Shown in pieces: positions 1-64,000 of a stretch of 64,000 bases of DNA. This DNA comes from Chloroflexota bacterium. Lineage in GTDB: Bacteria > Chloroflexota > Anaerolineae > Aggregatilineales > Phototrophicaceae. The position numbers and the translations under genes are program-made. Numbering within the stretch: position 1 is the stretch's first letter; each line of letters begins with the position of its first letter. The notes under the pieces were generated by a model. The model saw nothing but the letters and a program-made list of their open reading frames with translations. It was not told the origin of the DNA and did not search any database. Location: positions 28,218 to 92,217 of the forward strand of contig JAPPFH010000150.1 in the NCBI GenBank assembly GCA_028875185.1, written 5' to 3'.

Positions 1-103
1 AAATGGGAATTAAATATTTAACTTCGCAACATAACTATTTGTAGATGACCATGCCACTATGGTACGACAGCATTAATGCTATGATTAATGCTATGATATA
101 GAC

Positions 104-313
104 ATGGTTATGTCTACGAATGGGATAATGGCAATGAATGACATTACACCTAAGATCGACGTTGAAGCATTAGGCGCAATCACTGACCAGGTACTCACTT
201 TCAAACCAAAGAAAACTAAGAGAGATTCGCTCAAGCAAGGTAAGGTATCACTACCGCTTTCAACTAAGCAAAAAACAAAAGGCGGGGAGAAGAATAACCA
301 TGTACGACGGTAA
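104..313 (+). CDS. Small hypothetical protein, basic, 69 aa
   Basis: I do not recognise this protein. It is short and lysine-rich in its second half, with no membrane segment. It starts at ATG 104; in-frame ATGs at 110, 128 and 137 are alternatives, and I see no clear ribosome site for any of them. Its last 14 bases overlap the start of the next gene in another frame, and the purine-rich GGCGGGGAG near its end serves as ribosome site for that gene, so the two look co-translated. Base composition is AT-richer than most of the window, like the accessory genes that follow. Whether it is expressed is uncertain. Confidence 0.4.
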   Translation: MVMSTNGIMAMNDITPKIDVEALGAITDQVLTFKPKKTKRDSLKQGKVSLPLSTKQKTKGGEKNNHVRR

Positions 314-518
314 AGTGGTTTGTGTTTCAGAAGACGGCAAATTTGTTGTCAGAATTTCTGAAAATACTCGTACAATTCACTGTGTCTTTAGCCGATATGA
401 TTTCGAGTCTGACCTTCGCCGCGAATTAGAAGGCCTTAGAAGCCACAGTTTGTACTCTTATGACATAGATAAAGCTGTTTCTGCATTTAGGCATTGGAAG
501 CAAAGCACTGAATGGTAA
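300..518 (+). CDS. Small hypothetical protein, 72 aa
   Basis: I do not recognise this protein. It begins with a beta-strand-like stretch (DGKVVCVSEDGKFVVRIS) and ends in an aromatic, charged tail. The ATG at 300 follows GGCGGGGAGAAGAATAACC, a good ribosome site lying inside the upstream gene, which supports both the start and coupling with the upstream 69-aa gene. The stop lies about ten bases from the truncated end of a transposase remnant on the other strand, so its natural 3' end may have been altered by that insertion. A toxin-antitoxin-like pair is conceivable from the layout alone; no family evidence supports it. Confidence 0.45.
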   Translation: MYDGKVVCVSEDGKFVVRISENTRTIHCVFSRYDFESDLRRELEGLRSHSLYSYDIDKAVSAFRHWKQSTEW

Positions 519-527
519 GGAGAGCCT

Positions 528-837
528 TATTGCAGCAGGTACATGGCACATAGCCACTTGTGGAGTGGGATATGAGAGCGCTCAAAGACTGTGCCAGTGA
601 GGACAGTGAATTTTCGCGGCAGTCCTTACACTGGTGGCACTGATACTTACGCTGGCGGCTGGTGCGCTCGCTTTCGCAGTAAGGGCATACAATTTGCCCC
701 GGCCAGCGCCTTTGTTCGATAAACTTGATCGCGGATAGCTCATCGCGGAATTGCTGAAGAACTCGAATGTGCTGATTGTGCCACCATACTCGCTTGACAT
801 TGAGATTTGCCTTGCCCATGGGACAGTTTATGGACAA
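528..837 (-). pseudogene. IS1595-type transposase, N-terminal fragment with frameshift
   Basis: The translated segment carries the N-terminal zinc ribbon typical of IS1595-family transposases: an FRDELSAIKFIEQRRWPG block, then CPYCESE and later CHQCKDC. Just after CKDCREN the frame breaks near position 600. Shifting by one base restores the family continuation FTVLTGTVF followed by HIPLHKWLCAMYLLQ, after which a stop occurs at about 528-530. So the gene has a one-base deletion and lacks the whole DDE catalytic domain. No terminal inverted repeats were seen. It overlaps the 3' end of the neighbouring HEPN-like gene by about 10 bases and marks this patch as formerly mobile. Confidence 0.75.
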
Positions 838-2048
838 GAATGTAACATATCTTCGCCGAATCCTTGTCCTGTAGGCAAAGTGATATCAAAGTACAAGTGC
901 TCGTAGTCAAGTATCCGAAGTAGAATACGATGAAAGATGTGACTGCTCTTTTCATATTCTTTCCTAGCGTCGCCTGTGTGGAACTTCAATTCATGCACGA
1001 CGCAGTTTCTACTTAGACCGAAGTAGTCGATTTCGTTTTGGCAAAGACAGACTTTGTATGCGTTCTTTAGGGCTTCGACCTTAGTCTTGATTGGATATCT
1101 ATGGGGAGGTGTTTTTCCTCTGCTGATGTACTGATAGTCCAGTAGATTTTTGCCCAAAGCATCAACCATGCAGAACATGCTCAAAGCGTGGGTAATGGTG
1201 AATCTAGCTGCGTTGGTATCGAACATGATGTTTGCTACACCATTGAGCAGACTTGGATGCTGCGAGTCAAATCTCCCATAAGCCGGGAAACTTTTTGTCA
1301 GATAGTTGATTGCCGTATTGGCGTTCTGAAAGTCAATCAGCACAAAACCTCGTCTTGGATCGGTTCGTCGAATTTCATGATAGGTGAATATCAGGGACGA
1401 ATTCGCATCATATACTCTGTAATTGATCCACTCGATCCTTCTGCCTTGGGCGATGGTCAAAAGATCGCATATTCTATTGATCATCTTGCGCACTTCGTCT
1501 CGACCGCGGCCGTCAACTGCTATTGTAAGTTCACAAGTTACCTCGGTGGATTGGCCTGTGACTACAGTATTGTAGATGTCATAGTAGTCATCGACTCTTC
1601 TAAATACTACGTCGGAGCTATCCAGTTTCAGCTTGAACTTGTTATAACAGGTCCCTCTTCCCCCTGAATTTGCATCGTTGCCGCAAAACAAGAAATTCGT
1701 TAGTGCAAACGATACCGAATGCGCTTTGCTCCAGTCCTGTTCTCCGACAGTCAATTCCCAGAGTCCATAATGACTAAAATATCTTTCAGGCTCTGTGTCA
1801 TAGTCGACGCCCCAAGGCCGATTTTGGAACGGCCCCTTTCCAAGCACTTTGCGACCATCATTTGTACATCCGCAAAATTTGACCCCATGCGCATTGACGA
1901 GTTCAGGAGAATCAGAAAAAGTGCAATAGACTCTGATTTGGCCGTCCGAACGCTGGCCCACCTCAAACTCACAGTCTTGTTGATTGAGCTTTCCGCTACC
2001 TTCATAAAGGCTAATGAATTCCTCGGTTTCTTCTGCTGTTGCGCTCAC
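828..2048 (-). CDS. HEPN-like protein of a putative two-gene defence operon, 406 aa
   Basis: No full-length family is recognised. The C-terminal part is alpha-helical in character and contains RNCVVH at about residues 347-352. This is the R-polar-x3-H signature of HEPN ribonuclease domains, preceded by a helix beginning near TITHALSMFCMVDALG. The N-terminal 250 residues are mixed alpha/beta and may be a sensor; ApeA-type anti-phage proteins have a comparable N-domain plus HEPN layout, but I cannot confirm homology. The start is GTG at 2048, preceded by GGAG, and overlaps the stop of the upstream membrane protein in a GTGA, so the two are translationally coupled. Composition is AT-richer than the metabolic neighbours. 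An RNase role in abortive infection is inference. Confidence 0.55.
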   Translation of the reverse strand: MSATAEETEEFISLYEGSGKLNQQDCEFEVGQRSDGQIRVYCTFSDSPELVNAHGVKFCGCTNDGRKVLGKGPFQNRPWGVDYDTEPERYFSHYGLWELTVGEQDWSKAHSVSFALTNFLFCGNDANSGGRGTCYNKFKLKLDSSDVVFRRVDDYYDIYNTVVTGQSTEVTCELTIAVDGRGRDEVRKMINRICDLLTIAQGRRIEWINYRVYDANSSLIFTYHEIRRTDPRRGFVLIDFQNANTAINYLTKSFPAYGRFDSQHPSLLNGVANIMFDTNAARFTITHALSMFCMVDALGKNLLDYQYISRGKTPPHRYPIKTKVEALKNAYKVCLCQNEIDYFGLSRNCVVHELKFHTGDARKEYEKSSHIFHRILLRILDYEHLYFDITLPTGQGFGEDMLHSCP

Positions 2049-2644
2049 TGCTCCATCTCCAGCGACTTGCAGTAATTGTGAACAAAGTCATTTCCATTGA
2101 ACTGGCGCGGGCTCCAAACATCAAGAATGTCCTTGCGAACATACGTAATATCATCAACTCTCTCGTATCGTCCACTGACTTTGAGGGAATTAGCAAACTT
2201 GGAGCGTAGATTGTATCGAATGTAATACTCGGGTCCAGATTCGCCCAATAATGTATTGCTGTCAAAATACAGATAATTGTTGAATCCGATGCCAAACGGT
2301 AGCACAGCGCAGGACTCTGCAACCACGCCAATGTCAATAAGGGCGTTCCTCCGTTCATGCATAATTACCGGCTCAAAGAGATTTGCGACTATGGCGTTCT
2401 CTGCAAGCGCGATCGAGTCTTCAAGTTCTGCGTTAGTCGTTTCCAACTCATTGTAGGCCAACTGTAGGTCGGCTCTAGCCACCGCCAACTCAGAACCAAG
2501 CTCCGTTATGATTCTTTCCGCACGCATCTGGTTCTCATGCGCGGCATATACTACACCGGCGATAACCACTACAAACACAGCTGCCCAGGGAAACCAGATT
2601 GGCAAGCGTTGAAGAGGTGGGACCCGTTTAGTCTTTTCATTCAT
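2045..2644 (-). CDS. Membrane-anchored coiled-coil protein, 199 aa
   Basis: A short basic N-terminus is followed by one strong membrane segment (about residues 17-35, FPWAAVFVVVIAGVVYAA). A heptad-like coiled coil follows (about 36-90, rich in A, L and E), then a globular C-terminal domain of about 110 residues that I do not recognise. Topology suggests the coil and globular domain lie together on one side of the membrane. The ATG at 2644 has a clean AGGGAG ribosome site. Its stop overlaps the GTG of the HEPN-like gene, so both form one operon. Membrane sensor plus HEPN effector is a plausible reading but is inferred only from architecture. Confidence 0.55.
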   Translation of the reverse strand: MNEKTKRVPPLQRLPIWFPWAAVFVVVIAGVVYAAHENQMRAERIITELGSELAVARADLQLAYNELETTNAELEDSIALAENAIVANLFEPVIMHERRNALIDIGVVAESCAVLPFGIGFNNYLYFDSNTLLGESGPEYYIRYNLRSKFANSLKVSGRYERVDDITYVRKDILDVWSPRQFNGNDFVHNYCKSLEMEQ

Positions 2645-2723
2645 AGTAAACTCCCTTTTTACTGCTTGAATGTCATCGTATTGCTAACGTCGGCCAAAGA
2701 AACAGACCTCAGACGGGGCAACA

Positions 2724-3815
2724 TCACTCATCCAACTCCCCATCCGCCAGCCCAACCGGCAGCGCCTGCGGCTGCTCGACCCTGCTCTCCAGCGCAATCC
2801 GCCGGCCCTGCGCCGCCGACTCTTCAAGCGCGCACATGATATCGAGAACGTGGAAAGCCAAGTCGCCGCTGACGCGGTGCGGGCGCCCCGACTGGATGGC
2901 GTAAGCCATGTCGGCGACGCCGGCGCCGCGCCCGATGTTGGTGGTGTGCGAATGCGGGATTTCGACCCAGTCGCGCGTCCCGCCTTTGAGCAAGTGATTG
3001 ACTCCATGAAAGAAATTGGGATCGCCAATGCTCATCGAAGCGTCTTCGCCGTGAATCTCCAGCATAGGCAGATGATGCCCCCACACATCAAAGCTGGTGA
3101 TTACGCTGGCGATAGCGCCGCTGGCGAATTCAAGCGTGCCGGCGACATGCGTGTTGACCTCGACCGGCAGGACTGTGCCCATCAGCGCGTCGCTGGTGGC
3201 GATGCGTTCGGGGAAGCTCATGCGCGCCGAAGCGGAGACCTGGGCGACCGGCCCCATCAGATGAACCAGCGCCGTTAGATAATAGGGACCCATATCGAAG
3301 AGCGGTCCAGCGCCGCGTTGGTAGAAGATGCCGGCGTTGGGATGCCAACTTTCCGGTCCGTGGCTCATGAAGACGGCGGTCGCCGCGACTGGCGCGCCGA
3401 TCAAGCCGTCGTCAATCGCCTTGCGCGCAGTCTGCAAGCCGCCGCCGAGGAAGGTATCGGGCGCGCAGCCCAAGCGCAAGCCCGCCGCCTTCGCCGCCCT
3501 GAGGATTTTTGCGCCATCTTCGCGGGTGACGGCCAGCGATTTTTCGCTATACGCGTGTTTGCCCGCCTCAATAATCCGCAGCGAGATTTCGGCATGCGCT
3601 TTGGGGATGGTCAAGTTTACGATTATGTCGATGTCGTCGCGCGCCAGCAGGTCGTCTACGCCGCAGGCGATTAGACCGTGTTCGGCGGCGAATTCACGCG
3701 CGCGCTCCTCCAGGATATCAGCGCAGGCAGTGATTTTGATGATTTCAAATGGCGCGCAGCCCTCGATATACGCCGGCGCGATATTGCCCGTTCCGATGAT
3801 GCCAACGTTTAACAT
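2724..3815 (-). CDS. Gfo/Idh/MocA family NAD(P)-dependent oxidoreductase (paralogue 1)
   Basis: This 363-aa dehydrogenase acts on sugars or inositol-like polyols. It has an N-terminal Rossmann fold with GTGNIAPAY (about residues 8-16) and a C-terminal substrate domain containing a D-GP-Y core near DMGPYYLTALVHLMGP. The usual EKP catalytic motif reads EKS (residues 91-93): the lysine is kept but the proline is replaced. A longer reading from 3848 is possible, but the ATG at 3815 has AAGGAG at suitable distance and the family begins here. It is a close paralogue of the next gene upstream on the same strand, separated by a palindromic repeat, so a tandem duplication is likely. The substrate is unknown. 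Confidence 0.85.
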   Translation of the reverse strand: MLNVGIIGTGNIAPAYIEGCAPFEIIKITACADILEERAREFAAEHGLIACGVDDLLARDDIDIIVNLTIPKAHAEISLRIIEAGKHAYSEKSLAVTREDGAKILRAAKAAGLRLGCAPDTFLGGGLQTARKAIDDGLIGAPVAATAVFMSHGPESWHPNAGIFYQRGAGPLFDMGPYYLTALVHLMGPVAQVSASARMSFPERIATSDALMGTVLPVEVNTHVAGTLEFASGAIASVITSFDVWGHHLPMLEIHGEDASMSIGDPNFFHGVNHLLKGGTRDWVEIPHSHTTNIGRGAGVADMAYAIQSGRPHRVSGDLAFHVLDIMCALEESAAQGRRIALESRVEQPQALPVGLADGELDE

Positions 3816-3837
3816 TCGCACAGGTACTCCTTTTGAT

Positions 3838-3863
3838 GGGCGAGCCACCGGCTCGCCCCTACA
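3838..3863. repeat. Palindromic hairpin repeat between the two Gfo/Idh paralogues
   Basis: GGGCGAGCC and GGCTCGCCC form a perfect 9-bp stem with a 3-nt loop, followed by CTACA. This is one copy of the directional hairpin family (TGTAGGGGC end) found in many intergenes of the window. Confidence 0.8.
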
Positions 3864-3875
3864 GCAGATGTGGGG

Positions 3876-4973
3876 TTACATATCCAGAACGCCGTCGGGC
3901 AAGCCTGCTGGAACGGCAAGGGGCTGCTCTAGCGTGCTCTTGATTTCGATGTGCCGACCCTGCTCTGACGATTCCTCCAGCGCCAGCATGATTTCCAGGG
4001 CATGAAAAGCGAGATCGCCGCTGGCGCGATGCGGGCGTCCGGACAGGATGGCGTAAGCCATATCGGCAACACCGGCGCCGCGCCCGGTGTTGGTGGTATG
4101 CGTCAGCGGGATATCGACCCACTCGCGCGACCCGCCTTTGACCACGGATACGTCGCCATCAAAGCGATTCGGGTCGGGTACGCTGAGCGAACCCTCGCTG
4201 CCATGAATCTCGATCAAGGGCAGGTTGTGTCCCCAAACGTCAAAGCTCATGATCACAGTGGCGATGGCGCCGCTTTCGAATTCGAGCGTGCCGGCAACAT
4301 GCGTGTTGACCTCTACCGGCAACCGCTGCCCCTTCAGCGCTTCGCTGGTGGCAATGCGCTCGGCGAAGGTCATCCGCGCCGAGCCAGCGACGCGCGCGAC
4401 CGGCCCCATCAGATTGAGCAGCGCTGTCACATAATAGGGACCCATATCGAGCATCGGACCGCCGCCCTCGAGATAATAGAAACCGGCGTTTGGATGCCAG
4501 CTTTCATGGCCATGCGAGAGCCAGGTCGCGGTGGCGGCTATCGGTTCCCCGATCACGCCATCGTCAATCGCCTTTCGCGCGGTCTGCCCGCCGCCGCCAA
4601 AAAAGGTATCGGGCGCGCAGCCCATGCGCAAGCCGGCCGCCGCCGCCGCTTTGATGACCGCTTCGCCATCTTCGCGGTTCACCGCCAAGGGCTTTTCGAC
4701 GTAAGCGTGCTTGCCCGCTTCAATGATCTGCAGCGAGACCTCAGCATGCGCGGCCGGGATTGTCAAGTTGATGACGATGTCGATATCATCGCGACCCAGC
4801 AAGTCATCGACGCTGTAGGCTGTCAACCCATGTTCGGCGCCGAATGCCTGCGCCCGGTCTGCCAGGATATCAGCGCAAGCGGTGAGCTTGATCACGTCAA
4901 ATGGCGCGCAGCCTTGGATATAAGCTGGCGCGATGTTGCCAGTTCCGATGATGCCAACGTTTAACGTTTCCAT
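3876..4973 (-). CDS. Gfo/Idh/MocA family NAD(P)-dependent oxidoreductase (paralogue 2)
   Basis: This 365-aa paralogue of the neighbouring gene is similar along the whole length. The Rossmann motif GTGNIAPAY lies at about residues 10-18 and an intact EKP at about 93-95, and the same DMGPYY substrate-domain motif is present. The ATG at 4973 is preceded by AGGAG. It lies downstream of a ThuA-like gene on the same strand, a pairing common in sugar-catabolic loci, where ThuA-type proteins and Gfo/Idh dehydrogenases oxidise or process disaccharide derivatives. The pair probably handles the same or related substrates; the exact sugar cannot be read from sequence. Confidence 0.88.
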   Translation of the reverse strand: METLNVGIIGTGNIAPAYIQGCAPFDVIKLTACADILADRAQAFGAEHGLTAYSVDDLLGRDDIDIVINLTIPAAHAEVSLQIIEAGKHAYVEKPLAVNREDGEAVIKAAAAAGLRMGCAPDTFFGGGGQTARKAIDDGVIGEPIAATATWLSHGHESWHPNAGFYYLEGGGPMLDMGPYYVTALLNLMGPVARVAGSARMTFAERIATSEALKGQRLPVEVNTHVAGTLEFESGAIATVIMSFDVWGHNLPLIEIHGSEGSLSVPDPNRFDGDVSVVKGGSREWVDIPLTHTTNTGRGAGVADMAYAILSGRPHRASGDLAFHALEIMLALEESSEQGRHIEIKSTLEQPLAVPAGLPDGVLDM

Positions 4974-5016
4974 AGCGTCTCCTGTCTGAGATTGCGGGCG
5001 GCTCCCGGAGTCAGAG

Positions 5017-5733
<717 letters not shown>

Positions 5734-5840
5734 TAGCTTCCTCGCAACGCAGAATCATTCGAACGGGAGAGATTATGCCCGTTTCGATGGCGATTTACAA
5801 TTGATGACTTGCAGTTTGCGGCCGGCGCGAAGATATCGGA

Positions 5841-6425
5841 TTAAGCGTCTTTGAAGCTTACCCGCCGGTAAATCTCGCTCAGTGGGATTTCGCAGTCCGG
5901 CGTCGGAATTTGCAGGCTGGCATCCAACCCGGCATACTCGCGATACTGCCAGTCGTCGAAGGAGCGTGTGTGCGCTTCAATCAGCGGCTTGTCTTGCGCG
6001 ACGAGGAAATAGCCCAGAAGCGAAGGAATCTGTCGGTACTGCTCCAGCTTTTGATTGCGGTCGACCATTTCCGTGGATGGTGACAAGACCTCAAAAAGCA
6101 GCGTAGGATTCTCCAGCGAAGACTGCGGAGCGTCGGCGCGAATTTTCTGTTCACCACATACAACCATCACATCGGGGTAGGTGTATGTCCCCGCGAGATC
6201 GACCAGCACACCGACTTCAACGGCAAACACCTCACATGCCTGGCTGTGCAGTCTATCCTCAAGCGCGCGGGCAAGGTCCAGGACGATACGATTGTGCGGT
6301 CTGCTTGCTCCTGGCATTTGAACGACCCTGCCCTTTACCAATTCATGTCTAAAGGTTTGTTGGCTTTCCCATTCCAAGAATTCGTCTACGGTCAGCAGGC
6401 GTTCCGCTACCTCTGTCGCCATCAT
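5841..6425 (-). CDS. Uma2 family (DUF820) putative PD-(D/E)XK endonuclease
   Basis: A protein of about 194 aa with the Uma2 layout: an opening LTVDEFLEWE, a HELVKGRVVQMPGAS block, TYPDVMVVCG containing the acidic metal-ligand region, and LLFEVLSPSTEM with the E-x-L-S-P-S-T signature, followed by K-rich and Y-R-x-I-P motifs. These are expanded in Chloroflexota and Cyanobacteria with largely unknown biological role. An open frame extends upstream to 6512, but paired ATGs at 6425/6422 preceded by GGAG fit the family start better. It appears monocistronic. Confidence 0.85.
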   Translation of the reverse strand: MMATEVAERLLTVDEFLEWESQQTFRHELVKGRVVQMPGASRPHNRIVLDLARALEDRLHSQACEVFAVEVGVLVDLAGTYTYPDVMVVCGEQKIRADAPQSSLENPTLLFEVLSPSTEMVDRNQKLEQYRQIPSLLGYFLVAQDKPLIEAHTRSFDDWQYREYAGLDASLQIPTPDCEIPLSEIYRRVSFKDA

Positions 6426-6513
6426 CCGCTCCAATTGTCGTAAGCGTACACGATGAGAATAACACATCTCCGCATGAAATGTTCGGTTTCGGTTTATGGC
6501 GCGTTGAAGCAAT

Positions 6514-7407
6514 TCAAGTCAAGCGCGCCTGGATCCCGGCCATCGCTTCCAGCGCCTTGATGATGCCGTGGTTGCCTTCAGCGCCCAGCCCCTGCGCCTG
6601 AAGCGTGCGATACAAATTGAAGCAGAGCGCGGTCGCGATTACCGGTATGCCCATCTCATCAGCCGCACCCAGCACCAGCCGCAGGTCTTTCTGCTGCAAA
6701 TCAATCGAGAAGCCCGGCTCCCAATAATCGCTGATGACTTGGGGGCCGCGGTTCGCCAGCATCCAGCTGCCGGCCGCGCCGCCGGTCACGGCTTGCAGCA
6801 TCTTGTCCAGGTCGACGCCGCCCGCCTGCGCGAATAGCAGCGCCTCGCTCGCCGCGAGCATATTGACCACGCACAGAATCTGATTCGAGAGCTTGACCGT
6901 CTGCCCGGCGCCGGCTTCGCCGACGTGGGTGATGGTGGCGCCCATCGCTTCGAAGCAAGGCATGGCGCGCGAGACATCGGCGTCGAGACCGCCAATCATG
7001 ATGCTGAGCGTGCCATTGGCCGCGCCCTCGCTGCCCCCGCTGATGGGCGCGTCGAGCATGGCCACGCCCTTCGCCTGGAGCCGCGCCCCGATCTCGACCG
7101 TAGTCTCAGGACTGATCGTGCTCATGTCGATCACCAGATCGCCGGCGGAGGCGCCATGAATCACGCCGTCATCGCCTAGCACAACCGCCTCGACATCGGG
7201 CGTATCGCTGACGCAGATGATGGATATGTCGCTGGCTTCGGCGACGGCGCGGGGCGAGTCGGCGCCGCTTGCGCCGCGTTCGACGAAGGGTTCCATGCGG
7301 CTCGCGGTGCGGTTCCAGACGGTGACCGCGAAGCCGGCTTTCATCAAGTTGTCGACCATGCCCCGTCCCATGATGCCCAAGCCGATGAACCCGATTTTCT
7401 CGCTCAT
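6514..7407 (-). CDS. 3-hydroxyisobutyrate / tartronate-semialdehyde reductase family dehydrogenase
   Basis: This 297-aa beta-hydroxyacid dehydrogenase uses NAD(P). The N-terminal Rossmann motif is GLGIMGRGM (about residues 9-17), and the substrate-binding DAPISGGSEGA block is at about 119-129. The catalytic lysine lies in GAGQTVKLSNQ (about K172), followed by the all-helical C-domain. It is probably GarR/GlxR-like (tartronate semialdehyde to glycerate) or MmsB-like (3-hydroxyisobutyrate oxidation); sequence alone does not decide. The presence of glycolate oxidase genes elsewhere in the window makes a glyoxylate/tartronate role reasonable, but this is inference. Confidence 0.88.
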   Translation of the reverse strand: MSEKIGFIGLGIMGRGMVDNLMKAGFAVTVWNRTASRMEPFVERGASGADSPRAVAEASDISIICVSDTPDVEAVVLGDDGVIHGASAGDLVIDMSTISPETTVEIGARLQAKGVAMLDAPISGGSEGAANGTLSIMIGGLDADVSRAMPCFEAMGATITHVGEAGAGQTVKLSNQILCVVNMLAASEALLFAQAGGVDLDKMLQAVTGGAAGSWMLANRGPQVISDYWEPGFSIDLQQKDLRLVLGAADEMGIPVIATALCFNLYRTLQAQGLGAEGNHGIIKALEAMAGIQARLT

Positions 7408-7600
7408 TTTGGTTTGTCCTTATGTGTTCATATTCTTCCGAATTGATGTGGGCAATGGTAACGTGAATGAGTGGCGCGGTACAGGTCGAGGCAGCGGCCG
7501 GTCAATTGGTCCTATTGCAGTGCGAAGCGCAATGGACTACGCTGAGTTTACAGTTACATGCAGTGCCTTGAGTTTCTTGAAAGCGCTATGGAGGTGCAAC

Positions 7601-7780
7601 ATGCCCAATATGGGAATGATTGAATTGGCGATTGTCGTACAAATCCTGCTCATTTTGCTTTTTGTCGTGGTCGTTCCCTACCTGATCATTCGCCAGGCGG
7701 TGCTCTCCGCCCTGCGCAAGTTTTATCGCGAACTCGATGGAGCCGGGAAGAAGAAAATCCAGGCGCAAGCCAACTCCTGA
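7601..7780 (+). CDS. Small single-pass membrane protein, 59 aa
   Basis: A 59-aa protein with one hydrophobic segment at about residues 8-30 (IELAIVVQILLILLFVVVVPYLI), followed by a basic, lysine-rich cytoplasmic tail. The frame is open upstream, but the ATG at 7601 has GGAGGTGCAAC directly before it, which fixes the start. It is the only gene on this strand for several kilobases on either side. No family is recognised. Confidence 0.6.
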   Translation: MPNMGMIELAIVVQILLILLFVVVVPYLIIRQAVLSALRKFYRELDGAGKKKIQAQANS

Positions 7781-7811
7781 TCGGGAGTGGTGAATTTCAT
7801 TGATAGCGCGA

Positions 7812-7985
7812 CAAACCCCCATCCCCGGCCCCTTGCCGTAGTGCAGTGTCTACGCGCACCCCACAAGGAGGGAAGGGGAGTTTTTCAAGGAATTACGGGC
7901 TTTGATGTCCCTCCCACATTTGCGCCGCGTAGACACTGGCGTTCGGGGAGGGGTTTGGGGTAGGGGGCAAAGCAGCGAGTATCCA
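7812..7985. repeat. Composite palindromic repeat block with two loop-core hairpins
   Basis: This intergenic block contains pyrimidine/purine-rich arms (CCCCATCCCCGGCCCC and the later GGGGAGGGGTTTGGGG) and two hairpins carrying the conserved 11-nt loop core. They are GTGC-AGTGTCTACGC-GCAC at 7841-7859 and CGCC-GCGTAGACACT-GGCG at 7923-7941. The first is enclosed by a wider CCTTG/CAAGG stem. A close relative of the block sits at 44.4-44.6 kb. Confidence 0.7.
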
Positions 7986-8037
7986 GCAAATCCACCACTC
8001 CCCCTGATCGCGCGCATCGGTCAGATGAAGCGGCTTG

Positions 8038-8046
8038 TGCTATAAT
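8038..8046 (+). promoter_or_regulatory. Candidate extended -10 promoter for the 8079 gene
   Basis: TGCTATAAT is a consensus extended -10 (TGn-TATAAT) 32 bases before the ATG at 8079. The -35 region is poor (CGGTCA at about 8018), as is usual for extended -10 promoters. Confidence 0.45.
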
Positions 8047-8078
8047 CTAAGCGACCAAATCAAGTAAGGGCATACGAA

Positions 8079-8372
8079 ATGTTGACTGACGACATCAGGC
8101 TCGAACGCATTGAGGGTGAGTACCAAACTGTGCGAACTACGCAGGATAAGCTGATGGATCGTATGAATGGACTTGGAGACGTCTTGCAGCAGCTTGCAGA
8201 CCAGGTGGCCGCGAACGCGGCGGCAATAGAGGCGAATCGAGTGGCCATAGAAGCGAATCGCGAAGAGGTATTGGCGAATCGTCGAGCTATCGCTGAAAAC
8301 AGCCAGATGCTCTCGGACATCATGGATCATCTGAAAGTGCCGCGCAAGACAACAGGTTTTCTGAGAGAGTGA
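8079..8372 (+). CDS. Small coiled-coil protein with AxEANR repeats, 97 aa
   Basis: A fully helical 97-aa protein. Residues about 45-80 form repeats of AAIEANRVAIEANREEV type, consistent with a coiled coil or trimeric helical stalk. No signal peptide or membrane segment is seen. The ATG at 8079 follows AAGGGCATACGAA and a near-perfect TATAAT lies upstream, so it is likely expressed as a single gene. Similar short coiled-coil proteins occur widely without assigned function; I do not assign one. Confidence 0.6.
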   Translation: MLTDDIRLERIEGEYQTVRTTQDKLMDRMNGLGDVLQQLADQVAANAAAIEANRVAIEANREEVLANRRAIAENSQMLSDIMDHLKVPRKTTGFLRE

Positions 8373-8384
8373 GGCTCTCCCGCG

Positions 8385-11300
8385 CTACTCGCCGGGCGCG
8401 TCAAATCCCAACTCCCGCACCGCCTCCCAGAAGCGCTCCACGTTGCCAAGCTTGACCTCATCGTAGCCGCGAATCATATCCGGCAGTTTCGCCAGCGCAA
8501 CCGCTCGCGTCTGATTCTCAGCGCTCAAGTCTTCCAGCGCGGCGAAGACGAGCCGCCGATACTGCGCGATCAGGTCACGCTCGACGCGCCGCACGCGATC
8601 GTAGCCGAAGAGATCAAGGCGCGTCCCGCGCAGGAAGCGCAGTTTATGCAGAGCGCGATAAACGAGATCAAATGAGCGTCCGAACCTGATTTTGCCCTTG
8701 AGCCCGAGCGCTTTGAGAATCGGCGGCTGCAAGTGATAATGCAGCTTGGCGCGCGCGCCGAATTGCTCGGCAAGCGCCGCCCGCATTTCCGGCTTCAGGC
8801 TCAAGCGCGCCACTTCGTATTCGTCTTTGTATGCCATCAGCTTGAAGAGGTAGCGGGCGAAGGCTTCGCTCAACTCCGTTGACGCTGGAATAGCGGCTTG
8901 CTCCGCCTCATACACCCGTTTCACATCGGCGATATAGCGCCGCGCGTAAGCTTCATTCTGGTAGGCGATCAACTCCGGGGCGCGAATCTCAAGCAGCCGT
9001 TTCAATTCGCCGCTTGCGCCGACGGAATCAATCAGTTGCCGCGCCGCCGCTGAGGGCGCCGCCACCGTCTCTACAGCGCCCGCCCGCTCGATTTTGAGGC
9101 TCTCCAGCCAGGTCGGCTCGGCGACCGCCAGACGCCCGGCGCGGAAGGCATGCTGGTTGTCCTCGACTTTGACGCCGTTCAGTTCGATGGCGCGCTCGAT
9201 AGCGGCGGCCGACATCGGCAGCGTGCCCGCTTGATAGGCGGCGCCGATGACGATCATATTCGCCATCATGTGATCGTGAAACAGCGCTTCCGCCAGCCCA
9301 ATGGCGTCGAAGAATACGTTGTCGCCGGCGAGCGTCTGGCGATTGATCAGCTCGAGCACATGATCGGCTTCGGGGTATTCGACCGTCGTATCGCGCACCA
9401 TTGCGCCGGTTGGCACTTGGCTGTTGCTGACGATGGCGATGCTGCGCTGCGGGTGGGCGCGGATCAGATTCTTTGATTCGGTCGCCGTCAGCGCATCAAA
9501 GACGAGGAAAGCGTCGGCGGCGGCCGCGCCAATCTTGGGCGCGATATCCAGCGGCTCGGAGGTGATCTTCAAGTTGGAGACGACGGGTCCGCCTTTTTGG
9601 CTCAAGCCGGTTTGATCCAGCGAGCGCACATGAAAGCCATCCAGCGCCGCGGCCGTGCCCAGCACCTGATTCGAGGTGACCACGCCGGTGCCGCCGATGC
9701 CCATGAACAAGATATTGGCGTTCCCGTTGACGCGGCGCTGCGGTTCGGCGATATCGCGCTCGACGCGGAAGCTCGGCTTGGCTGTATCAGCGCGCGATTC
9801 GTCAGGGATCACGCTCATGAATGCCGGGCAGTTGCCTTCGAGGCAGGTGTAATCTTTATTGCAGGACGACTGATGGATCTGAGTCTTGCGGCCGAACTCA
9901 GTCTCTACCGGCTGCACGCTAAGGCAATTCGATACCGAGCCGCAATCGCCGCAGCCCTCGCAGACCGCCTCGTTGATGACAATGCGCAGCGCCGGGTCGG
10001 GCGCATATCCGCGCCGGCGTTTGCGCCGCAGATTGGCCGCGCACTCCTGATCGTAAACCAGCGCGGTGACGCCGGGTGTATCGCGCAGGAGCAGCTGCGC
10101 CTCTTCCATACGGTCGCGCTCCCAGACCTCCGACCCCGGCGCCCATGAAGCGTCGGGCGAGTAAATCTCCGGATCAGCCGAGACGACAATCGTCTTTTTT
10201 ACCCCTTCGGCGTAGAGAAGATGCGTCAGCTCTGGCACGGGCATCAAGCCGTCAGCCGCTTGCCCGCCGGTCATCGCCACCGCTGAGTTGTAGAGGATCT
10301 TGAAGGTCATGTTGGCGCCGGCGGCGGTCGCTTGGCGTATCGATAGCGAGCCGCTGTGGGCGAAGGTGCCGTCGCCGATGTTCTGGAAGATGTGATCGAT
10401 ATCGGTAAAGGTCTCGGCGCCGACCCAGTTAGCGCCCTCGCCGCCCATTTGCGTGACGCCGGCTGTGTTCCGGTCCATCAAAATCGCCAGCGTGTGGCAG
10501 CCGATGCCCGCCGCCGCCATCGAGCCTTCTGGCACCTTGGTCGAGCGATTATGCGGGCAGCCCGAGCAAAAATAAGGTGAGCGCGATGCGATTGGGATCG
10601 TGCCCAAGGCGGGCGCCCGGTTGATCTCGCGCAGTCGGCGCTCCAGGAGCGGCGCGTCGACGCGCCCTTTCAGGCGCCGCGCCAGAACCCGCAATATCTC
10701 ATCGGCATCCAATTCGTTATCGGCTTTGACCAGCTTGTTTCCCGCTTCGTCTTTCTTGCCGATGACGAGCGGCTCGTGCCCGCTGCCGTAGAGCGCTTCC
10801 TTGCAGAATACTTCAATGAAGGCGCGCTTCTCTTCAATGACGAGGATCTCATCCAAGCCGGCGGCAAATTCACGCAGGATTTCCGGCTCGAGCGGGAAGA
10901 TCATACCCAGCTTGAGCAGGCGGATGCCCGCGCGTTCCAGCGCCGCGTCATCCAAGCCCGCCTCCAGCATCGCCGCGCGCAGGTCATACCAGGTTTTGCC
11001 GGCCGCGATAATGCCCAGCCAGGCATCAGCGGTGGGCAGGGCGATCTCGTTGATGCGATTCGCCCGCGCGAACGCCAGCGCCGCATCCAGCCGCGCGTCG
11101 TGGATCTCCTGCTCTTGTTGCAAGCTGTAGGGCGATATCAGATCGGGATTCTGGCGCGGCCGCCAGCGTTGACCGTTCAACTTGAATTCAGGTTGGACGC
11201 TGTTGACACGGTCGAAGCCGACCTCGACGCTGCTGTATTCATCGGCGACATCGGTGACTATCTTGAAGCCCACCCACAAGCCGCTGAAACGCGACAGGGC

Positions 11301-11942
11301 GAAACCCAGCAAGCCGAGATCGAGAATCTCTTGCGCGCTGCCTGGATAAAGTATCGGCATCAGCGCATCGTATAGCGCGACTTCCGAATGCGAAGGGATG
11401 GTGGAAGACTTGCACGAGGGGTCGTCGCCGGCCAGCGCCAGCACGCCGCCATGCTCGCCGACGCCGGTCAGATTGGCGTGCTTGAAGGCATCGCCGCTGC
11501 GGTCGACGCCGGGTCCCTTGCCGTACCAAATGCCGCAGACACCATCGTATTTGGGACCAGGCAGCAGATTGACCGTCTGGCTGCCCATGATGGCGGTGGC
11601 GGCCAGCTCTTCGTTCACCGCCGGGATGAAGCGGATATGATGCTCATTCAGCAGCCTCGGTATCCGCTCGAGCACGAAATCCAAGGCGCCCAGCGGCGAG
11701 CCGCGATAACCGGTGATCAAGCTGGCTGTATGCAGTCCGCGCAGATTGTCCGCCCGGTGCTGATCCATGGGCAGCCGCGCCAGCGCCTGGATCCCGCTCA
11801 TGATCACGGTTCCGCTCGCGGCGGTATATCGATCTTCCAGCGTGAAATCCGCTAGCGTCGGCGATGAAGTCTGTGATTTGGGTGGCGCCTGTTCAACCAG
11901 CATTGTCGTCCTAACGGCCGTCCTGTGATCGAATGCCTTCAT
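8385..11942 (-). CDS. Indolepyruvate:ferredoxin oxidoreductase family, fused single chain, 1185 aa
   Basis: A giant 2-oxoacid oxidoreductase oxidising aryl- or branched 2-oxo acids to acyl-CoA with ferredoxin reduction. The order is: N-terminal pyrimidine-binding half (GYRGSPLGALDFVLE near residue 80); thiamine-diphosphate region (GGEGANWVGAETFTDIDHIFQNIGDGTFAHSG in two overlapping blocks, mid-protein); a ferredoxin-like cysteine cluster (CEGCGDCGSVSNC and following cysteines, about 655-700); then the gamma domain (GIGGTGVVTSNQVLG). Length of about 1,150-1,200 aa matches the single-chain form rather than separate IorA/IorB. The first 14-20 residues may be extra; ATGs at 11942 and 11903 are both possible starts. 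It is transcribed alone. The likely role is amino-acid (aromatic or branched-chain) degradation. Confidence 0.92.
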   Translation of the reverse strand: MKAFDHRTAVRTTMLVEQAPPKSQTSSPTLADFTLEDRYTAASGTVIMSGIQALARLPMDQHRADNLRGLHTASLITGYRGSPLGALDFVLERIPRLLNEHHIRFIPAVNEELAATAIMGSQTVNLLPGPKYDGVCGIWYGKGPGVDRSGDAFKHANLTGVGEHGGVLALAGDDPSCKSSTIPSHSEVALYDALMPILYPGSAQEILDLGLLGFALSRFSGLWVGFKIVTDVADEYSSVEVGFDRVNSVQPEFKLNGQRWRPRQNPDLISPYSLQQEQEIHDARLDAALAFARANRINEIALPTADAWLGIIAAGKTWYDLRAAMLEAGLDDAALERAGIRLLKLGMIFPLEPEILREFAAGLDEILVIEEKRAFIEVFCKEALYGSGHEPLVIGKKDEAGNKLVKADNELDADEILRVLARRLKGRVDAPLLERRLREINRAPALGTIPIASRSPYFCSGCPHNRSTKVPEGSMAAAGIGCHTLAILMDRNTAGVTQMGGEGANWVGAETFTDIDHIFQNIGDGTFAHSGSLSIRQATAAGANMTFKILYNSAVAMTGGQAADGLMPVPELTHLLYAEGVKKTIVVSADPEIYSPDASWAPGSEVWERDRMEEAQLLLRDTPGVTALVYDQECAANLRRKRRRGYAPDPALRIVINEAVCEGCGDCGSVSNCLSVQPVETEFGRKTQIHQSSCNKDYTCLEGNCPAFMSVIPDESRADTAKPSFRVERDIAEPQRRVNGNANILFMGIGGTGVVTSNQVLGTAAALDGFHVRSLDQTGLSQKGGPVVSNLKITSEPLDIAPKIGAAAADAFLVFDALTATESKNLIRAHPQRSIAIVSNSQVPTGAMVRDTTVEYPEADHVLELINRQTLAGDNVFFDAIGLAEALFHDHMMANMIVIGAAYQAGTLPMSAAAIERAIELNGVKVEDNQHAFRAGRLAVAEPTWLESLKIERAGAVETVAAPSAAARQLIDSVGASGELKRLLEIRAPELIAYQNEAYARRYIADVKRVYEAEQAAIPASTELSEAFARYLFKLMAYKDEYEVARLSLKPEMRAALAEQFGARAKLHYHLQPPILKALGLKGKIRFGRSFDLVYRALHKLRFLRGTRLDLFGYDRVRRVERDLIAQYRRLVFAALEDLSAENQTRAVALAKLPDMIRGYDEVKLGNVERFWEAVRELGFDAPGE

Positions 11943-12002
11943 CTTCCTTTATAACAGATTACGCAGGGAATGGCATGTTTGTTCGCGGAATGCGGAATAC
12001 AT

Positions 12003-12099
12003 TGCAGGGGCGATTTACCAAGCCGCCCGAACGTGTAGCCTAATGATTGCGGGCGACCCAATGGGTCACGTAGACATAGACCTCCGGTAGCCCCTACAG
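12003..12099. repeat. Two hairpin repeats, one with a loop core
   Basis: A degenerate copy at about 12003-12030 is followed by a copy at 12051-12099. In the second, the GGGCGACCC...TAGCCCCTACA palindrome is interrupted by GGTC-ACGTAGACATA-GACC at 12064-12082. The inserted unit has complementary 4-bp arms and a variant of the 11-nt core. The uninterrupted form of this palindrome occurs elsewhere (12641, 41168). Confidence 0.7.
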
Positions 12100-12118
12100 G
12101 TTTCTTCAGTAATCGCCG

Positions 12119-12625
12119 TTATATCGCCGTCAGCCAGGCGCTCGCCGCCAGGATCGCGACGGCGAGGAGCGCGATCACGATGGCGAGGCGCCGCTCGCGT
12201 CTTTGCAGACGCCGCCACTCAGCGGCATCGCCCTTGCCGCGTCCCCGCAGCAGGCTCGCGCGTTCCAGCGCCGGCGCCACCGCGAATTGCAGCAGCAAGC
12301 CGCAAAGCGCCATGACGATGATCAGAATATGCTTGATCAGCAGCGCCTGGCTCCAGCGATTGCTGAAGCGCAGCAGACCCTCGTAATTCGGGTCGGTCGA
12401 CATTTGCAGCAGCCCAGTGACGATCAACACGGTCAGCGCCAGATTGCCCACGATTGTGAAGCGCTTGCGCAGGCGGGTCAGCAGCTGATAGAGGGCGGGC
12501 TGCTCCGCCAGCGCGCGGTTTAACTCCGGCACAACGAGAAAAGTAATGAGCAGGATGCCGCCGATCCAGATGACAGTGGCGGCGATGTGGAAGAACAGAC
12601 TGAGCGCCAGAGCGGCTTCCGACAT
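12119..12625 (-). CDS. CopD-like / DUF2269-type four-helix membrane protein
   Basis: A 168-aa inner-membrane protein with four predicted helices at about residues 5-30, 55-75, 95-118 and 145-167. The first helix contains FFHIAATVIWIGGILL, the His-plus-Trp-IGG signature of the copper-resistance CopD and related families, and HILIIVMALCG in the third adds another helix histidine. Such proteins are linked to copper or haem handling, but the small size and lack of CopC make the exact role open. It lies between palindromic repeats and appears monocistronic. Confidence 0.65.
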   Translation of the reverse strand: MSEAALALSLFFHIAATVIWIGGILLITFLVVPELNRALAEQPALYQLLTRLRKRFTIVGNLALTVLIVTGLLQMSTDPNYEGLLRFSNRWSQALLIKHILIIVMALCGLLLQFAVAPALERASLLRGRGKGDAAEWRRLQRRERRLAIVIALLAVAILAASAWLTAI

Positions 12626-12640
12626 GCGTTCCCCAAAACC

Positions 12641-12753
12641 TGTAGGGGCTACCCATTGGGTCGCCCGCGTCCATACGGTTTCGATGCCGGGCGAGCCAAG
12701 GCTCGCCCCTACAGCTCCTTAATTTGAAAGCCACTAAGTTACTGTGACTTAGT
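12641..12753. repeat. Two palindromic repeats plus a 7-bp inverted repeat
   Basis: A TGTAGGGGC-type hairpin at 12641-12667 is followed by GGGCGAGCC...GGCTCGCCCCTACA at 12689-12713. Then ACTAAGT (12733-12739) and ACTTAGT (12747-12753) form a perfect 7-bp inverted repeat with a 7-nt loop. The following CCGGACAAGCCCTACA is shared with the ends of the 44.36-44.61 kb element and supplies the stop codon of the RraA-like gene. Confidence 0.7.
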
Positions 12754-12765
12754 ACCGGACAAGCC

Positions 12766-13524
12766 CTACAGGTCGCTCTTGTGGCTAGCCCCCTCGCGCA
12801 GCCAAGCCTCGTATTCCGTCTGCGCCTCGTTATCCAGCGGATAATACTTATCGAGGCGCCCGCCTTCTTCCAGCTTCATGCGCGAGAAGACTTCCCATTC
12901 CGTTTTGGCGCCTGCGATCTCAACGATCTCGTCCGCCAGCGCGTAGGGCACGACTACCGCGCCGTCATCATCAGCCACAATGATATCGCCGGGCACGATG
13001 AAGCAGCCGGCGCAAGCGATTGGCACGTTGACGGCATGAGGGAAGATATCGGTCTGCGTATGAAAATTCGGCGTCACGCCGCGCAGCCACAAGCCAAGAT
13101 CAAGCTGCCGCACTTCGGGATAATCGCGGATGCAGCCATCGATGACCACGCCTTCGCCGCCCTGCGCCTTGAACGAGGTCAGCATCATCTCGCCGAAGAC
13201 GCCGCTGCTCATGCTGCCACGGGCATCGACGACGATGATGTCGCCCGGCTGACAGGCCATAATAGCGCGGCGATGCAATTCGCGTTCGGGCGCGGCGGCG
13301 TATTCATCGCCCCAATGCACATCCTCGCGCTTGGGCATAAATTGCAGCGTCACCGCTTGACCGCAAGCGACGGCGCCCGGATTAAATGGGCTCAAGCCGA
13401 CCAGATGCGGATTGCGGATGCCAGCGCCTTTCGAGAGCGCGCCGGCGATGGTCGCCGTGCCGATATCGCGCAGGGCGTTCAGGGTCGCGCCATTGATTCG
13501 CTCGAATTGCGGTATTCCAGCCAT
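12766..13524 (-). CDS. RraA-like / HMG-CHA aldolase family protein
   Basis: This 252-aa protein of the RraA superfamily includes 4-hydroxy-4-methyl-2-oxoglutarate aldolases and oxaloacetate decarboxylases. The active-site pattern is visible as FGEMML, about twenty residues, then DGCIRDYPE (G, R-D and acidic metal ligand), near residues 110-140. A later block, VPGDIIVADDDGAVVVP, is characteristic of this family. Length is somewhat longer than RraA proper (about 160 aa), favouring the aldolase subgroup rather than the RNase E inhibitor. The TAG stop lies inside a repeat sequence (CTGTAGGG). Substrate is unknown. Confidence 0.85.
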   Translation of the reverse strand: MAGIPQFERINGATLNALRDIGTATIAGALSKGAGIRNPHLVGLSPFNPGAVACGQAVTLQFMPKREDVHWGDEYAAAPERELHRRAIMACQPGDIIVVDARGSMSSGVFGEMMLTSFKAQGGEGVVIDGCIRDYPEVRQLDLGLWLRGVTPNFHTQTDIFPHAVNVPIACAGCFIVPGDIIVADDDGAVVVPYALADEIVEIAGAKTEWEVFSRMKLEEGGRLDKYYPLDNEAQTEYEAWLREGASHKSDL

Positions 13525-13609
13525 AGTGATCCTGCCGCTATTGCGTATCCGGTATATCGTCGGCGATTATACCAGCGACCGCAGGCTGTGTCCCATAATT
13601 GAATTGCGT

Positions 13610-13637
13610 ACGCGCAGCGCCGGTTCGCCCCTACACG
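13610..13637. repeat. Degenerate palindromic repeat
   Basis: A decayed copy of the intergenic hairpin family, recognisable by GCGCCGGTTCGCCCCTACA. It lies between the divergent RraA-like gene and ychF. I see no other signal in this gap except an AT-rich TATGAT about 40 bases before ychF. Confidence 0.5.
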
Positions 13638-13747
13638 CATTCCTGAGTCAAGCATTACCTCTTATTCTGTTCGCCCGAGAATACAGTCACATTTCCGTGC
13701 CTCATGCCGTATGATAGCGGGAAACTCAGCGTTGCGAGGTAAGGGAC

Positions 13748-14848
13748 ATGAGTTTAAGCATTGGTATCGTCGGCTTGCCCAATGTCGGCAAGAGTACGCT
13801 TTTCAACGCCTTGACGCGCGCCCAGAAGGCGGTCGCCGCCAATTACCCGTTCAGCACGATTGAATCGAATCACGCGGTGGTGCCGCTGCCCGATGAGCGC
13901 CTTACGCGGCTGCAAGAATGGGTCGGCGTTGAGAATGCGATTCCCGCGCGCGTCGACTTTGTTGATGTGGCTGGTCTGGTCAAAGGCGCGCACAAGGGCG
14001 AAGGCTTGGGCAATCGCTTCCTCGGGCATATCCGCCATGTGGACGCCATCGCCCACGTGGTGCGCTGCTTTGATGACGACAATGTCGCGCATGTCAACGA
14101 GAGGCCGCAGCCGGCCGATGATATCGCCGTCATCAATACCGAGCTGGCGCTGGCCGACTTGCAGCAGTTGGAGCGCTTGCTGGAGAAACTGGAGCGCGAT
14201 GTCAAGGGCGACCGCAAGCTGCAAGGTCAACTCGAGATGGCGCGGCGGGCGCAAGCCTTCGTCGGCGAGGGGGCGCCGCTGCGCGACTTTGACGGGCGCG
14301 ATCATACGGACTTCGCCGCCCTCGAATTTGAGATGCGTTTCCTTACATCGAAGCCGCTCATCTATGTCGCCAATGTGGACGAAGATGGCTTGCAGCGTGG
14401 CAACAGTTATCTGGATTCGGCCAAGGAAATAGCGGCGGCTGAAGGCGCGCTCTTGATCACCGTCTGCGCCGGGCTGGAGCAGGAGCTTTCGAGCTTGAGC
14501 GATGAGGAACGCGCCGAGTATCTCAGCGTCTATGGCTTGGCTGGCAGCAGCCTTGACGCGCTGATCAGCGAGAGCTACGATCTGCTCGGTTTGATCAGCT
14601 ATTTCACCTTCAACGAGGACGAGACGCGCGCCTGGACAATTAGGCGGGGCTGGACGGCGCCGCAAGCGGCTGGCGTCGTGCATACCGATATGGAGCGCGG
14701 CTTCATCCGCGCAGAGGTGATTCCCTTCGCCGTCTTCGAGCGGCATCAAGACCGCAACGCCATCAAAGCGGCGGGCTTGCTGGGTGTCGAGGGCCGCGAT
14801 TATGTCGTGCAGGATGGCGATGTGATTCTGTTTCGCTTCAACGTTTGA
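13748..14848 (+). CDS. ychF: Redox-regulated ATPase / GTPase YchF (OLA1 family)
   Basis: A 366-aa Obg-related P-loop NTPase that binds ribosomes and prefers ATP in many species. The G1 motif GLPNVGKST lies at about residues 9-17 and NYPFSTIE shortly after; FVDVAGLVKGAHKGEGLGN is the G3/switch II block, NVDED the G4 region, and a C-terminal TGS domain ends with EGRDYVVQDGDVILFRFNV. Length and ending are canonical. The ATG at 13748 follows GAGGTAAGGGAC. It is single, with divergent and convergent neighbours, and a good housekeeping anchor for taxonomic placement. Confidence 0.97.
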   Translation: MSLSIGIVGLPNVGKSTLFNALTRAQKAVAANYPFSTIESNHAVVPLPDERLTRLQEWVGVENAIPARVDFVDVAGLVKGAHKGEGLGNRFLGHIRHVDAIAHVVRCFDDDNVAHVNERPQPADDIAVINTELALADLQQLERLLEKLERDVKGDRKLQGQLEMARRAQAFVGEGAPLRDFDGRDHTDFAALEFEMRFLTSKPLIYVANVDEDGLQRGNSYLDSAKEIAAAEGALLITVCAGLEQELSSLSDEERAEYLSVYGLAGSSLDALISESYDLLGLISYFTFNEDETRAWTIRRGWTAPQAAGVVHTDMERGFIRAEVIPFAVFERHQDRNAIKAAGLLGVEGRDYVVQDGDVILFRFNV

Positions 14849-14861
14849 GGCGCTCCAGAAA

Positions 14862-14960
14862 ACGCTTTACCACCGAGGAAAAAGAGGCAACACAGAGAAC
14901 TCACAGGAGATTGTCTTTGCATTGTGTCCTCGCTGTCCTCGTTCCACTCGGTAGTAAGAG
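14862..14960. repeat. ACCACAGAGG-type dispersed repeat
   Basis: The segment begins TTTACCACCGAGGAAAAAGAGG, continues CAACACAGAGAACTC and ends with CTCGGTAGTAA, so its ends are inversely related. Related copies lie at 52.67 and 55.90 kb. It lies between the convergent ychF and M20 peptidase genes. Confidence 0.6.
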
Positions 14961-15024
14961 ACTCCGTATGGCGCCTTTGCCATAGGCGGCTTTCCACAGA
15001 ATGCGCTATTGCCTAGCGGAGGTT

Positions 15025-16194
15025 CTAGCGGCAGAAGTCGGCGATGAGATCCATATAGATTTCCTGGCAGCGATCGACCGAGGCCAAATCAACCCATTCT
15101 TCGATCGCGTGGGCGCCGGCGCCGACTGGGCCCAAAACGACCGTCGGAATGCCATTGTCGCCAAATAGGGCGGAGTCCATCCACCAGCTGCTGCCGATAA
15201 GCGATACAGCGCGCCCCAGCCGCGCTTCGGCGACGCGCTTCAACTGCTGAACAAGCGGATCGGTCGCCTCGATATGGTAGGGGCTGCGGGCGAAAGTCGC
15301 CTTGGACTCGGCTTTGAAGTCGGGATCGGCGGCGGCGATCTCGTCGAGGATGACCTGCGTTTCAGCTTCGACGCTGCTTCGCGTGTCGCCGGGGATGGTG
15401 CGCCGCTCGACTTGCAGCCGGCAATGCGCGGGGTACATCGAGATTTCTTCGCCGCCACTGATCAGCGACGCGTGGAGCGAGCCGCTACCCAGCAAGTCGT
15501 GGGTTGGGCGCGCGCGCATCGCCCGGTCGTGGGCGTCCAGCGCGACCAGCACTTTTCCCATTTTGGCGATGGCGTCAACGCCCAGATGAGGCCGCGAGCC
15601 GTGCGCCGCCACGCCGAAAGTCTCGATATCGAGCCAGACGAAGCCGCGGTGGGCGATGCTGATCTCCAGTTCGGTTGGCTCGGCTATCAGCACGGCGTCG
15701 GCGGACCAGCGCTCCCATTCCGCCAGCAGCGCTTCGGTTCCAAGGCTGCCATATTCTTCATCGACGACCGCGCTGAGCATAACATCGCCGCGCAAGTCCA
15801 TTTCCCGCGCCGCTTTGAGCGCCAACATGCAGGAAGCCAGCCCGCTCTTCATATCGTAAGCGCCACGCCCATAGAGGCGTCCGCCGCGGATTACCGGCTG
15901 GAATGGGGCGTCCATATCGGATACGCCGACGGTGTCGGTATGCGCGTTCAGCATCAGGGATCTTCCGCCGCCCCTGCGCGTAGACACGGCAGATCCACCG
16001 CGCGCGATCAGGATGACGTTGGGGCGCTTGGGCGCTGCATCCTGGACGTGGACTTCTAGCCCCGCGTCCCGCCCCCAACTAGCGATGAAATCGGCGATGT
16101 CGCCTTCGCCGGCGCCACCAGGAACCAAGTCGGGATTGATCGAGTTTATGGCGACGAGGTCGGATAAAAGGTTGGTGAGTTCGGACACGGTCAA
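15025..16194 (-). CDS. M20 family zinc peptidase/deacylase (ArgE/DapE-like), with a repeat-derived insert
   Basis: A 389-aa di-zinc amidohydrolase of the ArgE/DapE/carboxypeptidase G2 group. Zinc-site motifs are NAHTDTVG (about residues 83-90), the YDMKSGLA block and VVDEEYGSLG; a dimerisation domain follows, then the C-terminal GAGAHAIEEW. Which amide it hydrolyses is undetermined. The frame opens with TTG at 16194; a GTG at 16188 sits at better distance from AAGG. Residues about 68-74 (SAVSTRR) are encoded by CTGC-GCGTAGACACG-GCAG (15974-15992 on the plus strand), one of the loop-core hairpins found in intergenes, so part of the protein appears to derive from that element. Confidence 0.87.
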   Translation of the reverse strand: MTVSELTNLLSDLVAINSINPDLVPGGAGEGDIADFIASWGRDAGLEVHVQDAAPKRPNVILIARGGSAVSTRRGGGRSLMLNAHTDTVGVSDMDAPFQPVIRGGRLYGRGAYDMKSGLASCMLALKAAREMDLRGDVMLSAVVDEEYGSLGTEALLAEWERWSADAVLIAEPTELEISIAHRGFVWLDIETFGVAAHGSRPHLGVDAIAKMGKVLVALDAHDRAMRARPTHDLLGSGSLHASLISGGEEISMYPAHCRLQVERRTIPGDTRSSVEAETQVILDEIAAADPDFKAESKATFARSPYHIEATDPLVQQLKRVAEARLGRAVSLIGSSWWMDSALFGDNGIPTVVLGPVGAGAHAIEEWVDLASVDRCQEIYMDLIADFCR

Positions 16195-16311
16195 GCCTTA
16201 GCTTTGCACTGATATCGCGCTATACGACTCTGAATCGCTGGCCGTTGAGACGGCGATTCGAACGGCTCTACAGAACTTGCTGCGGTCAAAGACTTGTCCC
16301 TCCATGCCGGA

Positions 16312-16330
16312 GGGCTGTGTCTACGCGCCC
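16312..16330. repeat. Loop-core hairpin
   Basis: GGGC-TGTGTCTACGC-GCCC has perfectly complementary 4-bp arms around the 11-nt core in reverse orientation. It lies in the gap between the M20 gene and the first acyl-CoA-dehydrogenase-like gene, within a larger GTCCCTCC...GGAGGGC context. Confidence 0.65.
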
Positions 16331-16370
16331 CGCTGTGTTGCCTCGATCCCACTGTGGTGAAGCCCAATAT

Positions 16371-17915
16371 TTACGCCGGGCGCAAAAAACCCTTCACATC
16401 CAGCAGCCCCAGCAAAAATCCGCGCGGATCAGCCGGTTTGGGCAGCGGCAGTTGACGCAGAGGCCTGATGAAGTCGACCGCGAGACCGCCTTCGCTGATG
16501 ATGCGATTGATCAGCTTGCCCACCTCGTTGTATTGCATGATGATCGCGTTGAGGTAATCGTCTACCGCAGTCACTTTCCAGAGCTCAACCGCCGACAGCA
16601 GCGCCTCCAGATTATGCACCAGCATTCCAATTTTGTAACGATATTCGGGTTCGTTAGTGACGCCGCGCGCCTGAATGGCGTCCATGATGCCCTGGCTCGC
16701 TATGATTAGCGGCGCCGCGTCCAGCGGGATCGGCAGCTGGCAGCGGGCGATATAGTCGGCGTAATCGAAGAAGGGCGGGTGGCGATTCACGCGGCTGCTG
16801 TTGAGGATTTGCTTGCCTTCGCGCGGGATGTAGGCGTTTTCGCGCAGCGCAAGCATCCGCGCCTCAATATCGCCTTGCGTCTTGGCGCCGAGGTAGCGCC
16901 GCGTGTGCTTGTAGGTGAGCAGCGTGTTGAGGGTGTAATGACCATCAAAGACGGGATAGACGAAGGAGTCGATGGCATTGCCGCCGATGTTGGATTCTTT
17001 GAGAAAACCCTTGGAACCGGTGACCAGCAGATTCTGCGACAGAATCTCGTTGCATTTGAGCAGCAGCCAAGACTTGAGCATGATGCCGTGGAATTGCAGG
17101 AAGGGGCTGTCGCTGAATGCGAGAGCGCGGAAGAAGGTGAAATTGATATGCGCCGCAGCCAGCGCTAGATTGTAAAGCTGGCGGAAGACATTGCTGAAGC
17201 GGATGGGATTGTCGCCGAAGATATTCTTGCTCGACAGATGCTCGATGGCGGCCGGCAGCGAGTCGTCCACCATTTTCACGCCCATATAGGCGCAGTGGTA
17301 TTTCGAGGGCAGCGCCATCCGCTGCAAAATCTCCAGCCCGCGCCCGGCTTGGCCGATGAGGATGCCGGGTCCGTCAATGTCGAATTTTGTGAGGACCATG
17401 CTGCGCAGCACGTGCGTTTCCAGGCGCTGCCAGTTTCTCGTGCTGCTGTGCGGCACGGCGAAAAGCGAGAGCGAGCGCGGTCCGCTTGCGTCAGGATCGA
17501 CCTTGGCGATGACAGAGTGGTAATCGGCGTGGTAAGAATTATTGATCAGCCATTTCTGGCCCTTGATGTGATAGTTTTTCTCGCCCGGATCGTCGCTCGC
17601 GGGCGTGGCGCAGGTTCGCACGCTGAGCAAGTCGGTGCCGGTATGCTCCTCGGTCCAACTCAGGGTGAAGATCTTGCCTTTGAGTTCCGCCGCCAGCGCA
17701 TACTCTTCGGCGGCGACCAGCATCATATAAGCCAGACCACTGGCGGCGCAGGCAGTCATATAGCTTGGGTTGTTGCGGAAATGCTTGGTGGCTTCCAGCA
17801 TCGAGCCCATCAAATTGAAAGTGGGATAGACGTTATCGAGCACATCCATCATACCGGCGCGCAGGCGGTCGTAGTCGAGTATGTCGCCGAATTGCGGGTG
17901 TTTGATGGTGTTCAT
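16371..17915 (-). CDS. Acyl-CoA dehydrogenase-like flavoprotein (paralogue A)
   Basis: A protein of about 514 aa resembling the acyl-CoA dehydrogenase / AidB group. The middle beta domain shows SWTEEHTGTDL and, after a gap, YHIKGQKWLINNSY with AKVDPDASGPRSLSLFAVP (flavin-contacting segment). A large helical C-domain carries the KGFLKESNIGGNAIDSFVYP active-site-region block. It is longer than simple acyl-CoA dehydrogenases (about 380 aa), as AidB-like enzymes are. The open frame continues to 18017, but the alignable start is ATG 17915. It is a full-length paralogue of the gene at 20526-22088, from which it is separated by a methylase/HEPN/DUF262 insertion; only 4 bases separate its start from that insertion's truncated end. 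Substrate is unknown. Confidence 0.75.
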   Translation of the reverse strand: MNTIKHPQFGDILDYDRLRAGMMDVLDNVYPTFNLMGSMLEATKHFRNNPSYMTACAASGLAYMMLVAAEEYALAAELKGKIFTLSWTEEHTGTDLLSVRTCATPASDDPGEKNYHIKGQKWLINNSYHADYHSVIAKVDPDASGPRSLSLFAVPHSSTRNWQRLETHVLRSMVLTKFDIDGPGILIGQAGRGLEILQRMALPSKYHCAYMGVKMVDDSLPAAIEHLSSKNIFGDNPIRFSNVFRQLYNLALAAAHINFTFFRALAFSDSPFLQFHGIMLKSWLLLKCNEILSQNLLVTGSKGFLKESNIGGNAIDSFVYPVFDGHYTLNTLLTYKHTRRYLGAKTQGDIEARMLALRENAYIPREGKQILNSSRVNRHPPFFDYADYIARCQLPIPLDAAPLIIASQGIMDAIQARGVTNEPEYRYKIGMLVHNLEALLSAVELWKVTAVDDYLNAIIMQYNEVGKLINRIISEGGLAVDFIRPLRQLPLPKPADPRGFLLGLLDVKGFLRPA

Positions 17916-17919
17916 GGAT

Positions 17920-18069
17920 TTAGTGTTGCTGTCCCTTATTGGTGAAATCGCGTTGAAGTGGCGGGCGAATGTCCAGCGCCCCGCCACAGCCGACCACGCC
18001 GCCAGCGCCGCCGTCATGGCCGCCGGCGACGAGGTCGCGGACGGTAAGGTCTAGCTGTTGGATATTCAT
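17920..18069 (-). pseudogene. Truncated N-terminus of a DUF262 (GmrSD/ParB-like) protein, 49 codons
   Basis: This short frame is outside typical gene-size limits but is informative. It starts at ATG 18069, only 3 bases after the stop of the HEPN-motif gene. It reads MNIQQLDLTVRDLVAG, then GGVVGCGGALDIRPPLQRDF, before a stop at 17920-17922. The block G-x-L-D-I-R-P-P-x-Q-R-D/E-F is the conserved opening of DUF262 proteins, the NTPase/nuclease component of GmrSD-like type IV restriction. Full proteins of this family run to several hundred residues, so this is a remnant cut at the junction with the acyl-CoA-dehydrogenase-like gene. Family assignment is from recognition of the motif and is fairly secure. 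Confidence 0.7.
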
Positions 18070-18072
18070 TAC

Positions 18073-19476
18073 TTATATCTTCTGGATTATTTCTTCCCTA
18101 GTCAAAGGTTCAACATAATGGCTTAATTCAAGTACTTCGGACATATCCCACCCAGGTATCCACTGTTCGTATCTGTAAAAGCTGTCAATTTTATCTCTGA
18201 CTCTCGCCCAGAAAAAAGCTGGGATGATTAGCAGCTTAAATTCTCCAGTCTCGGTGCGGGTTGCCGTGAAGACCTGCTCTCTGTCAGTGTACTCTTCTGG
18301 CGTGTGATGCACGGAGCTTATGCCAACATATCCCTTTGTAAATCCATCATGAACAAATCCGTTTCGGATTAGGTTGGCCAGTTGTTTATATGCAGTATGT
18401 TCAAAGCCGAAGGCAGGGAAAAACATCTTGAGTGTTTTGATCCAGTTTGACTTAGATTTCCCAGTTTTCAGCTTATAGACCAAGTCCATACAAGGCAACA
18501 TTGAGACAAGCGCCACAATGTGATTTTCACTGCCACTGCGTATAAGAAAGTCAATCTGCGATCTATAGCGCCTCTCCCACAAGTCTTGTGCCTTCCACTT
18601 CTCTCCACCTATAACATATCGCGTTTGTCGAAGCCTGTTTGGGACTTCTTTATCTCTTGGAGGAAATAGCGGGTTAAATTGTTCATATAAAGAAAGAAAT
18701 TGCTTGGCAGATTTGTTATCAGAAGTTGGGAAGTCTTCGTCAAAATCACTTCTCTCGACGACTCGTTTTACTAATCCATTTTTGGGTAAATCTGCCGTGT
18801 AGAGATATTGAGCCATTTCACTTTTTTCGTAGAAACATTGAAGGATCTTGCCTTCTTCAATGTACAGCCATTTGTATCGCGGTGGCTTGTAAGCCACCTT
18901 TTCTGTTTTCAGATCTCGTTGTGTCCATTCGTAAGCATTGAGGAGCCATTCTTTAATTTGTTCAGCAGTGCATTCCGATAAGAACATCGGATCAGAATTA
19001 GGGATTAGGTCCCAATGATCTGACAGAAACTCATAGGTTTCTTCATTGGCCGATATTCGCCAGTTTGATTGAGTTTCGTTATCAACGACCTTGACTTCCC
19101 ATCTGCCGTTCATATTTGGAATAGACGCGAAATAACTGCAAATTTTCTTAAACAGAATCTCACCCCAATTGTATGGGCAGTTAAGTGAAAATAATGCATC
19201 CGTTGGTTTCCACACAGCGGGGGCTTCTTTGTTTAGCCAAACAACATCCCCATTAGGTAAGCGTCTTCTATTACTGGCCATAGATGCTCTAGCTGACCCA
19301 ATGCGTTCGACTACAACATCTTTTCTCTCGTGTTCTCGTATTAGCTTCTGTAATTCATCGGATATTCTCCTGTATGGGTAAGCCCCCACTGTTCCGTTTA
19401 GCTCTTTGTGACACCATAAAATCATCACTTTCTTTTTGTTATTATGTTCATTTGTTGAGGCAATCAGGTTATCCAT
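18073..19476 (-). CDS. HEPN-motif protein in a methylase-linked defence operon, 467 aa
   Basis: Full-length family is not recognised. The C-terminal region is helical and contains LANLIRNGFVHDGF, giving RNGFVH at about residues 371-376, the R-N-x3-H signature of HEPN RNases. It is preceded by a helix with SMLPCMDLVYKL, as is usual for the fold. The N-terminal part (about 1-120, starting KVMILWCHKELNG) is alpha/beta and unassigned. It starts one base after the stop of an EcoRI-family adenine methylase and is followed after 3 bases by a truncated DUF262 gene, so it sits centrally in a three-gene cassette. Composition is AT-rich. An effector nuclease controlled by, or paired with, the methylase is the likeliest role (inference). 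Confidence 0.6.
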   Translation of the reverse strand: MDNLIASTNEHNNKKKVMILWCHKELNGTVGAYPYRRISDELQKLIREHERKDVVVERIGSARASMASNRRRLPNGDVVWLNKEAPAVWKPTDALFSLNCPYNWGEILFKKICSYFASIPNMNGRWEVKVVDNETQSNWRISANEETYEFLSDHWDLIPNSDPMFLSECTAEQIKEWLLNAYEWTQRDLKTEKVAYKPPRYKWLYIEEGKILQCFYEKSEMAQYLYTADLPKNGLVKRVVERSDFDEDFPTSDNKSAKQFLSLYEQFNPLFPPRDKEVPNRLRQTRYVIGGEKWKAQDLWERRYRSQIDFLIRSGSENHIVALVSMLPCMDLVYKLKTGKSKSNWIKTLKMFFPAFGFEHTAYKQLANLIRNGFVHDGFTKGYVGISSVHHTPEEYTDREQVFTATRTETGEFKLLIIPAFFWARVRDKIDSFYRYEQWIPGWDMSEVLELSHYVEPLTREEIIQKI

Positions 19477-19477
19477 G

Positions 19478-20461
19478 TCAACTCATCCGCTGCTGAATAA
19501 TGATGCGAAAGTAGGGCTCTTTTCCGTTGACGCGCAAATCTTTTCCATCATCTCCTTTTCTGAACCGTATTATCTCAAACTGCTCCGGATTGTGTTTGTT
19601 CAAAAACGTAATCGGCACGCCCATCGCGCCTTCCCAATCCATCGGAATCTCGGCCGTCTTAGACACCTCAATCGCATCGTAGTTGTCGTACTTCGGGTAT
19701 TCCTCTGGCGAGTAGCGTTTGAATAAAATCAGTTCTTCGTGCCTCTGCCGGTAATCCAGATTGGTATACCAGCAGGCGCTTCCAAGCCGGCCATAAACGA
19801 CGCCGTCGACAATCCTGTAGGCGCTTCCCTCATTCTTTGTCGCCACCAATTCTTTTGCGTAGTCTTCGGGAACGTCAAACAGCATGTCCTTTCCGCGCGG
19901 CGTGATGCCAAGCCACAGTTTGTTGTCCTTAATCAGCGGGAAAATCTCTTTGTAAGTAATCGCATTCTGATGTCCAATAATGAGAAACTGCTTGTCATAT
20001 TCAATCAACTGCGCCACATATTCGCGGAAGAGCGAAAAAGGCGGGTTCGTCACCACGATGTCCGCTTGCTTGAGCAGCTCGATGCATTCCGCGCTGCGAA
20101 AATCGCCATCGCCTTCCAGGTGGCGAACACCAATATCCTCTATCGACGGGATACCTGTTTCGTTCTCCGTCCCGTCATATTCCAGCCAGATCGCCTTTTC
20201 GGCGTCGTGCTGGCTGAACATATCCATTTGCTGATTCTTGTAGCAGGTGGTGATCAGTTTCTTGAGTCCGAGGACGCGGAAATTGTAGGCGAAGTAGTGA
20301 AAGAAATTGCTCACGCGCGGATCATCGCAATTGCAGTAGACGACCTTTCCGCGAAAGCGGTCGGTGTAATGCCGCAGTTCGTTTTCTATGTCGACAAGCT
20401 GCGTATAGAACTCGTCTTTCTTGTTCGTCTTCGCTTGGTGCAGGTTGCGGTTCGCTGACAT
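19478..20461 (-). CDS. Adenine-specific DNA methyltransferase, EcoRI methylase family
   Basis: A 327-aa enzyme resembling the EcoRI methylase family (N6-adenine). Landmarks are the opening KTNKKDEFYTQLVDIENELRHY in two blocks, VYCNCDDPRVSNFFHYFA, and the catalytic motif IV VVTNPPFSLFREY (NPPF). The DYRQRHEELILFKRY and PEQFEIIRF blocks near the end are characteristic. The frame is open to 20611, but ATG 20461 has AGAGGACGCC before it and matches the family start. It heads a tight operon with the HEPN-motif gene and the DUF262 remnant. No EcoRI-like endonuclease is nearby, so the partner effector is probably one of those two. Confidence 0.88.
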   Translation of the reverse strand: MSANRNLHQAKTNKKDEFYTQLVDIENELRHYTDRFRGKVVYCNCDDPRVSNFFHYFAYNFRVLGLKKLITTCYKNQQMDMFSQHDAEKAIWLEYDGTENETGIPSIEDIGVRHLEGDGDFRSAECIELLKQADIVVTNPPFSLFREYVAQLIEYDKQFLIIGHQNAITYKEIFPLIKDNKLWLGITPRGKDMLFDVPEDYAKELVATKNEGSAYRIVDGVVYGRLGSACWYTNLDYRQRHEELILFKRYSPEEYPKYDNYDAIEVSKTAEIPMDWEGAMGVPITFLNKHNPEQFEIIRFRKGDDGKDLRVNGKEPYFRIIIQQRMS

Positions 20462-20483
20462 AGGCGTCCTCTGTCGCTTATGC

Positions 20484-20530
20484 GGGCGAGACAAGGGTAG
20501 CGTGGACACTAACCGTCTCTCGCCCCTACA
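20484..20530. repeat. Palindromic repeat interrupted by a loop-core unit
   Basis: The GGGCGAGACAA...TCTCGCCCCTACA palindrome occurs uninterrupted at 61229. Here it is split by GGTA-GCGTGGACACT-AACC (20496-20514). The distal CTACA supplies the stop codon of the acyl-CoA-dehydrogenase-like gene at 20526. The region is also the 5' flank of the methylase operon, so any promoter of that operon must lie in or beyond the repeat. Confidence 0.75.
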
Positions 20531-22088
20531 GATTCGTAATCGCCTCGCGCGGAGAGGAAAACTGCTGGGCCATGTCGTATAGACGCAGCAGGAATTCGCG
20601 CGGGGCTTCAAAACAGCGCAGCGGGCGCTGCCGCATCAGCGGGAGGAATTCCGTCTCCAGAGCGCTCTCGCTGATAATTTGATTGAACTGATTGGCGAAG
20701 GCGTTGTACTGCATTACGACCGCATTGAGATATTCGTCTTCGCCGGTCGCTTTCCACATTTCGCAGGCGGCCAACAAAGCCTCCATCCAATGCAGCATGG
20801 TGCCAAGTTTGTAGCGATGTTCCGGGTCGGTCGTCAGATCGCGCGCGTTCAGTTCGTCGGCTAGCGCCTGCATCCGCGTAACGATGCGGCGCGCGTCGAG
20901 GTCAATCGGCAGTTCCAGGTCCTCGATGTATCCCGCGTAATCGAAGAAATCGGGATTGCGCAGCGAGCGCGAATTTGCGCGGATTGGATCCCCGCTGGTT
21001 GAGCCGGCGAGCCCGAAGCGCAAGGTCGCCATGCGTTCGTCCACATCGGCGCGGCGCGGCGCCCCCAGGTAACGTTTGACATGCTTGGCGGTCATCAAGG
21101 TGTTGATGGTGTAATGGCCATCGAAGACGGGCAGGACGAAGGAATCGATGGCGTTGCGCCCGATGACCGATTCCGCCAGGAAGCCTTTAGAGCCGACGAC
21201 CAGCAGGTTCTGGCCTAGCAGCTCGTTGGCGCGCAGCAGCAGCCAGGACTTGAGCATGACGCCGTGGAATTGCAAGAAGTTGCTCGCGCTAAAAGCCAGG
21301 GCGCGATAATAGATGAAGTTGAGCACAGCCGCGCCCATAACGATATTGTACATCTGCCGCAGCACATTGCTGAAATTGATAGGGTTTTCGTTGAAGATGC
21401 GTTTCTTCGAGAGATGCTCGATGCTGGACGGGATAGCTTCGTTGAGCAGATTGATGCCGACATAGGCGCATTGGTATTTGCTGGGCATGGCCATGCGCTG
21501 CAAGATTTGCAAGCCGTGCCCGACCTTGCCGAGCAGGCGCCCGGGTCCGTCAATGTCAAAGCTGGTGAGCACCATGCGCCGCAGGACATGCGTCTCCAGC
21601 CGCTGCCAATTCTTGCAGCTGCTTTGCGGCACGAGGAAGATTGAAAGCGAGCGCGGTCCGCCCGAATCGGGATCGGTCTTGGCGACGATGGTGTGATAAT
21701 CGGCGTGGTAAGAATTATTGATCAGCCACTTACGGCCCTTGAGATGATAGTCGACGCAATCGGGACCATCGTTTAAGGGCGTCGCCAGAGTCGCGGCGCT
21801 CAACAGGTCGGAGCCGATATCTTCTTCGGTCCAGCCGAGGGTGAAGAGGCTGTCTTTGAGCTCTTCGGCGATGTCGTCTTCACCGGCGGCGATGATGGTC
21901 ATCCAGGCGAGCATGCTGGCGCCAGCCGCGATCATGACATCGGGTTCATCGCCGTATAGCTCGGTACCGACTTGCAGCGACTTGTGCATATTGAAATCGG
22001 GCAGCAGCGCATTGTAAAGATGCAGAATGGAATGGCGCAGCCGATTGAAGTCGACAATATCGCCGAATTGCGGGTCATTTATGTACAT
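20526..22088 (-). CDS. Acyl-CoA dehydrogenase-like flavoprotein (paralogue B)
   Basis: This 520-aa paralogue of the gene at 16371 has the same order of blocks: DPQFGDIVDFNRLR at the start, GWTEEDIGSDLLSA in the beta domain, YHLKGRKWLINNSYHADYH, SIFLVPQSSCKNWQRLETHV, and GSKGFLAESVIGRNAIDSF in the helical domain. Similarity covers the whole length, so the two arose by duplication and were probably once adjacent. The ATG at 22088 is followed immediately by the family opening. The TAG stop lies in a palindromic repeat (CTGTAGGGGC). Whether it works on acyl-CoA or, like AidB, has a non-standard substrate cannot be read here. Confidence 0.75.
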   Translation of the reverse strand: MYINDPQFGDIVDFNRLRHSILHLYNALLPDFNMHKSLQVGTELYGDEPDVMIAAGASMLAWMTIIAAGEDDIAEELKDSLFTLGWTEEDIGSDLLSAATLATPLNDGPDCVDYHLKGRKWLINNSYHADYHTIVAKTDPDSGGPRSLSIFLVPQSSCKNWQRLETHVLRRMVLTSFDIDGPGRLLGKVGHGLQILQRMAMPSKYQCAYVGINLLNEAIPSSIEHLSKKRIFNENPINFSNVLRQMYNIVMGAAVLNFIYYRALAFSASNFLQFHGVMLKSWLLLRANELLGQNLLVVGSKGFLAESVIGRNAIDSFVLPVFDGHYTINTLMTAKHVKRYLGAPRRADVDERMATLRFGLAGSTSGDPIRANSRSLRNPDFFDYAGYIEDLELPIDLDARRIVTRMQALADELNARDLTTDPEHRYKLGTMLHWMEALLAACEMWKATGEDEYLNAVVMQYNAFANQFNQIISESALETEFLPLMRQRPLRCFEAPREFLLRLYDMAQQFSSPREAITNL

Positions 22089-22330
22089 GCTTGCCGGTCC
22101 AATTGGTCAGCGCGCAACTCAAGCTGCGTAGTATAAGCGAACTCTCGCCGTCGCTCAATGGCGGGCGACAATGCGAAATATTTCACAAACTGACATCTGC
22201 TGAAACACCGCTGGCGCGCGAAAGCTACGGATTGATTCAGGCTCTTGCACGATTAGGCTCGGGTCAGGAGGGTGTAATTCTTAGGTTTATGGATAGTCGG
22301 TGAAAGTTCTTGTCCAGTTTCTAATGTTTG

Positions 22331-23044
22331 CTATTGCTTGATTGCCTCATTCAGTTTTTCACGCCACTGCGCAAAATCATACCATCCGCAACCAACGCAA
22401 CCTGAAGCGTCTTTCTTGTCTGTGGGACTCCACTTAGGCCCACCCTCGTAGAAGAAATCTATTCCGAACGGCTTTCCGCGTCGCCCAGTTCTGAAACAAT
22501 CTTCGCAAGTTCTACTTTTCAGGAGATTGTGGCTTACGCTTCCATTTGACTTCTTGAGAAGTTGGAAATGTTTCTTTATGAACTCTTCATCCATATTGGA
22601 ATAGTCTATGAGTTTTCTGTTTGATTCGGTATCCCATCGTAATCTCGGCAGTTTGTGATCAATTGTAAGCTGATTATGAGGACGCTCCGTATTCTCAACA
22701 ATGTCGCGGCTACCGAATATCCTCATGACTAGATTAACGAAGGACTTAGGCATGGATCCACTTTGAACGGCAGACTTGAAAGCTCCTTGCCATCGGTCAT
22801 GCCGAGTTGTTTTTTCGCAGATTACACATAAGTGATTGTCGCTCTCTATAATCATTCCAGGTCGCGATCTTGTTCCTCGTTCTAGTCCCTGAATTCCGGA
22901 ACCGCCAGCGATTTGGGTGATTCCGGTATGTTGGTATTCGCACCCTCTACAATGCCATTGTTGATCCTTTAGCACTAGAAACGCTTTATAGTTTTTCTTC
23001 GTCTTGTCAAAGGTGTTTTCAAATTCTTCCAGTGTCATTGACAT
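22331..23044 (-). CDS. Putative type II restriction endonuclease, HNH-like, zinc-containing
   Basis: A 237-aa protein directly following a DNA methyltransferase (6-base gap). It carries several CxxC pairs: CRGCEY near residue 33, CVICEK about 72, CEDCF about 184 and CVGCGW about 215. A LTIDHKLPRLRWD motif near residues 126-138 is the D-H core of HNH (beta-beta-alpha-metal) nucleases, and asparagine- and histidine-containing text (GSVSHNLLKSRTC) follows at the expected distance. Size and position make it the cognate nuclease of the methyltransferase. Recognition sequence is unknown. Composition is AT-rich relative to metabolic neighbours, suggesting horizontal acquisition. Confidence 0.7.
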   Translation of the reverse strand: MSMTLEEFENTFDKTKKNYKAFLVLKDQQWHCRGCEYQHTGITQIAGGSGIQGLERGTRSRPGMIIESDNHLCVICEKTTRHDRWQGAFKSAVQSGSMPKSFVNLVMRIFGSRDIVENTERPHNQLTIDHKLPRLRWDTESNRKLIDYSNMDEEFIKKHFQLLKKSNGSVSHNLLKSRTCEDCFRTGRRGKPFGIDFFYEGGPKWSPTDKKDASGCVGCGWYDFAQWREKLNEAIKQ

Positions 23045-23050
23045 TATGGC

Positions 23051-24103
23051 TCAACCACCCACTGACATAATTCGCTCGCACGCCAACTGGTAAATGGCCC
23101 GGTCTTTTTCATAGGCCATAACTTTCCGACGCGATTCCATGGCGGCAATCAGCGTTGTCGCGCTGCCCGCAAAGGGATCGTAGACGAAATCCCCTTCGTC
23201 GCTGAAAAGCGCAATGAACTCTTTGATGAGCGGCAGCGGCTTCTGAGTCGTATGAATCCTCTGCTGAGGCGAAGGCGACTTGCAAACGAACACGTTGTGT
23301 ACTACGTGTCCATTGAATTTTGTACCGGGTCTCTTCCCAATGACAATAGCTTCCCATGCGTTAATCGGCTTATATTTGTGGTTAAATGGCACGGGATTCG
23401 TCTTTTGCCACACTAGAGTCCCAACCGCTACGAATTTGTGCCGTTCAAGGATCTCGCAATACTCGCCAATCTGTGCCTGCGCGCAGAATGTCACAAACCA
23501 TCCGCGTACTTTGGGCAGAACGTGTCTTGTCCATTCGGAGGGAGATATCGGACCATCCCACTCTCCAAAGTTTCCTCTTGGCATAATAAAGTCAGTACCA
23601 TCTTTGCGTAGTCGTCGAGGCACTTGACGTTCACAAGTGTAAGCCTTGCTAATGCCGTAGGGAGGATCCGTGAGAAGCAAGTCTATAGAATAGTCAGGGA
23701 TTAGTTGTGTACCTGCTATGCCATCGCCGAGTCTAAATTCATAATTGTGACCCACAAGCGCTTCTTCAAAGTTATACGTTGTCACCTCCTGCTTCAGAAG
23801 ACTTTTTATCTCGTTTTGTATGTTCGCCGGATGTTCTGCCTGTAGTATGTTTGCGTCCGCGTCAAACAGCAATCGTCCCAAATTGAGCGAATGTCCATTT
23901 AGGTTTTGCGTCTGTATGTTTGTCTGCCAAGCTCTATCAGTTGCACTGTAATGTGGACTACTATGAGATAGAAATCTGCGATGTTTAGGAAAATTGGAAG
24001 TAATCCACTTGTTGGCCGTAGCTCTTAGCTTAAGTTTTTGCTCGACCGTCAAGTCTGTTTGGCTCTCGTCAGCATGGGCAAATACGATCGAATGCTGTTT
24101 CAT
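23051..24103 (-). CDS. DNA methyltransferase, beta class (N6-adenine or N4-cytosine)
   Basis: A 350-aa amino-methyltransferase. The catalytic motif DPPYGISK (about residue 148) precedes the SAM-binding motif DPFAGSATTLIAA (about 315), the beta-class order. TTQKPLPLIKEFI, just before the latter, is the typical K-P-L-x-L block. An N-terminal extension of about 110 residues may hold the target-recognition or dimer part. The ATG at 24103 follows AGGGAGGGTCTC. The adjacent zinc/HNH protein makes a two-gene type II restriction-modification module, methyltransferase first, as needed for safe establishment. Confidence 0.88.
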   Translation of the reverse strand: MKQHSIVFAHADESQTDLTVEQKLKLRATANKWITSNFPKHRRFLSHSSPHYSATDRAWQTNIQTQNLNGHSLNLGRLLFDADANILQAEHPANIQNEIKSLLKQEVTTYNFEEALVGHNYEFRLGDGIAGTQLIPDYSIDLLLTDPPYGISKAYTCERQVPRRLRKDGTDFIMPRGNFGEWDGPISPSEWTRHVLPKVRGWFVTFCAQAQIGEYCEILERHKFVAVGTLVWQKTNPVPFNHKYKPINAWEAIVIGKRPGTKFNGHVVHNVFVCKSPSPQQRIHTTQKPLPLIKEFIALFSDEGDFVYDPFAGSATTLIAAMESRRKVMAYEKDRAIYQLACERIMSVGG

Positions 24104-24132
24104 GAGACCCTCCCTGAGCCGCTAACCTAATC

Positions 24133-24150
24133 ATATCGTGGATACGATAT
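24133..24150. promoter_or_regulatory. Inverted repeat upstream of the restriction-modification operon
   Basis: ATATCGT and ACGATAT form a perfect 7-bp inverted repeat with spacer GGAT, 29 bases before the methyltransferase ATG. The position suits an operator for autoregulation or a controller protein; no controller gene is visible nearby. Confidence 0.5.
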
Positions 24151-24236
24151 CAAGGCAAAATGTCAGGATTCTGGTAGGCCCGTAAGAATTCTTGGACTGT
24201 TTCCAAGTCAATGGGAGAGAAAATGCACTATCATAA

Positions 24237-24905
24237 TCAAGCGTCGCGCACTTGCTGGACGATCTCGCGCAGTTGGCGGTCGAAATTGGGGTCGGCCGCT
24301 TTGAACTCTTTTCCGCTGATGACCAGAGGCGCGCCGAAGACGACGATCTCGGCGCCCAATGCGAGCGTCTCAATCGCTTGCGGCACGCTCAAGCCGCCGA
24401 CCGCCTGCACTGGGATATCGACAGCGGCGAGCACATCTTCGAGATCATCAAGCGGGCTGAGACCGGGGATCATATTGCGCTCATCGAAGCCGGTGTGAAC
24501 GATGATATAGTCGACGCCCATCGCTTGCGCCTGGCGGGCGCGGCCCGGCTTATCGGGGCAGAGCATGACATCGCACATGACTTGCTTGCCGTATCGCGCC
24601 GCCATTTTGACCTGTTCGATGATGCTGGCGTCGTGCGCTTGCCCCATGACGACGACCATATCGCCGCCGGCTTTGAACATCATCTCGGCTTCCAGCCCGG
24701 CGCCGTCCATCGTCTTGAGGTCGACCACTATGGGCGTATCGGGGAAGGCGCTGCGGAAGGCGCGCACGGCGTGGAGGCCTTCGGCGAGCAGGAGCGGCGT
24801 TCCGACTTCGAGCCAGTCGACGCCGGCCTGCGCCGAGGCGCGGGCGAGGTCAAGCGCTTCGTCGAGATCGATGACATCAATCGAGATTTGGATTTTGGCG
24901 TCCAT
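24237..24905 (-). CDS. HUMPS-family enzyme, 3-hexulose-6-phosphate synthase-like
   Basis: A 222-aa (beta/alpha)8 protein of the orotidine-5'-phosphate decarboxylase / 3-hexulose-6-phosphate synthase / 3-keto-L-gulonate-6-phosphate decarboxylase superfamily. The signature VVDLKTMDGAG (D-x-K-x-x-D, about residues 60-70) supplies metal and proton-transfer residues, and the phosphate-binding end is VGGLSVPQAI followed by IVVFGAPL. The closest subgroup appears to be 3-hexulose-6-phosphate synthase or KGPDC. No phosphohexulose isomerase lies next to it. It is followed on the same strand, after a repeat-bearing gap, by genes for polyol and sugar oxidation, favouring pentose/hexulose phosphate metabolism rather than pyrimidine synthesis. 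Confidence 0.8.
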   Translation of the reverse strand: MDAKIQISIDVIDLDEALDLARASAQAGVDWLEVGTPLLLAEGLHAVRAFRSAFPDTPIVVDLKTMDGAGLEAEMMFKAGGDMVVVMGQAHDASIIEQVKMAARYGKQVMCDVMLCPDKPGRARQAQAMGVDYIIVHTGFDERNMIPGLSPLDDLEDVLAAVDIPVQAVGGLSVPQAIETLALGAEIVVFGAPLVISGKEFKAADPNFDRQLREIVQQVRDA

Positions 24906-24967
24906 GATTTACCCCATCCCGGGCGCTTTCGCCCTTGTAGCTTGTCGTCGGGACGATCTATCAGGTC

Positions 24968-25036
24968 GCCCGCAAAGACACGGTTCCAATGATGGGCGAC
25001 TCACAGGGGCGCGTAGGTCGCGTAGACACCGACCGC
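24968..25036. repeat. Hairpin repeats, one with loop core
   Basis: GTCGCCC...GGGCGAC encloses a loop containing GCAAAGACACG (24968-25000). Immediately after lies GGTC-GCGTAGACACC-GACC (25016-25034) with perfect 4-bp arms. Both are in the gap between the HUMPS gene and the alcohol dehydrogenase gene. Confidence 0.6.
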
Positions 25037-25072
25037 CGACACCTCCCGTCAGTCGCCTCTGCATAACCTAGC

Positions 25073-26116
25073 CTACACCGGCAACAGAACCGACTTGACA
25101 TTGACGCCGGCCTCCATTTCTTCGAAGGCTTCTTCCCATTCTCCCAGCCCGTAGACGCCGCCGATGATGGGCCTGAGGTCGATTTGGCCGGTGGAGAGCA
25201 GCGCCAGGGCGCGCTCCCAAGTCGAGTAGAGATGGCTGAAGCAGCCTTGCAGCGTGACCGCCTTCTGCACCAGCGGATCGAGGTTGAAGTCCATGGGCTG
25301 CGGTCCCCAGCCGATCTTGGTGATGATGCCATTCGGGCGCGCCATTTCCATGGCGGATTTCAGGGCGATGCTAGCGCCGCTGCAATCGACAATCAGGTCC
25401 GCGCCGTAGCCATCGCCCAGCGAGCGCACTAGCTCAAGCGGGTCGTCTTCGTCGATGTTGAGCGTCTTGGTCGCGCCGATTTCGGCGGCTACAGAAAGGC
25501 GTTGCTGGTCCACCTTAGTGCCGAGCATGATGATCTCGCCGGCGCCGCGCAGCTTGGCCATGAAAAGCGCCATCATGCCGATGGGACCGGGCCCCTGGAT
25601 GACGACGGTATCGCCCGGGCGGACGACCGGCGTCTTTTCCACCAGGGCGTTGTAGGCGACGCAGATCGGCTCGGTCAGCGAGGCTTGCTCGAATGACACG
25701 TTATCCGGGATATGATGTAAAATCGCAGCCCGCGCGGTCACGAATTGGGTGAAGGCGCCATCGATGAGCGCGCCGTAGCCGAGCCGATGCGGGCACTGAT
25801 TGTAATCGCCGGAATGACAGTAGGCGCAGCGGCCGCAGACTTCAGCCGCAGTCTCCACCGCCACGCGATCGCCAACTTGAAAGTTTTCAACGCCCGCGCC
25901 AACGGCGGCGATGGTCCCGCAGAATTCATGACCGAGGACCAGCGGCAGAGTGATCGCCCAGCTTTGGCAGTCGCGCCACATGTGGATGTCGCTGCCGCAG
26001 ACGCCGGCCGCGCGCACTTCCACCACGACATCGCCCGGATTGGGATCGGGCGGCTGCGGTATATCGCGCAGTTCGACGTCTTTGTCTTCGCGTCCGTATT
26101 TGATCAGTGCGTCCAT
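25073..26116 (-). CDS. Zinc-dependent medium-chain alcohol/polyol dehydrogenase
   Basis: A 347-aa enzyme oxidising a polyol or secondary alcohol with NAD(P). The catalytic zinc site is visible as AGVCGSDIHMW and GHEFCGTI (Cys, His-Glu). The structural zinc loop CGRCAYCHSGDYNQC (about residues 92-106) is complete. The nucleotide-binding motif GPGPIGMMAL is at about 173-182. It resembles sorbitol/threonine dehydrogenases. The ATG at 26116 follows CAAGGAAC. It sits with an isomerase and a HUMPS enzyme on the same strand, consistent with polyol to ketose conversion, but repeats separate them and a single transcript is uncertain. Confidence 0.9.
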   Translation of the reverse strand: MDALIKYGREDKDVELRDIPQPPDPNPGDVVVEVRAAGVCGSDIHMWRDCQSWAITLPLVLGHEFCGTIAAVGAGVENFQVGDRVAVETAAEVCGRCAYCHSGDYNQCPHRLGYGALIDGAFTQFVTARAAILHHIPDNVSFEQASLTEPICVAYNALVEKTPVVRPGDTVVIQGPGPIGMMALFMAKLRGAGEIIMLGTKVDQQRLSVAAEIGATKTLNIDEDDPLELVRSLGDGYGADLIVDCSGASIALKSAMEMARPNGIITKIGWGPQPMDFNLDPLVQKAVTLQGCFSHLYSTWERALALLSTGQIDLRPIIGGVYGLGEWEEAFEEMEAGVNVKSVLLPV

Positions 26117-26295
26117 AGACTTTGTTCCTTGACATTCACAGTTCTCAATGTGGGCGAACCGTTTCGTAGCTCAGGTCGCGCCGGACAGGTGGACATAGCC
26201 CTTCGACACTGACCGCCGATAAAACCTTCTATCGCTCGCGCATGGTATTGGACTCTGCTGTGGGCTAGATATTGAATCGGTCTTGCGCGGCGCGC

Positions 26296-26871
26296 TCAGG
26301 GGCCGGGGAAGAGCAGCTTGAGGTCAAGTTCAAAGCCGGGCAGAATCGCCTCTCCGCACAAACTGCCTTCAAGACCGACAAATTCGATGTTCAATCCAGC
26401 GCCCTCACTTGCGCGGCAGACATCCACGCCCTTTTCCGCTGGCAATACGATCCAGACCAGCCGCGTGCCATTGGCGAGGTAGACAGCCGCTTTGCGGCGA
26501 ACTTCAGCCAGCGAATCGGTGGGGGATAGAATCTCGATCGCCAAATCGGGCATTGCTGGAACGAACCGTTTGGGGAATGGTTGCGGCGCCCTGGAACTGC
26601 TGATAAAGGCGACATCAGGCGCGAGCAGCGTGTTCCGATCATCTGGCGGATAGTAGCCGGTTTCAGCCGTGACTTTGCCTAAATCGTGTGATTCGAGAAA
26701 GTGTCTTAAGTGGTAGCCAATTTCAATGGCTAGAGTTCCATGTTGTCCACCTGGCGGCATATCCCAATACAACTCCCCATCAATGAGATAGAAGTATTTG
26801 TTCTCGTTTTCCGGGTGATGCGAGAGTTCCCAGACATCGTCGACGGTGTAGAGTTTTTCTTGGATTGCCAT
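26296..26871 (-). CDS. Uma2 family (DUF820) putative endonuclease
   Basis: A 191-aa second Uma2 protein in the window. It opens with YTVDDVWELSHHPEN, then FYLIDGELYWDMPPGGQHG, LLAPDVAFISS (metal-ligand aspartate) and PDLAIEILSPTDSLAEVRRKAAVYLANGT (in two blocks), the E-I-L-S-P-T-D signature. It differs clearly from the 5841-6425 copy, so it is not a recent duplicate. No companion gene is linked to it. The family is presumed nuclease-like from fold; biological function is unknown. Confidence 0.87.
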   Translation of the reverse strand: MAIQEKLYTVDDVWELSHHPENENKYFYLIDGELYWDMPPGGQHGTLAIEIGYHLRHFLESHDLGKVTAETGYYPPDDRNTLLAPDVAFISSSRAPQPFPKRFVPAMPDLAIEILSPTDSLAEVRRKAAVYLANGTRLVWIVLPAEKGVDVCRASEGAGLNIEFVGLEGSLCGEAILPGFELDLKLLFPGP

Positions 26872-26967
26872 CGATTCTAAGTCTCTCTACGCTAGTGTAG
26901 CTTGAGTATAGCACAGAGCCTGGATTATCGGCATGATGCGCGCGGCGGGCGACCAAAAGCGAAGCCT

Positions 26968-27873
26968 CTACAGTTCGGCTTCGTTGGCAAAATACTTGTC
27001 GCGCATCCGGTGCAGGAATGCCAGCGAAGCGCGCATCTCTTCCATGCCGTTCATGCCGTCTTCGATGCTGACCCAGCCGTCGTATCCGACATCGCGCAGA
27101 ATTTGGAATATCGTATCGTAATCGTTCAGCCCGCGGCCGGTGACGCCGTGCTGCAGCGCGTCCACATAGCCAATTTCGCCTTCGCCCTCGCGCAGATCGT
27201 CCAGCGAATAGCCCTCGCTCAGAAAGCGGTCGCTGGCGTGCATGCTGACGACGCGCGGCGCCACCGCTCGCAGCAGCTCGACTGGGTCGTCGCCGGCGAC
27301 GATGGCGTTGGAGGGGTCGTATTGCACACCGAAGTGGTCACGATCGGGAATGGCTTCGAGCAATTCGAGGAAGACATCCATCTTTTGGGCGAATTCGGGA
27401 TAGCGCCAGAAGCCGTCTTTGTAATGATTCTCGAGGCCGAGGATGATGTTATGTTCGCGCGCGACCGGCAGCACCTGCTCGACGCATTCGACTACCCAGG
27501 CGATGCCTTGCTCACGCCCAACTTCGGGGTAGCGCTGCCCGCTCAACACGCGGCAGACGGCGCCAGCGCCGCCGAGCAGCTTGGTCACGCCGATCATCTT
27601 CGCCTCATGCTCGACCGCGCGTTTGCGCTCGTCCGGATCGGGATGGGTGAAGTTGGGCGAGCAGCACAGCATGGGCATATCAAAGCCGGCGCCGGCGATG
27701 GCATCGCGCACGCTGCCAAGGTACGATTCGTCGAGGCTGGTAAAGAAGCCCTCGTACATTTCCAAGCCATCGGCGTCGAGCGCGCGCGCCATATCGATCC
27801 AGTCGAATACGGACATGGTGCGGCGGCCCGCAATGTCCTCAAGGTAGCATTTGGGAAAGGCGGCTATTTTCAC
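26968..27873 (-). CDS. Sugar phosphate isomerase/epimerase, xylose-isomerase-like TIM barrel
   Basis: A 301-aa TIM-barrel protein of the AP endonuclease 2 / xylose isomerase-like superfamily. Metal-ligand candidates are in GLENHYKDGFWRYP (Glu), FGVQYDPSNAIVAG (Asp), VSMHASDRF (His-Asp) and WVSIEDGMNG (Glu), in the usual order. The start is GTG at 27873 with a weak ribosome site. The stop TAG lies in a degraded repeat (CTGTAGAGGC). It follows, by 21 bases, a small membrane-protein gene on the same strand. Function is probably isomerisation or epimerisation of a keto-sugar or inosose; the substrate is not readable. Confidence 0.85.
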   Translation of the reverse strand: MKIAAFPKCYLEDIAGRRTMSVFDWIDMARALDADGLEMYEGFFTSLDESYLGSVRDAIAGAGFDMPMLCCSPNFTHPDPDERKRAVEHEAKMIGVTKLLGGAGAVCRVLSGQRYPEVGREQGIAWVVECVEQVLPVAREHNIILGLENHYKDGFWRYPEFAQKMDVFLELLEAIPDRDHFGVQYDPSNAIVAGDDPVELLRAVAPRVVSMHASDRFLSEGYSLDDLREGEGEIGYVDALQHGVTGRGLNDYDTIFQILRDVGYDGWVSIEDGMNGMEEMRASLAFLHRMRDKYFANEAEL

Positions 27874-27894
27874 GGCTATATTCCGGCGCGTCAG

Positions 27895-28419
27895 CTAGAT
27901 GCCGCAAATGCTGAGCAAGATAATGCGGCTGCGATGGCCAGCTTCCAGCCGCTGCAAGAGCAATGCGCGCCGGGCTTCCTCGCGCTCAATAGCAGCCGCC
28001 CGCTCATCTTTCTCGGTTTCAGGCGCATTTTCGAAATCATTAACCAGGGAATCCAAGCGAGTATCAGTCGCATCAACAGCCTGTTCCAGCGACAGTACAT
28101 TGGATTCTCCCCAGGCGAGACCACGGGTTTTGTTTTTCAGCGTATCCAGGCGCGTATCGCGATAAAACTGCTTGACGGTTTCGACATCATCGGTCGTGGT
28201 CATAATCCAGGTGGTCGTGCCCCAGGCGCGGGGACGAAACATATCATACTGGACGTCCACCGTTTCGCCATTGGGGTAGAGCGGCATCCACCAATCCTCG
28301 ACATCATACGCGCACTTGATATCGCCAATGGCTATGATTAGTCCCAAAATAGCTGCGGCTGCGCCTACCAGGATGAAGGTTGTCTTGAGGCAACCCGTTT
28401 GGCTACGATTGGCTTCCAC
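27895..28419 (-). CDS. Small membrane-anchored hypothetical protein, about 174 aa
   Basis: A short N-terminus precedes one hydrophobic segment (about residues 11-31, TTFILVGAAAAILGLIIAIGD), followed by an extracytoplasmic tryptophan-rich part (VEDWWMPLYPNGETVDVQYD) and a charged helical C-terminal half that may form a coiled coil. The frame is open upstream to 28650, but that upstream part covers intergenic repeat sequence. GTG 28419, after GGAAGAGAGACAGCAAG, is a more credible start. I do not recognise the family. It may be cotranscribed with the isomerase gene 21 bases downstream. Confidence 0.5.
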   Translation of the reverse strand: MEANRSQTGCLKTTFILVGAAAAILGLIIAIGDIKCAYDVEDWWMPLYPNGETVDVQYDMFRPRAWGTTTWIMTTTDDVETVKQFYRDTRLDTLKNKTRGLAWGESNVLSLEQAVDATDTRLDSLVNDFENAPETEKDERAAAIEREEARRALLLQRLEAGHRSRIILLSICGI

Positions 28420-28534
28420 CTTGCTGTCTCTCTTCCTTTGATTGCACTGGCGATTTGGCGCGTAATAGTCCGGCGGCTTGGCAAGCGCTGGCGCTATGTT
28501 ATCACAGCGCGGGCTGGATTCAGCGCGTGGAAAT

Positions 28535-28680
28535 TTCCCCCATCCTAAATCCCTCTTCCAAAATGAGGGGGGGACTTTAACCGCCTGCGCTGGAAAGCGT
28601 ATGTCTCCCCTTCCCTCGTTCCGGGAAAAGGGGCCGGGGGCTTGTGGCATTATCCAACTGATTCACCACTCCCCTGAGAT
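28535..28680. repeat. Pyrimidine/purine-arm repeat block
   Basis: The sequence from CCCCCATCCTAAATCCC to ATTCACCACTCCCCTGAG resembles the blocks at 7.8 and 44.4 kb: CCCCTTCCCTC against GGGAAAAGGGGCCGGGGG, and a shared CACCACTCCCC tail. It fills most of the gap before the regulator gene; the operator described separately is the only other signal there. Confidence 0.55.
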
Positions 28681-28724
28681 TTAGTCTATTGCATAGCCAG
28701 CAAGACCATGATATATTCGCGCAT

Positions 28725-28744
28725 TGTACATACATTTATGTACA
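28725..28744. promoter_or_regulatory. Perfect palindromic operator before the GntR/LacI regulator
   Basis: TGTACATA and TATGTACA form a perfect 8-bp inverted repeat with spacer CATT. It lies 35 bases before the regulator ATG. The TTGTAC core recalls operators of AraR-type regulators with the same hybrid architecture, so autoregulation is likely. Confidence 0.6.
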
Positions 28745-28779
28745 TTTGAAAATTGTTCTTTGTCTGCGCGCCAGATTTT

Positions 28780-29964
28780 ATGCCGGAAAAACTCGACAAG
28801 ATCCGACTCGATCATAACAGCTACATTTCGCTGCATGTGCAATTGCATAATCAGTTGCGCCGGCTGATTGTCTCTGGTCGATGGCGTTTCGGGGAGCGCA
28901 TCCCTACCGAGATGCAGTTGGCGCGCCACCTCGATATCAGCCGGACGACCGTGCGCATCGCCACCCAGCGGCTTGAGGTGGAGGGCTTGATTAAGCGGAC
29001 CGCGGGCCGCGGCACCTTCGTCATTTTTCAGCCGCAAGATCATAGCGCGAATCGCGCCATCGGTTACCTCACATGCAGCTTCCACAACGAAATCCACACC
29101 AATATCCTCAGCAGCGCCCAGACTGAATTGCGCTCCGCCGGCTATCAGGTGATTTTCAGCAATTCGCGCGATAGGGACGACGAGGCGCGGATCCTGCGGC
29201 AACTGCTTGATGACAAAGTCGCCGGGCTGCTGCTTTGGGCGAATGCCGAGCCAAGCGAAGAAACAGTCGCCATCCTCTCCGAGTACGAGAGCAGGGAGAT
29301 CCCGCTTGTTTTTGTGGATCGCCCCATCGAGGGGATTCGGGCGGATTATGTGTCAAGCGACAATTTTGGCGGGTCCTATGATTTGGTCGGCCATCTCATC
29401 CAGCTGGGGCATCGGCATATCGTGCAGCTCATGCCCAATTTCGATGATTTGCTCCCGGTCAACGAGCGCCGCCGCGGTTATGTGACCGCGCTTGAAGAGC
29501 AGGGCCTGCTCGCCTATGCGCCTTGGAAAATCTCCCCGCCGGAACGTCACGAGTTTCACGAAACCGATATCTACAGTCTGGTCGGCGCCCAGAGCCGTCA
29601 TGTGATTCAGCAAGTGGAAAGCTTTGCTGACGCTGTGGGTCCGATGCCGACGGCGCTTGTCTGCATCAATGACATACTCGCCATCATCGCGATCAACGCC
29701 TTAAACAATATGGGTTACAACGTGCCGGGCGATGTCTCGGTTGTTGGATTTGACGACATCAGCATGGCTTCGCATATTGGCGTGCCGCTGACGACGAGCG
29801 CGCAAGACGCCTATGAGTTGGGCAAGGTCGCTTCGCAGATGCTTATGGAGCGGCTTGGCGGCGGCAATATGGCGCCGCGCGGCTATGCCGTGCCGACTCG
29901 GCTGCGCATCCGGTCATCAACAGCGGCGCCCGCCATTGGCGTCAAAACTATGATCGAGACCTAG
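28780..29964 (+). CDS. GntR-HTH / LacI-type sensor hybrid transcriptional regulator (AraR-like architecture)
   Basis: A protein of about 394 aa. The N-terminal winged helix of the GntR family reads YISLHVQLHNQLRRLIVSG, ERIPTEMQLARHLDISRTTVR and GRGTFVIF (about residues 10-80). A LacI/periplasmic-binding-protein-type effector domain follows, with the family hallmark VSVVGFDDISMASHIGVPLTT near the end. The combination is that of AraR-like sugar-responsive repressors. A TTG at 28753 is an alternative start, but ATG 28780 fits better. A perfect palindrome lies just upstream, and the next genes on the same strand encode a solute ABC transporter and catabolic enzymes, which it probably represses in the absence of their sugar. 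Confidence 0.9.
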   Translation: MPEKLDKIRLDHNSYISLHVQLHNQLRRLIVSGRWRFGERIPTEMQLARHLDISRTTVRIATQRLEVEGLIKRTAGRGTFVIFQPQDHSANRAIGYLTCSFHNEIHTNILSSAQTELRSAGYQVIFSNSRDRDDEARILRQLLDDKVAGLLLWANAEPSEETVAILSEYESREIPLVFVDRPIEGIRADYVSSDNFGGSYDLVGHLIQLGHRHIVQLMPNFDDLLPVNERRRGYVTALEEQGLLAYAPWKISPPERHEFHETDIYSLVGAQSRHVIQQVESFADAVGPMPTALVCINDILAIIAINALNNMGYNVPGDVSVVGFDDISMASHIGVPLTTSAQDAYELGKVASQMLMERLGGGNMAPRGYAVPTRLRIRSSTAAPAIGVKTMIET

Positions 29965-30127
29965 GGAGAGGAGGCGCTATCGAAAAGCTTTAAGCGAACC
30001 AAGCCGTGGAAAGCCTGGGCGCCGCCAACGCGCCCGTCATTCGGAAGGCGAGTGTCTATGCCGCCCCTGAATGGCAAACCAATTCCGGAGTTGGCGAACG
30101 CAAACCATCTATTCAATAGTTGTAGGA
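29960..30127. repeat. 168-bp direct repeat, copy 1
   Basis: It begins at CCTAGGGAGAGGAGGCGC, overlapping the stop codon of the regulator, and ends at AATAGTTGTAGGA. Copy 2 (30676-30843) has the same length and only about four base differences. It includes a loop-core hairpin GGCG-AGTGTCTATGC-CGCC at 30047-30065. Confidence 0.9.
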
Positions 30128-30182
30128 ATTGTAGCCTTTGATTCATGCGAAAAGACCGCTCTTGTCTGAAAGGATGCCGACA

Positions 30183-30680
30183 ATGACGAGCTCTACAGTC
30201 GGCGGGATTGATGACAACAGAGAACCTGAAATCCCCGTATGCCGAGACGATCTGCGGGGCATGCCGCGCGCCGGTGAAGCGTTAGACATACTGATCCCCG
30301 TCGCCAAACGCTATTACCAATTGGCGCAAATGAAGGAGCGCGAGCTGGATAATCGGACGCATTTCACCAACTTCTACGGGAGCGTAGACTGCGCCATGCG
30401 TGTGGTGGAACGGCAAGACCATGTAGGGACGGTGGATGTCGATGCCGTTGTCGCCAAGATAGATCTGCCATGCATTGCCAATACACTGCCGCTTTTGATT
30501 GAAGCCTTCGAGCAGTGTCGCTCCCTCTGGGAAGAAACGCGCAGTCCAGAGATGCCGGAGGGCCGCCCCCAGCCCGACCTCACGAACACATTTGGCGTTC
30601 TGGCATACATCGGCTCGAAGATGTACCCGATATGCGGAACTTATAGCATTATGAGTGATTACAGCGACCCGTTCGCCTAG
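30183..30680 (+). CDS. Hypothetical protein between 168-bp direct repeats, 165 aa
   Basis: I do not recognise the protein. It is acidic and mostly helical, with a central PVAKRYYQLAQMKERELDNR helix and several scattered cysteines; no membrane segment or signal peptide is seen. ATG 30183 follows AAAGG at good distance; in-frame earlier starts (30138 TTG, 30174 ATG) are possible. Its TAG stop lies in the first bases of repeat copy 2, exactly as the regulator's stop lies in copy 1. Gene plus one repeat copy therefore forms a 716-bp unit inserted between regulator and transporter. How it arrived (duplication, recombination or cassette-like insertion) is open. Confidence 0.55.
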   Translation: MTSSTVGGIDDNREPEIPVCRDDLRGMPRAGEALDILIPVAKRYYQLAQMKERELDNRTHFTNFYGSVDCAMRVVERQDHVGTVDVDAVVAKIDLPCIANTLPLLIEAFEQCRSLWEETRSPEMPEGRPQPDLTNTFGVLAYIGSKMYPICGTYSIMSDYSDPFA

Positions 30681-30843
30681 GGAGAGGAGGCGCTATCGAA
30701 AAGCTTTAAGCGAACCAAGCTGTGGAAAGCCTGGGCGCCGCCAACGCGCCCGTCATTCGGAAGGCGAGTGTCTACGCCGCCCCTGAATGGCAAACCAATT
30801 TTGGAGTTGGCGAACGCAAACCATCTATTCAATAGTTGTAGGA
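30676..30843. repeat. 168-bp direct repeat, copy 2
   Basis: Second copy of the repeat at 29960-30127, differing at about four positions. It provides the 5' leader of the transporter binding-protein gene and contains the loop-core hairpin GGCG-AGTGTCTACGC-CGCC at 30763-30781. Confidence 0.9.
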
Positions 30844-30852
30844 GTACAACGC

Positions 30853-32595
30853 ATGAAAGCAAGAACCGTACTTTTCGTCCTTCTCGCCGTCATCGTGGCG
30901 TCCTTTAGCTTCACGGCTATGGCGCAGGATGTCGCGCGCGAAGACACCGCGATCTTCGACCGCGATGGTCGCGTTGGTCCCCAACCCGCCTTTGACAACT
31001 ACAATCCCTTCGTGCCCAACAACCTTAGCAATGGCGGTCTGGGTCAAGCTGTATTTGAGCCGCTGTTCATCCTGAACTACGAAACCGGCGAGGTCATGCC
31101 TTGGTTGGCGGCGGGCGCTTCCAGCAATGATTCGCTTGATGTCTGGACTTTGAACCTGCGCGAAGGTTCGGCCTGGTCCGATGGCGAAGCCTTGGATGCC
31201 GATGATGTCGTCTTCACCTTTGAGTTGCTCGGTAAAGAAGAAAACGCCGGCCTCTCGCGGGCTGGCAACGTCCAGACCTGGATTGACAGCGTGGAAGCGG
31301 TTGACGCCACCACCGTTCAGTTCAACCTGAAGGCGCCCAACCCGCGCTTCCAGCTGGACTTCCTGACGGTCAAGATCGGCGGCAACACGCTGGTCATGCC
31401 TGAGCATGTCTGGGCGGATGAAGATCCCTTCACCTTCAAGAACTTCCCGCCGGTTGGTTCCGGTCCGTACACCTTGACCCACGCCGACGAGACCAACTGG
31501 ATCTACGACCGCAACGACGATTGGTGGGGCGCTGCGACTGGCGCTTTGAAGATGCCTGAGCCGCTGCGTCTGATCTGGATCATCACCGGCAACGACCAGA
31601 TCCGCACCACCCTGGCCGTCAACAACGAAGTTGACAGCATCATGGACGTTACCCTGGGCGCCTTCGAGGCGATGCAGGCGCAGAACGACAATATCTTCGC
31701 CTGGGTCGATGGCATGCCCTTCGTATGGCTGGATCCCTGCCCGCGGCAGCTGTCCTTCCAGACCGATGTCGCGCCTTGGGACAACGCCGATATGCGCTGG
31801 GCGATCAACCACATCGTCGACCGCGACAACATCATCGAGGTTGCCTATGAAGGCGTCACGATTCCGTCGCGCACGATGTTCGTTGAATACGGCGCCATGT
31901 TCCCCTTCATCGATGCGATTGAAGACGCCGGCATGGGTCTCAGCTCGACATCGAATCACATGGCGGCGGAAGAACTGTTGACCGCCAACGGCTACACCCG
32001 CGGTGGCGACGGTCTGTGGCAAGATGCTGACGGTCACGTTTTGAGCCTGGCGATTCAGGTTCACGAAGGCTTCATTGAGAAGCGCCGCATCACCTCGGTA
32101 CTGGTTGAGCAGCTGCGCGCCTTTGGCGTCAACGCCAGCGCCGCCGTCATCGCTGGCCCGACCTGGGGCGACAACAAGCGCTTCGGCAACTACGAAGCCA
32201 CGACCGACTGGGACGCCTGCGGTTCGGTTAACGAGCCCTGGGCTTCGATGGATCGTTACACGGCGCGTCACTACGTTCCGATTGGCGAGCGCTCCTCCGG
32301 CAGCAACCATGCGCGCTGGTCCGGCATGAACAACGAAGCGTACAGCGAAATCGTTGCGCAGATCGGTTCGCTTCCGCTGGGTGATCCGGAAGTGATTCCG
32401 ATGGTATTGGACGCGTACCAGTACTTCTACGAAGATCTGCCGATTCTGCCGCTGAACCAGGCGACCAAGCTGATCCCCTTCAACAGCACCTACTGGGAAG
32501 GCTGGCCGACCTCCGATAATAACTTCAACCATCCAGCCACCTGGTGGCATTCGACGCATCAGATCATCTCCGAACTGACCAAAGCGGGCATGTAA
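30853..32595 (+). CDS. ABC transporter substrate-binding protein, SBP_bac_5 (oligopeptide/dipeptide type)
   Basis: A 580-aa exported binding protein of the DppA/OppA family. A signal peptide (about residues 1-24, basic start, hydrophobic core, cleavage after SFTAMAQ) is followed by the mature receptor with typical blocks: LNLREGSAWSDGEALDADDVVFTFELL in two overlapping parts, FPPVGSGPYTL, and NADMRWAINHIVDRDNIIEV. ATG 30853 follows AGGAGTACAACGC. It opens an operon with DppB/C/D/F-like genes. Family members carry peptides, nickel, opines or sugars (for example sialic acid in SatABCD). The regulator and NanE-type enzymes around it favour a carbohydrate here. Confidence 0.92.
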   Translation: MKARTVLFVLLAVIVASFSFTAMAQDVAREDTAIFDRDGRVGPQPAFDNYNPFVPNNLSNGGLGQAVFEPLFILNYETGEVMPWLAAGASSNDSLDVWTLNLREGSAWSDGEALDADDVVFTFELLGKEENAGLSRAGNVQTWIDSVEAVDATTVQFNLKAPNPRFQLDFLTVKIGGNTLVMPEHVWADEDPFTFKNFPPVGSGPYTLTHADETNWIYDRNDDWWGAATGALKMPEPLRLIWIITGNDQIRTTLAVNNEVDSIMDVTLGAFEAMQAQNDNIFAWVDGMPFVWLDPCPRQLSFQTDVAPWDNADMRWAINHIVDRDNIIEVAYEGVTIPSRTMFVEYGAMFPFIDAIEDAGMGLSSTSNHMAAEELLTANGYTRGGDGLWQDADGHVLSLAIQVHEGFIEKRRITSVLVEQLRAFGVNASAAVIAGPTWGDNKRFGNYEATTDWDACGSVNEPWASMDRYTARHYVPIGERSSGSNHARWSGMNNEAYSEIVAQIGSLPLGDPEVIPMVLDAYQYFYEDLPILPLNQATKLIPFNSTYWEGWPTSDNNFNHPATWWHSTHQIISELTKAGM

Positions 32596-32949
32596 GGATT
32601 TGATTTCGTTTGGGGTCCCCAGCTGGCGATTGCCGGCGGGGACTCCGCCTCTACAAGGCATACAGCGCGGATGAGATATTGCTTCAGCTACTGATTGAAT
32701 AGGAATAGGCAAATGGTGTTTAGTCACACAAATGACATCTGTAGGGGCGTGTCGCCGAAACGCCCAAAATATGTGGCTGGAAAAAGGGCGTCTCAGCGGG
32801 TCGCGTAGACACTGACCGTCAGACGCCCCTACACGCTGCTTGTTCATTGCATTAGTTTGTTGAAACGGTTTTGTTTGTAATTTGATTGTTATGACTTTGC
32901 AGTATGCCAATAACACAGCGACGTTCGCCACATAGAGAAGGGCGCTGAC
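32596..32949 (+). other. Intergenic region inside the transporter operon
   Basis: This gap of about 350 bases holds a strong hairpin directly after the binding-protein gene (32615-32643: GTCCCC-A-GCTGGC, loop GATT, GCCGGC-GGGGAC). Two palindromic repeats follow: 32740-32765, and 32786-32833. The latter is interrupted by GGTC-GCGTAGACACT-GACC at 32799-32817. The hairpin may protect the 3' end of the binding-protein message or lower downstream expression. No gene was seen. Confidence 0.6.
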
Positions 32950-33975
32950 ATGGGAAGTTTTTCGCTCAACTATTTGCTGCGCCGGCTGCTCGTTTTTTTC
33001 CTGACCGTCTGGGTGGCGGCGACCTTGATCTTCATCATTCCGCGCTTGGCGCCGGGCGATCCAATCCAGGCGATGATTGCGCGAATGACGCAGTTCGAGG
33101 GCTACGTTGAGAATGCCGATTTAATCATTGAAGCCTGGCGCAAGCGTTTCGGGCTTGATGACCCGCTTTATGTGCAATATTTTCGCTTCATAGGCAATAC
33201 GCTTCGGCTTGATCTCGGTTATTCGATGGCGAATTTTCCGGCGACAGTTTATGAATTGGTGGGCCGGGCGCTGCCCTGGACCATCGGACTGGTCGGCATT
33301 GCGACCTTTATCTTCTTTACGGTTGGCAATCTCTGCGGCGCCTTGCTGGCTTGGTATCGAACGCCAAAGTGGCTTAAAGTGCTGATACCGATGTCGATGA
33401 CTTTCACATCGGTGCCGCCGGCGCTGTTTAGCCTGCTGCTCGTTTACATATTTGGCTTTCTCATACGGGTGAACAACAACCCTTTATTCCCTCAGGTTGG
33501 CGCTTACGCCCGCGGGATGGCGCCGGAGTTCACGCTGGAGTTCTTCGGCAGCGTGCTCTATCACGGCTTCCTGCCGGCGATGTCCATCGTATTGGTGACA
33601 TTCGGCTTCTGGGCGCTGGGCATGCGCGGCATGATGGTCACCATTGAGGGCGAGGATTATATGATCCTGGCGCAGGCGAAGGGCTTGAAGCCCTTCTATG
33701 TCTTGTATCGCTATATGATCCGCAATGCGATTCTGCCGCAGATGACGGCGCTGGCGGTTTCGATCGGCACGCTGATCAATGGCTCGGTGCTAGTGGAGAT
33801 TATGTTTGTCTACAATGGCATGGGCTCGCTGATTTATTCCGGCATCGCCAATCAGGATTTCGGGCTGATACAAGGGACATCATTCATCTTGATTGTGACG
33901 AGCGCGCTGGCGGTGCTGATCATTGACTTGACCTATCCGCTGATTGACCCGCGCATCAGCCTGGAAGGGAGGTAG
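32950..33975 (+). CDS. ABC transporter permease, DppB-like
   Basis: A 341-aa inner-membrane permease with about six helices. The first is LLRRLLVFFLTVWVAATLIF, followed by the PRLAPGDPIQAMI periplasmic segment universal in DppB/OppB permeases. The coupling-helix EAA loop is visible as EDYMILAQAKGLKPFYVLYRYMIRNA in two overlapping parts. The C-terminus ends with the family IDLTYPLIDPRI motif. ATG 32950 follows AGAAGGGCGCTGAC. It pairs with the DppC-like gene 2 bases downstream. Confidence 0.93.
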   Translation: MGSFSLNYLLRRLLVFFLTVWVAATLIFIIPRLAPGDPIQAMIARMTQFEGYVENADLIIEAWRKRFGLDDPLYVQYFRFIGNTLRLDLGYSMANFPATVYELVGRALPWTIGLVGIATFIFFTVGNLCGALLAWYRTPKWLKVLIPMSMTFTSVPPALFSLLLVYIFGFLIRVNNNPLFPQVGAYARGMAPEFTLEFFGSVLYHGFLPAMSIVLVTFGFWALGMRGMMVTIEGEDYMILAQAKGLKPFYVLYRYMIRNAILPQMTALAVSIGTLINGSVLVEIMFVYNGMGSLIYSGIANQDFGLIQGTSFILIVTSALAVLIIDLTYPLIDPRISLEGR

Positions 33976-33977
33976 AC

Positions 33978-34910
33978 ATGGCAGAAAACACATCGGACGC
34001 CCCCGTCGCTGGCGGCACCAAGGAAGCGGGACTGCTGAACCGCTTTGACAACCCTTGGTTAAATTGGAAGTTTCTCACGGGCGCTGGCATCATCGGCTTC
34101 ATCTTCTTCTTGATCTTTCTGGGCAATCAATTGTGGGATACGGAATTGGCCCTGGCCGGCGCCTCCCCTTTGAATATGCCGCCGGTCGGCTTTACCAACT
34201 GGCGCAACCAGGAAGGCATACCCGAGCATCCGCTGGGCACCGAGAATAGCGGGCGCGATATGCTGGCGCTGCTGATTGTGGGCACGCCGCGGACGATTGG
34301 CGTCGGCGCGATTGCGGCTTCGGTCGGTATGGCCGTCGGCATTCTTTTGGGTTTTCTGGCGGGCTTTGTCGGCGGCTGGGTCGATGATGTCGTTCGATTA
34401 GCGACTGACGTAACCATCACCATCCCGTCGCTCTTGGTGCTGATTGTGATTCAAGCCGTCTTGCCGCGCATTGATCTGTTGACGATGGCGCTGCTGATTT
34501 CGATGTTCGCCTGGGCGACGCCGACGCGTTATATCCGCGCGCAGGTGCTCAGCATGCGCGAAAGCGGCTATGTGCAGATGGCGCGTCTTTCCGGTGTGCC
34601 GACCCGCGATATCATGTACCGCGAGATTATGCCCAACCTGCTGCCCTATCTCGCGGCGAGTTATATCGGCAATATGACTGGCGCGATTCTGTCGGCGGTT
34701 GGTTTGGAATTGCTGGGCTTCGGTCCGCAGCGCATTCCTTCTTTGGGCGTCACCATCTTTTGGTCGATCGAAGCGGCCGCCCTGCTGCGCAATATGTGGT
34801 GGTGGTGGGGCATCCCGACGGTGATTCTAGCAGTCGTCTTCATCGCGCTGCTGCTGATTAACCTGGGCTTGGACGAGATCGCCAATCCGCGTTTGCGCAA
34901 AGCGAACTAG
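33978..34910 (+). CDS. ABC transporter permease, DppC-like
   Basis: A 310-aa second permease. An N-terminal cytoplasmic stretch and first helix (GAGIIGFIFFLIFLG) are followed by the DppC hallmark HPLGTENSGRDMLALLIVGTPRT, then five further helices. The EAA loop reads SGYVQMARLSGVPTRDIMYREIMPN in two overlapping parts. Length and order match DppC/OppC. Overlapping translation with the upstream permease is likely because only 2 bases separate them. Confidence 0.93.
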   Translation: MAENTSDAPVAGGTKEAGLLNRFDNPWLNWKFLTGAGIIGFIFFLIFLGNQLWDTELALAGASPLNMPPVGFTNWRNQEGIPEHPLGTENSGRDMLALLIVGTPRTIGVGAIAASVGMAVGILLGFLAGFVGGWVDDVVRLATDVTITIPSLLVLIVIQAVLPRIDLLTMALLISMFAWATPTRYIRAQVLSMRESGYVQMARLSGVPTRDIMYREIMPNLLPYLAASYIGNMTGAILSAVGLELLGFGPQRIPSLGVTIFWSIEAAALLRNMWWWWGIPTVILAVVFIALLLINLGLDEIANPRLRKAN

Positions 34911-34930
34911 GGCGCTGGGAGCGAAGCGAT

Positions 34931-35968
34931 ATGGAAGAGCGGAAGCGCCACGACAGCGACCGCGTCGTGCTCAAGGTAGAAAATCTTCGGATCCATTACG
35001 CCACGCCGCAGGGCGATGTCATCGCCGTCAGCGATATCAGCTTCAATCTCTATGAAGGCGAGACCCTCGGTTTGGTTGGCGAATCCGGCTGCGGCAAATC
35101 GACCACCGCTTACGGCATCCTGCAATTGGTGCAGCCGCCGGGTTATATCGTGCATGGCAGCATCGAGGTGGATGGCACCGAGGTGCTGAATCTGGAAGAG
35201 GAAGCGCTGCGCAAATTCCGCTGGACCGGCCTGTCGCTGATCCCGCAAGGCGCGATGAATTCGCTGAACCCGACGATGCGCGTCAAAGACCAAATCATTG
35301 ATGTGATCGAATCGCACGAGGGCAAGCAGAACGACAAGGAAGCGCTGCGCGAACGCATCTTTGAACTATTCCAGAACGTGGGCTTGCCCAACCGCATCTA
35401 CAATATGTACCCGCACGAGCTAAGCGGCGGCATGAAACAGCGGGTCTGCATTGCCATGGGTGTGGCGCTGCATCCGACTGTGGTCATCGCTGATGAAGCG
35501 ACGAGCGCGCTGGATGTCGTTGTGCAGCGGATCGTGGCGCAAACGCTGGTGAAAGTGAAAGACGAAATCGGCGTATCGCTGATCGTCATTGGTCACGATA
35601 TGGGTTTGCTGGCGCAGATCGTCGATCGCATCGCGGTGATGTACGCCGGCAAAATGGTCGAAATCGCGCCGGTGGAAAATGTCTACGCCAATCCGCTGCA
35701 TCCCTATACGCAGCTGCTGATTGATTCAATTCCATCGATCAAAGAGCGCAAACCGCTGAAAATCACCGAGGGCATCACGCATGACCCGCGCAATCCGCCC
35801 TCCGGCTGTATCTTCCGCTTGCGCTGCCCTTTCGCCTGGGAGCATTGCGCCGAGTTCGAGCCGCCTCCGATCACCGTAGAAGACAAACATGAAGTTGCTT
35901 GTCATCTGTTTGACCAGCAATTTGAAGAGAGGAGGACGAATGCCCTCGCCACTCTTGCAAATCCGTGA
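34931..35968 (+). CDS. ABC transporter ATP-binding protein, DppD/OppD-like
   Basis: A 345-aa ATPase. Walker A is GESGCGKST (about residues 54-62), the signature ELSGGMKQRV, Walker B VVIADEATSALD, and the H-loop VIGHDMG. The C-terminal oligopeptide-transporter extension includes GCIFRLRCPFAWEHC and a later cysteine in EVACHLF, the four-cysteine pattern that in Dpp systems can bind an iron-sulphur cluster. Its last 29 bases overlap the start of the next ATPase gene, indicating tight coupling. Confidence 0.93.
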   Translation: MEERKRHDSDRVVLKVENLRIHYATPQGDVIAVSDISFNLYEGETLGLVGESGCGKSTTAYGILQLVQPPGYIVHGSIEVDGTEVLNLEEEALRKFRWTGLSLIPQGAMNSLNPTMRVKDQIIDVIESHEGKQNDKEALRERIFELFQNVGLPNRIYNMYPHELSGGMKQRVCIAMGVALHPTVVIADEATSALDVVVQRIVAQTLVKVKDEIGVSLIVIGHDMGLLAQIVDRIAVMYAGKMVEIAPVENVYANPLHPYTQLLIDSIPSIKERKPLKITEGITHDPRNPPSGCIFRLRCPFAWEHCAEFEPPPITVEDKHEVACHLFDQQFEERRTNALATLANP

Positions 35969-38513
35969 AGCCACGAAAGTTTATTCTACTGGCGGCTTCT
36001 TGGGCGGCGGCAAGAAGACCGTTGTCGCGCTCGACAACTTCAATATGACGATCGACGAAACACCGGCGACGATTACCACCATCGCCGGGGAAAGCGGCAG
36101 CGGCAAGACAACGCTGGCGAACCTCGTTCTCGGTTTCATCAAGCTGACGTCGGGTCATATCATCTTTGATGGCGAAGACATCACCGATATGACAGATGAT
36201 CAATTGAAGGTATACCGCCGCAATGTGCAGGCGGTCTTCCAGGATCCCTTCGGTGTTTACAACCCCTTCTATCGTATCGACCACGTCTTTGATTTGGTCA
36301 ATAAACACTTCAGCTTGTCGGATAATCAGAGCGAATATCGCGACATGGTCGAAGCCGGCTTGAATGTGGTCGGCTTGTATGGCGAGGATGTGCTGCGCAA
36401 GTATCCGCATCAATTGAGCGGCGGGCAGCGGCAGCGCATCATGATGGCGCGCGCCTATATGATCAAGCCGCGGCTGATTGTGGCTGACGAGCCGGTGTCG
36501 ATGGTGGATGCCTCGCTGCGCGCCTCGATCCTCGATGCCATGCTGCGCTTGCGCGATGATCACAATATATCTTTTTTGTATATCACGCACGATTTGAGCA
36601 CCGCTTATCAGATCGGCGATCAGATTTATATGCTCTATCAGGGCACGACAGCCGAGCGCGGCGCCGCCATGGATGTGATCGACGCGCCGCAGCACCCCTA
36701 TGTGCAGCTGCTGATCGACTCGGTGCCCGTGCCCGACCCGACTGATAAATGGGATGTCAATATCTCGCTGCCCAGCGAAGAAGAAATGCGCACAGCCGCT
36801 TCTGTCGGCTGCCGTTATTATCCCCGCTGCCCGCATCGCATGGACCGCTGCCTGGAGGAACAACCGCCGCTTTTCAAGATGGACAAGCCGGAACACGAGG
36901 CCGCGTGTTACCTCTATGAAGAGCGCGAGATCGCGCCGATTGAAGCGCCTATTCTTTACAGCAAACCCAAGACCGATGAGGCATTGGCGCGGCAGCGCCG
37001 CTCGCGCGCGCCCTGGGCAGCCGCCGGTATCCTGCTGATCGTGGCCGCGGCGGTCGCCGCTTTCGCAATCAACCGGAATAACGCCGCCATCGCCGCCGAA
37101 GCGACTGCTGAAGCGCGCGCGGCAAAGGCGACTGACCAAGCCATCGCCGCCATGACCGCCTCGGCTGAAGCCGAAGAATATGCCGCCGCGACCGCGCAAG
37201 CGGATGCGGAAGCGGAAGCAGCCGAACCGACGCCGATTCCGGAGCAGGACTTCAAGCTGTCGCCCGCGGACGCTGTTGACAAGGGCGCGCTGGCGCTGAA
37301 CGTGGTGACGCGGGACGAAATCGCCGACCAGGCGGATAAGCACCAATACAGCTTTGCCGGCGAGGACGGTCAAGAAATCACGGTCAAGATTCGCACCGGC
37401 GGCGGCGGCTTGAGCGGCGGCAACCTGAACTCGCCTTATGGCACCATATATGGACCCGATGGCGAATTCGTAGCGCCGCTTGGTGATACGGCGGTCCGTC
37501 CGCGCCGCAGCTACAATGCGCCGCTCACGCTGAGGGCGGGAACGTACACGATTATCGTCGGGTCGGCGCAAGTGGATCGTTATGGCTTGGTGGGCGATGC
37601 GCCCTATCAAATCGAAATCGAAGGCGATGAACCGGCGATCGAACCGACGGCCGAGGCGACGCCGATCCCGGAGCAGGACTTTAAGCTGTCGCCCGCGGGC
37701 GCCGTCGACAAGGGCGCGCTGGCGCTGAATGTGGTGACGCGGGATGAAATCGCCGACGAGGCGGATAAGCACCAATACAGCTTCTCCGGCGAGGACGGTC
37801 AAGAAATCACGGTCAAGATTCGCACTGGCGGCGGCGGCTTGAGCGGCGGCAACCTGAACTCGCCTTATGGCACCATATATGGACCCGATGGCGAATTCGT
37901 AGCGCCGCTTGGTGATACGGCGGTCCGTCCGCGCCGCAGCTACAATGCGCCGCTCACGCTGAGGGCGGGAACGTACACGATTATCGTCGGGTCGGCGCAA
38001 GTGGATCGTTATGGCTTGGTGGGCGATGCGCCTTATCAGGTGGAGATTGAAGGCGATGAACCGGCGCCGCCAGCGGAACCGACGCCACTGCCGCAGGTTG
38101 ATCCGACGGCGCTGCCGCAGCCGGACTTCATCCTGTCGCCTGAGGGCGCGGCGGACAAGGGCGGGTTGACGCTTGACGAGGTAACACTGGACGAAATCGC
38201 GGCTGAGGATGATTTGCACAGTTATACCTTCGAGGCGAGCGCCGGCCAGAATGTGTCGGTGAAGATTCGCACCGGTGGCAGCGGCTTAAGCGGTGGCAAT
38301 TTGAACTCGCCCTACGGCGCCATCTATGGACCCGATGGCGAATTTGTGGCGGCGCTGGGCGATACGGCGGTCCGTCCGCGGCGCAGCTACAACGCGTTAC
38401 TGACCTTGAAATCGGGCGTATACACGATCATCGTGGGCGCGGCGCAAGTGGACCGCTACGGCTTGGTGGGCGATGCGCCTTATCAATTGACGGTGGAAAG
38501 CGTGGAGGCTTAG
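35940..38513 (+). CDS. DppF/OppF-like ABC ATPase fused to a membrane segment and three extracytoplasmic repeats
   Basis: An 857-aa protein, more than twice the usual length. Residues 1-330 are a complete ATPase: Walker A GESGSGKTT at 50-58, LSGGQ at 159-163, Walker B LIVADEP at 179-185, and the C-terminal cysteine pattern CRYYPRCPHRMDRC. Then comes a basic stretch, one membrane helix (about 358-377, WAAAGILLIVAAAVAAFA), an alanine-rich helix (382-428), a TPIP linker, and three homologous beta-rich repeats of about 130 residues (435-562, 577-704, 728-857). Each repeat contains LSGGNLNSPYG and VDRYGLVGDAPYQ blocks and resembles PPC-like beta-sandwich domains. Repeats 1 and 2 are almost identical at DNA level. 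ATG 35940 follows AGGAGGACGA. The extracytoplasmic part could bind substrate, the binding protein or the envelope; this is inference. Confidence 0.85.
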   Translation: MPSPLLQIREATKVYSTGGFLGGGKKTVVALDNFNMTIDETPATITTIAGESGSGKTTLANLVLGFIKLTSGHIIFDGEDITDMTDDQLKVYRRNVQAVFQDPFGVYNPFYRIDHVFDLVNKHFSLSDNQSEYRDMVEAGLNVVGLYGEDVLRKYPHQLSGGQRQRIMMARAYMIKPRLIVADEPVSMVDASLRASILDAMLRLRDDHNISFLYITHDLSTAYQIGDQIYMLYQGTTAERGAAMDVIDAPQHPYVQLLIDSVPVPDPTDKWDVNISLPSEEEMRTAASVGCRYYPRCPHRMDRCLEEQPPLFKMDKPEHEAACYLYEEREIAPIEAPILYSKPKTDEALARQRRSRAPWAAAGILLIVAAAVAAFAINRNNAAIAAEATAEARAAKATDQAIAAMTASAEAEEYAAATAQADAEAEAAEPTPIPEQDFKLSPADAVDKGALALNVVTRDEIADQADKHQYSFAGEDGQEITVKIRTGGGGLSGGNLNSPYGTIYGPDGEFVAPLGDTAVRPRRSYNAPLTLRAGTYTIIVGSAQVDRYGLVGDAPYQIEIEGDEPAIEPTAEATPIPEQDFKLSPAGAVDKGALALNVVTRDEIADEADKHQYSFSGEDGQEITVKIRTGGGGLSGGNLNSPYGTIYGPDGEFVAPLGDTAVRPRRSYNAPLTLRAGTYTIIVGSAQVDRYGLVGDAPYQVEIEGDEPAPPAEPTPLPQVDPTALPQPDFILSPEGAADKGGLTLDEVTLDEIAAEDDLHSYTFEASAGQNVSVKIRTGGSGLSGGNLNSPYGAIYGPDGEFVAALGDTAVRPRRSYNALLTLKSGVYTIIVGAAQVDRYGLVGDAPYQLTVESVEA
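37237..38505 (+). repeat. Three in-gene tandem repeats (about 390-430 bp period)
   Basis: Units start near 37237, 37663 and 38107 with intervening proline/threonine linkers. Units 1 and 2 share long identical stretches (for example from GCGGCGGCGGCTTGAGCGG through the CGTTATGGCTTGGTGGGCG block). Unit 3 is clearly diverged, mainly at synonymous sites. This points to recent duplication or conversion of units 1 and 2. Confidence 0.9.
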
Positions 38514-38645
38514 CGCCTATAGATGCGGCAGCGCATATAGACGACATTTGACAGCCCCTTCAGGCAGAATCACGGAGGGGTAATTTTATGGGAACGAATT
38601 GCCAAAGGCATAATTCGAATTGAGTTGCGTGAAGGGGGAGTTGAC

Positions 38646-39437
38646 GTGTTGACTCAGGAACAGATTGATTTCTTTAATGAGAACGGTTTTCTGCGCATCC
38701 CGCAGGTATTCAACGATGAGGAGATCACGGCACTGTCCGATAGCCTCGACCAGCTGATCGAAGACTGGTCGATCACTAGTCCCGGCTGGTCGGGTCCTTG
38801 GCGCGATGTTTACCTGGACGAGGAGGTGGAGAAGCAGGTGAAGCTGACGGCGATGCACGACCTGCACCTCTATTCCGATGCCTGGATGCGCGCGGTGACG
38901 CATCCAAAGCTGGGGAAGTGCCTGTCGCAATTGCTGGATTCGAGCGTCGAGCTGCATCACACGACCATGCACATCAAGCCGCCGCAGACCGGGCATCCTT
39001 TCCCTATGCATCAAGACTCGCCTTTTTACGAACACGCGGACGGGCGTTTCCTCGATACGCTGGTGCACCTGGATGATACCTTCCACGAGAACGGCGAGAT
39101 CCGCTTTCTGGCGGGGTCGCACAAGATGGGCAAACTGCCGCATATCCTGGAGTATCCTGACGGCACTAAGTGCTCGCCGCATTTGAATACGGACGACTAC
39201 AAGCTGGAAGATACGGTGCCGGCGCCGGCGAAACGCGGCGATGTCGTGGTTTTCCATATCTACTGCATTCACGGCTCCTACATCAACCAGACGAAGGAGC
39301 CGCGGCGAATGGTGCGCATGGGCTTCCGCGATCCGCATAATGATCAGCTTGCCGGGCAGAGCAATGGTCGCCCCGGTTTGATTGTGCATGGCTATCGCGA
39401 ACGGCGCGGCGCTGAAGAACTGCTGAAGCAGACCTAG
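38646..39437 (+). CDS. Phytanoyl-CoA dioxygenase family protein (Fe(II)/2-oxoglutarate oxygenase)
   Basis: A protein of about 263 aa with the double-stranded beta-helix of PhyH-type oxygenases. The iron ligands are H and D in FPMHQDSPFY (about residues 122-131), with the distal histidine in YCIHGSYIN. The 2-oxoglutarate-binding arginine is likely in PRRMVRMGF. The opening LTQEQIDFFNENGFLRIP is typical. The frame starts at TTG 38625, but GTG 38646 is preceded by GGGGGAG and gives the family start. It follows the transporter genes and precedes a kinase/epimerase pair; such oxygenases often accompany sugar-catabolic loci in Chloroflexota and planctomycetes with unknown substrate. Confidence 0.88.
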   Translation: MLTQEQIDFFNENGFLRIPQVFNDEEITALSDSLDQLIEDWSITSPGWSGPWRDVYLDEEVEKQVKLTAMHDLHLYSDAWMRAVTHPKLGKCLSQLLDSSVELHHTTMHIKPPQTGHPFPMHQDSPFYEHADGRFLDTLVHLDDTFHENGEIRFLAGSHKMGKLPHILEYPDGTKCSPHLNTDDYKLEDTVPAPAKRGDVVVFHIYCIHGSYINQTKEPRRMVRMGFRDPHNDQLAGQSNGRPGLIVHGYRERRGAEELLKQT

Positions 39438-39452
39438 CGCGAGCGCAGCCCT

Positions 39453-40358
39453 TTGCCCAAGGAAGAAGCGCTTGTCATCGGCTTGGACATCGGCGGCAGC
39501 AAAACGCTGGCGGGTCTGGTCACGCGATCAGGCGAAATCAAGCGATACAAGCCGGTGGCGACGGCGCCATCGCCGGTGGCGATACTGTCCAGCGCGCGCT
39601 CGCTTTGCGAATCGTTGATTGGCTCAACAGACGCGCCCGTGCCAGGCATCGGCATTGGCAGCGCCGGCATCATCGACACGGAAGAAGGCAGTGTCATCTT
39701 CGCCAACGAAAATTTGCCCGGCTGGACCGGAACGCGTCTGGCCGAACTCGAAATCGGCGGCGGGCTGCCGATCACGGTTGAGAATGACGCGCGCGCGCTG
39801 GCTTATGGCGAGGCTATTATGGGCGCGGGCGTCGATTACGATTCGCTGCTCTGCGTCACCGTCGGCACTGGCATCGGCGGGGCGCTGATCATGGATGGCG
39901 AGCTCTGGCATGGCGCCAATTACAGCGCCGGCGAAATTGGTTACCTGGTTGTCGATTGGCTGGGCGACCGACCGTTAATCCTCGATCAATATGCGTCTGG
40001 ACCGGCAATCGAGCGCGCTTATCAGGCGGCAACCGGGCGCGCGGCCCGGCTGCCGCTGACGAAAATCGCCCAATTGGCGCAGGCTGGCGACGCGACCGCG
40101 ACCGAAGCAATCGTGGCGAAAGCGCGGCGCCTGGGTGTCATATTGGCTGGCTGCGCCACCTCGCTGAATCCGGCTGCGCTGGTGGTCGGGGGTGGCGTGC
40201 CGCAGATTGGCGCGCTCTGGTGGGATGCGTTGGAGGCGGGTTTCCGCGACAGCTTGCCACCGCCCGTCGCCGCGACGCCGCTGCTGCCTGCGCGGCTGGG
40301 CGCGAACGCGGTCTTGCTGGGCGCGGCAATGCTGGCTTGGAAAATGGTTGACGCATGA
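39453..40358 (+). CDS. ROK family sugar kinase (possible N-acetylmannosamine kinase)
   Basis: A 301-aa actin-fold kinase. The N-terminal phosphate loop is [14 protein letters not shown], and [17 protein letters not shown] contains the catalytic aspartate. [27 protein letters not shown] is the ROK signature region, read here as overlapping blocks. The zinc-binding C-x-C-G-x-x-G-C-x-E motif that normally follows is absent ([14 protein letters not shown] instead). The start is TTG 39453, 15 bases after the oxygenase gene. Its end overlaps the ATG of nanE by 4 bases. Coupling with NanE makes N-acetylmannosamine the most likely substrate (inference). Confidence 0.85.
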
Positions 40359-41062
40359 AAGCCGATGCCTTTCTGGCCGCCGTCAAAGGCAAGCTGATCG
40401 TGTCTTGCCAAGCGCTTAAAGACGAACCACTGCATGGCGCCGAGGTGATGGCGAAGATGGCGCTGGCGGCGCAAATGGGTGGCGCGGCGGCGATACGCGC
40501 CAATGGACCGGCCGATATCCGCGCGATCAAAGCGGCGGTGGATTTGCCCGTTATCGGCTTGTACAAGCGAGGCAATAGCCGCGTCTACATCACGCCGACA
40601 TTTGACGACGCCGCCGAGATCGCCGAAGCGGGCGCTGATGTGATTGCGCTTGATTGCGCCAATAGGAACCGGCCGGATGGCGCGCCCCTCGGCGATCTGC
40701 TGGAGCGCATTCGCCGGGAATTGAGGCTGCCGGCTTTCGCTGATGTATCTACACTGGCGGAGGCGCAGGGGGCGGCCGCTCTTGGCGCGGCGATGGCGGC
40801 GCCGACGCTCTCGGGTTATACAGAGAACAGCCCGGCGTCGGAAGGGCCCGACTTTGATTTGCTGGCGCAGATGATCAATGCGCTGCCCATACCGGTGATC
40901 GCGGAGGGCCGCATTCATACACCTGAGCAGGCGCGGCGGGCGCTGGACTTGGGCGCTTGGGCGGTGGTGGTCGGCTCGGCAATCACCCGTCCGCGCGCGA
41001 TCACGGCGCGTTTTGCGCGGGCGCTCGGTGTAAGGCAATCATGTCTTTCGACTGAAACATAA
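40355..41062 (+). CDS. nanE: Putative N-acetylmannosamine-6-phosphate 2-epimerase
   Basis: A 235-aa TIM-barrel epimerase converting ManNAc-6-phosphate to GlcNAc-6-phosphate. Family blocks are [15 protein letters not shown] at the start, [50 protein letters not shown] (catalytic region), and [33 protein letters not shown] in overlapping blocks at the phosphate site. The ATGA overlap with the upstream kinase shows coupling. With the kinase it forms a NanK-NanE-like step of sialic acid catabolism; no NanA lyase is in the window. Confidence 0.93.
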
Positions 41063-41122
41063 GCAATTTCACTGCGGTAATGAAAGTCTGCGCGCGCTGT
41101 TGCGCTAAGGACGGTCGCAACG

Positions 41123-41193
41123 GGTCAGCCACCGGCTGCCCCCTACAATTTCGATGTTATGGTGTGATGTAGGGGCGACCCGGTGGGTCGCCC
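41123..41193. repeat. Two palindromic repeats
   Basis: GGGTCAGCC...GGCTGCCCCCTACA (41123-41148) and TGTAGGGGCGACCC...GGGTCGCCC (41168-41193) point towards each other. They lie between nanE and the Gfo/Idh gene and suggest that a new transcription unit starts at 41265. Confidence 0.75.
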
Positions 41194-41264
41194 GAAAATA
41201 TGCCACAATGTACAAGGCGGTTATTTTGCATGGCTAACCTGGAACTGCTAAGAATGGAGAAAAC

Positions 41265-42281
41265 ATGAAAACAATCGGATTCCTCGGCGCAGCGCATATT
41301 CACAGTCCCGGCTTCATAAAACGCGTCAATGAACGCGGAGACCAGTTCAATGCCAAAGCGGTTTGGGACAGTCAATCGGCGCGCGCGGAAATCGCCGCCG
41401 AGCAGCTTGCTTGCGCTGCGGTTTCTAACTACAACGAAATCTTGAACGACAGCGAGATTGACGCCATCATTATTTGTTCGGAGACATCGCTTCACCTGGA
41501 GTTGGTGGAAGCGACGGCGGCCGCCGGAAAAGATGTCTTTGTCGAGAAGCCGCTGGGCATGGGCGCGCATGACGCTTACGCCATGCAGCGCGCTATTGAT
41601 AAAGCCGGCGTAAACTTCCAGACCGGGCACTTCATGCGCAGCATGCCCGTTTACCGCCAGCTGAAAGCCTGGATCGAGGCGGGGACGCTGGGCGCAATCA
41701 CGCGCGTTAGGCATTCGAATGTGCATCAAGGCGCTATCGCCGGGATATTCGACAGCGGACGCGGACCCTATTTGAATTGGCTCTGGATGACTGATCCGGC
41801 GCTTTCGGGCTGTGGCGGCTTCGGGGATTTGGGCGCGCATTCCCTCGATATCCTCATGTGGCTGATGGGCGATGTGCAAAGCGTGACGGCGCAGGTGGAT
41901 CGTCTGCTGGGCAAATACGACTGCGATGAATACGGCGAGGGTATGCTGCGCTTCGCTAATGGCGCGATCGGCACATTGGCGGCTGGTTGGGTCGATGTCT
42001 TGCGACCGCAGTCGATTCTGATCAGCGGAACCGAAGGCGTCGCCTATGTTGACGAAGGCGCGCTCTATGTACAATCGGACAATCTGCCGGGCACGGAGGG
42101 CGGCGAATGGACTGATCTGCCCGATGCGCTGCCTCATGCCTTTGACCTCTTCCTCGATGCCCTTAACGGGGAAGACGTCCCACTGATTTCAGCGAAAGAA
42201 GCGGCCGACCGCAGCGCCGTTATGGAAGCCTTTTACCAAGCTGCGGCTACCAATTCCTGGGTTCAACCCAAAACAGCCTAA
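41265..42281 (+). CDS. Gfo/Idh/MocA family oxidoreductase
   Basis: A 338-aa dehydrogenase with a slightly atypical nucleotide loop (GFLGAAHIHSPG rather than GxGxxG). VFVEKPLGMGAHDAY is the EKP catalytic block, and a C-terminal domain contains GCGGFGDLGAHSLDILMWLMGD with the D-x3-H type active-site residues. ATG 41265 follows GGAGAAAAC. It is followed after 15 bases by another Gfo/Idh gene, so the two probably work in sequence on one substrate. Both lie downstream of the ABC transporter and nan-like genes. Confidence 0.9.
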   Translation: MKTIGFLGAAHIHSPGFIKRVNERGDQFNAKAVWDSQSARAEIAAEQLACAAVSNYNEILNDSEIDAIIICSETSLHLELVEATAAAGKDVFVEKPLGMGAHDAYAMQRAIDKAGVNFQTGHFMRSMPVYRQLKAWIEAGTLGAITRVRHSNVHQGAIAGIFDSGRGPYLNWLWMTDPALSGCGGFGDLGAHSLDILMWLMGDVQSVTAQVDRLLGKYDCDEYGEGMLRFANGAIGTLAAGWVDVLRPQSILISGTEGVAYVDEGALYVQSDNLPGTEGGEWTDLPDALPHAFDLFLDALNGEDVPLISAKEAADRSAVMEAFYQAAATNSWVQPKTA

Positions 42282-42296
42282 TAAGGAGCGGGAAAT

Positions 42297-43352
42297 ATGA
42301 GCAGTCTAAAGGTAGGTGTCATCGGCGTCGGCGGGATCGCCCGCACGCATATGCCCGGCTGGGAAGCCTCGCCCCATGCCGAAGTGATAGCGGGCGCCGA
42401 TCTGGCGCCCGCGGCGCTGGAGAACTGGGGCGCGCAATGGAATGTGGGCAAGCTGGAGACCGATAGCGCCGCCGTCATCAACGACCCCGATATCGACATC
42501 ATTGACGTTTGTACGCCCAATATGTATCACGCCCCTTTATCCATCGCCGCGCTGGAGGCGGGCAAGCATGTTATCTGCGAGAAGCCGCTGGCGCCGACCC
42601 CGGCTGATGTGCAGCGCATGATCGAAGCGCGCGACAAATCGGGCAAAATGTTGATGACCGCGCAGCATTTTCGTTTCGCCGGCGTCTCTAAGGCGCTGAA
42701 GGCGGAGATCGACGGGGGCGCGCTCGGTGACATTTATCACGCTCGCAGTTGGATGCTGCGCCGCTCTGGCATCCCCACGAGCCTCGCGTTCCTGTCCCGG
42801 CAGCATGCCGGCGGCGGCGCCTGCATCGACATTGGCGTACATATTCTCGATTTGACGCTCTGGATGATGGGCAATCCCGAACCGGTCTCGGTTACCGGCG
42901 TTGCCCGCCGCGAGATCGCCAGCAACCCGATGGCATTTGGTCGCTGGCCCCGGCACGGGCGCATCCCCGAGGGCATGGATGTCGAAGAAATGGCGATGGC
43001 TTTCGTCCGATTCGAAACCGGCGCGACGCTGGTCTTCGAGATTTCCTGGCTGCTGCATCACGATATCGAGGGCGAAGATATGCAGATGTGGCTCTATGGC
43101 AGCGGGGGCGGATCCCATTGGCCCAAGTGCGAGATTTACGACACCAACTACGAAAGCATGCAACTCTACAATCGCAAGCTGAAGCTGACGCAGAATATCT
43201 CTGAGCCGCATGCGCAGGAGTGCGTCGAATTCGCGCAGGCGATCGTCGATGGCGCGCCCTCGCCGGTGCCGGCCGAGCAATCGCTGCAGGTGATGAAGAT
43301 CTTGAACGCGATCTACGAAAGCCAGAAGACCGGACGCGAGGTGCTGTTGTAA
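42297..43352 (+). CDS. Gfo/Idh/MocA family oxidoreductase
   Basis: This 351-aa enzyme has an intact Rossmann loop GVIGVGGIARTH (about residues 7-18), HVICEKPLAPT (catalytic EKP), and GGGACIDIGVHILDLTLWMMG containing the aspartate/histidine pair of the substrate domain. ATG 42297 follows AAGGAGCGGGAAAT. It differs strongly from the dehydrogenase upstream, so the two are not tandem duplicates. It closes this catabolic unit; a palindromic repeat follows. Confidence 0.92.
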   Translation: MSSLKVGVIGVGGIARTHMPGWEASPHAEVIAGADLAPAALENWGAQWNVGKLETDSAAVINDPDIDIIDVCTPNMYHAPLSIAALEAGKHVICEKPLAPTPADVQRMIEARDKSGKMLMTAQHFRFAGVSKALKAEIDGGALGDIYHARSWMLRRSGIPTSLAFLSRQHAGGGACIDIGVHILDLTLWMMGNPEPVSVTGVARREIASNPMAFGRWPRHGRIPEGMDVEEMAMAFVRFETGATLVFEISWLLHHDIEGEDMQMWLYGSGGGSHWPKCEIYDTNYESMQLYNRKLKLTQNISEPHAQECVEFAQAIVDGAPSPVPAEQSLQVMKILNAIYESQKTGREVLL

Positions 43353-43370
43353 GCTCGATAAATTGAGAAT

Positions 43371-43396
43371 TGTAGGGGCGACTTATCAAGTCGCCC
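43371..43396. repeat. Palindromic repeat
   Basis: TGTAGGGGCGACTT, ATC loop, AAGTCGCCC. It sits between the Gfo/Idh gene and the lipoprotein gene and ends 11 bases before the lipoprotein ATG. Confidence 0.8.
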
Positions 43397-43407
43397 ACGA
43401 ACCTCAA

Positions 43408-43839
43408 ATGCAGCCAGTTCATATTACCCGCCTAACATCAATCTTTGCGCTTTTGTTAGTGATCGCCCTCAATGCCTGTGGCACGATGGCGCCGGCGCCG
43501 GCGCCAGCACCGGAAGCGCCAAAAGCGGGCTTGTGGTCGCTACGATTCAGCGGCGACTGCAGCGGGCAAGAAGCGGAATCGCTGCTCATCACGCAGTTGG
43601 ACGAAACCGCCATTGTCTTCGACGAATTTGAGCTGCTGCGGAATGACGCGGGCGAATACTTGGGCAGCGCCATATTTATCGCGCCGATGCCCGTTGACGG
43701 GCGCGACATCCCCTATGAGATTCGCTATGTGCTGCGCGCTTCAGAGAATGGCGGCTTCAGCGGGACCGAGACAATCATTGAAGGCGGCGGTCACGGGCTG
43801 ACCTGCCCGGTTGAGCTGGTCTTCGAAGGTGACGAATAG
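43408..43839 (+). CDS. Small lipoprotein with proline-alanine linker, 143 aa
   Basis: ATG 43408 starts a lipoprotein signal (RLTSIFALLLVIALNAC, lipobox L-N-A-C with Cys at about residue 22). An APAPAPAPEAPKAG flexible linker and a beta-rich domain of about 100 residues follow. I do not recognise the domain; cysteines in GDCSGQ and LTCPVE may form a disulphide. The frame is open upstream through the repeat, but the signal peptide fixes the start. The ribosome site is weak. It probably sits on the outer face of the cytoplasmic membrane. Confidence 0.65.
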   Translation: MQPVHITRLTSIFALLLVIALNACGTMAPAPAPAPEAPKAGLWSLRFSGDCSGQEAESLLITQLDETAIVFDEFELLRNDAGEYLGSAIFIAPMPVDGRDIPYEIRYVLRASENGGFSGTETIIEGGGHGLTCPVELVFEGDE

Positions 43840-43900
43840 GCCGCAGGTTAGCAAAGACAACTGCGACTTTGAGATTTAGTCTCCCCTCCGCAGTGCATTG

Positions 43901-43919
43901 GGTCGCGCGGACACTGACC
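43901..43919. repeat. Loop-core hairpin
   Basis: GGTC-GCGCGGACACT-GACC has perfectly complementary arms, enclosed by an outer CTCCC/GGGAG pairing, in the gap between the convergent lipoprotein and ASRT-like genes. Confidence 0.65.
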
Positions 43920-43949
43920 GCCGGGAGGGCTGGGGGAGGAGTTGAGCTG

Positions 43950-44330
43950 CTATTCCACCGGATAGGCGATCGTCGTAATCAAGCTTTCTATCACCCCGCC
44001 GCTGGCGTACATGCGCGAATACTGCACCGATATCGGCACATCGCTGCGGACGCGGATGCCGTAAGGCACATCAAAGGGTATCTGGTAGCCGCCGAGCTGC
44101 TCGGGCTTGTCCAGGCGGATGTGCGGGCAGCGCTTCGCTGGCACGGTTATGGCGATGCCCTCGACGGCGTCTCGGTCTTCAAAGTAGAAATCGAAGATGA
44201 CGTTGGCGTCGTCGGGCGTGACGTTGAGGATGCAGACGGATTCGTGATTCTTGTTGACGGGGTCGTCATCGGCTGGCGCCGCCAGGTAGGCGTCGGGGAT
44301 CAGCCAGGTCAACGCGCCATTCGTGGGCAT
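43950..44330 (-). CDS. Sensory rhodopsin transducer (ASRT) family protein
   Basis: A 126-aa small beta-sandwich protein matching the family named for the Anabaena sensory rhodopsin transducer. Visible blocks are TWLIPDAYLAAP at the N-terminus, HESVCILNVTPDDANV, FYFEDRD, CPHIRLDKPEQLGGYQIP and YGIRVRSDVPISVQYSR. Length fits the family. ATG 44330 follows AGGAGAGCCCC. No rhodopsin gene is present; most members lack one and several are thought to bind carbohydrates, which agrees with the surrounding sugar loci. Confidence 0.85.
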   Translation of the reverse strand: MPTNGALTWLIPDAYLAAPADDDPVNKNHESVCILNVTPDDANVIFDFYFEDRDAVEGIAITVPAKRCPHIRLDKPEQLGGYQIPFDVPYGIRVRSDVPISVQYSRMYASGGVIESLITTIAYPVE

Positions 44331-44359
44331 GGGGCTCTCCTATTTTTGAATATGTTTGC

Positions 44360-44614
44360 TGTAGGGCTTGTCCGGTTCTCGACGTTGGGCGTGCATTGCT
44401 GCCCCCATCCACGAAGGTCTATGTCTACGTGACCCGGCCCCTTGCCGTAGTGCAGTGTCTACGCTCACCCCACAAGGAGGGAAGGGGAGTTTTCCAGCGT
44501 CTTCGCGCATTTTAAGCCCCTCCCTCTTCATGGAGGAGGGGTTTGGGGTGGGGGTATGCGGGCAATTTGCTTCATGAGTATCCTGATTTGCCACAGTAGC
44601 GGACAAGCCCTACA
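44360..44614. mobile_element. MITE-like 255-bp element with 15-bp terminal inverted repeats
   Basis: TGTAGGGCTTGTCCG (44360-44374) and its exact reverse complement CGGACAAGCCCTACA (44600-44614) bound a non-coding segment. Inside are two loop-core hairpins (GGTC-TATGTCTACGT-GACC at 44416-44434; GTGC-AGTGTCTACGC-TCAC at 44451-44469) and the CCCCTTG...CAAGGAGGGAAGGGG block shared with 7.8 kb. No target-site duplication was recognised. Confidence 0.6.
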
Positions 44615-44625
44615 AATGGGCGCAG

Positions 44626-45393
44626 CTACCGCGCGTCATCGTCGACAAACAGGTTGCGGCGATAGATTTCATCGGGCCGGCGAACCACATGCCAGGCCTC
44701 CTCATCCGGCATGCGCGTCGGTTTGCCAGTCAACAGGGCGCCCAGGAATATCCGCGCCGCTTTGACCGCCATCGCCGTGATATTGAGGATTTCCGCGGGA
44801 CTGTCACCCAGGGCGATCATGCCGTGATTCTCAAGCAGGATCAGCTTGGGCGCTTCGTCGTATTGCGCCATATACTGCCGGACGCGCTCCCGCATCTTCA
44901 GCGCCAGTGGCAGGCCCGGGTCGGCATAGGGCACGAGGGCGGAGACAGGACCGCAGAGCACAGCTTCATCGGGGAAGCGCCGCTGAGAGGCGAAGTCGGT
45001 GGCGAATTGGCTGCACATGATCTGATTGATTGCGGTGGGGTGGGTGTGCCCGATGAATTGGACGCCGCATTCCCGCAGCAGCATGGCGTGAAAGCTGACT
45101 TCGATGGAGGGGCTGCGCGCGCTGGCTTGGTCCAGCTTGGCTGCTTGCGTGATCGCCTTCTGTTCCGCCAGGGTTTGCGGCGGGTCGTCGAGCATGTCGA
45201 GCATCGGCTCGAAGCGTACGGCGACAAAGCCGTCTTCGTCGATCCCGCGCATCTGATGCCCGCTGGCTTTAACATAAAAGCTCGCGTCGTCAATGCGCAT
45301 GGAGGTGTTGCCCTCGCCGATGATGACGCAGTCCATCGCCGGCTCGCCGAGGGCGCGGGTCATATTAACGAGGTCGGAGAGATTGCGGGTCAT
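44626..45393 (-). CDS. Class II aldolase/adducin family protein (probable rhamnulose/fuculose-phosphate-type aldolase)
   Basis: A 255-aa zinc aldolase fold. GEGNTSMRID is the phosphate-binding N-terminal block, and YVKASGHQMRGID follows. The metal-ligand motif FIGHTHPTAINQIMCS (H-x-H) lies about residue 115, and LLENHGMIALGDSPAEI carries the third histidine. The TTG at 45396 is in frame, but ATG 45393 is the natural start. Position at the end of a rhamnose-type kinase/transport operon suggests it cleaves the sugar-1-phosphate (or the corresponding acid) to dihydroxyacetone phosphate and lactaldehyde. Confidence 0.85.
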   Translation of the reverse strand: MTRNLSDLVNMTRALGEPAMDCVIIGEGNTSMRIDDASFYVKASGHQMRGIDEDGFVAVRFEPMLDMLDDPPQTLAEQKAITQAAKLDQASARSPSIEVSFHAMLLRECGVQFIGHTHPTAINQIMCSQFATDFASQRRFPDEAVLCGPVSALVPYADPGLPLALKMRERVRQYMAQYDEAPKLILLENHGMIALGDSPAEILNITAMAVKAARIFLGALLTGKPTRMPDEEAWHVVRRPDEIYRRNLFVDDDAR

Positions 45394-45424
45394 CAATAAC
45401 TTGTTTCGCTCGCTCTAGCGAACA

Positions 45425-45497
45425 TGTAGGGGTCAGCCAGTGGCTGACCCGCATTTGACGATTGCGCTAGAGGGCGACCTGATAGGCCGCCCCTACA
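45425..45497. repeat. Two palindromic repeats between aldolase and binding-protein genes
   Basis: TGTAGGGGTCAGCC...GGCTGACCC (45425-45450) and GGGCGACCT...GGCCGCCCCTACA (45472-45497). The first has a different inner stem (TCAGCC) but keeps full complementarity. Confidence 0.75.
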
Positions 45498-45521
45498 ATG
45501 TCCCTTTTTTGGAGAGACGGA

Positions 45522-46670
45522 TTAGAAGTCGAATTCGTCGACATTTTCCGCGGTAAAGGCGAATGGGGGACCAAGCAGGACTTCGCTGCCATTGACCACC
45601 ATCAGCTCGCCCAAACGACCGGCCATGACCGAACTGTCGCCGGGCTTGAATTCGCCATCGATCACCGCGCGCAAAATATAAACAGCGGCATAACCGAGGT
45701 CGACCGGGTTCCACAGATAAACTTCCTGTACGCAGCCGCTGCTGATGTAGGGCCGCATGGCGTTGGGCAATCCCAAGCCTGTAACAGCTACATCTTCGCA
45801 GACATCAGCCTGGTTCACCGCATCGGCGCTGGCGGGCGTGGCCACCGAGGTTAAGGCGATGATGCCGTCCAGGTCTTCGCCGTACTTGTTGATCAGCGTC
45901 TGCGCCTGCTGGAAGCTCAAGCCGGCGTCTTCCTGCGCTTCCAAGGTCTCGAGCCAGTCAAGCTCGGGGAAGCACTTGTCGGCGTAAGCCCACATTTCCG
46001 CAACCCAACGCGCCTGGTTCGGCGTGGTGAAGGTGGAGGTGACGATGCCGAAAGAGGCGTCTTCGCCCTTCTGGGAGACCAGACTGTCAATAAGCGCCTT
46101 GCCGATGCCATTGAACTCGGCTTGGTTGACGAACCATTCGCGCGCGTCCGGCTCGCTGTTGGCGTCGTAGCCAACCACATGGATGCCGGCTTCCAGCGCC
46201 CTGCGCAGAACCGGCGCAATGGCGACCGGGTCGTTGGCGGCGAAGAGGATGCCGTCCACGCCTTGGGTGATGTAGCTGTCGATGACCTGAATCTGGTCGT
46301 CGATATTGGCGTCGGTGGGTCCATCGGTGCTGACGGAGACATTGCCCAGCTCCTCGGCGGCTTGCTGCTGCCCCAGCGTGGTGGCGGCGAAGTAGCCGAT
46401 GCCGATAAGCTTGGGCACGTCAACGACAACGATGTCCATGCCAGCCATGTCCATATCGCCCATGGCGGCCATGCCGCCGTCGTATTCCATCGTATCCATG
46501 TCGTCGTCCATGTCGTCGTCTTCGTCCATCATTTCGTCGCCCATGCCGCAGGCGAGGGGATTGACGTCGAGCTCGTCGGAACCGTCCCAGCGATCTTGCG
46601 CGCTGAGCGGCATGCTGACCAGCGCCAGGAAGAGCGCCAGAATCAGGGTGATTGCGAGTGTCTTCTTCAT
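45522..46670 (-). CDS. Sugar ABC transporter substrate-binding protein (rhamnose/ribose type)
   Basis: A 382-aa exported receptor of the periplasmic-binding-protein type I sugar family. The signal peptide covers about residues 1-24 (cleavage after SMPLSAQ). Between the signal and the fold lies an unusual acidic, methionine-rich segment, about residues 43-79, with runs such as DEMMDEDDDMDDDMDTMEYD. The binding fold starts VPKLIGIGYFAATTLGQQQAAEE (in blocks), with QIQVIDSYITQGVDGILFAANDP as family core. ATG 46670 follows TGGAG. It is encoded with two RbsC-type permeases, a twin ATPase and a rhamnulokinase, so L-rhamnose or a similar deoxyhexose is the likely ligand. Confidence 0.9.
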   Translation of the reverse strand: MKKTLAITLILALFLALVSMPLSAQDRWDGSDELDVNPLACGMGDEMMDEDDDMDDDMDTMEYDGGMAAMGDMDMAGMDIVVVDVPKLIGIGYFAATTLGQQQAAEELGNVSVSTDGPTDANIDDQIQVIDSYITQGVDGILFAANDPVAIAPVLRRALEAGIHVVGYDANSEPDAREWFVNQAEFNGIGKALIDSLVSQKGEDASFGIVTSTFTTPNQARWVAEMWAYADKCFPELDWLETLEAQEDAGLSFQQAQTLINKYGEDLDGIIALTSVATPASADAVNQADVCEDVAVTGLGLPNAMRPYISSGCVQEVYLWNPVDLGYAAVYILRAVIDGEFKPGDSSVMAGRLGELMVVNGSEVLLGPPFAFTAENVDEFDF

Positions 46671-47058
46671 GATTTTGACTCCATGCAGCTAATTGGATAA
46701 ACGAGATTGCGCGACCTGCTGAATAATCGTTTCATGGATCTCCTTTCACTTCAACTTAATTGTTAGGCTCTCTACAAGCGATGCCTGTAGACAAGTGCGC
46801 GACAATGCCGCCGCCCTCGCAAAATACCGCGCGTCCGCCAAGTATAGCTCCCCCTCGTGACGGTCTGTGTCTACGCGGCCTGACGCTTCGGAGAGTGGGC
46901 CCCGGGCTGGGGTTGGCTGCCCGCGATCTGTAGGGGCGTTTCGTGAAACGCCCGCTTGTAATCGGAGAATAAATCGACGGGCGGCTCGGCGACCCGCCCC
47001 TACAGGTCTCGTTGCGCGTAAGGTCATAATCAGATACACAAAGTGGCGCAAAGCCATC
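46671..47058 (-). other. Intergenic region within the rhamnose-type operon
   Basis: This 388-base gap holds the leader of the binding-protein gene, a loop-core hairpin GGTC-TGTGTCTACGC-GGCC (46862-46880, one wobble pair) and two palindromic repeats (46929-46953 TGTAGGGGCGTTTC...GAAACGCCC; 46978-47004). No gene was seen. Confidence 0.6.
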
Positions 47059-48051
47059 TCAACCCTCATCCCTTTTGCGCTGGATGAAGTTGTTCACCAG
47101 TATAGCAAATATCAGCACGCTGCCGATGACCACGATCGTCGCATCGCTGGTGACGCCAGTCAAAACCAAGCCGTTCTTCAAGAGCTGAATCAGCACGACT
47201 CCGATGATAGTTCCCGGGATTGAGCCTGTACCGCCGAAGATGCTCGTCCCGCCCAGCACGACGGCGGCTATCACATCCAACTCGATGCCGGTGCCCATAT
47301 CGGAGCGGGTGGTGCTGACGCGCGATACGAAGATATAGCCAGCAACAGCCGACATGAAGCCGGAGAAAGTATAGATGAAGAGCAAGTGGCGGTTGACGGT
47401 CAGTCCGCTGAAACGGGCGCCGGTCTCGTTATTGCCGATGGCGTAAAGCGCGCGCCCCAGCCGCGTCCGCGCCAGCAAGATGGCGAAGATGATGACCGCG
47501 ATGATCAAGAGCCAAAGCTGAGTAGGGATGCCGAGCAGCTCGCCTTGCCCCAGTTGGAAGAACCACTCGGGATATCCCCGCGCCGACCGCGCCTCGCTGA
47601 TGCCCTCGGCCAAGCCCCGGTAGAGCGCCAGCGTCGCCAGGGTCATAATCAGTGGCGGCACGCCCACGCGCACGATGAAAAGCCCGTTGACGAAACCGGC
47701 GACCGTGCCGCTGATGATGCCGGTGATGATCGCCAGCTCCAGCGGGAAGCCGAGCTCTTGCCAGGTCCAGCCGAGCACGATGGCGGTCAAGCCCAGGATT
47801 GAGCCGACCGAGAGATCAATGCCGCCGGTGATGATGATATAAGTCATTGGAATGGCGATCAGGCCGACCTCAGCCATGAAGCGCCCCTGCTGCAGCAAGT
47901 TGTCGACGGTCAGGAATTTGTCCGTGCGCGTCGCCAGGAAGAGCACCGAAGCCAGCATAATGAGGAAGAGAACGCCTTCCTGGCTGATAAGCAGGTGGCG
48001 CAGCTTTTCTCTGACGGTTGGGTTCCGTGGTTTGGTCGTCTCGGATTGCAA
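47059..48051 (-). CDS. Sugar ABC transporter permease, RbsC/RhaQ-like
   Basis: A 330-aa permease of the branched-chain/ribose family with about nine or ten helices. The family block IAIPMTYIIITGGIDLSVGSILGLTAI lies about residues 70-96 (read in two parts). The cytoplasmic loop with RTRLGRALYAIGNNETGARFSGL and the later GGTSIFGGTGSIPGTIIGVVL are diagnostic. It is preceded after 13 bases by another permease gene; the pair forms a heterodimeric pore. Confidence 0.92.
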   Translation of the reverse strand: MQSETTKPRNPTVREKLRHLLISQEGVLFLIMLASVLFLATRTDKFLTVDNLLQQGRFMAEVGLIAIPMTYIIITGGIDLSVGSILGLTAIVLGWTWQELGFPLELAIITGIISGTVAGFVNGLFIVRVGVPPLIMTLATLALYRGLAEGISEARSARGYPEWFFQLGQGELLGIPTQLWLLIIAVIIFAILLARTRLGRALYAIGNNETGARFSGLTVNRHLLFIYTFSGFMSAVAGYIFVSRVSTTRSDMGTGIELDVIAAVVLGGTSIFGGTGSIPGTIIGVVLIQLLKNGLVLTGVTSDATIVVIGSVLIFAILVNNFIQRKRDEG

Positions 48052-48064
48052 AGCGCGCGACCTC

Positions 48065-49476
48065 CTATAGCCGCTGTCGCCGCCGGCGTATCAGATCCGC
48101 CAGCACTGTCACCAGGATTAGCAGACCTTGCACCGTCTTCAACCAGAATGGCGAGACATTGATGAAGATCATCGCCGAGCGGATGAAGTTGAGCAGCAGC
48201 GTCGCCAGGGTCGAGCCGATGGCGGTGCCTGTGCCGCCCAAGATGCTGACGCCGCCCACTACCGACGCCGTGATGATCGACAGCTCCAGCGCTGGCGGCG
48301 GCGTCACCTGAATGATTTGAAACTGCGTTGAATACATCACGCTGGCGACGCCAACGAAGACGCCATTGAGCGTGAAGACCGTCATGAGCAGACGCCGCTG
48401 CGACAAGCCGGAGAGCCGCGCCGCTTCCGCATTGCCGCCCAGGGCATAGAATGCGCGCCCGGTCGCGCTATAGCGCATCCACAGCACCACCACAATCGTC
48501 AGCGCGACCATAATGATGATGGGCATGGGAATGCCCAAAGGACGCATCTGCGAGAGGTGATAATCGGCCGGCATATCGGTCACGCGCTCGCCAGCGGTCC
48601 AGATAATGAGGATGCCCTTGATGATGCTCAGCATGCCCAGGGTGACTACAATCGAGGGGACGCGCAAATAGGCGACCAGGAAACCGATGAAGGCGCCGAT
48701 GCCCGCGCCGACAAATAGCGGTATCAGCCAAGCGAGCGGCGAGGGCGCGCCGGCGACTGCCAGCCGCCCGCTGATTACCGCCAGCAAGCCGATGAGCGAG
48801 CCGACCGAGATATCGATATTGCCGGTGACGATCACCATGGTCATGCCCAAGGCGGCGACGGCGATATAGGCGTTTCCCTGCAAGATATCGGAGATGTTGC
48901 GCTCTTGCAGAAAACGCGGGTTGGCGATGCCTATGACGAAAATCAGCAGCAGCAAGCCGAAAAGGATCACGCTCTCCTGATTGCCGAAGAGCTTGGTAAT
49001 GCGGTAGCGTTCTTCGGGCGCGGGGCGCGGGATCAGAATCTGCAAGACGCATAGCAAGCCAGCGACCAACATGATCCAAAAGGCAATATCGAGGCTGCCC
49101 ATGATAGTCCCTTCCCCCCATTCATTGGGGGGACCGAGGGGGGTATCGCGGAAGAAGTTGATGTAGTAAACGATGACGAGCAAGCCAGCGACGCTCATCA
49201 GCACCGAGATCGCGCGGCTCGCGGCTGGCGCAATCACGTTCCAGATGCCCAGCAGGAGAATGCCCAGCGAAGCCAGCGGGATGACCTCGACGCCGGTCTT
49301 GAACAAACCCAGCTCGTTGGCTTTCTTGCTCTCCGTCAGGACGGCCACGGTCGAGGGACCGCGCTCCGGCTGGATGACAAAGGGCAGCAGGAAATAGGCG
49401 CCGATGATGACCAGCGCCAGTACGATGCCGATAAAATGCAGCGGTCGGCGCGGGACGGGCGCGCTCTTCGCCTTGC

Positions 49477-49480
<4 letters not shown>
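48065..49480 (-). CDS. Sugar ABC transporter permease, RbsC/RhaP-like, with long N-terminal extension
   Basis: At 471 aa it is longer than the usual 320-340. The conserved permease starts about residue 165, with VTGNIDISVGSLIGLLAV (about 215), RYSATGRAFYALGGNAEAARLSGL and GGVSILGGTGTAIGSTLATLL. The first 150 residues add roughly four more hydrophobic segments (for example LHFIGIVLALVIIGAYFLLP and PLASLGILLLGIWNVI) not normally present. ATG 49480 overlaps the ATPase stop by 4 bases. Its role in the extension is unknown; it could be a membrane anchor or an additional domain for regulation. Confidence 0.88.
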
Positions 49481-51009
<1,529 letters not shown>

Positions 51010-51054
51010 TCGGGCGTCCGGTACATCTCTTGGGATTTCGCTTTATAAATTGAC

Positions 51055-52485
51055 CTAATCCAACAAGGCGAGGAATCGCGGATAATGCGCATCCCAGGCG
51101 GCCGCGTTCTGTGGCTCGAAGTGGACGAGATCAGGCGCGCTGCTGAGCATGGCGCGGGCTTCGGCGACGCTCGCTAATTCACCAATCGCGATCAACTGGA
51201 CGATGGCGTTGCCGGTCGCTGTCGCTTCCGCCGGTCCGGCGATGACCGGGCGCCCGATTGCATTGGCTGTCATCTGGTTGAGCAGCGCGTTCCGCGAGCC
51301 GCCGCCGATGATATGCAGCAGGTCCGCTTCTCGCCCGGATACCGTCATCAACTGCTCCAGCACGTAGCGGTATTTGTAAGCCAGGCTGATGTAGACGGTC
51401 GCCATCACGTCGGCATCGTTTTCCGGCGCTGGCTGCCCCGTTTGCCGGCAATAATTGATGACGCGCGCTGGCATGTCCCCAGGCGGCAGGAATACAGGGT
51501 CGTCGGGCTCGATGAAAGCTTTGAAGGGCGCGGCGCCCTCCACCATCGCCGTCAATTGGGCGAAGCTGTAGTCATTGCCTTCCGCCCGCCAAGCCGCGCG
51601 GCATTGATCGACCACCCAAAGCCCCATGATATTTTTCAGCAAGCGCCAGGCGCCATCGTAGCCGCCTTCGTTGGTGACGTTGGCGGCGTAGGCGGCGTCG
51701 CTGATGATGGGCTCGTCCAGCTCCAGTCCGAGAAGGCTCCAGGTGCCGCTGCTCAAATAGGCGGCTTTCTCTGATGCGCTGGGCATAGCGACGACGGCGC
51801 TGCCGGTGTCGTGGCAGGCGGGCAAGATCACGTCGATGCCATTGTAGACGCCGATCTTGGCGCCCGGCTGCGCGATCGGCGTCAGAAGATGAGTCGGGAT
51901 GCCGACCGCCTCCATGAGCTCGCGATCCCAGTCAGCCAGCGCCGGGTTGTAAAGCTGCATGGTGGTGGCTTCGGTGAATTCGCAGGTTTTCGAGCCGGTC
52001 AACCAATAGTTGAAGAGATCGGCGATCGTCAGCATGGAGGCGGCGTGATCAAGCAGCGGGCTGCCGTCGCGAATGCTCGCCGCCAGCTGGTAGAGCGCGT
52101 TGAGCGGCATAAATTGGATGCCGGTGCGCGCGAAGATCTCGCGGCGAGGCATACGCTCGAAGACCCATTCCATAGCGCCATTCGCGCGCGGGTCGCGATA
52201 ATGATAGGGGTTCGCCAGCAGCTCGCCGGCGCTGTCGAGCAGGGCGTAATCGACGCCCCAACAGTCGAGGCCGATAGACGCCGCGTCCGCTGCGGCTTCC
52301 AAGCCCGCCGTGATTTCATGCCAGAGGCGCAGCACATCCCAATGCAAACTGGAAGGCGTCCGCACCGGGATATTGGGAAAGCGATGGACTTCTTCCAGCG
52401 TCAGCCGCGCGCCGTCAAAGGCGACATCCATGACGCGCCCCGATGTGGCGCCCAAGTCGATGGCGATAACGTGTTTGGCGCTCAT
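51055..52485 (-). CDS. rhaB: Rhamnulokinase (FGGY family)
   Basis: A 476-aa kinase phosphorylating L-rhamnulose at C1. The N-terminal phosphate loop is IDLGATSGRVM (about residues 9-19), a RhaB-specific form of the FGGY motif. LDCWGVDYALLDSAGELL, then YHYRDPRANGAMEWVF, and the adenosine-site GGGSRNALLNQMTANAIGRPV (read in blocks) agree with the family. It is first gene of a six-gene minus-strand operon with transporter and aldolase. No rhamnose isomerase is in the window, so that step must be encoded elsewhere or the substrate enters as the ketose. Confidence 0.92.
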   Translation of the reverse strand: MSAKHVIAIDLGATSGRVMDVAFDGARLTLEEVHRFPNIPVRTPSSLHWDVLRLWHEITAGLEAAADAASIGLDCWGVDYALLDSAGELLANPYHYRDPRANGAMEWVFERMPRREIFARTGIQFMPLNALYQLAASIRDGSPLLDHAASMLTIADLFNYWLTGSKTCEFTEATTMQLYNPALADWDRELMEAVGIPTHLLTPIAQPGAKIGVYNGIDVILPACHDTGSAVVAMPSASEKAAYLSSGTWSLLGLELDEPIISDAAYAANVTNEGGYDGAWRLLKNIMGLWVVDQCRAAWRAEGNDYSFAQLTAMVEGAAPFKAFIEPDDPVFLPPGDMPARVINYCRQTGQPAPENDADVMATVYISLAYKYRYVLEQLMTVSGREADLLHIIGGGSRNALLNQMTANAIGRPVIAGPAEATATGNAIVQLIAIGELASVAEARAMLSSAPDLVHFEPQNAAAWDAHYPRFLALLD

Positions 52486-53294
52486 GCGATTTTATGAGGC
52501 TGGTTGCCGCTGTCAGCGATATTTGAGGACACGGGCATGGAAATCGAATCGCTTGCCTGAATTCAAGTGCGATTCTAGCCGTTGCAACGCCGCCTGTCAA
52601 TTCACCCGCTTTTTCGCGGAGTGGTAAATTCCGCAGGTTTTCGCCTTTGCCGGGCATTATAAGTATTTTTTCACCACAGAGGAAAAAGAGGTTACACAGA
52701 GAACATAGAGAATTCTTGTTTGACCGCGTTGAGGCATTATATCTTCGCAATTCATCACTCCCCTTGCAACGAGGTTGGCGAATTTAGCCGACACGTAAAC
52801 TTCGCCATTAAAACAAGAACAACTCGGTGCCCTCGATGGTGAAATAAACCTGCGCGGTGTTCGTCATCAGGAACATATCCGTGAAATCCACCACTTCCCT
52901 TTTTCGGGACGGGTGACCGCAGCAAAATCATTTGCGCCGCTCGCTATTCAGGAAACTGTAGGGGCGAGCCTTGGCTCGCCCTAAACCTGTCTTGGCAATT
53001 GAGGGCGACACAAGTGTCGCCCCTACACACAATCTTGTGTGAATCATGGCCACCAAGTTCGACACTGCGCCATTGCCCGCTTGAAGCGGCGGGAGGGGAG
53101 AATAATCAAATTGTAATTTGATTGTAATAGTCCGCTCTTTCCCGCATGGATAAAGGGCTGCGGCGATTGCCATAGGGCGGGCGTAGGGAATCCGTAGGCT
53201 TAGCGCAGGCTAAATTCACAAGAACAAACTTTGCAATTAAACAAACATTTGATAGATTCCGCTTACCTTATTTACCCAATGCAAAGGGTTTGAA
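52486..53294. other. Large intergenic region with dispersed repeats
   Basis: This stretch of about 810 bases lies between divergent operons. It holds an ACCACAGAGG-type repeat (52670-52712) and two palindromic repeats (52957-52981 with stem GGGCGAGCC/TTGGCTCGCCC; 53003-53027 with GGGCGACAC/GTGTCGCCC). On the minus strand about 52799-52875 reads MFLMTNTAQVYFTIEGTELF before a stop; this could be a protein-end remnant, but I cannot assign it. The rhaB promoter must lie near 52500-52620, and that of the Calx-beta gene near 53200-53290; neither shows a strong consensus. Confidence 0.5.
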
Positions 53295-53813
53295 ATGCAA
53301 CACTTTCTATCCGCAGTTGGAAGCAGCCGGCGCATGGGGCGGCGTCTCGTTGTTCTGCTTCTGCTCCTCGTCTTGGTCGGGTCCGCTTTGCCCGCCGTCC
53401 AGGCGCAGGGCATCAGCATGTACATCTTTGTATACGGAGGCGGCGGCAACATAGCCGAGGATTTTAGCAAGACCGGCTCATTCAAGCTGAGTCGCTTGTC
53501 GCTCGGCGCCAGTTATGGGGCTGAAGCGCATATACGCCTCTGCTTCAGCGGCAGCGCCACCTTGGGGCAGGACTATTATGTGAGCAGCAACACCGATCGC
53601 CTTTACCCAAGCGGAAACTGCGTCGTGGACAAGTTCCACAGCGGGGATAAAGGACTGCGATTCTACATCAATCCCATCGAAGACTCTGACGACGAGGCCA
53701 ACGAAACGGTAATCGTAACCCTGTCGCAGGTCCCCGGCAGTCCCTTCCCCAGCGGCTACTATCTTCCCTCTCACTACAGTCGGATGAACTTCAGGATCAT
53801 CGACAACGACTAG
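53295..53813 (+). CDS. Secreted Calx-beta-like protein, 172 aa
   Basis: The N-terminal signal peptide is at about residues 17-38 (RLVVLLLLLVLVGSALPAVQAQ). A single beta-sandwich domain follows, with Calx-beta features: a hydrophobic strand GSFKLSRLSLG, the CFSGSATLGQDYYVSS block (A-x-x-G-x-D-Y), DKGLRFYINPIEDSDDEANETVIVTLS (acidic calcium-site region, read in blocks) and a terminal RIIDND. Two cysteines (CFSG, NCVV) may pair. It probably binds calcium and acts in surface adhesion; alone among its neighbours, with no linked partner. Confidence 0.7.
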   Translation: MQHFLSAVGSSRRMGRRLVVLLLLLVLVGSALPAVQAQGISMYIFVYGGGGNIAEDFSKTGSFKLSRLSLGASYGAEAHIRLCFSGSATLGQDYYVSSNTDRLYPSGNCVVDKFHSGDKGLRFYINPIEDSDDEANETVIVTLSQVPGSPFPSGYYLPSHYSRMNFRIIDND

Positions 53814-53826
53814 GGCGCAAACCACG

Positions 53827-53856
53827 GGTCGGCTTTGGCAGCTGTCAGAGCCGACC
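53827..53856. terminator. Hairpin between convergent genes
   Basis: GGTCGGCTTTGGC and GTCAGAGCCGACC form a 13-bp stem (two G-T wobbles) with loop AGCT. It lies just after the Calx-beta gene and overlaps the last codons of the convergent HAD gene. There is no clear T-run, so a terminator or stabiliser role is tentative. Confidence 0.45.
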
Positions 53857-54516
53857 GTCTCTCTCGATCCCCCGCAGCAAGTCCACCGTGAAATCTTCCA
53901 GCGTCGTAATATGCGCGTCAGCCAAGGCGAGGACGTCTTCAGGCAGCGGGAAATCCGGGCTGGGCGCGGCCACGGCGAACATGCCCGCCGCCTTCAGCGA
54001 ACGCAAGCCGTTGGCCGAATCCTCAATGCCGAGACTGGCCGCCGGCGCGACGCCCAACTGCTTCAGCGCCTCAAGATAGATATCGGGCGCCGGTTTGCCG
54101 CGCGGCACCTCATCGCCGTAGATCATCACTTCGAAGATCTGATCCAGACCGGTGATGCGCAGGACCGCTTTGATGATATCGGTGGGCGAGCCGGAGGCCA
54201 AGCCGACGCGGAAATGCCGCTTCATGTGGCGGACCGATTCCAGCGCGCCGGGGCGGGCGGGCATGCGCGCTTCGTAGTGGGCGATGACACGCGCTTTCAT
54301 CTCGGCGATGATCGCGTCTATCGGCTCATCAAGCGCCAGCTTGTCTTGCATCACCCGCGCCCAGCCGATGGTGCTCCGCCCCATGGCCAGCCGCTGAAAC
54401 TCATCCGTCCAAGTCTTGCTACGGTCGCGGGCGAATTCGACGCGCGCTTTATCCCAGTAGACTTCGCTATCGACCAGGACGCCGTCCATATCGTAGATGA
54501 TCGCTTCGATAGGCAT
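53845..54516 (-). CDS. HAD-superfamily phosphatase, beta-phosphoglucomutase-like
   Basis: A 223-aa subfamily IA haloacid dehalogenase-like hydrolase. Motif I DMDGVLVDSE (nucleophile Asp at about residue 9), motif II LASGSPT, motif III lysine in PRGKPAPDIYLEA, and motif IV GIEDSANG are all present. The VLVDSE cap opening and length match phosphoglycolate/beta-phosphoglucomutase-type enzymes. It is followed upstream on the same strand by a FucU gene after a repeat. Substrate is probably a sugar phosphate. Confidence 0.9.
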   Translation of the reverse strand: MPIEAIIYDMDGVLVDSEVYWDKARVEFARDRSKTWTDEFQRLAMGRSTIGWARVMQDKLALDEPIDAIIAEMKARVIAHYEARMPARPGALESVRHMKRHFRVGLASGSPTDIIKAVLRITGLDQIFEVMIYGDEVPRGKPAPDIYLEALKQLGVAPAASLGIEDSANGLRSLKAAGMFAVAAPSPDFPLPEDVLALADAHITTLEDFTVDLLRGIERDGRL

Positions 54517-54540
54517 GATATGATTCCTTTTTGGATGGGC

Positions 54541-54566
54541 GGGCGACCTAATAGGTCGCCCCTACA
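54541..54566. repeat. Palindromic repeat
   Basis: GGGCGACCT, ATT-containing loop, AGGTCGCCCCTACA, between the HAD and FucU-like genes. Confidence 0.8.
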
Positions 54567-54598
54567 TCAATTGGTTACGGCGCCGCGGAACCCAGCGG

Positions 54599-55036
54599 CT
54601 AAACCGCCTGACCGGCCGGCGGATCGACCACGCCGATGGTGAGCAGGATATTGGCGTAGATGCGCTGCTCGCCGGTGGCGATCACCAGACAGCAATCCTC
54701 CTTCTTCGCTTCATCGTAGAAGGTGAAGCGCTCAAGTGGCCTGAGCTCGACATCAGCGGGCAGCAGCTTGCGGAATTCGGCATAGACGCTCGGCTCGGCG
54801 CCATCGTGGCGCGCCATGACCCGCGCCGCTTCCACCGGCGTGACGCTGAGTACCGCCGCCAGCACATCGGTGACGGTCACCATGCCGGGCGCAAGATTGA
54901 GGTAAACGCGCTCCGCCAGCGGGTTGGCGCCGGTCTCGAAGGGGTAGTTGCCATCGGGGATCAGGATGGCGCTGCCGTGCCCAGCCGAGCCCAGCGCGCT
55001 TAGAATCTGCGGGTGAATCAGTTTGGCGTTAATCAT
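54599..55036 (-). CDS. RbsD/FucU family sugar mutarotase
   Basis: A 145-aa protein that interconverts sugar anomers. Family blocks are the opening LIHPQILSALGSAGHGSAILIPDGNYPF (read in parts; His and Asp in the active site), then VTVTDVLAAVLSVTP and RIYANILLTIGVV at the end. The longer insertion and the ending are closer to FucU (L-fucose) than to RbsD. Located a few kilobases from the rhamnose-type operon, it might serve the same deoxyhexose, but no shared transcript is visible. Confidence 0.88.
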   Translation of the reverse strand: MINAKLIHPQILSALGSAGHGSAILIPDGNYPFETGANPLAERVYLNLAPGMVTVTDVLAAVLSVTPVEAARVMARHDGAEPSVYAEFRKLLPADVELRPLERFTFYDEAKKEDCCLVIATGEQRIYANILLTIGVVDPPAGQAV

Positions 55037-55075
55037 GGTTTTCTAACTTTCGTGTTCATTGAACCGTTGGTTTTC

Positions 55076-55244
55076 GGGCGACCCGATGGGTAGCCCCTAC
55101 AGTCTTCCTCGGGGCGGGCGACACAAGTGTCCGCCCCTACAATTGTTGGTATGGCGGGCGACGCTTTCACCGCATGTACGGGCGAGCCGCCGGCTCGCCC
55201 CTGCGAATTCAGGTTTGCGGGCGACCCGATGCGGCGCGCCTACA
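55076..55244. repeat. Cluster of four palindromic repeats
   Basis: Copies lie at about 55076-55101, 55113-55141, 55180-55203 and 55219-55244, all in the same orientation (CCCCTACA end to the right). Their inner stems differ (GACCC, GACAC, GAGCC, GACCC). The last supplies the stop codon of the MOSC gene. This is the densest cluster in the window. Confidence 0.8.
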
Positions 55245-55770
55245 GCTTGGTGATAGAATCGCCCACTTTTATCTCGCCGTCCTGGATGACGCGGGCATAG
55301 ACGCCGCGGCGGCGCTCGCGCGCGCCAGCTTCGGTCGCGGTCCATTTGCGCGCGTGGCCGCCGAAGCGGCGGGCGAATTTGGTGCAGCCGGTATGCGGCA
55401 GGGTCGATATTTGCATCACCACCTCGCCGAGCTGAATGCGCGTGCCGGGCGGCAGATTGTCTTGCGAGATATCGAGGTCGATGAAAAGCTGGTCGCCCGC
55501 TTCCGCCCAGCGCGCTTTGTCGCCGGCGAGCAATTGCGCCACGCGCGAATTCATCAGCGTGATTTGCGCCTCGATCTCATCGCCGTGGCGGCGCAGCCAG
55601 TCATCGCCCAGCAGACCGGCCTCGGCGCTGAAGGCGGCGCGCTGCAATGGCTCGCGCTGATCGGGCGCCGGGCGGCGCACGATCAATTCGACCGTGCCCT
55701 GGTCTTGTGGCGAGCGGTCGATATCGCCCCAGCGCGCCTCCAGATCTTCGACTGTTGATTTCGCTGCCAT
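55240..55770 (-). CDS. MOSC domain protein
   Basis: A protein of about 176 aa with the MOSC fold (beta-barrel relative of the molybdenum-cofactor sulfurase C-terminus). Visible blocks are VELIVRRPAPDQRE at the N-terminus, DNLPPGTRIQLGE and LPHTGCTKFARRFG, with the conserved cysteine at about residue 136; RGVYARVIQDGEIKVGDSI ends the domain. The frame is open to 56025, but ATG 55770 follows GGAGAAACC and matches the family. The stop TAG belongs to a repeat. Likely role is sulphur or molybdenum-cofactor transfer; the partner is unknown. Confidence 0.8.
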   Translation of the reverse strand: MAAKSTVEDLEARWGDIDRSPQDQGTVELIVRRPAPDQREPLQRAAFSAEAGLLGDDWLRRHGDEIEAQITLMNSRVAQLLAGDKARWAEAGDQLFIDLDISQDNLPPGTRIQLGEVVMQISTLPHTGCTKFARRFGGHARKWTATEAGARERRRGVYARVIQDGEIKVGDSITKL

Positions 55771-56192
55771 CGGTTTCTCCGCTAATCCGTTCGTCTTTTG
55801 AACACGAACTATAGTCCATAACGCGGGAATTGTCTTGATGATTCTCGCGTGGGGAGGGTGAAATTGTCGGGCGCGCCCAATGTCGAAATTCACACTTATT
55901 TTCACCACAGAGGAAATGAGGCAACACAGAGACCACAGAGCAAAACTGTATAGACAGTTAGACAGCAGCGACAGTTTAAGTCTTCTGCTGGTGGTGGATG
56001 TTGAGAAAGGGTCGAAAAATACCAACCAATATCTCTATGTCCTCAGCTTAACTCGGTGTTCTCGGTGGTAAAGCTTCTTTTGTTTCAACCGAAAAGGATA
56101 GCTCCCCCGATCTGGCCCATATAGCAAATGAGCCCGGCAATTGTTACGATACGGGTTCGCAGCGACCGTAGAGGACGAGGAGTCGCAAACTT
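55771..56192. other. Intergenic region with ACCACAGAGG-type repeat
   Basis: This 422-base divergent region contains a repeat from about 55903 (TTCACCACAGAGGAAATGAGG) to 56072 (ending CTCGGTGGTAAAGC), whose ends are inversely related, and little else. The last 30 bases hold the GAGGACGAGGAG ribosome site of the aldo-keto reductase gene. No other gene was seen. Confidence 0.5.
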
Positions 56193-57191
56193 GTGGCGAT
56201 TGAACACAGACGTTTGGGCAAACACGGCGTATTGGTCAGCAATCTCTGCCTGGGCACGATGAACTTCGGCTGGCAGACGGCCAAGGAAGATGCCTTCGCC
56301 ATTATGGATCGGGCGCTGGAGTTGGGCATCAACTTCTTCGACACGGCTGATGTTTATGGCCGGCAAGTGGAATATGGGCTTACAGAGGAAATCATAGGCG
56401 AATGGTTCGCCCAAGGCGGCGGGCGCCGCGACGCCGTCGTGCTCGCGACCAAAGTATACAATCCGGTGAGCCGCAAAGAATTCTTGCCCGAACCCAATCG
56501 AGATGTCCGCAGTTTATCGGCGTATAAAATCAGCAAGCATTGCGAGGGCAGCCTCGAGCGCCTGCGCACCGACCGCATCGATATCTATCAGATGCATCAT
56601 GTCGACCGCGACTGCCCTTGGGAAGAGACCTGGACCGCCTTCGGCAGCCTCATAAATCAAGGCAAGGTGGTTTATGTCGGCTCGAGCAATTTCGCCGGCT
56701 GGGATATCGCCACTGCCTGCCACGAGGCGGCTTGGCTGCGCATGCTGGGTTTGGTCAGCGAGCAGAGCATCTATCATCTGGACAACCGCGCCATCGAGCT
56801 GGAGGTCATACCCGCCTGCCGTCACTATGGTTTAGGGCTGATCCCGTGGAGCCCCTTGGGCGGCGGCTTGCTGGGCGGCGCGCTGGAAAAGGCGCGAATG
56901 GGGCGGCGCGCCAACCCTGGTTTGATCGCGCGCGTCGAAGAAAAGCGCAGCCAGCTCGAGGCTTACGAGGCGCTTTGCCGCGAGATTGGAGAGCCGCCGG
57001 GCGAGGTCGCTTTGGCTTGGCTGCTGCATAATCCGGCTGTCAGCGCGCCGATTATCGGTCCCCGCACGATGGAGCAATTGGAGAGCGCCGCGCGGGCAAC
57101 AGCGATCAGCCTTGACGCTGAAACGCTGGAGCGGCTCGATGAGATTTTCCCCGGTCCCGGTGGGGAAGCGCCAAAGGCTTACGCCTGGTGA
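56193..57191 (+). CDS. Aldo-keto reductase
   Basis: A 332-aa NADPH-dependent (beta/alpha)8 reductase. Opening block RRLGKHGVLVSNLCLGTMNFGW; catalytic tetrad residues in FFDTADVYG (Asp and Tyr), VLATKVYNP (Lys) and YQMHHVDRD (His). The cofactor segment is IIGPRTMEQLESAA. It resembles the YajO/IolS group acting on sugar aldehydes. GTG 56193 follows GAGGACGAGGAG. The gene is alone on its strand until the secreted-protein gene at 57352. Confidence 0.92.
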   Translation: MAIEHRRLGKHGVLVSNLCLGTMNFGWQTAKEDAFAIMDRALELGINFFDTADVYGRQVEYGLTEEIIGEWFAQGGGRRDAVVLATKVYNPVSRKEFLPEPNRDVRSLSAYKISKHCEGSLERLRTDRIDIYQMHHVDRDCPWEETWTAFGSLINQGKVVYVGSSNFAGWDIATACHEAAWLRMLGLVSEQSIYHLDNRAIELEVIPACRHYGLGLIPWSPLGGGLLGGALEKARMGRRANPGLIARVEEKRSQLEAYEALCREIGEPPGEVALAWLLHNPAVSAPIIGPRTMEQLESAARATAISLDAETLERLDEIFPGPGGEAPKAYAW

Positions 57192-57351
57192 AAGACCATG
57201 TGGATGTGTTGCGGCGGCGTTATTTGGCGGTCGTGGCGGGAATTGATCCTGTGCTCGCCAGCTGCCTGCGGCGCAAATGCTTATATTGCGGCTTGGCACT
57301 CACTATCGTATAAATACAGGTTTCACAAATCTGCCTCAAGGAGTATAAACG

Positions 57352-58548
57352 ATGATAAACATGACGATTCAATCCACAAAGCGAGTGGCGATTGCGCTAT
57401 CGCTATGTATCGTTCTCGCCGCGACTATGACGGTGCAGGCGCGCAATATCCACGTTCTAGGCGAATGCGACCTGCGCGATGCCATCCGAGCAGCCAATTA
57501 CAATTCTGAAATTGACGGCTGCGCAGCCGGCCTCGACCCCGATATTGTCGTCTTGCATCATGACGTGGACATCGTGCATAAAAAATCGTCCATCAATATT
57601 GACGGCATGGAAGTGTCGGCATCGTTTAACGAAATCGAATCGAATGTCACGCTGGAAGGCAATGGGCGCATTGTGAAACTTGGCGACAGACGGGCGTTTG
57701 TCGTTGATGGCGGCCATCTAACGCTCAGAAATGTCAGGCTTCGTTACGCGTCGAATAGAAGCGGAGACATTGCCCTGATAAACGAAGGCGGCTTGACGCT
57801 TATCAACGCGAGCATCGAGAATTGCAGCGGCGGGATGGAAGTGGAAAAGGGCACGATTCAGTTGCAGGGAAACTCGGCCATTTGCCATCATAGCCATGAG
57901 ATCGTTTACAATTGGTTCGATTATACGCCGCCTCCGCCGCCAACTTGCGCCATGCTGGAACATGTCACGGTGAGAGCGGCGCAGGGCATGGAGAGCGGCA
58001 TTGAGTGCCGGGATATCGACGCCGCCGGCGTTGGGAACCAGACGGTGTATGACACTGGCTACATTGATGCGGTCGATTTATTTGGCAATGTGGGACCGGG
58101 CGCTGAAATATGCTTCCCCCAATACGGCGCCATCATGTTTCTTGATGCGGCGTTTTCGCCGCGGGCCTTGAGCACGCTCGAATCCTACCGCTCAAACGGA
58201 ATGACCTGCGCCAATCTGAATCGCGCAGGCACGGTTGTTTTGGTAAATGGTCAGCCGACCAGACAGGAGCCGGCGCCCGTATCCGAGCCAGCCCCGGCGC
58301 CAGCGTCAGCGCCGGAGCCAGCGCCGGCGGTCAGCGAGCCGAGCGTCGATGGCTGCCCTATCCGCACGACCGGGCATATTAATTTCCGCGCCGAACCATC
58401 GCTGGATGCCGAGCGCCTCGGCGTCGTCTTTCGTGGCACCACCGTTGGCGCGATCAGGCGCGTCTGGGGCTGGTATCAGATCAACTTTCAGGGGCGGACG
58501 GGTTGGATCGGCGGCCGGTATGTCGATAATATCGGCAACTGCCAATGA
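57352..58548 (+). CDS. Secreted CSLREA-like protein with C-terminal bacterial SH3 domain
   Basis: A 398-aa protein. Signal peptide about residues 9-27 (VAIALSLCIVLAATMTVQA). It is followed by a CSLREA-type opening (GECDLRDAIRAANYNSEIDGC in two parts) that introduces a right-handed beta-helix-like segment (LEGNGRIVKLGD, LTLRNVRLRYA). Then come a region with repeated cysteines, a proline/alanine linker of EPAPAPASAPEPAPA type, and a C-terminal SH3b domain (INFRAEPSLDAERLGVV, GWYQINFQGRTGWIGGRYV). ATG 57352 follows AAGGAG. It is probably wall- or surface-associated, with the SH3b binding glycan or peptide. Confidence 0.8.
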   Translation: MINMTIQSTKRVAIALSLCIVLAATMTVQARNIHVLGECDLRDAIRAANYNSEIDGCAAGLDPDIVVLHHDVDIVHKKSSINIDGMEVSASFNEIESNVTLEGNGRIVKLGDRRAFVVDGGHLTLRNVRLRYASNRSGDIALINEGGLTLINASIENCSGGMEVEKGTIQLQGNSAICHHSHEIVYNWFDYTPPPPPTCAMLEHVTVRAAQGMESGIECRDIDAAGVGNQTVYDTGYIDAVDLFGNVGPGAEICFPQYGAIMFLDAAFSPRALSTLESYRSNGMTCANLNRAGTVVLVNGQPTRQEPAPVSEPAPAPASAPEPAPAVSEPSVDGCPIRTTGHINFRAEPSLDAERLGVVFRGTTVGAIRRVWGWYQINFQGRTGWIGGRYVDNIGNCQ

Positions 58549-58655
58549 TCGGATCCCTCAATATGAATTAGCCACTTTTGCCGCGGCGGCTCACGCAAGC
58601 GCCGCCGCGGTCTATTGATCGCACAGCCAAAATCTTGGCGGTCTTGCGGGTCAAG

Positions 58656-58705
58656 TTTACAGTCAATTTACAATCAGTTTACAGCCAATTTGCGGAATGA
58701 TTACA
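58656..58705. promoter_or_regulatory. Five direct TTTACA-type half-sites at 11-bp period
   Basis: TTTACA at 58656, 58667 and 58678, TTTGCG at 58689 and ATTACA at 58700, each exactly 11 bp from the last and separated by five bases. This is the geometry of PhoB/PhoP- and OmpR-family response-regulator sites (TTAACA-N5 boxes). The array ends 85 bases before the fasciclin gene and probably controls it. Confidence 0.65.
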
Positions 58706-58790
58706 CTCGCGTCCTCGTTGCAGGCGTTTATGTGTTACCGTCTATTCTGGACGTTCAGAATAAACTGAACGAAAAGAAAGCGAGGGAATC

Positions 58791-59828
58791 ATGTTTCGCA
58801 TCGTATCCGCAATCGCATTTGCATTATCGTTGTTGCTGGCTTTGCCCGTCTTGGGGGATGGGCATGAAGCGACCATCGCCGATATCGTTGTTGCATCCGC
58901 CGAAGCTGACATGCCTGAATTTACCACGCTGCTGGCCGCCGTCAGCGCCGCCGACGCCTCTATCCTTGAGGCTCTCGCCGATGCCGATGCCGAGCTCACC
59001 GTATTCGCGCCGACCGATGCCGCCTTTTCCGCTTTGGCCGAGGCGCTTGGCGAGGAGGCTTTTGACGAGATCTTGTCGGAAGCGGGTACGCCACGCCTGA
59101 ACGAGATTCTGCTCCATCATGTTGTTGGCGGTCTTGTTGGCTCGGCGGATGTGGCAGCCGCGCTTTCCGGCGCCGCGGCCGATGACATGGGGCAGGTCAG
59201 CATCCCCGTCGTCACCTTAAGCGGGCAGACATTGGATATCGCTGGCGCGATTGGCGAAGACGGGCTGGATCTCGCGGCCGGCATCACTGTCGCCGAAGCC
59301 AATCTGGTTTTAGATATGGTCGATATTGAAGCCAGCAATGGCGTCATCCACGTCATCGACGCGGTCATTGTGCCCGAGCTGCGCACTATTGCCGACATTG
59401 TGGCGGAGCTGGCTGGCGCGGACGAGCCTGAATTCACGACCCTGCTGACGGCAGTCGGCGCCGCCGATCCAGCCGTGCTAGCGCTGCTTGCTGATCCGGC
59501 CGCCGCCGTCACGGTTTTCGCGCCCCTGGATGCCGCCTTCGCCGCGGTTGAAGGGCTGGACGACATCGTAGCCGATCAGGCGCTGTTGACCGCCGTACTG
59601 CAATATCATGTATTCCCCGGAACCGTCTACAGCTTCCAGCTCGGCAGCCTGGTTGATGATATGGGGCAGGCGGCGGTGGCAATGGCCAATGGGAGCGAAG
59701 CTGCAATCGCCGTCAGCGACATGGGTGTGATGATCGACGATGCCAATATCGTGCTCGAACTGGTTGATATCGAAGCGAGCAACGGTGTCATCCACGTCAT
59801 TGATGCTGTCATTGTGCCTAGCGCCTAA
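58791..59828 (+). CDS. Secreted protein with two fasciclin (FAS1) domains
   Basis: A 345-aa protein. Signal peptide about residues 1-22 (FRIVSAIAFALSLLLALPVLG). Two FAS1 domains follow, about 27-205 and 206-345. Each has the opening TIADIV-type helix, the H1 box with LTVFAPTDAAFSAL or VTVFAPLDAAFAAV, and the H2 box ending SNGVIHVIDAVIVP. The matching ends of the two domains indicate internal duplication. ATG 58791 follows GCGAGGGAATC. A five-fold 11-bp repeat array lies upstream and a Rho-independent terminator downstream, so this is a self-contained, probably response-regulator-controlled adhesion gene. Confidence 0.93.
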   Translation: MFRIVSAIAFALSLLLALPVLGDGHEATIADIVVASAEADMPEFTTLLAAVSAADASILEALADADAELTVFAPTDAAFSALAEALGEEAFDEILSEAGTPRLNEILLHHVVGGLVGSADVAAALSGAAADDMGQVSIPVVTLSGQTLDIAGAIGEDGLDLAAGITVAEANLVLDMVDIEASNGVIHVIDAVIVPELRTIADIVAELAGADEPEFTTLLTAVGAADPAVLALLADPAAAVTVFAPLDAAFAAVEGLDDIVADQALLTAVLQYHVFPGTVYSFQLGSLVDDMGQAAVAMANGSEAAIAVSDMGVMIDDANIVLELVDIEASNGVIHVIDAVIVPSA

Positions 59829-59864
59829 GGCACAGCCACAATTTAAGCGCGCTTCGTCGCGCGG

Positions 59865-59898
59865 AAACCTCCGTCATCTGGCGGGGGTTTTTGTTTGC
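59865..59898 (+). terminator. Rho-independent terminator after the fasciclin gene
   Basis: AAACCTCCG (59865-59873) pairs with CGGGGGTTT (59882-59890) in a 9-bp stem with one G-T wobble and an 8-nt loop, followed by TTTGTTTG. It stands 37 bases after the stop and faces the convergent glcF gene. Confidence 0.75.
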
Positions 59899-59916
59899 CG
59901 CCAGGTCATAAGCCGC

Positions 59917-61167
59917 TTAGTTTGCGTAAGCCTGCCAAAGCAATTCCGCGATGTGCAAAACCGGCAGCGGATTCTTGAGGAGAGCAAGCTGCTGGCGCAA
60001 CTGGGTGATGCAGCCGATATTGCCGGAAACAACTAAGTCGGGCTCGGCCGCCAAGATCGACTCGACCTTGCGCCGCCCCAGTTCAGCCGCGATGACCGGT
60101 TGGTCCATGTTATAGGTACCGGCCGAGCCGCAGCACATGCCGGCATCGGCGATGGACAGGAGGCGCAGGTTGGGGATCTGATTAAGCAGCGCGCGCGGCT
60201 CACCCTGGATGCCCTGCGCATGCAACAGATGGCAAGCATCCTGGTACACGGCGCGACGCTCGTTATCGAATCCCGCCGGTTCTCGCAATCCAAGCGCGGC
60301 CATATAGGCGCTGAAATCCATCACTTTGGCTGAGAATGCGCTCGCGCGTTCGGCGTCGTCTTGGCCCTTGAACAGCAGTTCATAGTCGTCGATGCCGGAG
60401 CCACAGCCGGCCGCGGTCGTGATGATGGCATCGACATCGTCAGGGAATTGCGCAAAATTCCGCCGGGCGAGCGCCCGCGCTTTATCTTCCGCGCCGATAT
60501 GAAGCAGAATCGAGCCGCAGCAGCCGGCGCCAGGCGGGTTGTGGACCTCGACGCCGTTAGCCGCCAGCGCTTGTGCCGCCGCGTAATTTATCTCCGGGGC
60601 GAGCACCTGTTGCGCGCAGCCCGGCAGCAGCCCCACTTTACCGCGCCGCTCGCCGCGGGCGGGCAAAATGGGAGGCGTGGGTAGGGGGGGCGGCAATTCT
60701 TCGGGCAGCAAGCTCAGCATTGCGGCAAAGGCTGCCGGCAGAGCGGGAAGAAGCGCTTTGCCGAGCGCCCCGCTGCGCGCCGCCAGCCGAAAGCGCTTAG
60801 GGTAGGGCAGGGTCTCCATCACCAGTTTGCGCGCCAGCGCATCAAGCGGCTGGCGGCGCCGCGTTTCTTCTTGCAGCGCGCGATAGCTGACCAGCAAGTC
60901 GCCGTATTCGACGCCGGATGGGCAAGCGGGCACACAAGCCATGCAACCGAGACAGCGGTCGATATAAGGCTGCGCGTCTTCGGCCGCGAGCCGCTCTTCC
61001 AGCACATTCTTCATCAGATAGATGCGGCCCCGCGGCGAATCCATCTCTTCGCCCAGCAGGCTGTAAGTAGGGCAGGCCGCCAGGCAGAAGCCGCAGTGCA
61101 CACATTTTTCTATGGCGGTCGCCATTTCTGGCGTTCTCAGGTCATCGCTTTGTATCTGATGTCGCAT
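59917..61167 (-). CDS. glcF: Glycolate oxidase iron-sulphur subunit GlcF
   Basis: A 416-aa subunit passing electrons from glycolate oxidation to the membrane. Two 4Fe-4S ferredoxin motifs are present: CVHCGFCLAACP (about residues 22-33) and CLGCMACVPACP (about 72-83). Two CCG-type cysteine-rich domains follow, with GAGCCGSI and DAGMCCGSAGTYN (heterodisulphide-reductase-like). The glcE and glcD genes lie upstream on the same strand, with a repeat-bearing gap of about 150 bases. Confidence 0.93.
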   Translation of the reverse strand: MRHQIQSDDLRTPEMATAIEKCVHCGFCLAACPTYSLLGEEMDSPRGRIYLMKNVLEERLAAEDAQPYIDRCLGCMACVPACPSGVEYGDLLVSYRALQEETRRRQPLDALARKLVMETLPYPKRFRLAARSGALGKALLPALPAAFAAMLSLLPEELPPPLPTPPILPARGERRGKVGLLPGCAQQVLAPEINYAAAQALAANGVEVHNPPGAGCCGSILLHIGAEDKARALARRNFAQFPDDVDAIITTAAGCGSGIDDYELLFKGQDDAERASAFSAKVMDFSAYMAALGLREPAGFDNERRAVYQDACHLLHAQGIQGEPRALLNQIPNLRLLSIADAGMCCGSAGTYNMDQPVIAAELGRRKVESILAAEPDLVVSGNIGCITQLRQQLALLKNPLPVLHIAELLWQAYAN

Positions 61168-61181
61168 CTTTTATCTTTCGC

Positions 61182-61253
61182 TGTAGGGTTTCTCGCTGAG
61201 ACGCCCGCTGGCGTATCGGGTAGCGGGAGGGCGAGACAAGTCTCGCCCCTACA
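61182..61253. repeat. Two palindromic repeats between glcE and glcF
   Basis: TGTAGGGTTTCTCGCTGAGACGCCC-like copy (61182-61206, imperfect) and GGGCGAGACAAGTCTCGCCC with CTACA (61229-61253). The second is the intact form of the palindrome that is split by a loop-core unit at 20484-20530. Confidence 0.75.
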
Positions 61254-61321
61254 GATTTCGTTTTGAGAATAGTCATCGAATGAGTGGCGCCATGATGTCG
61301 AGATTGTAACACGTCGGTCCC

Positions 61322-62386
61322 TTACACCAGTTTGCCCTGCGGATCCAGCACCTGCTTGACCCGCTGGGCAAGGACATTCTCGACCGGCGCGCCGATGACC
61401 GCCGATTCGACCGCGCCGCGCAGGCATAAGCCCGTTAGCGCGCAGGCATTCAAGGCATCGTCAATTTGGCTAATGTCGTCGGTCGCCAGCCAGACGATGT
61501 TGCCGCCAAAGCCATAACGCCTCAGATTATCGGCAATCATGGCATCGAATGCCGGGATCTGCCTTGGCGAGAGCGCGACCTTGACCAGAACCGCGCCATG
61601 CAGCTCCGCCAGCGGATCCCAAAGCGCCGCGCTGTCAGCCAGTTCGCTGACGTTGATAGGCGCGGTTTCGCTCGCCACAGCCGCTGCGAACCGTTCAAGG
61701 CGCTGCGGCAGGGTGTCATCAGAGCCAGCCAAACGCGCCAGCAGAAGCCAGCGCCCGTCAGCGGGCGCAAGGTCAAGCGCGTCAAGTTCATAAGGGCTCT
61801 GATTGAGGAAATAAACGGCAGCGAGCGCATCTTCCAGCGCCGCATACGCCAAGCCCAGACTGCGGAATCGCGGCGCATCGGGGAATACCTTGAAAGTCAA
61901 CTCGGTCATGATGGCGTAGCGCCCGAGGCTGCCGACGAGGAATTTGCTCAGATCGAAGCCGGCTGAATTCTTGACCACGACGCCGCCGACGCGAAATGCG
62001 CGGCTCAAGCCATCCACCACTTCGGCGCCCAGGATGAAGTCGCGTACGCCGCCATAACGATAGCGGCGGGAAGCGGACAAGTTGCCCGCCACCGTCCCGC
62101 CGATGGTCGCTCGCTCCGGCAGCAGCGGATCAAATGGCAGGTACTGCCCCCGTTCATTCAGCGCCGCCGCCAAGTCGCGAACCGGCGTGCCGGCGCGGAC
62201 GGTCACGGTGTATTCCGCTGGCTTATAATCGATGATGCCGTCCAGCGCGGAAAGGTCGGCAATGGCGGCGCCATTGACGCTGCCGTGCAGCGCTGTCTTG
62301 CTGCCTTTGCCGATGGCGTGGATTCGCTCGCTGTCGCGGACAAGCGCCTGAAGCTGGTCGACGGTTGCGGGCGCGCTGAGTGTCAT
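61322..62386 (-). CDS. glcE: Glycolate oxidase FAD-binding subunit GlcE
   Basis: A 354-aa protein of the FAD-linked oxidase (PCMH) family but shorter than GlcD. The FAD-binding N-terminal half shows [14 protein letters not shown], then [42 protein letters not shown] (read in blocks) and [19 protein letters not shown]. These are diagnostic of GlcE. The C-terminal half is diverged. Its ATG overlaps the glcD stop by 4 bases, indicating translational coupling. Confidence 0.9.
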
Positions 62387-63831
62387 TCGCGTGAGATCAC
62401 TCCCGCTCGTTCCAGAGGGTGCATGCCGCGCTGCGTTAGCGTGGGCGCGCCGCCGCCCGGGAACATCTTGCCGCGATTGGCGATTTCCCCCGGATCGATC
62501 GCCAGCCGCAGCGCCTGCATGATATCGATTTCTTCCTCGCTGAACATCGCCGGCAGGTATTCGCGCTTTTCCATGCCGATACCGTGCTCGCCGGTAATCG
62601 ACCCGCCGAGGTTGACGCAGAGCGCCAAAATCTCGCCCGCCAGCGCCTCGGCTTTCTCCAGCGCGCCACTTTCGCGCCCATCGTATAGGATCAGCGGATG
62701 CAGATTGCCATCGCCGGCGTGGAATACGTTGGCGACTTCCAGTCCATACTTCTGTTTCAGCGCGCCGATTTCCACCAGCGCTTCGCCCAGGCGGCTGCGC
62801 GGGACCACGCCATCCTGCACGATATAATCGGGGCTAAGCCGCCCTACAGCCGAGAAGGCGCCCTTGCGCCCTTTCCAGATGCGCGCCCGTTCTTCTTCGT
62901 CTTTGGCGACGCGCGCTTCAAAGGCGCCCGATTCGTCAATGATGCTCTGCAAACGCTCAAACTCGGCGTTGACTTGGGGCGTCTCGCCCTCAAGTTCGAC
63001 GATGAGCAGCGCTTCAGCATCGGGGTAGCCGGCTTTGACCGAGGCTTCCGCCGCTTTTATCGCCAGCCGATCCATAATCTCCATCGCGCCCGGCAGCAAG
63101 CCTGAAGCGACGACCATTGACACGGCATCGCCCGCCCGCCCCAAATCATCGTAAGCGGCGAGCACCGTGCGGTACATCTCCGGCTGCGGCATTAAGCGCA
63201 CGGTGATCTCCAGCGCGATGCCGAACAAGCCTTCGGAGCCGACGAATAAACCGATGAGATCAGGACCAATGCCGACGCCTTCGAGGCTTTCTCCCCCGAA
63301 TCGCGTAAGGGCGCCATCGGCGAGCACGACTTTCATGCCCAGCACATGATTGCTGGTCATACCGTATTTCAGGCAATGGGCGCCGCCGCTGTTGAAGGCG
63401 ATATTGCCGCCGATGGTGCAGATCGACTGGCTTGATGGGTCGGGCGCGTAATACAAGCCATAGGGCTGTACCGCCTCGGTAATATGCAGGTTGATCACGC
63501 CCGGCTCGACCACGGCGATGCGCTGCTGCGGGTCAATTCGCTTGATGCGGTTCAGGCGGTTCAAGCCGATGGTCAGCCCATCGGGGATCGGCAGCGAGCC
63601 GCCGGACAGGCTGGTGCCGCTGCCGCGCGCGACGAAGGGAACGCCCATCTGGTGGCAGAGCCGCACGGTGTCGATGATTTCGGTTTCGTTTACGGGCAAG
63701 ACCACCGCGCCCGGTACAGCGCTAAAGGCGGTCAGGGCATCGGATTCGTAGGGCAGCAATTCGACAGCGCGCGTCAGGAGACGGTCGGCAGGGTAGATGC
63801 TTTGCAGCGATTTGAGAAAGGCCTGGTTCAT
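62383..63831 (-). CDS. glcD: Glycolate oxidase FAD-linked subunit GlcD
   Basis: A 482-aa catalytic flavoprotein oxidising glycolate (or D-lactate) to the oxo acid. Landmarks are [19 protein letters not shown] (FAD pyrophosphate site, about residues 73-91), the [17 protein letters not shown] block, [13 protein letters not shown]-like text and, near the C-terminus, [13 protein letters not shown] and [14 protein letters not shown], both diagnostic for GlcD. It heads the glcDEF operon. Together with the tartronate-semialdehyde-type reductase elsewhere in the window it suggests glycolate/glyoxylate use. Confidence 0.95.
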
Positions 63832-64000
63832 CTATTGTGTTCCTTGCTTAGAAGAGATGAGCTGAGCGATTGCGTTATGATGCAGTCCCTCATCCGCGGC
63901 CCTTCCCCCACACGGGGCTGACGACAGGACAGTTTTGCAGCGGGAAGAATTTCGTCGCAAATTACTTGTTTTCTTGGGCTATTTCGGGCGACCCACTGGG
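63832..64000. other. Window-edge intergenic sequence
   Basis: This is the 5' flank of glcD. It contains a CCTTCCCCCACACGGGG palindrome near 63900 and the beginning of another palindromic repeat (GGGCGACCCACTGGG) cut by the window edge. No gene was seen. Confidence 0.5.

What the first reader, a model, noticed from the sequence alone, without database searches (positions are those of the whole stretch)
17920..20461. EcoRI-family methylase, HEPN-motif protein and severed DUF262 gene form a defence cassette
Three genes lie head to tail with gaps of 1 and 3 bases: an EcoRI-type adenine methylase, a 467-aa protein with RNGFVH (HEPN signature), and the first 49 codons of a DUF262 protein (LDIRPPLQRDF). 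No EcoRI nuclease is present. Methylase plus DUF262 (GmrSD-like) is a plausible modification-dependent restriction pair; a HEPN RNase between them would be an unusual third component. In this genome the cassette is decapitated, so only intact relatives would show the full system.
Basis: partly seen in the sequence, partly recalled or inferred. Interest (0 to 1): 0.75.

Follow-up and report, generated by a model that had tools for sequence, protein, structure and literature searches.

The report
Restriction locus with swappable defence genes
The stretch is one copy of a DNA-methylase and DNA-cutter gene pair that, in this group of bacteria, carries interchangeable probable anti-virus genes between its two halves, and the 'severed' cutter gene is a recurring short stub rather than a one-off accident.

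Summary
In detail: EcoRI-family methylase, 467-aa protein and 49 codons of a DUF262 gene, head to tail. The reading changes. In 13 of 13 loci from other Chloroflexota the methylase runs straight into an intact DUF262-HNH gene. In the window's genus that junction is a slot for varied cargo: in 55 loci examined, HEPN-like proteins (14 loci), ApeA-like (6), TIR (3), HerA-like, NucC-like, HNH and others. Some loci are arrays of up to seven units, each ending in the first ~50-190 bp of the DUF262 gene; 66 such stubs lie in 37 loci. One chromosomal site holds different cargo in different genomes or is empty (15 of 30); the same methylase-cargo-stub unit occurs at different sites. The 467-aa protein's C-terminal domain models as a HEPN-type bundle (pLDDT 81) with RNGFVH at the end of helix 3, though no known HEPN structure or profile matched; pairwise dN/dS is 0.23-0.27. 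Best reading: a recombining Type II restriction locus whose constant ends let Abi-type effectors be swapped; HEPN is one cargo, not a fixed third subunit. Exchange mechanism and functions are inferred.

The parts
19478..20461 (-). EcoRI-family adenine methylase, 327 aa, intact; constant left part of the locus
   Evidence: Pfam PF13651 E 3.1e-137; PADLOC PDLC03297 E 1.3e-130; one of five PF13651 places in this genome
18073..19476 (-). Cargo gene of this copy: 467-aa protein, intact
   Evidence: ORF; relatives L136 66%, L138 65%, partial L122 63% identity; pairwise dN/dS 0.23-0.27
18142..18624 (-). HEPN-like C-terminal domain (residues 285-445) with RNGFVH
   Evidence: AlphaFold2 pLDDT 81, pTM 0.80; helices 6-29, 32-54, 61-68, 76-91, 135-152, motif at 87-92; alignment of 30 rows with the His invariant; no PDB fold match at E<=0.001
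17920..18069 (-). 5' stub (49 codons + stop) of the DUF262-HNH restriction gene; right-hand end of the unit
   Evidence: PADLOC PDLC03418 1-46, E 9.8e-4; nhmmer gene positions 1-145
20526..22088 (-). Left border of chromosomal site I: acyl-CoA-dehydrogenase-like gene
   Evidence: Pfam PF02770 E 2.3e-11; searched in 34 genomes
16371..17915 (-). Right border of chromosomal site I: paralogous acyl-CoA-dehydrogenase-like gene
   Evidence: Pfam PF02770 E 3.2e-11
20484..20525 (.). Palindrome (arms 20484-20491 and 20518-20525) just before the methylase; a near-identical element is in the empty site of G522 (L163). The name 'REP-like' is mine, from recall
   Evidence: read from sequence; alignment with eight empty sites

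Best explanation
The segment is one copy of a dispersed, recombining Type II restriction-modification locus of this Anaerolineae genus. Ground plan: EcoRI-family methylase gene, then a cargo slot, then a DUF262-HNH restriction gene. Shown: cargo differs between genomes at the same site; the same methylase-cargo-stub unit occurs at different sites; a slot can hold several cargos, each ending in a 5' stub of the restriction gene; the restriction gene is often reduced to a stub. Inferred: conserved methylase and restriction-gene 5' sequence act as homology arms through which cargo is exchanged between copies, and short G/C-rich homologies around codons 20-40 of the DUF262 gene give the recurrent joints. 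Inferred function: cargo proteins are abortive-infection effectors carried by, and perhaps triggered with, the restriction locus; the 467-aa protein is a HEPN-type ribonuclease effector. In the window the nuclease is lost, leaving an orphan methylase and a maintained effector.
For: DUF262 pieces lie downstream of the methylase on the same strand in 46 of 46 loci with a methylase trace; no reverse-strand stub. In the own genome the 11 matches found (40 of 106 candidates scored) all lie at its five methylase loci. Array of six stubs and seven intervals in G000:C153. 66 stubs end at gene positions 48-189; no copy that begins at the 5' end stops between 200 and 1000. In 13 of 13 loci of other Chloroflexota genomes the gap is -82 to 169 bp; in the fetched set 24 of 30 loci with both genes have a gap over 300 bp. 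Site I: empty in 15, 922-949 bp in 2, over 1.5 kb in 13 of 30 genomes. L026 vs L125: same downstream flank and same stub/chromosome joint, TIR versus ApeA-like cargo. L026 vs L124: contiguous 2.0-kb methylase-TIR-stub unit, 83% identical, at different sites. Methylase tree not grouped by site. Cargo matches to ApeA_NTD1, TIR, HerA, NucC-like, HNH. Domain model fits published HEPN topology.
Against: No defence or ribonuclease activity was tested. Fold search of the domain model found no HEPN structure and no HEPN Pfam model matched. The Arg of the motif is missing in many small relatives. At least one public row, L003, is a metagenome-assembled genome, and the others are unnamed. Stub counts are not independent events. 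Four of the 24 gaps over 300 bp (334-418 bp: L027, L096, L098, L100) and the 534-bp gap of L123 hold no clear cargo gene. L101 has a shrunken copy downstream of the full gene, and L099 a short reverse methylase piece. Whole-unit movement (L026/L124) fits transposition as well as arm-mediated exchange. Most stubs are still open reading frames, so they may have a role of their own.
Confidence: 0.68

Rival explanations
1. A fixed three-gene system (methylase + HEPN RNase + DUF262 nuclease), decayed in this genome.
For: Four loci with the 467-aa family (window, L136, L138, L122) are all followed by a DUF262 5' piece; HEPN-like cargo is the commonest class, 14 loci.
Against: The slot holds unrelated cargo in many loci; of the three full-length 467-aa relatives only the window has an intact methylase beside it and none has a full DUF262; G516 has neither gene anywhere.
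Confidence: 0.08
2. An integron-like cassette system: the 5' end of the restriction gene is a dedicated recombination site used by an unknown recombinase to insert and shuffle cassettes.
For: Arrays of same-orientation units each ending in the same short repeat; a recurrent near-identical joint (GGCAAGCTCG or GGCAGGCTCG/AGCAGGCTCG) between DUF262 5' and methylase 3' sequence in L091, L093 (three, tandem), L106, L116 and L121; 50 of 58 stubs keep a start codon and 55 of 58 have no in-frame stop, so they are little decayed.
Against: No integron integrase over the cut-off in 34 genomes; sub-cut-off matches, probably other tyrosine recombinases, in 12 of 34 and none at E 1e-5 in the own genome; the 14 control genomes also give only sub-cut-off matches. 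Stub ends fall on 38 positions from 48 to 189 rather than one; second-codon-position mismatches are doubled against intact genes (0.141 vs 0.071).
Confidence: 0.17
3. Plain decay: restriction genes are often lost because they are costly; leftovers plus ordinary insertions make the pattern, with no exchange.
For: An internal deletion joining about positions 62-89 to 1012-1023 is seen in nine loci (L101, L119, L120, L121, L127, L129, L131, L133, L136), with similar short runs on both sides in the intact genes where both could be printed, e.g. GGCGGC in L024.
Against: Does not explain several 5' starts in one array, different cargo at one shared joint (L026/L125), or whole units at different sites.
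Confidence: 0.07

Closest known systems
rlo genes / PrrC and RloC inside Type I hsd operons
   Same: Extra, often HEPN, genes between genes of an RM operon; RloF, which has a DUF262 domain, is named for elements between hsdS and hsdR (PMC4619093 passage); PrrC is an anticodon nuclease embedded in a Type IC locus (PMC12707154 passage)
   Different: Here the frame is an EcoRI-family methylase and a DUF262-HNH nuclease; cargo forms arrays separated by truncated nuclease starts and differs between genomes at about six chromosomal sites
HEPN families linked to RM operons (AbiJ, AbiU2, ApeA, MAE_28990 'in operon with a ParB nuclease and DNA methylase genes')
   Same: HEPN next to methylase and ParB-like/DUF262 genes; ApeA embedded in RM operons (PMC3710099 passages)
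   Different: The 467-aa protein matches no Pfam model at E<=1; stub-separated arrays are not mentioned in the passages that I saw
Two-gene EcoRI-family methylase + DUF262-HNH restriction enzyme (PADLOC PDLC03297 + PDLC03418)
   Same: Same two genes, same order, in other Chloroflexota
   Different: No cargo between them in the 13 loci examined there
Integron gene-cassette arrays
   Same: Tandem units, same orientation, repeat at the end of each unit, variable cargo (comparison from general knowledge)
   Different: No integron integrase over cut-off in 34 genomes; the repeat is a piece of a restriction gene with variable end points
DpnI/DpnII/DpnIII alternative cassettes at one locus
   Same: Alternative defence cassettes at a fixed site (PMC12707154 passage)
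   Different: There the RM genes themselves alternate; here the RM ends are constant and the middle varies

Membership tests
Type II RM (EcoRI-family methylase + DUF262-HNH enzyme) | Methylase of the EcoRI family | tested here: met
   PF13651 E 3.1e-137
Type II RM (EcoRI-family methylase + DUF262-HNH enzyme) | Intact cognate restriction gene beside it | tested here: not met
   Window: stub only, positions 1-145. Full-length at DNA level beside a methylase trace in 30 of 55 examined loci and in 13 loci outside the genus
Type II RM (EcoRI-family methylase + DUF262-HNH enzyme) | Methylase blocks cleavage by the nuclease at one sequence | not testable with these tools
   needs biochemistry
HEPN superfamily | Rx4-6H motif, polar residue after R | tested here: met
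   RNGFVH 371-376 in the window protein; His invariant, Arg absent in many of the 30 rows; definition from PMC3710099
HEPN superfamily | Two alpha-hairpins, motif at end of helix 3, insert between helices 2 and 3 | tested here: met
   Model m07dfea8f82d2, pLDDT 81 held by eye against the description; the model also has a beta-hairpin after the motif
HEPN superfamily | Acidic residue in helix 2, as Ex3[KR] | tested here: met
   DLVYK in the window protein, ELVYK in L136 and L138; the Lys is not kept in many small relatives
HEPN superfamily | Match to a known HEPN profile or structure | tested here: not met
   No Pfam at E<=1, no PDB sequence match at E<=1, no PDB fold match at E<=0.001, best E 0.48
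GmrSD Type IV (DUF262 + DUF1524) | DUF262 joined to DUF1524 | tested here: not met
   One intact relative scanned (G000:C153): GmrSD_N partial + PF01844 HNH, no DUF1524
GmrSD Type IV (DUF262 + DUF1524) | Cuts modified DNA | not testable with these tools
   needs biochemistry
Integron cassette array | Integron integrase | tested here: not met
   TIGR02249 over cut-off in 0 of 34 genomes; below cut-off at E<=1e-5 in 12 of 34, none in G000
Integron cassette array | attC-type folded recombination site at the end of each unit | not tested
   no attC scan was made
RM-embedded effector (rlo/PrrC kind) | Effector gene between the genes of an RM operon | tested here: met
   position shown for the window and relatives; that the cargo are effectors is inferred from family matches
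RM-embedded effector (rlo/PrrC kind) | Effector silenced by the RM complex, released by anti-restriction | not testable with these tools
   Survival of the 467-aa gene without the methylase (L136, L138; G516 has none at all) argues against strict dependence

The most novel reading that the evidence does not exclude
A restriction-modification operon has become a cassette platform: its methylase 3' end and restriction-gene 5' end serve as attachment arms through which a genus stores, stacks and shuffles anti-phage effectors among about six chromosomal sites, an integrase-free counterpart of an integron, with loss of the nuclease converting a copy into a methylase-plus-effector locus.
Probability: 0.35. 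Interest if true: 0.88.

Novelty: new variant of a known kind. Interest (0 to 1): 0.76.

Why it matters
It gives a concrete, sequence-level picture of how bacteria may rearrange defence genes without a recognised transposase or integrase, with natural before/after pairs (empty and filled sites, same joint with different cargo). It also yields a list of untested probable effector families, and makes the open question of why toxins sit inside restriction operons testable in one genus.

Tried and rejected
Searched and empty or weak: the 467-aa protein in plasmids, phages and viral contigs, in the PDB by sequence, in 400 genomes of the phylum (2 of 400: the window's own genome and one at E 6e-4), and by six short peptide patterns in the 84,980-species set (one relative, L003). 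The whole-protein model was poor (mean pLDDT 58) and its fold search meaningless; the domain model is good, but its fold search found nothing.

Considered and rejected or held low: fixed three-gene system; modification-dependent pair; one-off decay; true integron (see rivals). REP-like palindromes before the methylase were seen in 7 of 33 loci against 1.8% (338 of 18774) of random 180-bp stretches, but that background includes coding DNA, so it is only a lead. Pfam was run on 20 proteins and PADLOC on 10 beyond the window's own, not on all 124 ORFs; names such as VapBC, coiled-coil/membrane, TrmB, M16 peptidase and rRNA methyltransferase are by eye, and ORFs under about 100 aa or on the minus strand there may not be genes. 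Sites I-VI rest on flank clustering: for site I both flanks cluster for window, L092, L104, L109, L115, L124, L127, L129, L136, and adds L097, L105 and L134; L095 and L121 are supported on one side only; site VI (L026, L125) on the downstream side only, because the contig of L125 begins inside the methylase. Of the 13 filled site-I places, 12 are loci that I read; G505:C40 was not read.

A correction made on re-checking: one search counted start codons and stops in the stubs with a frame slip for pieces whose alignment began after position 1 (41 and 45 of 58); one search gives 50 of 58 with a start codon and 55 of 58 without an in-frame stop. The stubs are therefore less decayed than I first wrote; I moved the site-specific rival from 0.15 to 0.17 and the best explanation from 0.70 to 0.68.

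Literature: seven paper searches. No listing showed, by title or start of abstract, restriction loci with stub-separated cargo arrays. Of the papers, only passages of PMC12707154, PMC3710099 and PMC4619093 were seen; the rest as search listings. The library lacks most subscription papers and preprints, so priority is not proven.
Full report
1. What is there. On the minus strand the window holds an intact EcoRI-family adenine methylase (19478-20461), a 467-aa ORF (18073-19476) and the first 49 codons of a DUF262 gene (17920-18069), with gaps of 1 and 3 bases. The methylase is certain (PF13651, E 3.1e-137). The DUF262 piece matches positions 1-46 of a PADLOC Type II restriction enzyme model (E 9.8e-4). 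The 467-aa protein matches no curated family at E<=1. The trio lies between two paralogous acyl-CoA-dehydrogenase-like genes. A relative genome is a public Anaerolineae metagenome bin (L003), which is G512 of the same genus.

2. First surprise. The genome has five EcoRI-family methylase places, while 15 of 400 sampled genomes of the phylum have any. They are followed by different things: the 467-aa protein, a 194-aa protein, a 463-aa ApeA-like protein, a TIR protein, and in one case (gap 355 bp) an intact DUF262-HNH gene. The 11 copies of the DUF262 start found in this genome (40 of 106 candidates scored) all lie at these five loci.

3. The array. At G000:C153 the methylase and an intact DUF262-HNH gene are separated by 4.0 kb with six partial copies of the DUF262 start, all in the same direction, making seven intervals, most with a small ORF of their own; the last has a VapBC-like pair (by eye). 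So the window's 'severed' DUF262 is one instance of a recurring stub.

4. Genus-wide. A search of 154 genomes of the order with a 141-bp start sequence matched 57, among them 28 of 34 genomes of the window's genus (G518 only marginally, E 8.3e-4); outside the genus only G483, G485 and G530 match strongly (E 1e-19 or better), the others being short matches at E 6.7e-6 or worse (five candidates scored per genome, so counts are lower bounds). I fetched all places at E<=1.1e-5 except G458:C229, a 41-bp match (47 loci). With the window, L024-L027, L046, L138 and L141 this makes 55 loci; L003 was dropped as a duplicate of L136. 46 have a methylase trace, whole or partial; in 46 of 46 the DUF262 pieces lie downstream on the same strand. 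Exceptions to a clean order: L101 has a shrunken copy after its full gene, and L099 a short reverse methylase piece. 37 loci have at least one stub, 66 in all; 32 have a DUF262 gene that is full length at DNA level (31 of them over 300 aa in one frame; L118 is broken in frame); 16 have a methylase trace but no full DUF262; 13 show a 3' remnant of the gene. Stubs end at gene positions 48-189 (38 distinct ends); no copy that begins at the 5' end stops between 200 and 1000; L130 has short internal pieces. The counts are not independent events. In nine loci an internal deletion joins about positions 62-89 to 1012-1023, where similar short G/C runs occur on both sides (seen in three intact genes for which both sides were printed).

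5. Outside the genus. In 13 of 13 loci from other Chloroflexota genomes where both genes were found, the methylase runs straight into the DUF262-HNH gene (gap -82 to 169 bp; -4 in eight; a fourteenth place, L060, is a fragment). I take this as the ancestral state, without a rooted tree. In the examined set, 24 of 30 loci with both genes have more than 300 bp between them and 6 have about none; four gaps of 334-418 bp and the 534-bp gap of L123 hold no clear cargo gene. The DUF262-HNH protein of G000:C153 matches the PADLOC Type II model over its whole length (E 2.5e-130) and has GmrSD_N plus HNH but no DUF1524. The control genomes show that DUF262 alone is common: 10 of 14.

6. Cargo. Single-linkage clustering of 124 ORFs gave, among others: HEPN-like small proteins related to the C-terminus of the window protein, 14 loci; ApeA-like, 6 (PF18862 for L025); TIR, 3 (PF13676 for L026); a 246-283-aa family, 5 (weak AbiTii); small HNH proteins, 4 (PF01844 for L128; the fifth member of that cluster is the DUF262-HNH gene of L101). 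Singletons or pairs include HerA-like (L097), NucC-like DUF6602 (L106), VapBC-like (L024, L093, by eye) and a weak Y1-transposase match (L093). Many coiled-coil/membrane proteins are by eye.

7. Exchange. Flank clustering shows about six fixed chromosomal sites. Site I, between the acyl-CoA-dehydrogenase-like genes, is empty (<500 bp) in 15, small (922 and 949 bp) in 2 and filled (>1.5 kb) in 13 of 30 genomes with both genes on one contig, of 34 searched; 12 of the 13 are loci read here. L026 and L125 share the downstream flank and the very joint between stub and chromosome (about 40 bp beyond the stub), yet one carries TIR and the other ApeA-like cargo. L026 and L124 share a contiguous 2.0-kb methylase-TIR-stub unit (83% identity) at different sites; L025 and L125 share a methylase-ApeA-stub stretch (78%) at different sites; L136 and L138 share the 467-aa gene and a following small unit at different sites. 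The methylase tree of 38 rows does not group by site: 10 changes for 10 site-I rows; all groups 22 changes against 24.5 shuffled, as low in 23 of 200. Joints of one type fuse the DUF262 start near position 97 to the 3' end of a methylase gene, at GGCAAGCTCG or a near variant, as expected if operon copies recombine.

8. The stubs as sequence. Against the consensus of intact genes, stubs have twice the second-codon-position mismatch of intact genes (0.141 against 0.071) and similar third-position mismatch (0.237 against 0.267). Of the 58 stubs (of 66) that begin within the first six positions, 50 keep a start codon and 55 have no in-frame stop (which corrects). They look like relaxed, young copies; a role as a short coding piece or as DNA is not excluded.

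9. The 467-aa protein. Full-length relatives in the genus are L136 (same site, no methylase trace at the locus) and L138 (a different site, methylase 3' remnant only, in a genome with no PF13651 match and no full DUF262-HNH gene); L122, from another genus, is cut by a contig end. All four are followed by DUF262 pieces. Pairwise dN/dS is 0.23-0.27, lower in the C-terminal part (0.12-0.16) than in the N-terminal part (0.24-0.35); part of that history may predate loss of the neighbours. The domain model has the HEPN order of helices with RNGFVH at the end of helix 3, an insert between helices 2 and 3, and an acidic Dx3K in helix 2. Fold search gave no HEPN structure. Small relatives keep the His but often lack the Arg. 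In the genus, 18 of 34 genomes have relatives; of the loci read three (L139, L140, L144) lie beside other DNA-methylase-like genes and eight (L147-L150, L152-L155) beside an rRNA-methyltransferase-like gene (both by eye).

10. How it most likely works. Shown: constant ends, variable middle, shared joints, the same unit at different sites, recurrent nuclease loss. Inferred: homologous exchange through methylase and DUF262-start sequence, with short-homology joining in the GGC-rich codons 20-40; cargo acts as abortive-infection effectors. The effector survives loss of both methylase and nuclease, so it is not a simple toxin held by the methylase.

11. Against what is known. Effectors inside RM operons are known (rlo genes, PrrC, RM-linked HEPN; passages of PMC4619093, PMC12707154, PMC3710099). 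Stub-separated arrays in a Type II locus with cargo differing among fixed sites did not appear in the listings of seven searches. Integron machinery is not indicated: no integrase over the cut-off in 34 genomes, sub-cut-off matches in 12.

Noticed in passing
window 22331-24103 (-): A second RM pair upstream of the left border gene: N6/N4 methylase (23051-24103, PF01555) and a PADLOC Type II restriction enzyme (22331-23044, PDLC03537, E 8.1e-69). Homologues of both sit upstream of site I in L092 and L109 too.
   Followed up: partly
L139-L155: Stand-alone small HEPN-like proteins beside other DNA-methylase-like genes (L139, L140, L144) and, in eight loci, beside an rRNA-methyltransferase-like gene, apparently inherited vertically (by eye).
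   Followed up: partly
window 20484-20525; L156-L163: Palindromes in several empty and filled copies of site I and before 7 of 33 methylase genes; one unit (L093) holds a weak Y1-transposase match.
   Followed up: partly
methylase C-termini of the fetched loci: The methylase N-terminal part is nearly constant while the last 40-60 residues fall into several distinct types shared across sites and genomes, perhaps specificity modules (seen in the listing, not measured).
   Followed up: no
L138:2988-3320, L024:9640-11265 and other units: Many small coiled-coil proteins, some with one membrane helix and promoter-like sequence before them, as secondary cargo (by eye).
   Followed up: no
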